This document shows, piece by piece, positions 1 to 39,193 of a DNA stretch of 39,193 nucleotides. The translations under genes and the position numbers were made by a program. The notes under the pieces are model-generated. The model did no database searches and had not been told where the DNA came from. It was given only the letters and a program-made list of their open reading frames with translations. The DNA is from Candidatus Tepidiaquacellales bacterium OLB5 (GTDB lineage Bacteria; Bacteroidota; Ignavibacteria; Tepidaquicellales; OLB5): positions 1 through 39,193 of the forward strand of contig LLZO01000126.1 in NCBI GenBank assembly GCA_001567545.1, read 5' to 3'. Each line of letters opens with the position of its first letter. Within the stretch, counting starts at the first letter, position 1.

Positions 1-1
1 A

Positions 2-94
2 AAAAATGGTGGTGGTAAAATAAGATTTATTCAAATCATGGTGTCAGGCAGAAAGTCTTTTGATATTTACCTGGCACCATTATTTACCTAATGT
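2..94 (+). CDS. Possible 3' end of an upstream gene (partial, unidentified)
   Basis: Frame 2 is open from the first base of the window to a TAA at 92-94, about 30 codons. The other two plus-strand frames stop within 21 bases. The reading contains a glycine run followed by hydrophobic residues and a short tail ending APLFT. This could be the C-terminus of a protein that starts outside the window. A run of this length can also occur by chance in AT-rich DNA, and I recognise no family. The same stretch holds an inverted repeat (38-48 with 70-80), which could instead be a terminator-like hairpin. Confidence 0.25.
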
Positions 95-165
95 ATTTAT
101 ACTAATTTTTACATTTAATTTAACATAATCCCCTTTTATTTTGGGCTTTAAATTAAATAAAATTA

Positions 166-2610
166 ATGAATTCAGCCCAAAATCATACCGGTTTATCACG
201 CAATATATACATTGGAATTTTCCTTGTCGCACTTTCAACACTTATGTATGAAATTCTTCTAACAAGGATATTCAGTGTTACGATGGGCTACCATTTTGCA
301 TTCATGGCAGTATCTCTTGCTATGTTCGGTATGACCGTTGGAGCGATCATTGTTTACATTTTCCCCAAAAAATTCCCGCAGGAAAACATCAATCAAATTC
401 TTGCCAAACAGGCATTTTATTTCAGCATTACAACAGTTATTAGTTTCCTAATACACCTTTTTATTCCTTTTATACACGGTATGTCAATTGCCGGAATGGC
501 AATTACAGCATTCACTTATGCAGAAATATCGGTGCCGTTCGTATTCAGCGGAATATGCATATCTCTTCTGCTGACCAGATTCCCCTCTTCCGTTAACCGT
601 TTATATGCTGCAGATCTTATCGGAGCATCACTTGGATGTATTCTTGTTGTACTGGTGCTCAATATTTCAGGCGGACCTACAGGTGTATTCATTACAGCAT
701 TATTTTCAGCTGCAGCTTCATTTTACTTCATCAAAGGAAGTGTACACAGTTCAGGTTTTTCTAAAGCAATAATTATATATACTATTGCACTGTTTGCGTT
801 TTCAGCAGTTCATACAGTACTTGTTCAGAAGCACGAGCCTCTGCTGAGGCTGTATTGGGTGCGCGGCGAATGGGCAGAAAAGCCGCTGTATGAAAAATGG
901 AATTCATTTTCGCGGGTAAGTATAGATGGTGATTCAACAAAATATGAAGTCCCTTTCGGGTGGGGTTTAAGCAATAAATATGACCGTTCGCGGAAGATCC
1001 GACAGCTTATGCTGAATATTGATGCCCATTCAACTACTGTACTTTCACATTTTAACGGAGATACAACAGAGCTTTCGCATCTTAAATATGATGTTTCAAA
1101 TCTGGCGCAGTATTTAAGACCCCGCGGTGATATAATGATTATAGGCAGCGGCGCAGGGCGGGATGTGCTTTCATCGCTGGCTTTTGGGCAGAAAAATATC
1201 CTTGGAATAGAGATCAATAAGGATATGATAAGCGCAATAAATAAGGACTTCGGTGATTTTACAGGTCATTTAGATAAATACCAGAATGTTGAATTTGTAG
1301 GCGATGAAGCCAGAAGCTACATTCAGCGCATGGATACAGCAAGAAAGTTTGATATTATACAGGTTTCAGTTATAGATAACTGGTCAGCCGCTGCCAGCGG
1401 CGCATTTGTGCTTACAGAAAACGCGCTTTATACCACAGAAACCTGGAAGCTGTTTTTAAGCAGGCTTAAGCCAAACGGCATTTTAACAGTAACGCGTTTT
1501 TACCGAGCAAAACCGATTGAGCATTACAGGCTTATGAATATTACCGCTGATGCCTTGCTTGAATCAGGTATAAAAGATATCCGCAGCCATGTTATGCTGA
1601 TAAAATGCCAGCAGCAGGAACGCCTTGAAGACAGAAGTGGAACAGGAACACTGCTGATAAGTAAGTCCCCTTTTTCTGATAACGATATTAAAACCGTTGA
1701 CAGCCTGAACCGCACATTTGAATTCGAAGAAATAATATCCCCTAAAACTGCAGCAGACAGTATTTTTGTAAAGCTTACAAGTGAAAATTCAAGGAATGAG
1801 CTTAATAATAATTTTCCGCTGGATATAACCTCACCTACAGATGATAAGCCTTTTTTCTTTCATTACATGAATTTCAGCGACCTGCCTAACCTGCAGCTGT
1901 GGCGTGAGTGGGATATGGCATTTAATGCCAAAGCAATATTTATCCTGTTAACACTAGCGGGTACTATGAGTGTACTTTCTCTGTTATGTATTGTTATACC
2001 GTTAAAAATAACATCAAAAAAGATAAGCCTAAAAGGTACTTCAGGTTACTTCATTTATTTTATGGCAATAGGCCTGGGTTTTATGCTGATAGAAATATCA
2101 CAGATACAGCGGCTGAATATTTTTTTAGGACATCCCACATTTTCACTGGCAGCAGCTTTGTTCACTATGCTGCTTTCAACAGGTATTGGAAGCTACTTCA
2201 GCGGAGCTGAAAAATTAATTAAAAGATCAGTTAAAATTCGGTTTATTTTGCTGATTGGAATACTTATTTTGTTTGGTTTAATAACCCCGTATATTATTAA
2301 CCTGTTTGAAAGTTCATCAACAGAAATCAGAATTTTGGTTTCAGTAATAATTCTTTTTCCAATGGGATTATTTCTTGGAATGGCATTTCCGATAGGTATG
2401 AAGCTGGCGGGAATAAATTTTCCAGGCATAACACCTTGGCTTTGGGGAATTAACGGAGTAATGAGCGTTCTGGCAACAATACTTTCGATAATAATAGCAA
2501 TGAAATACGGCATATCTGCTTCATATTGGTCAGGGGCTGCCTGTTATATAACAGCGTTTGCTGCTTTTTTAACGTTAGTAAAACTAAATCCTGAACAATT
2601 AAATAAATAA
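166..2610 (+). CDS. Membrane protein with spermidine-synthase-like methyltransferase domain
   Basis: The 814-residue protein has three parts. Residues about 12-215 form several hydrophobic segments. A soluble middle section (about 230-560) contains a Rossmann-type methyltransferase fold, with the SAM/dcSAM-binding glycine motif IGSGAGRDVL near residue 325 and an acidic GIEIN strand end about 20 residues later. A second membrane block (about 585-805) follows. This is the architecture of membrane-fused spermidine-synthase-like proteins common in environmental bacteria. Their substrate is generally unknown, and true polyamine synthesis is not implied. The start is the first ATG of the frame, and there is no clear Shine-Dalgarno. 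The gene stands alone on the plus strand and converges on the ABC operon across a shared hairpin at 2615-2632. Confidence 0.8.
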   Translation: MNSAQNHTGLSRNIYIGIFLVALSTLMYEILLTRIFSVTMGYHFAFMAVSLAMFGMTVGAIIVYIFPKKFPQENINQILAKQAFYFSITTVISFLIHLFIPFIHGMSIAGMAITAFTYAEISVPFVFSGICISLLLTRFPSSVNRLYAADLIGASLGCILVVLVLNISGGPTGVFITALFSAAASFYFIKGSVHSSGFSKAIIIYTIALFAFSAVHTVLVQKHEPLLRLYWVRGEWAEKPLYEKWNSFSRVSIDGDSTKYEVPFGWGLSNKYDRSRKIRQLMLNIDAHSTTVLSHFNGDTTELSHLKYDVSNLAQYLRPRGDIMIIGSGAGRDVLSSLAFGQKNILGIEINKDMISAINKDFGDFTGHLDKYQNVEFVGDEARSYIQRMDTARKFDIIQVSVIDNWSAAASGAFVLTENALYTTETWKLFLSRLKPNGILTVTRFYRAKPIEHYRLMNITADALLESGIKDIRSHVMLIKCQQQERLEDRSGTGTLLISKSPFSDNDIKTVDSLNRTFEFEEIISPKTAADSIFVKLTSENSRNELNNNFPLDITSPTDDKPFFFHYMNFSDLPNLQLWREWDMAFNAKAIFILLTLAGTMSVLSLLCIVIPLKITSKKISLKGTSGYFIYFMAIGLGFMLIEISQIQRLNIFLGHPTFSLAAALFTMLLSTGIGSYFSGAEKLIKRSVKIRFILLIGILILFGLITPYIINLFESSSTEIRILVSVIILFPMGLFLGMAFPIGMKLAGINFPGITPWLWGINGVMSVLATILSIIIAMKYGISASYWSGAACYITAFAAFLTLVKLNPEQLNK

Positions 2611-2640
2611 AAAAGGCTGTCTAATAACAGCCCTTTAAAT
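2611..2640. terminator. Hairpin terminator between convergent genes
   Basis: A 6-bp stem (GGCTGT at 2615-2620, ACAGCC at 2627-2632) has a 6-base loop. Read on the minus strand it is followed by a six-T run, so it is a good intrinsic terminator for the ABC operon ending at 2668. On the plus strand the T tract is weaker, but it can serve the gene ending at 2610. Confidence 0.75.
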
Positions 2641-2667
2641 TTTAAAATTTAGATTACAAATGAAATT

Positions 2668-3597
2668 TTAATTTTGTTTTGGCGGAATGAAGTCAGTTCT
2701 TTTTTTCATTAGCTGCGAAGCTAATGCTCCAAATAACCTGAACAATTGTTTATTACCGGAAATCTGCGTTATATATGAAGGCGCTGCATTAGGGTCGCTT
2801 GATTTTTCTTTATACAAATTAATAACAGTTGGCTGACCTGCAGCATTTACAGTAACAGTAAATGTAGGAACAGGCAAATCTGTAATTACTGAATCTATAA
2901 AATCATCCGTATTAAAATTTGCAAGAAGGTTCAGAAAACCTTCCATTACAGAAAAAGATACAGAATCACCGGAAATATTCCATTTACCTGCGGTATCTTT
3001 TGTTACAGAAAAATCTACATTGTTTGAATCTGTGGATTTGAACGAAACCGAATTTACAGAATAAGGCATTATCGATAAAATAAACTTATTCCTGAAATCT
3101 TTAGCAGACCTTGTAAACAATGAAGCTGTCAGGTTTGATGCCAGAAGTATTCTGTTCTCTTCTGGTTTTTTAATATAAGAATTATCGTTAGCCTGAGATT
3201 TACCAAGAATAAAAGTACCAAGCAAAACACCTTCCTGGTAAGTGCTTACTTTTGCATTATTTACCGAGTCAAGATAACTGCTGAATTTAACCGGGTTTTC
3301 TGAAGCAACACTTTCAAGCTTAAAGTTCTTCAGGTCCCGAAGCAGCAGGTATACATTTGTAGTATCTGCCGGGTATTCAACCGGTTTTGTAAGCTTCCAC
3401 TGGTTATTCACTTTTTCAAGAAGAATAGTTTCAGAGTTCTTTACAATCTCGATCTTATCAATTTTTGATGAATCTGCAACAAACAGTTTTGCATCAATTT
3501 TTTCTGTAGATACTTTTTCGCCTGTTCTGAAAAACAGGAAATATACCGTAATTAACACTGCAAAAACCGCAAGTAATATTTTAATGTTTTTATTCAT
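2668..3597 (-). CDS. DUF4340 domain-containing protein
   Basis: The 309-residue protein starts with one transmembrane segment (residues about 5-24, ending FLFFR). A long extracytoplasmic region follows, with the DUF4340 pattern of paired beta-rich repeats (IDKIEIVKN..W.LTKP, then a second half from about residue 180). This family typically sits downstream of a GldG-like ABC auxiliary protein, as here, where 45 bp separate it from gldG. Its biochemical role is unknown. From context it is probably an accessory subunit of the Gld-type ABC complex on the outer face of the inner membrane. It is the last gene of the gldA-gldF-gldG operon, with a terminator just beyond. Confidence 0.8.
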   Translation of the reverse strand: MNKNIKILLAVFAVLITVYFLFFRTGEKVSTEKIDAKLFVADSSKIDKIEIVKNSETILLEKVNNQWKLTKPVEYPADTTNVYLLLRDLKNFKLESVASENPVKFSSYLDSVNNAKVSTYQEGVLLGTFILGKSQANDNSYIKKPEENRILLASNLTASLFTRSAKDFRNKFILSIMPYSVNSVSFKSTDSNNVDFSVTKDTAGKWNISGDSVSFSVMEGFLNLLANFNTDDFIDSVITDLPVPTFTVTVNAAGQPTVINLYKEKSSDPNAAPSYITQISGNKQLFRLFGALASQLMKKRTDFIPPKQN

Positions 3598-3642
3598 ATA
3601 CTGCTATAATCCTTAACTTAATTTCTTTTAAAAATTGATGAT

Positions 3643-5373
3643 TCAGTCTTTTGATGCTTTTTTCTTCCTCCATCTTAGCATACCGTATAATAATACAAGC
3701 AGAGGAGGTCCAACAAGCATTCCGTATTTAATAATTGATTTTGTGCTGTCCTCCAGTGAATCCAGAGGTTTTGGATTTGCATCCTTTGATCTTATCTGAG
3801 AAAGTCCAGCATCATCGCTCATATAATCAATCATATTTGCAAAAAACAGAAGGCTTTCATCAGGTCCGCGGAAATCATCCTGCGGGAAGTCGCCGTTACC
3901 CATCACAATAATTTTTGTTACCGGACTTTCGGGTTTAACAGATGTTTGCACAGGGGCTGAACCTGCTGCTGTATCGGCCGGTACCGGTTTTCCGTTATAG
4001 AAACTTTTAAATACTCCTTCATAAATTGCTCCTACAACCAGGTCTTTTGTTTTAAACATGCTGTCGGGCAGCATTTGACCTGAAGCCTGTACAATTGCAA
4101 ATTCATTTGCAACACCTGTTTTGGGAGACGTTATTAATAAAGGTGTACCTTTAACTCCCTTAGTTCCGGCAGTATTGATATCTATATCGCTTGTAAATCC
4201 AAGAAATACCTGCCCAATGTTGGCAAATGAAGGAATATCACGGTTTATATTTACAATTTTAGGATAATATGGGAATGGAATCTGTGTATACATCTGAATT
4301 GGTCCCTGCTGTACAGGTACCTGAATAAATGCGCACTCTTTATCTGTAATAATTGTATTATTTACTTTTGCGCCGTAATTTTCTACCAGGTCTTCCAGAC
4401 CGGTTGAAACAACCTGTGCAATCTGGAACTGCTGCTGTGATGAAACATTTACCCTGCTGAGCATAAAAATAACTTTTCCGCCGCCCATAATATACTGGTC
4501 TACGGCAAATTTCAGATTTTCCGGCACTACCGGAGGCGGAGCCTGCTGCTGAGAGAATTGATTTTGCTGAGGTGGTTTAGGTGAAAATACTATCAGTGTT
4601 TTTATATCTGCCGGAATTGGATTATTTTTTGAAGCATCAACATTTGTAACATTATAGAATTTTGAAAGGTACTGGTTTACTTTTCCAATTTTATCAACAC
4701 CGGGTAAACCTTCACCATTTAATACACCTATCTTTTTAAGCTCCGGTAAAGTTAACCTGTTAATTACGCCTGTAAGCTCATATTCCAGATTTTCAGTGTT
4801 CCCGATAAATGGTATTGCTTCCTGTTTACCTCCGAACAAAATTACAAGACCCATATATGCTTTTAATGCTTCTGCCCTGTCATTTTTTACAGTCTGTACC
4901 TGAACAGGCTGAATTCCGTATTTCTGGGCTTCTTTCTCCAGCTCTTCCTGGTCGCTTGGGCTAATAATTTCATATGTGATCTTGCCATCTGAAGCGCTGC
5001 GGTAATCATCAAGCAGTTCCTGGAGGTATCTTCTGTTATTATTATATGGTGCCGGCAGGTTATCAGTAAAATAAGCCTTGATAACCATTTTATCATCAAG
5101 CTTGTTTACAATATTCTTGCTTGCATCAGAAAGAGTATAGATCTTATTCGGAGTAAGATCCCAGCGGAAAAAAATCTGAACAGCAATAACATTTAGAACT
5201 ATAAGAATACCTGCAACAAGAAGGACACTTATTATTCCCTGTCTTCTGCGTGATTCGGTTTTCTTTTTCCGGCTGGCAAGGCGTTCATCCTGTTCCAGCT
5301 CTTCGGAAGATTCTTCTATTACTTCTTCCTCTTCCTTCTTTAAGTCGTCTTTATTTTCTAATTCTTCTGACAT
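3643..5373 (-). CDS. gldG: Gliding-motility-associated ABC auxiliary protein GldG-like
   Basis: The protein has a cytoplasmic acidic/basic N-terminal tail and a transmembrane helix (ISVLLVAGILIVLNVIAV). A large periplasmic domain of the ABC-type auxiliary/GldG family follows (NKIYTLSDASKNIVNKL near its start, then LIVFSPKPP and MGGGKVIFMLS). It ends with a C-terminal transmembrane helix and a KKK tail. I place the start at the ATG 5371-5373 (576 residues). An upstream TTG at 5442 keeps the frame open, but it overlaps the end of gldF and adds an unlikely tail. In Bacteroidota GldF and GldG form the membrane part of an ABC system partnered with GldA. The glutamine/proline-rich stretch near residue 260 is probably a flexible loop. 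Confidence 0.78.
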   Translation of the reverse strand: MSEELENKDDLKKEEEEVIEESSEELEQDERLASRKKKTESRRRQGIISVLLVAGILIVLNVIAVQIFFRWDLTPNKIYTLSDASKNIVNKLDDKMVIKAYFTDNLPAPYNNNRRYLQELLDDYRSASDGKITYEIISPSDQEELEKEAQKYGIQPVQVQTVKNDRAEALKAYMGLVILFGGKQEAIPFIGNTENLEYELTGVINRLTLPELKKIGVLNGEGLPGVDKIGKVNQYLSKFYNVTNVDASKNNPIPADIKTLIVFSPKPPQQNQFSQQQAPPPVVPENLKFAVDQYIMGGGKVIFMLSRVNVSSQQQFQIAQVVSTGLEDLVENYGAKVNNTIITDKECAFIQVPVQQGPIQMYTQIPFPYYPKIVNINRDIPSFANIGQVFLGFTSDIDINTAGTKGVKGTPLLITSPKTGVANEFAIVQASGQMLPDSMFKTKDLVVGAIYEGVFKSFYNGKPVPADTAAGSAPVQTSVKPESPVTKIIVMGNGDFPQDDFRGPDESLLFFANMIDYMSDDAGLSQIRSKDANPKPLDSLEDSTKSIIKYGMLVGPPLLVLLYGMLRWRKKKASKD

Positions 5374-5422
5374 ATCTATATTTTGATACTTAATTTTTAG
5401 ATTATTGGATAAATTACTGCAG

Positions 5423-6146
5423 TTACCATTTTCTGCTTTCAAGCGATACTTTGGTAAGGAACAATGTAAAGAAAATCATAGAGAAATAATAAATTAATAC
5501 CCTTGAATCTATTACTCCCCTGGAAATATTGCTTAAGTGGTAATCAGTTGTCAAATATTCAAAAAATGAAACTACCGAAACTGGGAATACAATAAGTAAT
5601 TTTCCTGAAAGGAAAAAGAACAGACAAATAAGCACACTTACTATAAATGCAATAATCTGGTTTTCGGTAAGTGATGAAATAAACACGCCAACGCCTATAA
5701 AAAAAAGCGCTCATTAAAATATATCCCAGCAGACTGGTAAGAAAAGGCCAGAATGGAATAGGTCCTATCATTTTAATTATAATAAAATATAATATAGTTG
5801 GAGATAACGTAATAACTATCAGGGTTAATGCGGAAAGATATTTTCCAAGTATTAGTTCAAGATCGGTTACCGGTTTTGTAAGCAAAAGTTCTAAGGTACC
5901 CTGTTTCTTTTCTTCCGAAAAGCTGCGCATTGTAATTGCCGGGATAAAAACAACAAAAAGTACCAGCTGTATAAAAAAGCTGCCAAAAAATTCCCGCATA
6001 GAAGCGATATTAATCTGGAAAAAGCTCATAGTAAATAAAAATCCTGAAATAGCCATAAATACTATCATTACAATATATGCTATAGGAGAATTAAAATAGC
6101 TTTTAAGCTCTTTTGAAAATATGGTTTTAATATTCTGTGTATTCAT
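5423..6146 (-). CDS. gldF: ABC transporter permease GldF-like, broken by a +1 frameshift
   Basis: The first 150 or so residues are a typical ABC-2 permease/GldF: an N-terminal KELKSYFNSPIAYI segment, several transmembrane helices, and the FSEEKKQGTLELLLTKPV cytoplasmic motif. After LMSAFF the frame runs off into a basic, unrelated tail. The expected continuation (GVFISSLTENQ and two further helices, ending ESRKW) is in another frame and ends at 5423. The switch falls at a run of eight A (eight T in the sense strand) at 5699-5706. With seven, the two parts join into one 240-residue protein, the usual GldF length. The gene starts 1 bp after the gldA stop. Either the sequence has an indel error, or the gene is a recent pseudogene or expressed by slippage. 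Confidence 0.8.
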
Positions 6147-6147
6147 A

Positions 6148-7083
6148 TTATTTTGTTAACTCCCTGAATATATCTTCTAATGATGATTGTTTTGCCTGCA
6201 TTGAAAGAAGCACAGCTTTATTCTGTGTAACTTTACCTGATATAACTTCTCTAAGATCTGCGCCTTTATCACCATAAATATTGAACACAAATGAATCGCC
6301 TGTATCTTTTACAAACTCAACCTTATTAACATTGCGGATCTCTTTAAGGCTGCCTGATAATGCTGATTTATCGCAGTTGTTCTTTACTTCCAGCGTTACT
6401 ACGCTTTGACCTTTTGACTTATGCTGCAGCTCTTCAGGAGTACCATCAGCAACAATTTTACCTTTGTTGATGATAATCACCCTGTTGCAGGTTGCAGTTA
6501 CTTCAGAAAGAATATGTGTTGAAAGTATAACGGTCTTTTCGCGCCCTAATTTTTTAATCAGGTTCCTTATCTCTATGATCTGGTTAGGGTCAAGACCTGA
6601 GGTAGGTTCATCAAGTATCAGCACATCCGGATTATTTATCATAGCCTGGGCAAGACCAACGCGCTGTTTAAATCCTTTAGAAAGAGTGCCTATATCTTTT
6701 GTACGCACACTTTCTAGTCCGCATACTTTAATCATTTCTTCCCGCCTTTTTTTAATATCTGATGCCGGTACGCCGTCAAGTTTTGCAACAAAATCCAGGT
6801 ATTCAACCGGCGTCATATCGTAGTATAATGGATTAAGCTCAGGCAAATATCCCAGCTTTTTCCTTACATCCAGTGATTTTTCTTCAACATCAAAGCCGTC
6901 AACTTCAACAGTACCGGCTGTTGGCGGAAGGTATGTTGTAATAATTTTCATAGTTGTGGACTTACCGGCACCATTTGGTCCAAGAAATCCCAGAATCTCG
7001 CCTTTTTTGGCTTCAAACGTGATATCATCAACAGCCAGGTAGCTGCCGTAATACTTCGTTAAATTGGTTACTTTTATTGACAT
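6148..7083 (-). CDS. gldA: ABC transporter ATP-binding protein GldA-like
   Basis: This 311-residue ATPase has all the nucleotide-binding motifs: Walker A GPNGAGKST at residues 35-43, signature LSKGFKQR at about 134-141, Walker B VLILDEP at about 154-160, and the switch histidine in STH at 190. A C-terminal domain of about 90 residues follows the ATPase core, as in ABC-2 exporters of the GldA/NatA type. It is the first gene of an operon with the permease (1-bp gap), gldG and the DUF4340 gene. It probably powers the GldFG membrane complex. In Bacteroidota that complex is linked to gliding and surface functions, but a gliding role here is inference only. Confidence 0.85.
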   Translation of the reverse strand: MSIKVTNLTKYYGSYLAVDDITFEAKKGEILGFLGPNGAGKSTTMKIITTYLPPTAGTVEVDGFDVEEKSLDVRKKLGYLPELNPLYYDMTPVEYLDFVAKLDGVPASDIKKRREEMIKVCGLESVRTKDIGTLSKGFKQRVGLAQAMINNPDVLILDEPTSGLDPNQIIEIRNLIKKLGREKTVILSTHILSEVTATCNRVIIINKGKIVADGTPEELQHKSKGQSVVTLEVKNNCDKSALSGSLKEIRNVNKVEFVKDTGDSFVFNIYGDKGADLREVISGKVTQNKAVLLSMQAKQSSLEDIFRELTK

Positions 7084-7144
7084 AATTATAGAATTTGAAC
7101 TTAATTCAATTAAATTAAAAACTAAAGCTATTGCTTAATTTTTG

Positions 7145-7175
7145 GGTTTTTCCCTTAAAAAAGGTGAAAAAAACC
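7145..7175. other. Imperfect hairpin in the gap upstream of gldA
   Basis: GGTTTTTCCCTT (7145-7156) can pair with AAGG..AAAAAAACC (7161-7175), leaving two small bulges. It lies in the 195-bp gap between the T9SS gene ending at 7279 and the gldA start at 7083. It could end transcription of the former or sit in the leader of the latter. The gap must also hold the promoter of the gld operon, but I cannot assign one by eye. Confidence 0.35.
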
Positions 7176-7278
7176 TTATATATCAGACTTGGGTAAACGC
7201 AATTATAGGTATTTTAACCCTATTAAAAAAGGGATAAGTTGGGTATAATTCTGCAAAGAATTGCAAAAAAATATACAA

Positions 7279-9426
7279 TTATTTTATCAAAACCATTTTT
7301 CTTGTCTGCCTGAAATTACCTGATTCTACCCTGTAAAAATAAACACCGCTGGCAAAATTTGTCCCGTCAAACTCGATGCTGTATGTCCCGGGATTCAGAT
7401 TACTGTATTGATAATTTTTAACAGCCCTGCCGGTTATATCGTAAATAGTAAACTTGATATCTCTGTCAAATCCGTTATGTGGAACAGAAAACTTTATCTT
7501 CGTAACCGGATTAAAAGGATTTGGATAGTTTTGGAAAAGCGAGTAATCATTTGGAACTGTATTGCCAACATACTCTATCCCAATTGGATCACCCCCGCCG
7601 TTTGTGGTTTTGATGATTGTACCGTTTGATCCCACTGCATACCCGGTATTTTCATTAATGAAGTATATTCCATGCAGATCAGGTGATTTAGTTCTGATTC
7701 CAAACCAGTTGTTCCCCCCGTTTGTTGTTTTGTAAGAAATACCCTCTGCGCCAGCGTAGCCGACATTTTCATTTAAGAAGTAAACACTGGAAACCACAAA
7801 AGTACCGGGTAAGTATGATGGGTCCCAGGTAATTCCGCCATTGGTAGTTCTTACAATAAAACCTATATTATATAATTTGTTGCCAACAGCAAAACCAAAT
7901 TCTGAATTTACAAAATGAAGGTCAGTAAAATAAAATACTGAATCGAAATTAAAAGTTTGCCAGTTTAACCCGCCGTTTGTAGTTTTCTTAATAATGCCAC
8001 CGCCATCACGACCTGCGCAATATCCGGTAGTATTATTTATGAAATATACATCATTAAGGTATAATGTATTAGGAAATCTTGTTATCAGCCAGTTTATTCC
8101 TCCATTAGTAGTCTTCAAAAAACTATCATATTTCCCGACTGCATACCCCGTATCAGCAGAAGGAATTGAAATACCTATTATACTTTCACCCATTAATGAA
8201 TCAATATACATTACATTCCAGTTTATTCCGCCGTTAGTAGATTTTGCAATTGTTGACCATATTGTACCTGCAAATCCTGTATTTTCGTTTAAAAAATCTA
8301 AACAGTTAATTCCATAGTTAATAGTATTATTTACAGTATACCCTATCCAGTTATATCCTGAATTTGTAGTTTTATATACTTTACCGTTAATAGCAGCAAT
8401 AAAACCTGTGTTAGAATTTACAAAAAATACATCATCCAGATATTCATTAAAACCGCTGCTTATTTCATTCCAATTAGCACCTGAATTACTAGTATATGAA
8501 ATTGAATTCATTCTTACTGAAATCCACGTTTGTGAATCTAAAAATTTTACTTTACTGATATATCCTGAAAATTGATATATTGGATACCAGTTGATACCCA
8601 TATTAGTTGTTTTATATATATTATTATTTGAATATTGACCATATGCAAAACCTGTATTTGTGTTTATAAACTGAATATTATCCGGAGAAATATCGGATAA
8701 TGTATCCCATGATACACCGCCGCTGGTTGTTCTGAAAAATTTTCTGCCATATGCAAATTGGCTGGCAAATCCGGTTTGTTCATTTATAAAATGTAATCCT
8801 TGTATACTGCCTAGAATATTGACATTCATTACAAACCAGTTATTACCATTATCTGTTGATTTGTAGAATTTTGATTTCCTCTGGATATTTTCACCTGAAG
8901 CATAAATTGTATTATTTATACAAGAAATATTAAAAATACAAACAGAATCCGGAAAGACATAACACAAATCCCAGTTATTTCCTGTGTTTAAAGTTCTATA
9001 TATACGTGATTTTTTTTGTTCAGATCTAGTCAGTGCATACCCTGTATATGTATTAATAAATTTTATATTATAGACAGGATCTGCATACCCCAGAAAAATA
9101 CCTTCTATACTGTTGCCGCCATTATAAGTTTTGTAGATAATTCCATTATCGGTACCTATGAACCCTGTAGTTTGATTTACAAAATAAAATGATTGAAAAT
9201 TTTCAGTTAAATTACTTTCAACTAAGTAATAACTGATTCCATTATTTGTAGATTTCAATAATGTTCCGTTAGAGCCAATCAAATAACCTGTATTATTTTC
9301 AGTAAATGTTATTCCTGAAAGATAATTCCCCTGCGGCAGCGGGTTAAGCCAAAACCAGCCCTGCTGGGCATAGATATTCAGTACGGTGATGGATAAAATG
9401 AGAAAGGTGTAAACTGTTTTTTTCAT
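7279..9426 (-). CDS. Secreted YCF48-like double beta-propeller protein with T9SS sorting domain
   Basis: A signal peptide (MKKTVYTFLILSITVLNIYA) is followed by about 14 repeats. Each ends in a motif like KTTNGGxNW and is preceded by an F-x-N-x-x-T-G-Y/F strand, the YCF48/Hcf136-type propeller signature. Fourteen such motifs suggest two seven-bladed propellers. The last 80 or so residues are a T9SS type A sorting domain (NYPNPFNPVTKIKFSVP, then ASGVYFYRVESG and KKMVLIK). The protein should cross the outer membrane by T9SS and be released or surface-anchored. The start is the ATG 9424-9426. An open extension to 9459 would put 11 residues before the signal peptide. Its ligand is unknown. Confidence 0.85.
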   Translation of the reverse strand: MKKTVYTFLILSITVLNIYAQQGWFWLNPLPQGNYLSGITFTENNTGYLIGSNGTLLKSTNNGISYYLVESNLTENFQSFYFVNQTTGFIGTDNGIIYKTYNGGNSIEGIFLGYADPVYNIKFINTYTGYALTRSEQKKSRIYRTLNTGNNWDLCYVFPDSVCIFNISCINNTIYASGENIQRKSKFYKSTDNGNNWFVMNVNILGSIQGLHFINEQTGFASQFAYGRKFFRTTSGGVSWDTLSDISPDNIQFINTNTGFAYGQYSNNNIYKTTNMGINWYPIYQFSGYISKVKFLDSQTWISVRMNSISYTSNSGANWNEISSGFNEYLDDVFFVNSNTGFIAAINGKVYKTTNSGYNWIGYTVNNTINYGINCLDFLNENTGFAGTIWSTIAKSTNGGINWNVMYIDSLMGESIIGISIPSADTGYAVGKYDSFLKTTNGGINWLITRFPNTLYLNDVYFINNTTGYCAGRDGGGIIKKTTNGGLNWQTFNFDSVFYFTDLHFVNSEFGFAVGNKLYNIGFIVRTTNGGITWDPSYLPGTFVVSSVYFLNENVGYAGAEGISYKTTNGGNNWFGIRTKSPDLHGIYFINENTGYAVGSNGTIIKTTNGGGDPIGIEYVGNTVPNDYSLFQNYPNPFNPVTKIKFSVPHNGFDRDIKFTIYDITGRAVKNYQYSNLNPGTYSIEFDGTNFASGVYFYRVESGNFRQTRKMVLIK

Positions 9427-9551
9427 ACCAAGGACAGTAAATTTGTTAAAACATAACAAATAAATGGGCTGTTTTCAATACATAAATTAAAAATTATTAA
9501 TTCCTGTTAATTAACTGTATTTAAACGGAATAACTCATTATTTTTAAAAAA

Positions 9552-10358
9552 ATGCAGGAAATAAAAGACAAAATCAGCCATATTTGCCAGAACTGCGGTT
9601 CAGATTTAAGCGGAAACTATTGCTCAAATTGCGGACAGGAAGGCAAAGCAGCTTTAAACCGCTCAGTTTTTTCTTTAATACATCATTTTTTTGAAGAACT
9701 GTTTGTATGGGATTCCCGTTTTTTCCGCTCGGTAAAATATATTTTTACACGTCCCGGCTTTTTAACTCATGAATATATTTCAGGGAGAATTGTCGGGTAT
9801 ATTTCACCCCTTAAAATGTTTTTGTTTACTAGTTTAGTACTTTTTTTTATTATGATAAAAAGCGACTCAGACCAGTATAAAGCACTGGTGACAAACGGCG
9901 GCGAAGATGACTTCCTCAGAGAGTTTATTCTTGAACAGCAGAACAAAAGCAGTAATTCTGCTGAATTGTTTATTAATAATTTTAATGAACAATTCAATGA
10001 TAATATAACAATTTATATTTTTATTATTATGTTTTTGTTTTCCATATTACTTAAAATCATTTATATCACAAAAAATTATTATTATTCAGAACATATTGTT
10101 TTTACTCTGCATTTTTTTACGTTTGTGCTATGGAGTTTTCTTGCCGGGGTAATAGCTCAGGATCTCGGTGAAATATTTGTAATTCTATTTCTTTATATTG
10201 TTCCTGCTGTATACCTGCTAATTGCTGTAAAGCGTGTTTATCACAAAACCTTTCTTCCTGCAGTATTATCCTCTGCTTTTATGACCATTTCATATTGGGT
10301 CCTGATTTCAATCTGGATGATAGGAACAGTATTTTTAAGCGCATACCGCGCAGCATAA
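9552..10358 (+). CDS. DUF3667 family zinc-ribbon membrane protein
   Basis: The N-terminus carries two CxxC pairs (CQNCG at about 12-16 and CSNCG at about 24-28), a likely zinc ribbon. A conserved segment with FTRPGFLTHEYISG and ISPLKMFLF follows, the hallmark of DUF3667. The rest is four or more transmembrane helices. No function is established for the family. The gene is on the opposite strand to the T9SS genes around it and shares a 125-bp divergent intergenic region with the gene starting at 9426. It ends at a strong shared terminator. A run of eight T at 9841-9848 is within the gene, and here the frame is intact. Confidence 0.8.
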   Translation: MQEIKDKISHICQNCGSDLSGNYCSNCGQEGKAALNRSVFSLIHHFFEELFVWDSRFFRSVKYIFTRPGFLTHEYISGRIVGYISPLKMFLFTSLVLFFIMIKSDSDQYKALVTNGGEDDFLREFILEQQNKSSNSAELFINNFNEQFNDNITIYIFIIMFLFSILLKIIYITKNYYYSEHIVFTLHFFTFVLWSFLAGVIAQDLGEIFVILFLYIVPAVYLLIAVKRVYHKTFLPAVLSSAFMTISYWVLISIWMIGTVFLSAYRAA

Positions 10359-10388
10359 AAAAAGCGGCTTTAAAGCCGCTTTTTTTAT
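10357..10388. terminator. Bidirectional intrinsic terminator
   Basis: AGCGGCTTTAAAGCCGCT at 10363-10380 is a perfect 18-base palindrome, with seven A before it and six or more T after it. It serves both the DUF3667 gene (+, ending 10358) and the T9SS gene (-, ending 10400). Confidence 0.9.
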
Positions 10389-10399
10389 AACAATCTTTT

Positions 10400-11698
10400 T
10401 TACTTAACAAGTATCATTTTCCTGGTTTCGGTAAAACCTTCCGCTTCAAACCTGTAATAATAAACACCTGTGCTTAAATTCTCACCGTTAAATGATAATT
10501 CATACCTTCCCGGTGTTTTAAATTCATTAACAAGTTCGGATACTTTTCTGCCAAGCATATCAAATACAGTTAATTTAACACTGCCTTGTTTGGGAACGGA
10601 ATAATTAATAATAGTAACCGGGTTAAACGGATTCGGGTAGTTTTGTGAAAGTTCAAATTCTGCAGGTATATGATTGTTGCTTCCTGTACCGGTTAAAATA
10701 TTTAAAGTATCAGCAAGCTTGATCACATTTCCGTTTGATGATACAGCATAACCGTATATTACCATACCATAATGCATAAAATCAAAGTGTGTTAAATTTG
10801 TTACACCCGGAGTAGGTGTGGTTACCCAGCTGATACCGTTATCAGTGCTTCGTTTTATACCGCCATTAGAACCCAATATATAGATTACCGGGGTAGCTGG
10901 TATCCAAACAAAATAACATGTGCCTGTTACTCCGCTGCCTATATCAACACTGCTCCATGTTGCCCCGCCGTCAGTAGTTCTCCCAATCATTGGAAGCGAT
11001 GTACTGGTTGCAGCAACGCCGTATAGTTTGTTTGAGTGATATGCAATTGCCGATGTATAATTTCCTGAAATACTTACCTGCTGCGTTTCCCATGATACAG
11101 CATTATTTGTAGTAAGTCTTATTCTGGCAGCTCCGTTGTTCATTCCAAAACCATAAAAATCGTTATCCACTATCATAAGTGAGTTTTGTGCATTTGAAAC
11201 GCCAACCACACCGGCATTAACTTCAACCCAGTTATTCCCTGAATTTGATGTTCTGTAAATTCTTTCAGCTATTGCAAGTCCAAAGATATTACCATTTAGT
11301 TTTGTGAAAGCAAGTCCCGTAAAATGTCCGCTGTTTGAACCCGTTGTTAATATCGGTATCCAGTTAACACCTGCATTAGTTGTTTTAAACAGGCTGGCAT
11401 TTCCGTTAACATAACCTTCACCGGCAAAAACAAGATTTTCATTGATTGCCCATATACAATATATTTCATTATTAATTCCCGCAACCGGAACTGTAAGCCA
11501 GTTTGTTCCCCCATTTGTTGTTCTGAACACTTTTGGAGCATTTAAGCTGCCATCTGCAATATAGACTGAGTTAACTCCGCAAACCGAAATGCTGGGCTTA
11601 TTCCCCGGATCTGTAACCATTCCGGCAGGCTGCCAGGTTTGCGAAATAACATTAAAGGAAAAGATTGAAAAAATTGCAATAAATGTTAATATTTTCAT
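10400..11698 (-). CDS. Secreted YCF48/BNR-like propeller protein with T9SS sorting domain
   Basis: The 432-residue protein has a signal peptide (residues 1-19, ending NVISQ). Six clear propeller motifs follow (RTTNGGTNW, KTTNAGVNW, RTSNSGNNW, LTTNNAVSW, RTTDGGATW, RSTDNGISW), and a seventh position (NVIKLADT) has lost the motif. The C-terminal 80 residues are a type A sorting domain (NYPNPFNPVT, LSTGVYYYRFEAEGF, KKMILVK). The start has a purine-rich AAAGGGGG 11 bases upstream. It is probably exported by T9SS as a single seven-bladed propeller. Its ligand or enzymatic role cannot be told from sequence. Confidence 0.85.
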   Translation of the reverse strand: MKILTFIAIFSIFSFNVISQTWQPAGMVTDPGNKPSISVCGVNSVYIADGSLNAPKVFRTTNGGTNWLTVPVAGINNEIYCIWAINENLVFAGEGYVNGNASLFKTTNAGVNWIPILTTGSNSGHFTGLAFTKLNGNIFGLAIAERIYRTSNSGNNWVEVNAGVVGVSNAQNSLMIVDNDFYGFGMNNGAARIRLTTNNAVSWETQQVSISGNYTSAIAYHSNKLYGVAATSTSLPMIGRTTDGGATWSSVDIGSGVTGTCYFVWIPATPVIYILGSNGGIKRSTDNGISWVTTPTPGVTNLTHFDFMHYGMVIYGYAVSSNGNVIKLADTLNILTGTGSNNHIPAEFELSQNYPNPFNPVTIINYSVPKQGSVKLTVFDMLGRKVSELVNEFKTPGRYELSFNGENLSTGVYYYRFEAEGFTETRKMILVK

Positions 11699-11854
11699 TA
11701 ATATATACCCCCTTTATAGCGAATTTAACTAACTATAATCCCTTTGCACATAACGGAAAACTGGTATATATTTTAATTATATAAAATTTTGGTTTTTTAC
11801 TTATTTATATAAGACTCGTTTGTCTAAAAGTCTTAATTAATAAGGATAAAAATT

Positions 11855-11886
11855 AAAAGCCGTTTTAGATACTAAACGGCTTTAGA
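11855..11886 (-). terminator. Intrinsic terminator of the T9SS gene ending at 11906
   Basis: AAGCCGTTTTAG and CTAAACGGCTT form an 11-bp stem with one bulged base around a 3-base loop. On the minus strand the stem runs into TTTTAATTTTT. The rest of the 207-bp gap 11699-11905 is AT-rich, with no other feature I can support. Confidence 0.75.
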
Positions 11887-11905
11887 AAAATGGGGATTTA
11901 ATGTT

Positions 11906-13141
11906 CTATTTCATCAAAATCATCTTTTTAGTTTCAGAAAAATCACCTGATAATATTTTATAAAAATATACTCCGCTTGAGTATGCAGAGGCATCCCAGT
12001 CAGCTTCATATGTACCGGACAGCATCGGTTTATTTACAATTTCTGAAACTTCCCTTCCTGATATATCATAGATTTTCAATATTACATTTCCGGAAACCGG
12101 GATACTGAATTTGAATTTTGTAACCGGGTTAAACGGATTAGGATAATTCTGTTCAAGTGAATATTCTGAAGGCACCTCAGTGCCAACAGGGTTTATATAT
12201 GTAATTCCACCGTTTGTTGTTTTAAGAATTTTGCCTGACCAGGTTGATATATACCCCGTATTGGCAGAAGTAAACCAAACATCTGTGTGAATTTCAGCAA
12301 GCGGCGAGGTTTGCACTGTCCAGTTATCGCCTGCATCGGTTGTCATAATAATAGCGCCGTTATTTCCGCATGCATAGCCTGTAGCTGAATTTATAAAATA
12401 TACCCCGAACAGTGACTGTGTTGTTCCGGAGTTCATAACATTCCAGTTAGTTCCCCCGTTTGTTGTTTTAACAACCCTTCCTGCATCAGAAACATACAAG
12501 CCGGTATTTTCACTGAAAAAGTAAATTTCCCTGAAATTTTCAAACGGACTGATAGAAGGAGCGTTTAAATTGGTCCATGACTGTCCCTGGTTAGTTGTCT
12601 TTAAAGCAATTGCATAACCTGAGATCCATCCGGTATTTTCATTAAGGAAATAAATGGAATTCAATGAAGTTTGAGTAGGTGAAGCAACGTTCACCCAGTT
12701 AAGCCCGGAGTTTGTTGTTTTCATAATCCTGCCGGTAGAACCAGATACAAATCCGGTAAATGAGTTAACAAAATACATCCCCCATAACTGCAATGCAGGT
12801 TCATTATAAACTGTGACCCAGTTGCTGCCACCGTTTACAGTTCTTAAAATTATACCGTCATTTCCGCTGATAAAAACAGTATCAGGATGCCTCATAAACA
12901 TTGCCATAAAACGCATAGAAGTATAACCGGAATTCTGTGAAACCCAGTTTTGACCTGCATTTGTGGTTTTATGAATATTGAAATTCGAGCCGTTATACAG
13001 CGGGGCTGTTGTATAGCCTGTATTCTGGTCATAAAACCTTACGGTTTGAAGTGACTGTGCAGGGCTGAATGAAGTTTGTATAAACCAGCCCTGTGAAAAT
13101 GTAAAAAAGGGTATTAAAAGTAAAAGAAATGATTTTTTCAT
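11906..13141 (-). CDS. Secreted seven-bladed YCF48-like propeller with T9SS sorting domain
   Basis: The 411-residue protein begins with a short signal peptide (MKKSFLLLLIPFFTFSQG). It has exactly seven blade motifs: KTTNAGQNW, RTVNGGSNW, KTTNSGLNW, KTTNQGQSW, KTTNGGTNW, MTTDAGDNW and KTTNGGITY. This matches one complete YCF48-type seven-bladed propeller. A type A sorting domain follows (NYPNPFNPVTKFKFSIP, YSSGVYFYKILSG, KKMILMK). The next gene upstream on the same strand ends only about 60 bp away at 13188, so the two may be co-transcribed. Expected location is the cell surface or medium. No ligand is known. Confidence 0.85.
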   Translation of the reverse strand: MKKSFLLLLIPFFTFSQGWFIQTSFSPAQSLQTVRFYDQNTGYTTAPLYNGSNFNIHKTTNAGQNWVSQNSGYTSMRFMAMFMRHPDTVFISGNDGIILRTVNGGSNWVTVYNEPALQLWGMYFVNSFTGFVSGSTGRIMKTTNSGLNWVNVASPTQTSLNSIYFLNENTGWISGYAIALKTTNQGQSWTNLNAPSISPFENFREIYFFSENTGLYVSDAGRVVKTTNGGTNWNVMNSGTTQSLFGVYFINSATGYACGNNGAIIMTTDAGDNWTVQTSPLAEIHTDVWFTSANTGYISTWSGKILKTTNGGITYINPVGTEVPSEYSLEQNYPNPFNPVTKFKFSIPVSGNVILKIYDISGREVSEIVNKPMLSGTYEADWDASAYSSGVYFYKILSGDFSETKKMILMK

Positions 13142-13187
13142 TTGATTGTTTATTTATTACGGTTTTACAGACTGCGGATAATGTAAG

Positions 13188-14918
13188 TTATTTTACCAGC
13201 AGCATTTTTTTTGTTTCTTTAAATTTCTCTGAAGTTAAAGTATAGAAATAAACTCCGCTTGAATACTCAGAAGCATTCCATTCGTATTCATAATTACCTG
13301 CCTTTAGTTCACCATTTACAATTGTTTCAATTTCTTTTCCGTTCATATCAAAAATTTTAAAATGAATGATCCCGTTTTCCGGGAGGCTGAACTTAAACCT
13401 GGTTACCGGATTAAACGGGTTCGGGTAATTCTGGCTTAAGCTGAATTTATCAGGTATTTCATTTCCGGTCTGGCTTAAACCTGTTTCGTTAAGAATTGTT
13501 ATATAACATGTTCTGATTAATGTATCGCTGCCAAATGTATTTGAAGTTATTAAAGTAACAGGATAAACACCCGGTGTGCTGTAAGTAATTCCGGCAGGAT
13601 TTTGCTGAGTTGAACTTGTTGTGTTTGCACCCGGAAACAACCATAACCATGTTGAAGGAGCATAAGAAGACTGATCAAAAAAGTTAACCGGTAAATTCAT
13701 ATAAGCAACATTTACGTTAGCTTTAAAATCAGAAACCGGTTTAACATTATAATTAGTTTTGTAAGCCTTAATCTCTGTTCCGCTGCCAGCTGCAATAAAT
13801 ATACCGTTCTGCCCAAGATTTGAACCGCTGTAATAATTGTAAGGAACATTGAGCTGCCATTTAACTGTTTGAAGGTCAGGTGAAAAAGCAACATATCTGC
13901 CGTTACCGGCTTCTCCGGTGCAGACAATTACAGTGGAATCAGCTCCGCAGGACATATATGCAAGCGGGGTGCGTATTTGTGCTGAGTCCAGCAAATTTCC
14001 GTTTGCAGGATCAAGCCTGTAAATATTGCTGTTTGCAAAACCTGATGGATCATTTATATTTGACGCATAAAGAGAGCCGTCTTTACCAACACCTTTCACA
14101 ACATATCCCGGTGTTCTGCTCCAAAGCTGAACAAATGCTGTTCCGTTATCCCTGAATGCATATAAGGCACCTCCATCCCTGCAGATATATATAGTGCCAT
14201 CAGGTCCTATACAAAGATCGTTTTCCTGGTCGCCGTCACCGGGCAGGTCTGCTGAAGTATATCTTGTAGCCCCGGTGTTTATATCAATTGCAATCAGCTT
14301 TTTAGGAGTGACAATTGAACCTGTCCAGTGATAATAAGTATTTCCGAAAACACAGAACCCGCCGTCAGGTCCCACAGGAATTATATAATTATTTGTCCAC
14401 CTGGCAATACCTGTATTTTTATTTATTCTTCTTCCCCTGTCAATAGGGTCGCCGTCACATGCAAACATTAAACCGGTATTTCCGGGAAACATATCTGAAG
14501 CAATTGACCATTTTACTGAACCGTCGGAAATATTCAGTGCATAAAGAATCCCTGTCATATAATCATGTGCATACACAGCATCTTCGGTAAATCCGACTGC
14601 GTACATTCGGGAAGAAGTATTTATCATTTTTTCCCATATAAGAGCGCCGGTATTAATATTGCGCAGCTCAATTTTTCCAGTGTATGGAGAAAGTATTATT
14701 CTGGAAGTAACAAATTTATCACCGTAAGAATAAATAGAATTCCCCCAAGCGCTAGATGTCGGGCTGCTGACTGTCCATAAAGCAGATATTACATTGTTTG
14801 GTCCGGTAATTTTGCTTAGCCCGTTCCTCTGCAGATTACCGCCTGTTGTTATCCAGTTTTGTGAATTTATATTAATTGCAGAAAGGATAAATATCAGGAT
14901 GTATAAAATAATTTTCAT
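13188..14918 (-). CDS. Secreted PQQ-like propeller protein with PKD and T9SS sorting domains
   Basis: After a signal peptide (MKIILYILIFILSAININSQ) comes a region of about 370 residues with PQQ/quinoprotein-like blades (GKIELRNINTGALIWEK, LYALNISDGSVKWSI, LIAIDINTGATRY, IYRLDPANGNLLDSA). A PKD-like domain follows (WLWLFPGANTTSS...TPGVYPVTLI), then a type A sorting domain (NYPNPFNPVTRFKFSLP, YSSGVYFYTLTSE, KKMLLVK). The start is taken at the ATG 14916-14918. The open frame extends eight codons further, to 14942, without a signal-like sequence. It may bind or display surface ligands. I see no basis for enzymatic dehydrogenase activity. Confidence 0.82.
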   Translation of the reverse strand: MKIILYILIFILSAININSQNWITTGGNLQRNGLSKITGPNNVISALWTVSSPTSSAWGNSIYSYGDKFVTSRIILSPYTGKIELRNINTGALIWEKMINTSSRMYAVGFTEDAVYAHDYMTGILYALNISDGSVKWSIASDMFPGNTGLMFACDGDPIDRGRRINKNTGIARWTNNYIIPVGPDGGFCVFGNTYYHWTGSIVTPKKLIAIDINTGATRYTSADLPGDGDQENDLCIGPDGTIYICRDGGALYAFRDNGTAFVQLWSRTPGYVVKGVGKDGSLYASNINDPSGFANSNIYRLDPANGNLLDSAQIRTPLAYMSCGADSTVIVCTGEAGNGRYVAFSPDLQTVKWQLNVPYNYYSGSNLGQNGIFIAAGSGTEIKAYKTNYNVKPVSDFKANVNVAYMNLPVNFFDQSSYAPSTWLWLFPGANTTSSTQQNPAGITYSTPGVYPVTLITSNTFGSDTLIRTCYITILNETGLSQTGNEIPDKFSLSQNYPNPFNPVTRFKFSLPENGIIHFKIFDMNGKEIETIVNGELKAGNYEYEWNASEYSSGVYFYTLTSEKFKETKKMLLVK

Positions 14919-14994
14919 ATTATTACCGGTTAATATACTCAATAATATTAATGTTTTTGAAATTATTCTATTTAATTTTTTATATCCGAAAATA

Positions 14995-15025
14995 AAAAAG
15001 CCTGTTGATGTTTGAGCAACAGGCT
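14995..15025 (-). terminator. Intrinsic terminator of the T9SS gene ending at about 15050
   Basis: AGCCTGTTG (14999-15007) and CAACAGGCT (15017-15025) form a perfect 9-bp stem. On the minus strand a T-rich run follows immediately. Confidence 0.85.
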
Positions 15026-15049
15026 GATAAATTGCTGAATATAAGCAAA

Positions 15050-17085
15050 TTATTTAATCAGAATCATTTTTTGGTATCTGAATAGTTTCCAGAAACAAGC
15101 CTGTAGAAATATATACCGCTTGCCAATCCTTCGGAATTGAATTCTCTGTTAAATTCACCAGCATTTACAATTTCATTTACAAGAATTTTTACAAGCTGAC
15201 CTTTTGAATCAAAGACAGAAAGATTTACAAATCCGGTTTTCGGGATATCATACCTTATCCGCGTCAGGGGATTGAACGGGTTCGGATAATTTTGATGCAG
15301 CATATAATCAACCGGAATTACATTATTACCCGTTGTAATACCTACAAATCCCATATTAATATTAATAAGTCTTTCATGTACCGGGGTTCCGTTTGGTCCA
15401 TTGCCAATAACCTTAATTGTGTAATTTCCGCTTGGAACTCCGCCTGCTGTTTTTATTCTTAACCTCAGAGAATCCGGAAAAGTTGTTAAGATATTTTGCA
15501 GCGTATTGGTTGTTTTATTAAGCAAGTCAAGAGTTATTGTACCGGCTCCAGGCGGATTAGTTACTGCTGCTGTAAATATTGCAGTATCATTATACAGCTT
15601 AACAGCCGGAATGCTAACAGATACAAAAACACTATCGCTTATTCCGTTCATACCAAAAGCATTAGGGCTCACTCGCATTGCAAAATCCGGAAAATATGAT
15701 CCCATGTTTAAAGCTGTTGCATTCCTGTGATCGCTCCACACACTGAATGCAACTTTTGGATTATTGGCCATCATTGTAGTATAATCACCCCTGTAGCAGC
15801 CCGGGGAGCAAGGGGGATTTGGAAATGTAAATGACTGGTTGGTTAATCTCTGGTTTTGGGCAAATGTTTGTCCTCCATCGGTTGTATATGTAGCATAGAT
15901 ATCTGTTGTAAAATTTGACGGATTAGCCCTGTCATCATACCAATGGATATAAAGCTTCCCGGTTGTTCTTTCGCACCAAATTTCAGGAAACCACTGATCG
16001 CTTGAAGTTGGATTGGCATTATCGTTCACTCTCACTCTTGTGCTCCATGTTGCACCCTGATCTGTTGAATAACGCAGCCATATATCAGGTTTATTGCCCG
16101 ATCCCGGAGGATCATTTGAAGCATTAACAAAATATAATCTGCCCCTGTAGGGACCGTTGCTGTTATCCATAGCAATTTTCGGGTGTGGCGCAGTTCTTGC
16201 GTTATTTATAGTATTTCTGCCGCCTGCATAAGTGCCAACATATCCTGACCATCCTGACTGGCTTGACATGGAAGTAAAATTTGCACCTCCGTTAGTTGAA
16301 CGGTAAAAGTTATATACTCTTGTGCCTGAAGCATCCGAACCTGTGTTTGTAACATACATTACACATCCGCCATTAGTTGAACCGTTTGGTCCAACAGCAA
16401 TATAAACTCCTGGCAATACATTGCTTGGCGTAAAAGTAGTAGTCCATGTTAAACCTTCATTGGTACTTCTTGCAAAAGGTCCTGTGCTTCCGGAACCAGT
16501 TATGGCTGCATATACATAATTTGCATACGGACCTGTTCCGGTATATTCAGCTGAAACATGGTTTCTGTCTACACCGTTAACCGATAATATTGGAGCACTC
16601 CATGTTAACCCGTTATTTGTGGAACGGTAAACATACTGTCCGCTAACACCTGAAGCATAGATGAGTACTCCGCTTCCCGTATGAGCTGCCCAAGGGTCAC
16701 AGCAGGTACCAGGCTGATATGAAGGATTAGAAAGATACCAGTTTAAACCGCCATTGGTAGTACCCCTTGCATTTTGAGGGCTTGCATTTGCTCCAAAAAA
16801 CAGCCATAATGGATTCAATGGATTGGAAGAGCCATATTGTTCATAATAATCAACGCCAATATCAAAATTATCAAAATCGTTTATAGTAACGATACTGGGC
16901 ATAGGACTATGGTTGTGCCTGAAATGGGAAAATGATTCCCTGGTAGGCTGTTCAATATATGGGTTATTATCATCAAATTTATGTCCCGGTATCTGAGCCT
17001 GAAAAAGTAATATCCCGGCAGAAAACAAAAACAAAATCAGGAATAAACTGCCGGTTTTTGAAGAAACTTGTTTATAATTCATCAT
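15050..17085 (-). CDS. Secreted BNR/sialidase-fold repeat protein with T9SS domain, last codons out of frame
   Basis: A signal/anchor segment (residues about 12-32) precedes about 480 residues with six Asp-box-like motifs: TTNGGLNW, STNNGLTW, STNEGLTW, STNGGANF, STDQGATW and TTDGGQTF. Six fit the sialidase-type six-bladed propeller. An immunoglobulin-like stretch and a type A sorting domain follow (NYPNPFNPLTRIRYDIP, ASGIYFYRLVSG). As sequenced, the frame stops at 15064 right after SDTKK. One more A in the six-A run there would read MILIK and stop at 15050-15052, which matches the sister proteins. So the gene is probably complete and the terminal lysine motif is lost only by this indel. Catalytic sialidase residues cannot be claimed. 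Confidence 0.8.
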
Positions 17086-17201
17086 TTGTGATAGATATTA
17101 TTTTTGGGAATAATATAATATAACTTATTTTATTCAAATCATTAATGCTATTTTACAAATATACATTACCCCGAAAAGGCTAATTAAGGTATGGCATTAA
17201 A

Positions 17202-17230
17202 AAAGCCCGCAATTGCGGGCTTTAAAAAAA
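17202..17230 (-). terminator. Intrinsic terminator of the T9SS gene ending at 17239
   Basis: AAAGCCCGC and GCGGGCTTT form a perfect 9-bp stem around AATT (17202-17223), with a T run following on the minus strand. It lies in the 153-bp gap before the gene starting at 17085. Confidence 0.9.
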
Positions 17231-17238
17231 AATATATA

Positions 17239-18597
17239 TTATTTAACCAGAACCATTTTTTTTGTTTCAGAATAGCTTCCTGAAATAATCCTGTAAAAAT
17301 ATACGCCGCTGGTTAATCCTTCAGAACTGAATTCAGTTTTATATTCACCTGCATTTACAATTTGATTAACAAGAATCTTTACAAGTTCTCCTTTTGAATC
17401 GTAAACAGATAAATTAACGAATTCCGTTTTAGGCAGATCGAACCTGATCTGTGTTTCGGGGTTAAACGGGTTAGGATAATTTTGCAGCAATTTATAGTTT
17501 ACCGGAATTTCACTGCTAAGAGGTGTAATACCTACAGTAAGTTTCCAGTTTGCAATATTGTTAACACTTTGTCCGCCGGCCAAAGTAAAATGCCCTCCAA
17601 CAATAATATCACCCAAATAACTGAAAATAGCATGAACCTTGGGTGATGAGCCGCCGATACCTGATCCTAATGCATTCCATGTTGAACCGTTGTAAACTGC
17701 AATTTTTGATGCAGGCTGGAAATTTGCAAAATCAAAATCACCTCCGGCATAAATATTAGAACCAAGTGAGTGCAGCGCATAAACACCGCCGCTGAATCCT
17801 GCTCCAACAGGCGCCCAGCTTGTTCCGTTCCATCTTGCTATCCTGTTGGTAAGTGAGCCGCCAATAGAAGTAAAAGTACCTCCAACATACAAAGAGCTGC
17901 TGAATACTCTCATGCTGAAAACGCCGCCGTCATCCATACCAACACCAAGTGTAGCCCAGCGGGAGCCATCCCAGCGGGCAATTTTTTTTGCCGGAAGTGA
18001 ATCTGCAATATTAAAAATTCCTCCTGCATACATCATGGAATTATACATAGCCAGTGCATTTACATCACCGTCAAAACCGGAACCAATTTGCTGCCAGGCA
18101 TTCTGCCAGCGTGCTATACGAAGCGTATTCATACCGTTTATGTTTGTGAATGTTCCGCCTACTATTAATGCTGAACCCATTATTCCTAAAGCATTAATAA
18201 TACCATTCACTGTACCTCCCGTGGTGTTCCACGAAGAACCGTTCCAGAAAGCAATTTTATTGCAGCTCACTCCACCTGCAGTTGTAAATCTGCCGGCAGC
18301 TACCAAGAAATTGCTGTAAAGTGCCAGAGCATAAATATCATCGTTTGTTCCAAGTCCTAATGGCTGCCATGATGTGCCGTTCCATCGTGCTATATGGTTA
18401 ACAAGTTGACCTCCGGCAACAGTAAACGTACCTGCAACTATCAGTTCATTATTGTAAACAGTTAACGCATTTACATCTCCGTTGGCGCCGGTACCAAGTG
18501 TTACCCATGATTGTGAAAATAAATTTGTTTGTAAGGCCAGAATTATAAGGATGCCGGTAATAAAGTACATAAAATTACATACTGTAAATTTTTTCAT
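17239..18597 (-). CDS. Secreted seven-repeat propeller protein with T9SS sorting domain
   Basis: A signal peptide (residues 1-29, ending NLFSQ) is followed by seven repeats of about 45 residues. Each has a G-x-F-x-x-A-G-G turn (GTFTVAGG, GRFTTAGG, GTFTNING, GIFNIADS, GTFTSIGG, GDFDFANF, GHFTLAGG) and then an I-A-x-W-N-G-x-x-W strand. Seven repeats suggest one closed propeller. This repeat type differs from the YCF48 motif of the neighbours. A type A sorting domain ends the protein (NYPNPFNPETQIRFDLP, KKMVLVK) and is strikingly close to that of the gene at 15050. A purine-rich AGAGGAT precedes the ATG. It is probably surface-exposed or released, with unknown ligand. Confidence 0.83.
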   Translation of the reverse strand: MKKFTVCNFMYFITGILIILALQTNLFSQSWVTLGTGANGDVNALTVYNNELIVAGTFTVAGGQLVNHIARWNGTSWQPLGLGTNDDIYALALYSNFLVAAGRFTTAGGVSCNKIAFWNGSSWNTTGGTVNGIINALGIMGSALIVGGTFTNINGMNTLRIARWQNAWQQIGSGFDGDVNALAMYNSMMYAGGIFNIADSLPAKKIARWDGSRWATLGVGMDDGGVFSMRVFSSSLYVGGTFTSIGGSLTNRIARWNGTSWAPVGAGFSGGVYALHSLGSNIYAGGDFDFANFQPASKIAVYNGSTWNALGSGIGGSSPKVHAIFSYLGDIIVGGHFTLAGGQSVNNIANWKLTVGITPLSSEIPVNYKLLQNYPNPFNPETQIRFDLPKTEFVNLSVYDSKGELVKILVNQIVNAGEYKTEFSSEGLTSGVYFYRIISGSYSETKKMVLVK

Positions 18598-18747
18598 ATT
18601 GCTATCCTCTTTTTAAGTGATATTTCAAAAATAAGTAATTATTTCAAATAATCTTACATAAAAAAAAATATATCACCGGGACGTTAAAAATGAAACTTTA
18701 ATATCTAAAATTTTTTTACAATATTGTATATATAATATAAATGAAAT

Positions 18748-18762
18748 AAGGAGGATAATTTG
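18748..18762 (+). promoter_or_regulatory. Strong Shine-Dalgarno deciding a TTG start
   Basis: AAGGAGG at 18748-18754 is five bases upstream of the TTG at 18760-18762. It is the clearest ribosome binding site in the window, and it fixes the TTG as the start of the redoxin gene. An ATG-AAA-TAA mini-frame (18741-18749) just overlaps it. Confidence 0.8.
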
Positions 18763-19350
18763 TCAAGAAACCTGATTTTAAGCCTATTTTTAGCGATTTT
18801 TGCCCTAACTCTGGATACCTTTGCGGTTACCAAGGGTCCGGGCGATAAGGCTGAGGATTTTACTATTACTAATTTTGACGGGAATACATACCGGCTTTCA
18901 GATGCTTTAAAGTCATCCGGCAGCGGGGCTGTCATAATTTTCTGGTCAACTGAGTGTCCCTGGGTGCAGCCGTATAACGACAGGATAAATGATTACGTAA
19001 AAGAATACAACGAAAAAGGATTTACTGTCTGGATAATAAATTCAAATAATACTGAAAGTACTGATGCTGTTAAACAGCATAAGGAAAAAAATTCATATTT
19101 CTTTCCTGTATTAAAAGATAATAATAATGTTGTTGCCGATCTGTATGGAGCAAGCAGAACACCCGAAGCTTTTGTTATAAGCAAAGATAATATAATTTTG
19201 TATCATGGCAGGATTTCGGATAATAAATCTGCTGCAGAGCAGACAACACATGACCTGATGAATGCGCTTGGAGAAATTTCTTCAGGAAAAGAAGTTACAG
19301 TAAAAGAAACAAAATCATTTGGATGCGGAATTAAAAGGGTTGAAAAGTAA
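18760..19350 (+). CDS. Periplasmic redoxin / thioredoxin-fold protein with single active-site Cys
   Basis: The 196-residue protein has a signal peptide (residues about 1-22) and an AhpC/TSA-like thioredoxin fold. The active-site loop reads STECPWVQPYN, with one cysteine (C66) where TlpA proteins have CxxC. A second cysteine, C189, lies in a conserved-looking C-terminal FGCGIK tail and may be the resolving or partner residue. Translation starts at TTG behind a strong AAGGAGG. The TlpA-like gene starts 4 bp downstream, so the two are surely co-transcribed and may act together in periplasmic thiol chemistry. The exact substrate is unknown. Confidence 0.82.
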   Translation: MSRNLILSLFLAIFALTLDTFAVTKGPGDKAEDFTITNFDGNTYRLSDALKSSGSGAVIIFWSTECPWVQPYNDRINDYVKEYNEKGFTVWIINSNNTESTDAVKQHKEKNSYFFPVLKDNNNVVADLYGASRTPEAFVISKDNIILYHGRISDNKSAAEQTTHDLMNALGEISSGKEVTVKETKSFGCGIKRVEK

Positions 19351-19354
19351 AACT

Positions 19355-19840
19355 ATGAAAATTTCAGTTTTTTTCCTAGTTTTATTTTTAACATCAGTTA
19401 TTTCATTTTCGCAGGAAGTAAAAACCATATCAACAACTGATGAATACCAGCAGGTGCTGGATAGTTACAAAGATAAAGTAATTCTTGTAAATTTCTGGGC
19501 AACATGGTGCCCGCCATGCGTTAAGGAATTTCCTGAGCTGGTAAAGCTGCAGAAAAATTACACTGATGAGGACTTTGTTCTGCTGTTCGTTTCCCTGGAT
19601 GATAAAGGAGATCTTGAATCCAAGCTGAAACCTTTCCTCAAAAAACAGGGGGTAGATTTTACATCATACTTCGGTAATTTCAGTAATCCTGAATCAATAA
19701 TGAATTATGTTGATAAATCATGGCAGGGAGAAATTCCGTACACAGGCTTATACAATAAAAAAGGAAAACTTGTTAAAACATTCCTTGGAAGTAAAACATA
19801 TGAGCAGTTTGAAACTGAAGTAAAAAAACTGCTGGAATGA
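19355..19840 (+). CDS. TlpA-like periplasmic thiol-disulfide oxidoreductase
   Basis: The 161-residue protein has a signal peptide (residues 1-20, ending SFSQ) and a thioredoxin domain with the NFWATWCPPCVKEFPEL active site (CPPC at 52-55). The cis-proline region falls in GEIPYTGLYNKKGK. The frame is open back to a TTG at 19319 inside the previous gene. The ATG at 19355, which begins the signal peptide 4 bp after that gene's stop, is the likely start. TlpA/ResA-type proteins reduce or exchange disulfides in periplasmic clients, often during cytochrome c maturation. No cytochrome genes are near, so the client is unknown. A terminator follows directly. Confidence 0.87.
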   Translation: MKISVFFLVLFLTSVISFSQEVKTISTTDEYQQVLDSYKDKVILVNFWATWCPPCVKEFPELVKLQKNYTDEDFVLLFVSLDDKGDLESKLKPFLKKQGVDFTSYFGNFSNPESIMNYVDKSWQGEIPYTGLYNKKGKLVKTFLGSKTYEQFETEVKKLLE

Positions 19841-19861
19841 TTTTATATTTTCTAAATTCTT

Positions 19862-19892
19862 AACCCGCATGGTTGCTATGCGGGTTTTTTTA
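19862..19892 (+). terminator. Intrinsic terminator of the redoxin-tlpA operon
   Basis: AACCCGCAT (19862-19870) and ATGCGGGTT (19878-19886) form a perfect 9-bp stem with a 7-base loop, followed by a T run to 19891. Confidence 0.92.
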
Positions 19893-19965
19893 TACTTTAA
19901 TTTAAGTTATTTCAATTAATAAATATTATTTTTAACTTTCTGTACCGGAAAACTTCTTTATCAAA

Positions 19966-21807
19966 TTGAATACAACAAAAAATTCTATAACTGGCGATTT
20001 TCCTGATAACTTTAATAAAATAGTTCTTATTATATCCGGTATTATTATCATTTTTGGGCTGTACCGGGCAGTTGAATTATCCTGGGTATGTGATGATATG
20101 TATATTACATTCAGATATGTTGATAATTTTTTGCAGGGTAGCGGAATAGTGTATAATGCCGGAGAACGGGTAGAGGGTTATACACATTTCCTTTGGTTTG
20201 TTATTTTATCATTTTTCCGGTTATTTGGGTTAGATCTTTCCGCGATTTCTGTATTCCTTGGTATATTGTCTTATATTGGGATAATTATTGTCTATTTTCT
20301 TATTACCCGAAAAATTGAACTGAAAAAAATACCCTTACTGCCTTTTACAGCACTTGCACTTTCGCTAAACTATGATTTTTCTGTTTGGGCTACAAGCGGT
20401 CTTGAAACATCTTTTTATACATTATTACTTTCCTTAACTTTCTATGTTTATTTCTTTACAGAAATTAATAACACCAAAAAACTTGTTTTTTCAGGTATGC
20501 TTATGGCGCTTGCCTGCATGACTAGACCCGACGCAGTTATATTTATTATTTATGCAAATGCATTGCTGATTATTAATAAGATCATATTTAAAGAATCCTT
20601 TAATCAATTTTTAAAAAAAGCTTCATATTTTAATCTATCTTATATTATATTAATACTACCTTATGTAATATGGAAGATAAATTATTACGGCGATATATTC
20701 CCTAATACTTATTATGTAAAGAGTGCCGGAGACAGTTATCTTAAGCAGGGGTTTTATTATATATGGATCTTTCTGGATTCATATAAAACTACATTAATTT
20801 CATTTGCTGTTATACCAATATTCATAAAATTATTATTTCAAAATGGTACATTTCAACAAAAAATACAAAATATTACAGGCAATATATCGCTTCTTACCGC
20901 TATTATTGCTTTTTGTGCAGCTTTAAGTTATTTATTCCTGTTTACTGCACGGGTTGGGGGTGATTTTATGTTTGCAAGATTTATCATACCCATTTTGCCT
21001 TTTTTATATTTCACAATTGAACAGTCATTAAAATACTTTTTAAAAAATTCAAAAAAACTATCAGTTATAATTTTTACTGGAATACTGATAATGATATATT
21101 TTGAAAAGGGCTTTAGAGATGAGCTGTTTATAAAAAATGAAAATGGAAAAATAAGCAGGGTAAACTCAACTGAAACAGGAGGGGTTACTGACGAAAGATT
21201 CTATTATTATTCATACTGGGAACAATTTCCCAAATCAAAAAACCTTGCAGAGGCATTAATAATAACAGGTAAAAATCTGAATCCGTATTTTAAAGATCTT
21301 GACATTACTGTTGCAATTGGCGGCGCGAGGAATTATATAGGTTATTACGCAGAATTTAAAAATATAATAATAGATAACGGACTAACTGACAAATTTATTG
21401 CCCGGCTTCCAATCACTGAAAGAGGCAGAATCGGGCATGAGAAGCATGCACCGCTTGAATATCTGGTTAAACGAAAGGCAGTATTAGGGCTTTATGAAAC
21501 ATTCAGGCATGATACGAAGCAAAAACCATATGCCGTTTCATATATCAGGATTAAAGACCTTGGAATTAAATTTGCTGTAGAGATAATTTATTACGACAAA
21601 GAAACATTAAACACACTTAAAAAAAGAATGGGAGATAATTTTATATTTACTGATATGGAATCTTTTGTTAATAATTATATATCAACCGTTATGAGAACCA
21701 GATCAGTTGATGAAGTTAAAAATGACTATAAAAACTTAAAAGAATTTTATTTTGATTTTAACAATGATCCGGGAGAAAATGTAATTTTGGGTTATATCGG
21801 TAATTAA
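19966..21807 (+). CDS. GT-C membrane glycosyltransferase, GT89/AftB-like
   Basis: The 613-residue protein has about ten transmembrane helices in residues 17-385 and a soluble C-terminal region of about 220 residues. Right after the first helix comes the CDDMYITFRYVDNFLQG segment (DD at 43-44), then YNAGERVEGYTHFLW. This resembles the first-loop signature of AftB-like (GT89) lipid-linked sugar transferases. The acidic pair in the first external loop is the usual catalytic site of GT-C enzymes. The start is TTG 19966-19968, the only standard start before the first helix in a frame open only from 19936. The donor is probably a polyprenyl-phosphate sugar, which I infer from the fold. The acceptor is unknown. 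Confidence 0.68.
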   Translation: MNTTKNSITGDFPDNFNKIVLIISGIIIIFGLYRAVELSWVCDDMYITFRYVDNFLQGSGIVYNAGERVEGYTHFLWFVILSFFRLFGLDLSAISVFLGILSYIGIIIVYFLITRKIELKKIPLLPFTALALSLNYDFSVWATSGLETSFYTLLLSLTFYVYFFTEINNTKKLVFSGMLMALACMTRPDAVIFIIYANALLIINKIIFKESFNQFLKKASYFNLSYIILILPYVIWKINYYGDIFPNTYYVKSAGDSYLKQGFYYIWIFLDSYKTTLISFAVIPIFIKLLFQNGTFQQKIQNITGNISLLTAIIAFCAALSYLFLFTARVGGDFMFARFIIPILPFLYFTIEQSLKYFLKNSKKLSVIIFTGILIMIYFEKGFRDELFIKNENGKISRVNSTETGGVTDERFYYYSYWEQFPKSKNLAEALIITGKNLNPYFKDLDITVAIGGARNYIGYYAEFKNIIIDNGLTDKFIARLPITERGRIGHEKHAPLEYLVKRKAVLGLYETFRHDTKQKPYAVSYIRIKDLGIKFAVEIIYYDKETLNTLKKRMGDNFIFTDMESFVNNYISTVMRTRSVDEVKNDYKNLKEFYFDFNNDPGENVILGYIGN

Positions 21808-21872
21808 TACTTTTTACATATAATTGAAAAACATCTGTTATCCTAAAAATATAATTGTTACACAGCAGATTC

Positions 21873-21914
21873 AAAAAAAAGCCCGCTCCGGTCAGCCGAA
21901 GCGGGCTTTTGTAT
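21873..21914. terminator. Bidirectional terminator between convergent genes
   Basis: AAAAGCCCGCT (21877-21887) pairs with AGCGGGCTTTT (21900-21910) in an 11-bp stem with a 12-base loop. It is flanked by A and T runs, so it serves both the glycosyltransferase gene (+) and the response regulator gene (-). Confidence 0.88.
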
Positions 21915-21927
21915 TAATAACAATTTT

Positions 21928-22365
21928 TTATCCGGGCAGCTTTGCCATCTGGAACCAGAAATCTTCTATTATCTTAACTGCTCTTATGTATTCATCAAAA
22001 TCAACAGGTTTGGTAACATAACAGTTGGCATTAAGGTCATAGGATTTTATCACATGTTCTTCTGAGCTTGAGCTGCTGAGCATTATTACAGGAATCTTCT
22101 TAAGCTCAGGATCGTTCTTAATGCTTTCAAGTACTTCAAATCCGTTCTTCTTCGGTAAATTTATATCAAGCAGAACGATATCCGGTTTGATCCTCTCGGT
22201 ATACTTGCCCCTGCCGTAGAGAAAGTTCAGTGCATCTTCCCCGTCACGGGCTACGTTAAATGTTTTATCAATTTTGCTTTCGCTGAATGCCTCTTTTATA
22301 AGGCGCACATCGCCTTCATTATCTTCAACCAGCAGAACCTGCAGACTTTTAGGAATATAATCCAT
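21928..22365 (-). CDS. Single-domain response regulator, Rcp1/CheY-like
   Basis: The 145-residue protein is just a receiver domain. Acidic pocket residues are E14 and D15 in LLVEDN, the phospho-acceptor is D67 in DIVLLDINLP, the switch serine is S97, and the conserved lysine is K119 in VTKP. The GDVRLIKEAF and ALNFLYGRGKY segments are typical of the Rcp1 subfamily, which usually partners with phytochrome-type kinases. The neighbour upstream on the same strand is a hybrid kinase with a phytochrome-type histidine motif (ASHDLQEPLRM), 135 bp away, so it is the obvious phosphodonor. There is no output domain, so it probably acts by protein contact or as a relay. Confidence 0.88.
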   Translation of the reverse strand: MDYIPKSLQVLLVEDNEGDVRLIKEAFSESKIDKTFNVARDGEDALNFLYGRGKYTERIKPDIVLLDINLPKKNGFEVLESIKNDPELKKIPVIMLSSSSSEEHVIKSYDLNANCYVTKPVDFDEYIRAVKIIEDFWFQMAKLPG

Positions 22366-22500
22366 TTATAATTTATAGTTTCAAAATTTCTTATTCAAAG
22401 ATACTTAAATAAATATATAACAACAAGGTTCGCAGTTTTTTAACATTTTTAAAAAACTTGTTTTTAAAAAAATAATTTTCCGGTTTGCTTACCAGGTCGG

Positions 22501-25500
22501 CTATTCTTTATCAGGAATTGTAAAATGGAATGATGAACCTTCACCCTGGACTGACTCAACCCAAAGATGTCCGCCAAGCTTTTCAATAATTCTTTTGCAT
22601 ATTGCAAGTCCTATACCGGTACCGGGATATTCGGAATTATTATGCAGCCTCTGGAAAATTATGAATATTTTATCGCTGAACTCCTTATCAATACCAATTC
22701 CGTTATCAGAAACGGTAAACAGCCATTCATCACCTTCATGTTTTGCAGAAATATTAACTACGGGCTTAACATCAGGTTTTCTGAACTTTATTGCATTGCT
22801 GATCAGGTTCTGGAACAGCTGGTTAAGCTGCATCTGGTTAGCCCTTACAGTTGGCAGGGTTTCGGCATTTATTGTTGCGCCTGTTTCCTGTATTGCTGCT
22901 GCCAGGTTTACCAGGTTATGTTCCAGTACTTTATTGCAGTCAACATCTTCAAGCGGTGCTTCTTTTGTATTTACCCTGGAATATACAAGCAGGTCATTTA
23001 TGAGCGTTTTCATCCTCATAACGCCATCTACTGCATAATTGATAAATTCATCGGCTTCAGCGCTTAAATTACCCCTGTACCTTCTTTGCAGAAGCTGAAT
23101 ATAGCTTGCGACCATTCTTAACGGTTCCTGAAGGTCATGTGAAGCAACATATGCAAACTGCTCGAGCTCTTTATTTGACTGAGAAAGCTTATCTGCAAGC
23201 TGTTTCAGTTTTTCTTCCGTGGTTTTATGCTCTGTTATATTAATAAGTACGCCTGCCATATGAGAGTTTCCGTTATTTCGCACTTTTATCATATGATCTT
23301 CTACCCAGATGTACCTTCCGTCTGCTTTTCTTACCCTGAATTCAAGGTTAAGTACTCCCGGGGAGCCCATGTTATTCCATTCATTTGTTTTTTCTTCGAT
23401 CTTAACCCAGTCTCCCGGGTGGGTTATTGTTTTAAAGAAATCCTTGTCGCTGAAGTTCTCTGCCGGGTATCCAAGCATTTCAAATACATTTTCTGACATA
23501 AATTCTTTGCCGCCGCCTGTTTCATAAAGCACAACATCTCTCAGGTTTTTAAGCAGTGTTGCAAGCCTGAACTGGGTTTTACTGAGCTCTTCCTGCGCTT
23601 TCTTTGATTCAGTTATATCTCTTTGTGAACCCCAAAGTCTGACCAGCGCATCGTTTTCAACAATACCAACCATATTGTTCATAAAGGTCTTTTTATTTCC
23701 GGTTTTATCTTTTTCGATTGATTCGATATTATCAATTTTATAGCCGCTCATAATACTTTTCCGGATAAAATCGATATTTTTCTGTTCGGTCTCAATAAGT
23801 AACTCACCAATTCTTGCGCCAGCTATTTCGTTAGCTGCATTATATCCGTACATTTTTGCAAATACATCATTGCATTCAGCAAGGTAGCCGTATCTAAATA
23901 CATTTTTAACCTGTTCATCAATTGGCAGCTTAATTGAAATCGGTTCAAGGAACTCGAATCTCCAAATACCTTCAGTACTTTGTTTAACAAAAGCGCGGTA
24001 TCTTTCTTCACTGTTCCTTAAGGCTTTTTCGGTTTCTTTTCTTTCAGTAATATCACTGTAAATACCATAAACACCTATCTGGTTTTCTTCAAGAGTTATG
24101 GGGTAAGCAAGTACTGATACATCAACTGTACTTCCGTCTTTACGTTTTCTTTCGGTTTCCCTGTGGATTATCTCTCCTTTAAGCACAAACAGAGTCATCT
24201 GAGTTGCCTGTTCAAGCATGCTTTCAGGCACAATAATATCATTTAAGGTTTTACCTTTTATCTCTTCTGCGCTGAACTGGAACATTCTTTCAAAACCTTT
24301 GTTAGCATTCAGTATTCTGTCCTGATTATCTAAAATAACAATACCTTCGGGTGAGCTTTCAAACAGCTGCTGGAAATAGGACTTTTGAAGCAGAATTTCC
24401 TGTTCAGCTTTTTTCCTTTCGGTAATATCCCTGTAATTAAATACAATTGCGCCAATAGAAGGATCATTTATCAGGTTATGCGCTGTTGCTTCGTGCCATA
24501 TAGGTTTACCCTCTTTATGAATAAACCTGAACTGAATATTGTTTACAATTTTTCCTTCTTCAGTAAGAACATCATTCAGCATTTCACGGGCAGTCTTACT
24601 GTCATCACTGAAAATAAAATCGAAAATGTTTTTGCCGATATATTCATCCGTCTCGTATCCCAGTACCTTGCTGATTGAAGGACTTACATAAATTATATTA
24701 CCATTGCTGTCTACCAATGAGATAAGGTCAGTAATATTTTCAATCAGGGCTTTAAATCGTTTATCTTTTTCTGTTAATTCAGATTCTGCTTTTTTACGTT
24801 CAGTAACATCAATACAAATTTGGTTAATAGCTTCGGGGTTACCTGCATTATCATATTCTACATATAAGTATGTATCCAGCCAAACAACATTTTTATATCT
24901 GTTAATTATCCTGTAATCAATTTTCTGGGTACCTTCATAATTATTTTTCGACCAATTATTATAAAAATTAAATACTTTATCCCTGTCATCTTCATGGATC
25001 ATATTAACAAGATCAAAATCATTCAGGTGATTAAACTCATCCATAGAATACCCGGACTGCCTGATAAACTCGCTGTTAACAAAATCATATTGCCCGGTAT
25101 TAATTATTACCCTGGTTACAGCAACAGGCGCATTTGCAGCAAGGTTTTTATACTTGTTTTCGTTTTCAATTATCTTTTCCTGTGCTTTTTTCTGCTCAGT
25201 TATATCTATACATATCTGGTTAATGGCAATTACATCGCCCTGTTCGTTAAAATCTGCAAAAAGGAAAGTATCTACCCAGACAATTTCACGTTTTCTGCTG
25301 AAAATTCTGTAATCTATATGCTGAGTACCTTTATAACCGTTTTTACGCCATGTGTTAAAAAATTCTTTTACCCTGTCTTTATCTTCAGGGTAAGCCAGGG
25401 AGTTCAGCTCTTCTTTATTTAAGGTGTTATATTCTTCCATAGTATACCCGGTTTGGCGGGTAAACTCATCATTAACGTATTCGTATTTAAATGTCTTTGA

Positions 25501-27868
25501 TGATATGCGTGTTACTGCAATTGGGGCATTTTCTGCAAGATTTTTATATTTTTTCTCGCTTTCAAGTAATGTCAGCTCTGCTTTTTTTCGTTCGGTAATA
25601 TCAATACAAATCTCATTCATCATAACAGCTCTGCCAGAATCATCAAAGTCTGCATAAATAAAAGTATCAAGCCATATCAGAACATTTTTCCGGTTAAGTA
25701 TCCTGTAGTCAAAATGGAGCATGCCTTTAAAACCATTCTTTTTCCACTCATCGTAATTATCCTGAACTTTTTTCCTGTCTTCACTGTAGATAATATTAGT
25801 CTTTTCTTCTCTGGAAAGCCTGCTGTATTCATCTACACTGCATCCCATCTGCCGGGCAAATTCATCGTTTGCATATTCAAAATCATTAGTCGTCATAGAA
25901 AATCTTGCAACAGAAACCGGTGCATTCTGTGCAAGCTTCCTGTATTTTTGTTCGCTTTCCAGCAGTGCTATCTGGAATTCTTTATTTGAGGTAATATCCC
26001 TGCAAATTATAAAAAGCTCCTTGGGAATTCCGTTAATATCAGAAATAAGCCTCGTACTTTCATTTACCCATATAATACTGCCGTCTTTTCTTACTTTTCT
26101 GAATTCCAGCTTTGCGCTTTCAAGCTTACGTGAAAATATTTCGGAAATCCTTTCGACAACAAGATCTCTGTCATCCGGATGAACTACTTTCCAAACTTCC
26201 TGTCCTATAAGCTCACCTTCGTTATAACCAAGGTAATCTGCCCCGAACTTATTAACAGATTTTACTTTGCCGGTTGGAGTAATCGAAAAATACATATCTG
26301 GCGCGCTGTCGTAAAGGTCCTGAAATCTTTTTTCGCTTTGTTTTACAGCTTCTTCTGCTTTTTTCCTTTCAGTTATATCGCTGGCAATACCAATATGTGC
26401 TGCCGGATCTCCTTTTTCATTTTTCAGAATTGATGTTGAAAGGTAAACAGGAAACTCCCTGCCGCTTTTTGACCTGTTAATTAATTCTCCCTGCCAGCCG
26501 CCTTTTTTAGTCTGGTCAAGTATTTCTTCATTAATACCGGGCGGGTTATTACTGCTGCGGATAATCTTAACTGTTTTGCCTAGTATTTCATCTTTGTTAT
26601 ACCCATAAACACGTTCAAAAGCATCATTAATAAAAATTATATTTCCTTCTAGGTCTGTTATACTAACACATTCAGATATACCTTTAACAGCCATAGCAAG
26701 CATATCAATTTTTTCCTGCGCCTGCTTTCTTTCGGTTATATCCCTTACAAAAAGCTGAACTACCTCATCTTCAAGCAGCTTTATGAGCCGCATACTAATT
26801 TCAACATCAACCAGGCTGTTGTCTTTTCGGCGGTATTGGGTTTCAAACTGGTAATTTCCCTTTTCTTTGAGCGACGAGTATATCATAAATGTATTATCTA
26901 TGATATTTTCATTGATAAGCTCGGAAAACCTCATTTTACCAAGTTCTTCTTTGGAATATCCAAGCAGCATTGCTGCCTGGTTATTTACAGAAATAATCCT
27001 TCCGTTAAGCGACTGCACAAAAATTGCATCTGTAGCGTAATCAAATAAATTCCTGAATTTTGTCTCGCTTTCCCTAAGCGCATTTTCGGAAATTTTTCTT
27101 TCTGTTATATCCTGTATAATAAGAACGGCGCCGGTAATCCTGCCTTTTTCATCCCTTAAAGGTGAAGAGCTGTGATCTATTGTTATTTCTCTGCCATCCC
27201 GTGAAATAAGGACTGTATGATTGCTTCTTCCGATAGTTATATTTTCTGCAAGTACTTTTTCTATAGGGTTCTGCATGGGTTCCCTGGTGTCTTCATCAAG
27301 CAGCCTCATTACATCATTGATCCTTTTTCCCATTACTTCCTGAAGCGTCCAGCCGGTCAGCATTTCTGCCACGGGATTCAGAAACTTAACAAATCCGTAT
27401 TCATCTGTTACAATAACTGCATCACCAACACTTTTTAAAACTGCTGCAAGCCATCGTTCATTTTCCTTAAGCTTGGTTTCCATCTGGTGCTTGTACAAAG
27501 CCATCTCAATGCTTGAACGCAGGTATCTTTCCTCAAAAGGTTTAAGGATATAACCCAATGGTTCTGTCATCTTTGCACGTTTTAATGTACGGTCATCTTC
27601 ATATGCTGTTAAATATACAATCGGGATATTATATTTTTTTTCTGATCTCAGCAGCTGTTTCTATTCCGTCTATATCGCCTTTCAGAACAATATCCATTAA
27701 AACCAGATCAGGACGCAGTTCTTCTGCCCGTAAAATTGCTTCTTTTCCGGTAAATACAACATCAGGTACAATGTATCCCAGGCCCTCCAGACAGTTCTTA
27801 ATATCCTGGGCTATTATACCTTCATCTTCAACAACCATTATACGCGGGGTTCCGTTAAGTTCTTTCAC
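22501..27868 (-). CDS. Giant hybrid sensor kinase: receiver, 11 PAS domains, histidine kinase (one frameshift)
   Basis: As restored, the protein is 1788 residues. A receiver domain (E14/D15, D59 in LVLMDI, K109 in ILKPF) is followed by 11 PAS/PAC units from about 136 to 1560, most ending in a DITERK-type linker. The kinase core has the phospho-accepting H1577 in ASHDLQEPLRM, an N box near 1687, DNGIG near 1721 and GTGIG near 1749. No transmembrane segment is evident, so it is probably cytoplasmic. As sequenced, the receiver stops after 79 residues at a run of eight A/T (27634-27641). With seven, it joins in frame to the rest (KKYNIPIVYLTAYEDD). The start is GTG 27866-27868. PAS units 5, 6 and 7 are near-copies. 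Its signal is unknown. Confidence 0.85.
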
Positions 27869-28112
27869 TTAAAAAACCCACTTTCCAACAACGTGTTTTT
27901 CAATATTTACGTATATTTTTTATCTAAACGGTTAATTTACTTCATTTTTAATTCTTCTGCTAACCCTACTTTTTTGATGAACGTTTAAAATTTACAGTTT
28001 AGGATTTTCAAGTTAGCACATATACGGTATAGCTTCAATACCCGTAAAACGTTAGTTACTTTAAAATTATATTGGTTTTTACTTTAAATAATTAGAAGTT
28101 AAATTTGCAAAA

Positions 28113-29239
28113 ATGCATGATATTAACAGAAAATTACATATTTTAATTTCATGCTGCTCAGAATCCTGGGGCGGGCTGGAAATGGCAGCATTGGAAACAG
28201 CCATTCAGCTTAAAAAATCGGGCATGCAGGTTACAATTGCAGGGTTGGATAACACAGCTTTTATCAAAAAGGCCGGAAATTATGAATTTAATCTGATCTC
28301 ATTGTTGCCCGGTAATATACATTTGTTAAAGAACATTTTCACAATAAAAAAATTTATTAAAACCTCAGATCCAAATATTATTCATTCCCATTTATCCCAT
28401 GATCTCTGGATACTAACCCCGGCTTTAAAATTATCCGGTTCTGATGCAAAATTGTTTTTAACAAAACATATGGCAAGCGGTATTAAAAAGAAAGATATAT
28501 TTCACAGGTTTTTGTATAATCGGGTCAATAAAGCAGCAGCAGTATCACAATACATTAAAAAAAGCCTGGTGGATACAACCTCCATACCGGAGGATAAAAT
28601 TATAGTATTACCGGTTGGGATCGATGCTGATAAATTCAATATATTTTATAACAAAGAAGAGATCAAAACCGTTCTGCAAATACCGCTAAATAAGCTGGTA
28701 ATTGGCTTTACTGGCAGGATAACACCAGGTAAAGGGCACGAAGATTTTTTTAAAGCTGCAAAAATTTTTGAATAAAAAAATTTCCGGGTGAACTAATTTT
28801 TCTGGTGGTAGGAAGTGCTGGAAAAGAGGAAGAAGAATATGAAAAAATGATAAGGCAAATTCCTGAAGATGAAGATTTAAAAAATGTTATATTTACCGGG
28901 TTTACGGATGAACCTCAAAAATATATGTCTGTATTTGATATATTAGCATTCCCCTCCCATGATGAATCATTCGGCAGGGTGCTTGTAGAGGCAATGGCTA
29001 TGGGAATACCAACAGCTTCAAGCGGATTTGCAGGTGTTCTGGATATTACAGTTGAAAATGAAACCGGGCTGCTGTTTGAACCGAAGAATCCTGTAAGCAT
29101 GGCTGAAGCTTTAAGCAAATTAATATCTGATAGTGACCTAAGGCATAAATTTTCTGTAAACGGGAAAAAACGGTTTCAGGAATATTTTACACTGGATAAA
29201 GTAACAAAATCTTTGTTAAATCTATATTATAACACATAA
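28113..29239 (+). CDS. GT4 family glycosyltransferase, broken by a frameshift
   Basis: The N-terminal half has a GT4-type start (SCCSESWGGLEMAALE), HSHLSHD and the GFTGRITPGKGHEDF hinge motif. The frame stops at 28775. The C-terminal half continues in another frame from about 28775 with LVVGSAGKEEEEYEK and the nucleotide-sugar site PSHDESFGRVLVEAMAMGIP, which carries the E-x7-E pair. Adding one base within 28771-28775, for example an A making GAAATA, restores a single 375-residue enzyme, a normal GT4 length. Either the assembly lacks a base or the gene is decaying. Its last base is shared with the ATG of the NUDIX gene (TAATG). The substrate is unknown, and envelope polysaccharide is a reasonable guess. 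Confidence 0.8.
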
Positions 29240-29721
29240 TGGGCAAAAAAAGGATAAGCGCAGGTTTATTAATGTACCGGATAGTAAACGATCAGCCTGA
29301 AGTATTTCTTGCACACCCGGGCGGACCATATTTTTTTAAAAAGGATGATGGTAACTGGAGCATACCTAAAGGTGAGCCTGATGAAAATGAAGAATTAATA
29401 ATGACAGCGATCCGTGAATTCCGGGAAGAAACCGGTATACTTCCGGCAGGTGAATATATTCCCATTGGTTCAATTACACAAAAAGGCGGTAAAGAAGTTC
29501 ATTGCTGGGCATTTGCCAGTGACCTTCCGCGTGATTATGTTCATGAATGCAATTATTTTGAAGAAGAATGGCCGCCAAACTCGGGTGAATATGTTGAATT
29601 CCCCGAAATCGATAAGGTCTCCTTTTTTTCTATCCAAGAAGCAAAAAAAAAGATCAAAGCAGCACAGATACCATTAATTGACAGACTAATCGATTATCTG
29701 AACTCGGAAAAGATAAACTGA
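29239..29721 (+). CDS. NUDIX hydrolase
   Basis: The 160-residue protein has a complete Nudix box from G45 to I67 (GEPDENEEL...REFREETGI), matching GX5EX7REUXEEXGU. Just before it is WSIPKG, typical of diadenosine-polyphosphate or small NTP-type NUDIX enzymes. The N-terminal SAGLLMYR and LAHPGGPYF fit the YjaD/AP4A-like group better than ADP-ribose pyrophosphatases, but the substrate is not certain. The start codon overlaps the stop of the glycosyltransferase gene (TAATG), so translation is likely coupled. A nine-A run at 29643-29651 is in frame here. The gene converges on the acetyltransferase, whose stop is 2 bp away. Confidence 0.88.
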   Translation: MGKKRISAGLLMYRIVNDQPEVFLAHPGGPYFFKKDDGNWSIPKGEPDENEELIMTAIREFREETGILPAGEYIPIGSITQKGGKEVHCWAFASDLPRDYVHECNYFEEEWPPNSGEYVEFPEIDKVSFFSIQEAKKKIKAAQIPLIDRLIDYLNSEKIN

Positions 29722-29722
29722 T

Positions 29723-30259
29723 TCACCCTTTCCATTCATCCTTTAGCAGACCGTACATATAACCGTCCCAAAATTCATCTTTGTACTGTGTTACTTTGCG
29801 TTTCATTCCTTCCCTTATAAAACCAAGACGTTCATAGCTTTTAATTGCTGCCGAATTATAAGAATAAACATTCAGCTCAAGCCTTCTTAAATGTAATTCA
29901 TTAAATGCATAGTTAATTACATGGCATAAAAGCTTATCAGCAATTCCCTGTCCCCTGAATTTCGGATCAACAAAAACCCTGCATATTGAGGCAGTTTTAA
30001 ACTTCCTGTCTACAGCTCCAAGCTCACACATCCCGGTCATCACATTTTCATTATTTAAGGATTTAAAGATTATTCTTGAAGGTTCATTTCCAGTGGTATT
30101 TTCAAAATATTTTTCAAGCTGTTCTATTGTTAGAGGGAAATTAAAAACCGGTCCGCACCATTGAATTAATGTTTTTTCATCTGCTGCCCAGCCAATTAAC
30201 TTACTTAGATCCGTTTTTTCAAGTTTTTCTGCCCTGAAATTATCATTCAATAAATTCAT
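29723..30259 (-). CDS. GNAT family N-acetyltransferase (RimJ/RimL-like)
   Basis: The 178-residue protein has a GNAT fold: an early L-x-W-A-x-D region, the acetyl-CoA loop VDPKFRGQGIADKLL at about 112-126, and the C-terminal LELNVYSYNSAAIKSYERLGF strand-helix, typical of the RimJ/RimL Acetyltransf_3 group. These enzymes acetylate protein N-termini, amino acids or small metabolites. Nothing here identifies the substrate. An AAAGG sits directly against the ATG. The gene is monocistronic and converges tightly with the NUDIX gene. It shares a 172-bp divergent promoter region (30260-30431) with yqgE, in which I see no clear operator. Confidence 0.85.
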   Translation of the reverse strand: MNLLNDNFRAEKLEKTDLSKLIGWAADEKTLIQWCGPVFNFPLTIEQLEKYFENTTGNEPSRIIFKSLNNENVMTGMCELGAVDRKFKTASICRVFVDPKFRGQGIADKLLCHVINYAFNELHLRRLELNVYSYNSAAIKSYERLGFIREGMKRKVTQYKDEFWDGYMYGLLKDEWKG

Positions 30260-30431
30260 CCTTTATGTTTATTTTCCGTTAAAATAATTTTAGCAATAAA
30301 AAAGATAAAAACACTATTGTTGTACAAAACTTATAATTATTTGTGATTTATGCAATCTACAATTATTTACAAATATATCATAATGTTAACCATTTCGAAT
30401 TCCGAAATTTAAAGTTATATTAGAGCCGACT

Positions 30432-30989
30432 ATGACAAAAGTAAAACCGGAAAAAGGAAAAATACTTATATCGGAACCCTTCTTAAATGATCCAAATTTT
30501 AAAAGAACAATCATTCTACTTACAGAGCATAGTGATGAAGGCTCGATTGGTTTTGTTCTGAATAAACCTACAGCATTCAGAATACATGAAGTAATTGAAG
30601 ATTTTCCTGAATTTGATTCACTGATTTATTACGGCGGTCCGGTGCAGTTAAATACACTGCAATTCATTTACAGGGGAGAAAATGTTATTGATGGCTCAAC
30701 AGAAATTGCCCCCGGACTTTACTGGGGCGGCAGTTTTGATATTCTTAAACAATTAATTAAGAGCCGCACAGTAAACCCCGGAGATTTCAGGTTTTTCCTG
30801 GGATACTCCGGCTGGACAGAAGGACAAATTGATGATGAGCTTGAATTGAACTCGTGGATAGTTTCAGGAACCGGTATTGAAAATATTTTCAGTAATGAAC
30901 CCGATAAGCTATGGCGTGATATCCTGAAAGGGATGGGCAAAAAATTTGCTATTCTTGCAAGCTTTCCGGATAATCCAAGTGTAAACTAA
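30432..30989 (+). CDS. yqgE: YqgE/AlgH family protein
   Basis: The 185-residue protein has the family signature at its N-terminus: GKILISEPFLNDPNFKRT, then TEHSDEGSIGFVLNKP. Later come YYGGPVQ, FLGYSGWTEGQIDDEL and a LWRDIL segment near the C-terminus. Length and order are normal for the family. No molecular function is established. AlgH was named for an alginate-regulation phenotype in Pseudomonas, and that does not transfer here. The gene is followed 14 bp later by a small membrane protein gene, so the two may form an operon. Confidence 0.9.
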   Translation: MTKVKPEKGKILISEPFLNDPNFKRTIILLTEHSDEGSIGFVLNKPTAFRIHEVIEDFPEFDSLIYYGGPVQLNTLQFIYRGENVIDGSTEIAPGLYWGGSFDILKQLIKSRTVNPGDFRFFLGYSGWTEGQIDDELELNSWIVSGTGIENIFSNEPDKLWRDILKGMGKKFAILASFPDNPSVN

Positions 30990-31003
30990 ATTTAAACTAT
31001 TAA

Positions 31004-31471
31004 ATGTATATATATTTACTTTCTGCACATTCAATTATCAGATGGTTTGTTGTAATTGGAGTTATTTATACCTTATTCAGGGCTTATTCCGGTTTATTCA
31101 GTGAACGCAGTTACGGCAAAAATGATGATATTGCAAGGAAATACACAGTGATATCAGCGCATATCCAGTTTGTTTTGGGTATACTGCTTTATTTCTTTGG
31201 CCCGCTAACGAAATATTTTATGAGCAATTTCAGTACAGCAGTAAAAGTAAAAGAGATCAGATTTTACGGAATGGAGCATTCAGTTGTTATGCTCCTTGCA
31301 ATAATTTTATTGACGATCGGTTCCGCAATTTCAAAAAAGAAGACTGAAGACAGTGCAAAATTTAAAACCCTGGCAATATGGTTTACAATTGCGCTGATTC
31401 TGATATTGTTAATGACTCCATGGCCTTTTTCAATGTTTTCTGAAAGGCCGCTGTTCAGACTGTTTTATTAA
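31004..31471 (+). CDS. Small four-helix membrane protein, possible cytochrome-b-like
   Basis: The 155-residue protein has four hydrophobic segments, at about 7-28, 48-68, 90-108 and 122-142. It has histidines at or near helix ends (H9 in LSAHSIIRW, one in ISAHIQFVLG, one in GMEHSVVML). Similar proteins in Bacteroidota are often labelled hypothetical or cytochrome b. The spaced histidines would allow haem binding, but that is only a suggestion. It follows yqgE by 14 bp. Its TAA overlaps the stop codon of the convergent metallophosphoesterase by two bases (TTAA), leaving no room for a terminator. Confidence 0.65.
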   Translation: MYIYLLSAHSIIRWFVVIGVIYTLFRAYSGLFSERSYGKNDDIARKYTVISAHIQFVLGILLYFFGPLTKYFMSNFSTAVKVKEIRFYGMEHSVVMLLAIILLTIGSAISKKKTEDSAKFKTLAIWFTIALILILLMTPWPFSMFSERPLFRLFY

Positions 31472-32616
31472 CCTTTAAAGCTGATTTCAATTAATAATAT
31501 TTCAGGCCTGCTGCCGGTTCTAACCGGGGGTCCCCAGGTTCCGGCTCCGCTGCTGATATAATAATGAGTATTTCCTTTTTGTTTATAACCCCTGCTTACT
31601 TCATAAACTTTTTTTGTAATGTAGTTAAACGGCCAAAGCTGCCCGTGGTGAGTGTGACCGCTTAACTGAAGGTCAACACCGTTTTCTTCAGCTTCGTTAA
31701 GCTTTGCAGGCTGATGGTCCATTAATATTACAGGCAGCGAACTGTTTAAACCGGAAAGAATTTCATGTAAAGATTTCCTTTTTATGCCTGCAAACCCCCG
31801 CGATGAACGGTCTTCCCTGCCTGCAATGTAAAAAGAATTTTCAATTAATAAAACTTCATCCCTTAATACCTTAATACCGTGCTCCTGCAGATACTTAACG
31901 GCAGGTTCAACCCCGCCTATATATTCATGATTTCCGGTTACTGCATATACCCCGTATTTAGAGCTTAATTCTCTTAACAATTCACCTGCATTTTGCTTTA
32001 TTACCGGACCGATGTCTTCATCCACAATATCACCGGGCAATAATATTATATCCGGATTTAATAAGTTGATCTTCTCAACAATATCCTTCAGCCTGCCCCT
32101 GTTAATTATTGTTCCCAGGTGTAAATCGGAAGCAGCGGCAATTTTTAATGTTTTTAATTTTCCGGCAGGTTTGTTAATAGCAAGTTTAATAGTTTTTAAA
32201 GCAGGGCTTTTAGCATTAATAAAACCGGCTGCTACAATTAAAAATACGGCTGAGTTAACCGCTATAAAGAAAAGAAAATTATTTTTTTCGGAATAAAAAT
32301 TTCCGGGGAATATTTTAAATATTAAATTTACCAGCTGCGCAAGATCTATTAATACCGTAAAGAATAAAAAATAAACCATAGCAGCCAGCCAGAATGAACC
32401 AACCCACACAAAAAAAGCGCTGAGGCTGTTCAGGAATTTCCGCTCAAGGAATCTGCCCGCTATATATGATAAAAACAAAAACAGGAAAATGAAACTGTAA
32501 ACAGTTTTTAAACCTGGGGGTAATGAATTTAGCCCGGTAATATAGATATAATAGTTTACCAGTGTGTAAACACTTAAAACTATTGTTAAGAATACAATAA
32601 ATTGAGATTTTTTCAA
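31468..32616 (-). CDS. Membrane-anchored metallophosphoesterase (YkuE/YaeI-like)
   Basis: The 382-residue protein has four or five transmembrane helices in residues 1-140. A calcineurin-like phosphoesterase domain follows with all metal-binding motifs: ASDLHLG, LPGDIVD, TGNHEY, a histidine in MDHQP, and SGHTHHGQ. Relatives such as YkuE and YaeI are membrane-associated phosphoesterases or UDP/lipid pyrophosphatases. The specific substrate here is not clear. The start is a TTG at 32614-32616 leading straight into KKSQFIVFL, with no good ribosome binding site and no internal ATG near. It is flanked downstream by the overlapping stop of the convergent gene. Confidence 0.87.
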   Translation of the reverse strand: MKKSQFIVFLTIVLSVYTLVNYYIYITGLNSLPPGLKTVYSFIFLFLFLSYIAGRFLERKFLNSLSAFFVWVGSFWLAAMVYFLFFTVLIDLAQLVNLIFKIFPGNFYSEKNNFLFFIAVNSAVFLIVAAGFINAKSPALKTIKLAINKPAGKLKTLKIAAASDLHLGTIINRGRLKDIVEKINLLNPDIILLPGDIVDEDIGPVIKQNAGELLRELSSKYGVYAVTGNHEYIGGVEPAVKYLQEHGIKVLRDEVLLIENSFYIAGREDRSSRGFAGIKRKSLHEILSGLNSSLPVILMDHQPAKLNEAEENGVDLQLSGHTHHGQLWPFNYITKKVYEVSRGYKQKGNTHYYISSGAGTWGPPVRTGSRPEILLIEISFKG

Positions 32617-32701
32617 TAAATAATAATACCGAATGTGTTATCTAAGACGGGAAAATTGGAGTTTTATTTTAGCATTTATTCTTCCTATGATTCAAAGAGT
32701 T

Positions 32702-32734
32702 ATTCAACGGATGACTTAGAGTCATCCGTTGAAT
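32702..32734. repeat. Palindrome copy 1 (15-bp arms) at the thioesterase 3' end
   Basis: ATTCAACGGATGACT and AGTCATCCGTTGAAT form perfect 15-bp arms around TAG. The thioesterase stop codon (32722-32724) lies inside the right arm. A second copy is at 33202-33230. It probably acts as a transcript-end hairpin for the thioesterase gene, but it is a repeated sequence rather than an ordinary terminator. There is no T run. Confidence 0.85.
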
Positions 32735-33142
32735 GGTTTTAAAATAATATAATTTACCTGTGCAACTGCTACATGAACATTGTTCATATCGTAAAGATCA
32801 ACTGCAACAGGGGCAAGTGTTCTACCGTGTTTGATAACCCTTGCGACTGCTCTCACATCTGTTCTGCAGGCAGCCAGAAAACGGATATTCATATCGGTTG
32901 TCGTAATTTTTGCTTCAGCCCCGGCAAGCGTAAGCAGCGCAAATGCGCTAATTGAATCAGCCACTGTCATAAGCAGTCCGCCATGAAACGATTCATAAAT
33001 TCCGTCATACTTTTTATCATGTTTCACAACAGCTTCGCAGATGCCGTTATCCATTTCAATAAAATCAAATCCAAGAGTATCAACTATCGGGATTTTTTTT
33101 TATCCGTTTTAAAACATCCTGCTTTACAGATTTACTTTTCAT
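32722..33142 (-). CDS. PaaI-like hotdog thioesterase, broken by a +1 frameshift
   Basis: The main part (from ATG 33052-33054) has the hotdog thioesterase core: FHGGLLMTVADSISAFAL, the active-site loop and central helix of the PaaI group, and a following DMNIRFLAACR strand. The true start appears to be ATG 33140-33142. From there the frame reads MKSKSVKQDVLKRIKK and stops soon after a run of nine A/T at 33093-33101. With eight, it continues as IPIVDTLGFDFIEMDNG into the core, giving 139 residues, a normal PaaI length with the expected LGF-x-x-x-E lead-in. Its likely role is acyl-CoA hydrolysis, with unknown acyl group. The last codons lie inside a palindromic repeat. Confidence 0.8.
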
Positions 33143-33163
33143 AAATTAAAATTTGTATTTCAT

Positions 33164-33190
33164 AAAAAAAGAGCGGGTATTTCCGCTCTT
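33164..33190 (-). terminator. Intrinsic terminator downstream of livH
   Basis: AAGAGCGG (33169-33176) and CCGCTCTT (33183-33190) form an 8-bp stem. On the minus strand it is followed by seven T. It lies 40 bp beyond the livH stop, past palindrome copy 2. Confidence 0.85.
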
Positions 33191-33201
33191 AGAAATAAAA
33201 A

Positions 33202-33230
33202 TCATCGGATGACTTAAAGTCATCCGATGA
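33202..33230. repeat. Palindrome copy 2 (14-bp arms) at the livH 3' end
   Basis: TCATCGGATGACTT and AAGTCATCCGATGA form perfect 14-bp arms around a single A. The core matches copy 1 (32702-32734) at 24 of 27 positions. Two of the three differences are a paired change that keeps the stem (A-T in copy 1, T-A in copy 2). It sits three bases beyond the livH stop, before a separate T-tailed terminator. Confidence 0.85.
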
Positions 33231-33233
33231 ATA

Positions 33234-34145
33234 TTAAACTTTTTCTATTTCTTTCTTGCCCAGTATTCCGGTTGGCTTAAACAAAAGTATTAAAATCAAT
33301 ATACCGAATGCAATAGCATCACGGTACGTTGGAGAGATATAGCCTGTTACAAATGTTTCAAGCAGTCCTATTATCATACCGCCTATTGCTGCGCCGGGAA
33401 TATTACCTATTCCTCCCAGAACAGCAGCAACAAATGCTTTTAAACCGGGAAGGATACCCATAAGCGGATCAATACTCGGGTAATTTAATCCGTACAGAAT
33501 CCCTGCTGCTCCCGCAAGCGAAGAACCGATAATGAAAGTAAAGCTTATCACTGCATTAATGTTAATTCCCATAAGGCTTGCTGCAGTCGGATTGTATGAT
33601 ACTGCCCGCATTGCAGTGCCTATCTTTGTTTTCATAACAATAAGCCTAAGTACTGTCATTAATATTCCCGCAGTAATAAGCACTACCAGCGGATTAGAGC
33701 CTATTACAGCGCCAGCCAGATTTACGACCGGCTTATTTTCAAGCAGAGTGGGAAAAGATTTCGGGTCCGCCCCGAAAACAAGCTGTCCGCCGTATTCCAG
33801 GAATAACGATACCCCGATTGCTGTAATTAATATTGTAAGCTTGGGTGATTTACGAAGCGGTTTGTAGACAAGCTTTTCAATTGTAAATCCAAGCAGGCTG
33901 CAAATCAGCATTGCCCCGAGCAGAATAGCAATAGCCATTGCCAGTGATGTAAATCCCCCGCCGGTTGAAAAAGCAAATACAATTCCCAGGTAATAACCTG
34001 AAAATGCGCCTATCATAAACACATCGCCGTGCGCAAAGTTGATAAAACGGAGAATACCGTAAATCATAGTATAGCCAAGCGCAATCAAAGCATAAATGCT
34101 TCCAAGTGAAAGTCCGTTAAATACCTGCTGAATAAATTCCGTCAT
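33234..34145 (-). CDS. livH: Branched-chain amino acid ABC transporter permease LivH
   Basis: The 303-residue permease has eight or so hydrophobic helices and the typical opening IQQVFNGLSLGSIYALIALGYTMIYGILRFINFAHGD. Near the end is LGGIGNIPGAAIGGMIIGL, the EAA-like loop of LivH/LivM permeases. Length is normal. LivH pairs with LivM, the ATPases LivG/LivF and the binding protein LivK to import branched-chain amino acids or related substrates. Only livK is nearby, and it lies upstream beyond the four-helix-bundle element. livM, livG and livF do not follow, since the next gene is the thioesterase. The start ATG abuts an array of 8-bp repeats with no recognisable Shine-Dalgarno. Confidence 0.9.
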   Translation of the reverse strand: MTEFIQQVFNGLSLGSIYALIALGYTMIYGILRFINFAHGDVFMIGAFSGYYLGIVFAFSTGGGFTSLAMAIAILLGAMLICSLLGFTIEKLVYKPLRKSPKLTILITAIGVSLFLEYGGQLVFGADPKSFPTLLENKPVVNLAGAVIGSNPLVVLITAGILMTVLRLIVMKTKIGTAMRAVSYNPTAASLMGININAVISFTFIIGSSLAGAAGILYGLNYPSIDPLMGILPGLKAFVAAVLGGIGNIPGAAIGGMIIGLLETFVTGYISPTYRDAIAFGILILILLFKPTGILGKKEIEKV

Positions 34146-34148
34146 AAC

Positions 34149-34187
34149 AAATAGTGAAATAGAGAAATAGTGAAATAGTGAAATATC
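34149..34187 (+). repeat. Left inverted array of 8-bp unit AAATAGTG
   Basis: Starting four bases before the livH start (reading away from it), the plus strand reads AAATAGTG, AAATAGAG, AAATAGTG, AAATAGTG, then a decayed unit. It is inverted relative to the array at 34609-34640, and the two bracket the four-helix-bundle gene. Confidence 0.85.
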
Positions 34188-34545
34188 ATTTTCTTTTGGA
34201 TTTTGCTGTTTTCCTGGATACAGACATCACTTTTATTAATTCATTTGTTTCATTATACAACGGCAATAATTTTTTTTCAGAAACAATTTCCGATTCCATA
34301 AGCAATTCCAGCCAAAATGCTGATTCATCAGCTTCTTCGACAACGATTGAAAGTTTAGCATAAAATTCAGCGGTCGATCTGCCTCTTGTTGCAGCTCTGA
34401 AATTTGCACCAACGGAGCACCCTGATCTTAGCAGTTGTTTACCAATAACTCTTGCTTCTTCAGTTTTTGGAAGTGACTGAAACAGTTTGATAATTCTTAA
34501 AGCAAAATTTTTAGTTCTTATTCTGAATTCATCATTAAATCCCAT
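34186..34545 (-). CDS. Four-helix-bundle protein (23S rRNA intervening-sequence protein family)
   Basis: The 119-residue protein matches the S23/TIGR02436 four-helix-bundle family: IRTKNFALRIIKLFQSLPKTEE, then the hallmark LLRSGCSVGANFRAATRGRS, then FYAKLSIVVEEADESAFWLELL, with a basic C-terminal tail. The family was first found inside 23S rRNA intervening sequences and is also related to Avd of diversity-generating retroelements. Its own function is unclear, and nucleic-acid binding is likely. A good AAAGGGA lies upstream of the ATG. It is inserted between livK and livH on the same strand, bounded by inverted arrays of an 8-bp unit, and its stop codon overlaps the left array. No reverse transcriptase is near. 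Confidence 0.9.
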   Translation of the reverse strand: MGFNDEFRIRTKNFALRIIKLFQSLPKTEEARVIGKQLLRSGCSVGANFRAATRGRSTAEFYAKLSIVVEEADESAFWLELLMESEIVSEKKLLPLYNETNELIKVMSVSRKTAKSKRK

Positions 34546-34608
34546 TTAAATATCCCTTTCTGTTATTTTAAGATTTAAGAAAAAGTCAGGATAAACGAAA
34601 TTCTAAAT

Positions 34609-34640
34609 CGCTATTTCACCATTTCACAAATTCACTATTT
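34609..34640 (-). repeat. Right inverted array of 8-bp unit AAATAGTG
   Basis: On the minus strand, directly overlapping the livK stop codon, the units read AAATAGTG, AATTTGTG, AAATGGTG, AAATAGCG. It is the inverted partner of the array at 34149-34187 and more diverged from the unit. Confidence 0.8.
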
Positions 34641-35778
34641 ATGGTTGAACTGTTTCTTTATATTTAAATTGCCCGCCTTTGATTTCAAGTATAACTGCAG
34701 GTTTAACAGCATTGCGCTGTTCGTTAATAGAGATCTTTCCGGTTACTCCCATAAAATCCTTTGTTTTGGCAAGTTCATTCTTAACTTTTTCGGGTTCGGT
34801 TGAGCCTGCTCTTTTCATAGCATCAAATAAAATCAAGCCTGCATCATAAGCAAGAAAGCTCATAGCATCAGGCATTGCATTATATTTTTCTTTATACTTT
34901 TTAATAAAGTTCTGGATTGCCGGGTCTGGATTTTCAGTGGATACATGCGTTGAAAAATAGCATCCTTCAAGTGCATCTTTGGCTTTGCCTTCGGTAAGCT
35001 TTTCTGATTCCCATCCGTCACCGCCGAAAAGCGGAACTGTTATGCCTATTTCGCGGGCCTGGATAGCAATTAAGCCAACATCTGTATAATATCCGGGAAT
35101 AAAAATTGCCTCCGGATTTTTTGATTTAATTGCTGTTAGCTGCGCTTTAAAATCCTTGTCACCTGCGCTATATGACTGAACTTCAATAATTTCTCCTCCG
35201 GCAGCTTTGAATTCTTTTTCAAAGAAATCTGCAAGCCCTGTACTGTATGCATTTTTTACATCTTTTAATACAGCTACTCTTTTTACCTTTAACGAATTTA
35301 TCGCAAACTTTGTAAGCACTGTTGCCTGGAACGGGTCAATAAAACAAACCCTGAAAATGTAATCGCCAATTGCGGTTACTTCGGGATTTGTTGATGCAGG
35401 GGTAACCATAGGAATCTTATTCTGCTGGCAGATAGGAGCTCCGGCTTTACTATTGGAAGATGCAACCTCACCAATAACAGCAACCACATTATCATTCTTG
35501 ATAAGTCTTTGTACTACTGTCTGTGATTCAGACGGTTTACCCTGGTTATCATAAGTAATCAGCTTTATCTGCTTTCCGTTAATTCCGCCGTTATTGTTCA
35601 TCTCTTCTACTGCAAGTTTTAATCCATTGGTCGAAGAGATTCCAAATGTTGCATTGGGTCCTGTTAATGATGCAAATTCACCAATCAGGATTTCGTTGCC
35701 ACCGCCCTTATTGCAGCCAGTGAAAGATAAAAAAATTACTGCTGTTAAGGCAAGCATACTGAAAAAGTATTTTTTCAT
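34639..35778 (-). CDS. livK: Branched-chain amino acid ABC transporter binding lipoprotein LivK
   Basis: The 379-residue protein has a lipoprotein signal (FLSFTGC, lipidated C22). A periplasmic type I binding fold of the LivK group follows: ILIGEFASLTGPNATFGIS, GLKLAVEEMNNNGGINGKQI, then NVVAVIGEVASSNSKAGAPI and VTPASTNPEVT. It should deliver branched-chain amino acids or a similar ligand to the LivH/LivM permease. The ligand cannot be fixed from sequence. It is the first gene of the livK-element-livH block. The 135-bp gap upstream (35779-35913) is AT-rich and must hold the promoter. I see nothing else in it. Confidence 0.9.
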   Translation of the reverse strand: MKKYFFSMLALTAVIFLSFTGCNKGGGNEILIGEFASLTGPNATFGISSTNGLKLAVEEMNNNGGINGKQIKLITYDNQGKPSESQTVVQRLIKNDNVVAVIGEVASSNSKAGAPICQQNKIPMVTPASTNPEVTAIGDYIFRVCFIDPFQATVLTKFAINSLKVKRVAVLKDVKNAYSTGLADFFEKEFKAAGGEIIEVQSYSAGDKDFKAQLTAIKSKNPEAIFIPGYYTDVGLIAIQAREIGITVPLFGGDGWESEKLTEGKAKDALEGCYFSTHVSTENPDPAIQNFIKKYKEKYNAMPDAMSFLAYDAGLILFDAMKRAGSTEPEKVKNELAKTKDFMGVTGKISINEQRNAVKPAVILEIKGGQFKYKETVQP

Positions 35779-35913
35779 GTGCTTTAAATTGTTAATTATT
35801 TAATAGAATAGTTACCAATTATACCGATTTTGTGATTTATATTCAATTAATTAAAATTGCCTGTATAAATAAATAATATAATTTTCAAAAAATTTATTTT
35901 AATGGTTTCTGTA

Positions 35914-36444
35914 TTATTGGAGAGCTTTTAATAGTGTTTCAAAATAAAGCTTTTCTTTGGTTTCACCGAATGTTTCTGTTTTGGAACCAAACTCTTCCTT
36001 TTCTCCAGTAAGAGCGTAACCGCGCCTGATATAATATTCAATAAGTTCACTTCGCCTGCCTATTACTTTCATTCTAATTTCATCCAGCTTCCATTCATTT
36101 TTAGTAATACTCTCGCATTCTTTTATAAGGATTTTTCCGATGCCTTTAGACTGGTAATTTACATCAACTGAAAGCATACCTAGATATGAATATGAACCCG
36201 CATGTTCCAGATGAACGCAGCCAATGATGCTTCCCTTAATTAATGCAAGGATAATTAAATCATTTTTGCGTTCGATAATTTCCTTCACCTTTTCTTCTGT
36301 GATCCTTATACCGCTTAAAAAATCTGCTTCAGTTGTCCATCCTTTTCTGGAATTTTCGCCGCGGTAAACAGAGTTTACAAGTGCTGTAATTTCTTTTGCT
36401 TCATTAACTGAAGCAGTTTTCAGTTCAATATTATTTACATTCAT
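35914..36444 (-). CDS. GNAT family N-acetyltransferase
   Basis: The 176-residue protein has an Acetyltransf_1-type GNAT fold: LVNSVYRGENSRKGWTTEADFL near the N-terminus, a LGMLSVDVNYQSKGIGKILIKECE acetyl-CoA-binding strand-loop-helix at about 90-112, and a C-terminal EYYIRRGYALTGEKEEF. Proteins of this pattern, with the RKGWTTEADFL region, occur widely as uncharacterised GNAT enzymes. The substrate is unknown. It sits alone between the liv block and the transglycosylase gene. A terminator serving the upstream neighbour separates it at 36463-36487. Confidence 0.85.
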   Translation of the reverse strand: MNVNNIELKTASVNEAKEITALVNSVYRGENSRKGWTTEADFLSGIRITEEKVKEIIERKNDLIILALIKGSIIGCVHLEHAGSYSYLGMLSVDVNYQSKGIGKILIKECESITKNEWKLDEIRMKVIGRRSELIEYYIRRGYALTGEKEEFGSKTETFGETKEKLYFETLLKALQ

Positions 36445-36462
36445 TATAACCGGTTTAAAACA

Positions 36463-36487
36463 AAGGGCAGGTATTTAACCTGCCCTT
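36463..36487 (-). terminator. Intrinsic terminator of the transglycosylase gene
   Basis: AAGGGCAGGT (36463-36472) and ACCTGCCCTT (36478-36487) form a perfect 10-bp stem with a 5-base loop. On the minus strand it is followed by TTTGTTTT. Confidence 0.85.
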
Positions 36488-36517
36488 AAATAATTTTTAT
36501 AATTCTAGTTTCACGAT

Positions 36518-38854
36518 TCACTTTTTAACTATCAGCTTCTGACCTATCTCAATTGTATCTCCTTTAAGCTTATTCCATTTTTTAAGATCTGAAATTGAAC
36601 AGTCATACTTATCGGCTAATTTTCCGAGTGTTTCGCCCTTTTTTACAGTGTGATATGTTGTTTTGGATTTAGTCTGTTTCTTTTTTGTGGTTTCTTTTGC
36701 AGAGTATAATTTTAAAACCTGCCCTTCCTGAATCACATCACTTTCCAGCCCGTTCCACTCCTTAATATCGGAAACAGATACACCATTAGCATCTGCAATT
36801 TTGGTCAGGTTATCGCCTTCTTTAACGGTATATGTTTTTGTTTTTTTACTGGAAATTGAAACTTTTTTATCCGAATATATTTTAAGTTTTGAGCCAGAGA
36901 GTATTTTATCAGAATCAAGATCATTCCATTCTTTAATATCTGCAACATCAACATCATATGCATCAGCAATTTCTGTTAGATTATCGCCTTCTTTTACAGT
37001 ATAGGTCTGGTAACTTTGTTTTTTCTTTTTTGTATCAGTGCCTGTCTTTTTTTCTTTCTTTATTTCAGTATCCTTTTTTACTTCATTCTCTTTTTTTACC
37101 TCGGTATCTTTTTTAACCTCAGTATCTTTTTTAACTTCAGTAATTTCTTTATTCCCGTCATTTCTATGTTCTTTATTTACAAGAACAGTTTCATTAACTC
37201 CCTCACTGTTTGATTCTTCAATAACTTCATCTTTTACAATTTCGTTAGTTGTTTCGTTATTGCCTGTAGTATTATCCTGTTTACTTTCTTCATTTACAGT
37301 ACCATACATTTCTTTATATTTCTGCTTAGTAAGCCAAACAGAAATCTTGTCGCCCTTTTTAGGATAGATGCCGTAGTTGATATTATTCCATATCCTTAGA
37401 TCGCTTGGTCTTACGCTGTATTTCAGCGAAATATTAAAAAGATCTTCTTTTTCATTAATATCATGAAAAACCAGTTCTCTGTTTGAAGTACTGATGATAT
37501 ATCTTCTGTCTTCCACCTGGTAGTCTTTGATCTTAAAATATGTAAAAGATTCTTCTGTGTTAACCGAAGCAGTGCCTTCATTGCCGTCATAAATCGGTTT
37601 AAATCCATACTTTTCAATATCGCCGGCAGATTCATAATTTGCCGCAAATTCGCTGAATTTACCTTTAGGTATTTTAATAAGGTATCCATCATCAAAAACC
37701 GGAGTAACATCGCTTAGCAGCTGTGAATTCAGGTCTCTGATTGTTTCAACATCGGTATTGCAAAATTGAGCAATTTGGTCAACAGTCATTGCGGATTTAA
37801 TCACAACCCTGTCATATTCAAGCGGTTTACCCCATTCAACATCAGTAAAACCGTATTTTGCAGGGTCAAGGCAAATAAGCGCAACTGCAATGTATTGCGG
37901 AACGTAGTTCCTGGTTTCCTTTGGAAGATATTCCCTTATTGTCCAGAAATCGGTAGAACCTGATTTTTTAATAGCGCTGTTAATTCTGCCCGGTCCGGCA
38001 TTATATGATGCCATAGCCAGATACCAGTCGCCAAAAGATCTGTGGAGATCTATCAAATGGCGGGCTGCCGCATCTGTAGCTTTTTCCGGGTCGCGTTTAT
38101 CATCAGTACTTCCGTCATAATATAAACCGTATGCTGAACCGGTTGTTGGCATAAACTGCCATAAACCTATTGCTCCCGCCCAGGAGCTTATTTTAGGATC
38201 CAAACCTGATTCTATCATTGCAAGATAAATAAGTTCTTCCGGAGCGTTGTTTTCACGCAGAATAGTTCGCATCAGGTTTGAGTATTTGCCAAGCCTGAAG
38301 AACCATTTATCCATATATTTTCTGCCGTTGCCTGTAAAATAATTAATATAATCCTGTACGGGACCATTTTCTACCAGCGGAATTTCATCACATTCAGGAA
38401 GATCTTCGGGGTTAAATACATTTGAATAAGATTTCTTTTCGATCTTTTCGTATGCAATACCAAGTTTAGATGCCAGTTTAAATACTTTGTGATTTTCAGG
38501 AATATCATGATGAGCTGTTACAAAATCCTGAATTATGCTGGATGCAATTTCCTTGTAATCCTTTTCCCATAAATAATGCTTTTCAAGATTTTTGGTGTCT
38601 ATCTTATTAAGCTGTTTTAAAGCTTGTTCAAATTCCTCATGTGAAGACTTTGAATTAGCCTGTTCATTAAACTGCAATGCTTTTGTATAGTGCAGTCTTG
38701 CACTTTCCAGAGCTGTATAAACACTTAATGAATCTTTTTTCTTCTTTTTATCTGCTGAATCTTCTTCTTCAATATCTGCGCCGCCGCATCCAGCCAGGTA
38801 TTGCAGAGAGATAAAGGCAATTAAAATATAAAGAAGTATGGATAGTCTTTTCAT
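36518..38854 (-). CDS. mltD: MltD-like lytic transglycosylase lipoprotein with LysM repeats
   Basis: The 778-residue protein has a lipobox LAGC (C23). A helical region is followed by a GH23 transglycosylase domain at about 185-335: catalytic Glu in AMIESGLDP, then [25 protein letters not shown] and NYVPQYIAV. One degenerate and four clear LysM-type modules follow. The last three are [30 protein letters not shown] and [17 protein letters not shown] lysine/glutamate repeat linker (EVKKDT units) separates the middle and C-terminal LysM modules. It should cleave peptidoglycan glycan strands from the outer-membrane side. The ATG has a good AAGGAGA nine bases upstream. Gene symbol is by domain architecture. 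Confidence 0.88.
37074..37143 (-). repeat. In-frame 18-bp tandem repeat in the transglycosylase linker
   Basis: Four to five copies of an 18-base unit encode EVKKDT-like hexapeptides ([24 protein letters not shown], then EIKKEK). The unit length is a multiple of three, so copy-number change would lengthen or shorten the linker without breaking the frame. Confidence 0.8.
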
Positions 38855-38951
38855 ATTTATTGCTTCTCCTTTGTAAATTTTGATAATACACCAATTTCAA
38901 CACCGAATATAAAAATTTGAACCAACAAAATCAAGCTATTTATTAAATAAA

Positions 38952-38978
38952 TGCTATAATCATTATATATTTATAGCA
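38952..38978. promoter_or_regulatory. Inverted repeat in the mltD-lipB divergent region
   Basis: TGCTATAA (38952-38959) and TTATAGCA (38971-38978) are perfect 8-bp inverted arms spaced by 11 AT-only-but-one bases. They lie in the 266-bp divergent region between the transglycosylase start (38854) and lipB (39121). A dimeric-regulator operator or a hairpin are both possible. I see nothing else supportable in this gap. Confidence 0.4.
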
Positions 38979-39120
38979 CATATGTAAGAAAAATTATGAT
39001 TTTACAAAATTTTAACTTTTTTTATATATAAAAAACTTTATTATAGATATTTATGACAAATTTTATGAATACAACTTATAACCATTTTAAATTAAACTTG
39101 TTCCAAAATACAAATTAGTT

Positions 39121-39193
39121 ATGTCTTTAATATATAAAGACCTGGGGAAAAAAGATTATTACCAAACCTGGGAACTGCAGAAAAAACCTGGGA
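39121..39193 (+). CDS. lipB: Octanoyltransferase LipB, N-terminal fragment (cut by window end)
   Basis: An ATG at 39121 opens a frame that runs to the end of the window (24 codons). It reads MSLIYKDLGKKDYYQTWELQ and onward. This matches the start of LipB proteins, where a Y/F-x-DLG-x-x-x-Y-x-x-x-W/L-x-x-Q pattern precedes the first helix. LipB transfers octanoyl groups from acyl carrier protein to lipoate-dependent enzymes in the cytoplasm. The catalytic residues lie beyond the window. The call rests on a short stretch, and no Shine-Dalgarno is seen. Confidence 0.6.
   Translation, partial: MSLIYKDLGKKDYYQTWELQKKPG

What the first reader, a model, noticed from the sequence alone, without database searches (positions are those of the whole stretch)
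34149..34640. IVS-like element with a four-helix-bundle gene inserted exactly between livK and livH
The sequence shows the gene of the 23S-rRNA-intervening-sequence protein family bracketed by inverted arrays of the 8-bp unit AAATAGTG. One array overlaps the livK stop and the other ends four bases from the livH ATG. Proteins of this family are known from 23S rRNA intervening sequences, which are flanked by inverted repeats and excised from the rRNA. I infer that this could be an mRNA counterpart: a structured element in an operon transcript whose arms pair, loop out the gene, and may be cut by RNase III. That would uncouple livK from livH.
Basis: partly seen in the sequence, partly recalled or inferred. 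Interest (0 to 1): 0.75.

Follow-up and report, generated by a model that had tools for sequence, protein, structure and literature searches.

The report
Repeat-bracketed small-gene cassettes in operons
The gene between livK and livH is one copy of a widespread, apparently undescribed kind of ~0.5 kb cassette: a small-protein gene bracketed by inverted arrays of a 7-10 base repeat that differs from site to site, placed exactly between the stop and start codons of neighbouring operon genes, and present or cleanly absent in close relatives.

Summary
The window holds an S23-family (PF05635/TIGR02436) gene bracketed by inverted AAATAGTG-type arrays, starting in the livK stop codon and ending three bases before the livH ATG. 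The same genome has 10 such genes and 13 genomes of its genus have 58; nearly every one tested has inverted short-period arrays, with a different unit at each site. An unbiased scan showed that a second, unrelated family (GxxExxY, PD-(D/E)XK fold) has the same architecture. The livK-livH site is filled in six genomes, cleanly empty in four (stop and start 0-2 nt apart or overlapping) and differently occupied in two. A distant relative (LivH 72% identical) carries the same cassette with the same unit. The protein is under purifying selection. Cassettes lie in sense with the operon (65:0). The proposed RNA mechanism (arms pair in mRNA, RNase III cuts) is not supported by the one test that separates RNA from DNA: arm mismatches show no excess of G.U over A.C (162:181; tRNA stems 17:1). 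Solo arrays of the same vocabulary lie just after stop codons genome-wide. Best reading: a selfish-type, operon-resident cassette with DNA-level array ends. How it moves is unknown.

The parts
34186..34545 (-). cargo gene, 119 aa four-helix-bundle protein of the S23 / 23S-rRNA-IVS family
   Evidence: PF05635 and TIGR02436; AlphaFold model pLDDT 94, closest fold 2rld, then 2gsc and Avd 4dwl; dN/dS about 0.08 among six genomes
34601..34640 (-). 5' arm (livK side): degenerate array of the 8-bp unit AAATAGTG in gene orientation, beginning inside the livK stop codon
34149..34188 (+). 3' arm (livH side): the same unit, inverted; four units plus a degenerate fifth, ending 3 nt before the livH ATG and overlapping the stop codon of the cargo gene
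34546..34600 (-). leader between 5' arm and the cargo ATG; a similar leader is seen in most orthologous cassettes, missing in G007 where the array runs up to the ATG
34639..35778 (-). livK-like substrate-binding protein (upstream neighbour); stop codon at 34639-34641
   Evidence: PF13458
33234..34145 (-). livH-like permease (downstream neighbour); start codon at 34143-34145
   Evidence: PF02653; NF008011 best match but below its cut-off

Best explanation
The window holds one copy of a class of compact (~0.5 kb), selfish-type gene cassettes that live inside operons. Each cassette is a small gene (S23-type four-helix bundle, or GxxExxY PD-(D/E)XK protein) in sense orientation between two inverted arrays of a 7-10 bp unit, and it fills the space from the stop codon of one gene to the start codon of the next. 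SHOWN: the architecture, its generality, the site-specific unit, the two cargo families, the presence/absence at the same site with a clean empty state, purifying selection on the livK-livH cargo, and the sense-only orientation. INFERRED: the cargo is expressed from the host operon transcript; the stop-to-start position is where insertion costs the host nothing; the arrays work as DNA-level ends that are kept alike on both sides by recombination or copying; and the cargo (fold of the nucleic-acid-binding Avd, or nuclease fold) acts on these ends or on an intermediate to keep or spread the cassette. UNKNOWN: the enzyme that inserts or removes it. At livK-livH the cassette is old and mostly inherited, with clean losses or re-gains.
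For: 58 TIGR02436 genes in 13 genomes of the genus, 54 tested: cognate inverted arms median 41 vs 20.5; 77 named relatives in Bacteroidota, Acidobacteriota and others 42.5 vs 21. In 1.2 Mb of a finished genome an unbiased inverted-repeat scan recovered all five S23 cassettes plus three look-alikes, all three being GxxExxY genes; 30 GxxExxY loci 33.5 vs 20. livK-livH: six filled, four clean empty (ccgTAATGactg, ccgTAAAATG twice, ccaTAAGATG); livG-livF and one GxxExxY site also have clean empty counterparts. Filled and empty genomes are interleaved on the host tree, so either at least three precise losses or several precise gains. Same cassette and unit in L276, LivH 72% identical. S23 proteins up to 66% identical at different sites carry unrelated units. 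Sense:antisense 65:0, 16 S23 sites and 21 GxxExxY loci. dN/dS ~0.08. No RNA wobble signature (control).
Against: No transposase, integrase or reverse transcriptase is in the cassette; no clear target-site duplication was found. Vertical inheritance explains most of the livK-livH copies, so recent movement is not shown. For the four clean empty sites loss is as likely as never having been filled, and replacement by homologous recombination is not excluded. Solo arrays (about 79 non-coding in 2.4 Mb) outnumber cassettes, so the arrays may have a life of their own. Binding of arrays by the cargo is not tested; unit and protein clade do not correlate inside the genus (rho 0.07).
Confidence: 0.5

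Rival explanations
1. mRNA counterpart of a 23S rRNA intervening sequence: the arms pair in the operon transcript and loop out the gene, and RNase III cuts the stem; in a variant, the stem only brings the livK stop and livH start together so that translation stays coupled.
For: Cargo family is that of rRNA IVSs; predicted fold pairs the arms with the stop and start codons at the stem base (MFE -114.7, z -2.47, 0/100 shuffles); sense-only orientation.
Against: Arm mismatches are G.U 162 vs A.C 181 (fraction 0.47, CI 0.42-0.53), whereas tRNA stems of the same genus give 17:1: no trace of selection for RNA pairing. At livK-livH cognate arms pair no better than swapped arms from other species. Solo arrays without partner are common.
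Confidence: 0.15
2. The arrays are independent dispersed repeats (like heptamer repeats known elsewhere) that settle behind stop codons; the S23 or GxxExxY gene was captured between two of them, or the array is an operator that its protein binds to control its own expression.
For: AAATAGTG pairs occur dispersed in all 13 genomes, also where livK-livH is empty (few hits for the reversed control pattern). In one genome 43 of 96 solo arrays abut a stop codon, in the same strand sense as 5' arms; 36 of 79 have an end within 6 nt of a gene boundary vs 9% at random.
Against: Capture does not explain why nearly every S23 and most GxxExxY genes tested have arms on both sides, inverted, with the same unit on both sides. 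Solo arrays can equally be remnants: half-deleted cassettes are seen at carA-carB in G007 and G004 and at the L005 site in G004.
Confidence: 0.25
3. An ordinary, long-resident operon gene with low-complexity spacers on both sides that drift and expand by slippage; the inverted symmetry is incidental.
For: The gene is conserved at this site across distant genomes and is under purifying selection.
Against: Incidental symmetry cannot give cognate arm scores well above those of non-cognate pairs in three independent sets nor clean empty sites.
Confidence: 0.05

Closest known systems
23S rRNA intervening sequences encoding S23p (for example Coxiella burnetii, PMC4990558; IVSs in CPR rRNA, PMC11270868)
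   Same: Same protein family (PF05635); about 430-500 bp; gene bracketed by inverted repeats; regarded as selfish; patchy distribution.
   Different: Not in an rRNA gene; arms are short-period arrays with a site-specific unit rather than one inverted repeat; up to 10 or more copies per genome in mRNA operons; a second unrelated cargo family; no RNA-pairing signature; cargo clearly conserved at livK-livH, whereas the Coxiella ORF is reported to decay.
bAvd / Avd of diversity-generating retroelements (4dwl, 8ub7)
   Same: Same fold (Foldseek probability 1.0, TM 0.71-0.77, E 0.23); Pfam PF05635 members resemble Avd (PMC10053308).
   Different: No reverse transcriptase or template/variable repeats beside the cassette; neighbours are operon genes.
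Heptamer direct-repeat arrays such as TAACTGA of Beggiatoaceae (PMC4679880)
   Same: 7-bp tandem arrays, intergenic, overlapping stop codons in a fixed orientation; also found in some Bacteroidetes.
   Different: One unit studied per genome, mostly upstream of start codons, no bracketed gene and almost never inverted; here many units, behind stop codons, and inverted pairs around S23 or GxxExxY genes.
MITEs / IS elements with terminal inverted repeats
   Same: Inverted ends, small size, filled and empty sites.
   Different: No transposase, no constant terminal sequence (the ends differ at every site), no clear target duplication; ends are tandem arrays.

Membership tests
S23 / 23S rRNA IVS protein family (PF05635, TIGR02436) | profile match above curated cut-off | tested here: met
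   63.4 bits (cut-off 33.8) and 83.5 bits (cut-off 24)
S23 / 23S rRNA IVS protein family (PF05635, TIGR02436) | four-helix bundle fold | tested here: met
   model pLDDT 94, four helices; Foldseek 2rld E 3e-6
23S rRNA intervening sequence (IVS) | lies inside an rRNA gene | tested here: not met
   between livK and livH; no Rfam match in the window
23S rRNA intervening sequence (IVS) | inverted-repeat arms around an S23 ORF | tested here: met
   (as arrays rather than a single repeat)
23S rRNA intervening sequence (IVS) | arms pair as RNA and are cut by RNase III without ligation | not testable with these tools
   cutting cannot be tested; the indirect sign of RNA pairing (G.U over A.C) is absent
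Diversity-generating retroelement | adjacent reverse transcriptase with template and variable repeats | tested here: not met
   immediate neighbours are livK and livH; no reverse transcriptase recognised among the ORFs listed around the cassette
IS element / MITE | constant terminal inverted repeats | tested here: not met
   ends differ from site to site
IS element / MITE | target-site duplication | tested here: inconclusive
   filled and empty junctions compared at livK-livH, livG-livF and a GxxExxY site; no clear duplication, ends overlap stop and start codons
Heptamer direct-repeat arrays (TAACTGA type) | many copies of one heptamer in direct orientation, no bracketed gene | tested here: not met
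   many units, 7-10 bp, inverted pairs around genes

The most novel reading that the evidence does not exclude
A new class of mobile genetic element in which unrelated small proteins (S23 four-helix bundle; GxxExxY PD-(D/E)XK) are carried between inverted short-tandem arrays that are not a fixed terminal repeat but take a new sequence at each insertion site, are then maintained there as a matched pair over long times, and are aimed at stop/start junctions; the genome-wide solo arrays behind stop codons are its non-autonomous copies or scars.
Probability: 0.35. Interest if true: 0.9.

Novelty: new variant of a known kind. Interest (0 to 1): 0.75.

Why it matters
S23/IVS-family and GxxExxY genes are common small genes of unknown function in Bacteroidota (114 of 148 sampled genomes have S23 genes, up to 16 per genome). 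Showing that both sit in the same kind of inverted-array cassette at operon junctions gives these orphan families a common context, connects rRNA intervening sequences and Avd to a much larger population of elements, and offers a handle on the scattered 7-8 bp arrays of these genomes. The filled and empty sites make insertion, excision and function directly testable, including in cultured Mucilaginibacter and Pedobacter.

Tried and rejected
Unit recognised by protein clade: inside the genus no correlation; the correlation among named relatives (rho 0.41) may be shared genome composition, left open. Unit copied from the target: carA-carB and a few other sites look suggestive, but the site-level test is not significant (mean rank 0.44-0.46, 0.5 expected). 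Compensatory pairing of cognate arms: no preference over swapped same-site arms at livK-livH. Horizontal transfer of the G008 cassette: S23 tree conflicts with the host tree (support 91 vs 100), but segment identities do not back it. A first tRNA control was parsed in the wrong register and was redone. Rfam: nothing. Literature: no paper in the held library describes these cassettes; the library lacks most subscription papers and most preprints, so this is weak evidence of novelty.

Full report
1. What is there. Window 34149-34640 holds, between livK and livH on the minus strand, a 119-aa ORF of the S23 / 23S rRNA IVS family with inverted arrays of an 8-bp unit on both sides. The livK-side array begins in the livK stop codon; the livH-side array ends 3 nt before the livH ATG. 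The number of exact 8-mers in the window is not unusual; the arrangement is.

2. It is one of many. The genome (G000, 3.27 Mb, an Ignavibacteria-type bacterium by its named relatives) has ten TIGR02436 genes. Reading their flanks shows that each is bracketed by its own short-period array, inverted on the other side, with a different unit: about aaattcgtc, aattacg/aattcct, ggcaaaag, gtgaaat, ggttagaa, gagtgta, ttcgga, aaatagtg. Thirteen genomes of the genus have 58 such genes. For 54 loci the 5' flank aligns to the reverse complement of its own 3' flank with a median score of 41; against other loci's flanks the median is 20.5, and in direct orientation 20.3. In 77 relatives of the window protein from named genomes (Mucilaginibacter, Pedobacter, Hymenobacter, Acidobacteriaceae, Anaerolineaceae, CPR and others) the figures are 42.5 and 21. 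In a phylum sample 114 of 148 genomes have the gene.

3. A second cargo. A scan of 1.2 Mb of a finished genome (G004) for inverted repeats 150-900 bp apart, blind to genes, recovered all five S23 cassettes and three look-alikes with 400-460 bp between the arms. All three contain GxxExxY genes (TIGR04256, PF13366, PD-(D/E)XK nuclease superfamily). The genus has about 60 GxxExxY matches; 30 loci give cognate arms 33.5 against 20, with their own unit vocabulary (accacagagaac, cgctaagtacgcc, cactaagacactaag).

4. Position and orientation. Where both neighbours of a cassette point the same way, the cassette is in sense with them in 44 S23 and 21 GxxExxY loci and antisense in none, representing 16 S23 sites and 21 GxxExxY loci. 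Arms typically start within a few bases of the upstream stop and end within a few bases of the downstream start (some long arm-to-start values there are start-calling artefacts).

5. Filled and empty sites. livK-livH was read in twelve genomes. Six have the cassette. Four have stop and start overlapping or 1-2 nt apart: TAATG, TAAAATG, TAAAATG, TAAGATG. One has a 60-nt AT-rich spacer and one a set of REP-like palindromes. livG-livF (the L008 site) is clean in G004, as is one GxxExxY site. carA-carB holds S23 cassettes in two genomes, a truncated one in a third, GxxExxY cassettes with another unit in two more, and near-empty junctions in two. On a livH+carB tree filled and empty genomes are interleaved. 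A distant bacterium (L276; LivH 72%, LivK 78% identical) has the cassette at the same site with the same unit, so the livK-livH cassette is old and clean empty states within the genus are at least partly losses. Precise loss and precise gain both require an exact event; exchange with an empty allele by recombination remains possible. The cargo is under purifying selection (dN/dS about 0.08, dS near saturation; livH 0.03).

6. What the unit depends on. At one site the unit is kept across species; at different sites proteins up to 66% identical carry unrelated units (genus-level rho 0.07). A significant correlation among named relatives may reflect shared genome composition. A test that the unit is copied from the target gene end was not significant by site.

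7. RNA or DNA? The minus strand folds with the arms paired and the livK stop and livH start at the stem base (MFE -114.7, z -2.47). If such pairing were selected in mRNA, mismatches between arms should be G.U rather than A.C on the transcribed strand. Over 132 loci there are 162 G.U and 181 A.C (fraction 0.47, CI 0.42-0.53); stems of 24 tRNAs from the same genus give 17 and 1. Cognate arms at livK-livH pair no better than arms swapped between species. The complementarity is therefore strand-symmetric, as expected of something acting on DNA. This speaks against, without excluding, the RNase III model.

8. Solo arrays. In 2.4 Mb of G004 there are about 105 short-period arrays; nine lie by S23/GxxExxY genes and 79 are solo and non-coding. 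36 of these 79 have an end within 6 nt of a gene boundary against 9% for random placement; 43 of 96 solo arrays abut a stop codon, in the same strand sense as cassette 5' arms. Pairs of AAATAGTG are dispersed in all 13 genomes, with few hits for the reversed control pattern, including genomes whose livK-livH is empty. Solo arrays may be scars or non-autonomous relatives.

9. Comparison. The protein belongs to the S23/IVS family and has the fold of 2rld, 2gsc and the Avd protein of diversity-generating retroelements. The cassette resembles rRNA IVSs in size, cargo and inverted arms, but it is not one: it is not in rRNA, its ends are site-specific arrays, and a second cargo uses the same architecture. 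The nearest published repeats are TAACTGA heptamer arrays, which share the stop-codon overlap and orientation but bracket no gene (PMC4679880). No paper in the held library describes the cassettes; that search is limited.

10. Verdict. Real, general and, as far as could be checked, undescribed. Anatomy, generality, empty sites, orientation and selection are shown; expression from the operon, action of the cargo on the arrays, and mobility are inferred; the mechanism of insertion or loss is unknown. I rate it a new variant of a known kind (small S23-encoding selfish elements with inverted arms) rather than categorically new, because movement itself is not shown.

Noticed in passing
L104:1437-1839, L083, L105, L086 (S23 gene near 1467-1836 in gene orientation): S23 genes nested inside larger ORFs (DNA-methylase-like by their conserved motifs, not profile-tested): the host ORF stays open through the whole S23 gene in another reading frame. 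Of 145 S23 genes only these four have an open alternative sense frame, so the host frame looks selected to read through the insert.
   Followed up: partly
L110:18730-19184, L131:11868-12389, L146:9732-10233, L182-L211: GxxExxY (PF13366) genes sit in the same inverted-array cassettes, with units such as accacagagaacacagag; treated in the report as the second cargo.
   Followed up: yes
G004 stretches L107-L166 and L212-L271: About 79 solo 7-9 bp arrays outside genes, nearly half ending at a gene boundary, typically right behind a stop codon and in one strand sense.
   Followed up: partly
L062 (G003), livK-livH junction: Instead of the S23 cassette the junction holds REP-like palindromes (GTAGCACAGACATTCTTGTCTGTG and relatives), so several kinds of element use this spot.
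   Followed up: no
L007, L020, L022, L041, L049: Cassettes whose cargo gene carries in-frame stops, that is, decaying copies beside intact ones.
   Followed up: no
L001 about 1404 (minus strand), start of carB in G000: The reading frame near the carB start is broken by a one-base difference from relatives; sequencing error or real lesion.
   Followed up: no
window 28113-29239: A glycosyltransferase-like gene appears as two adjacent ORFs (220 and 144 aa), as if split by a frameshift or an assembly error.
   Followed up: no
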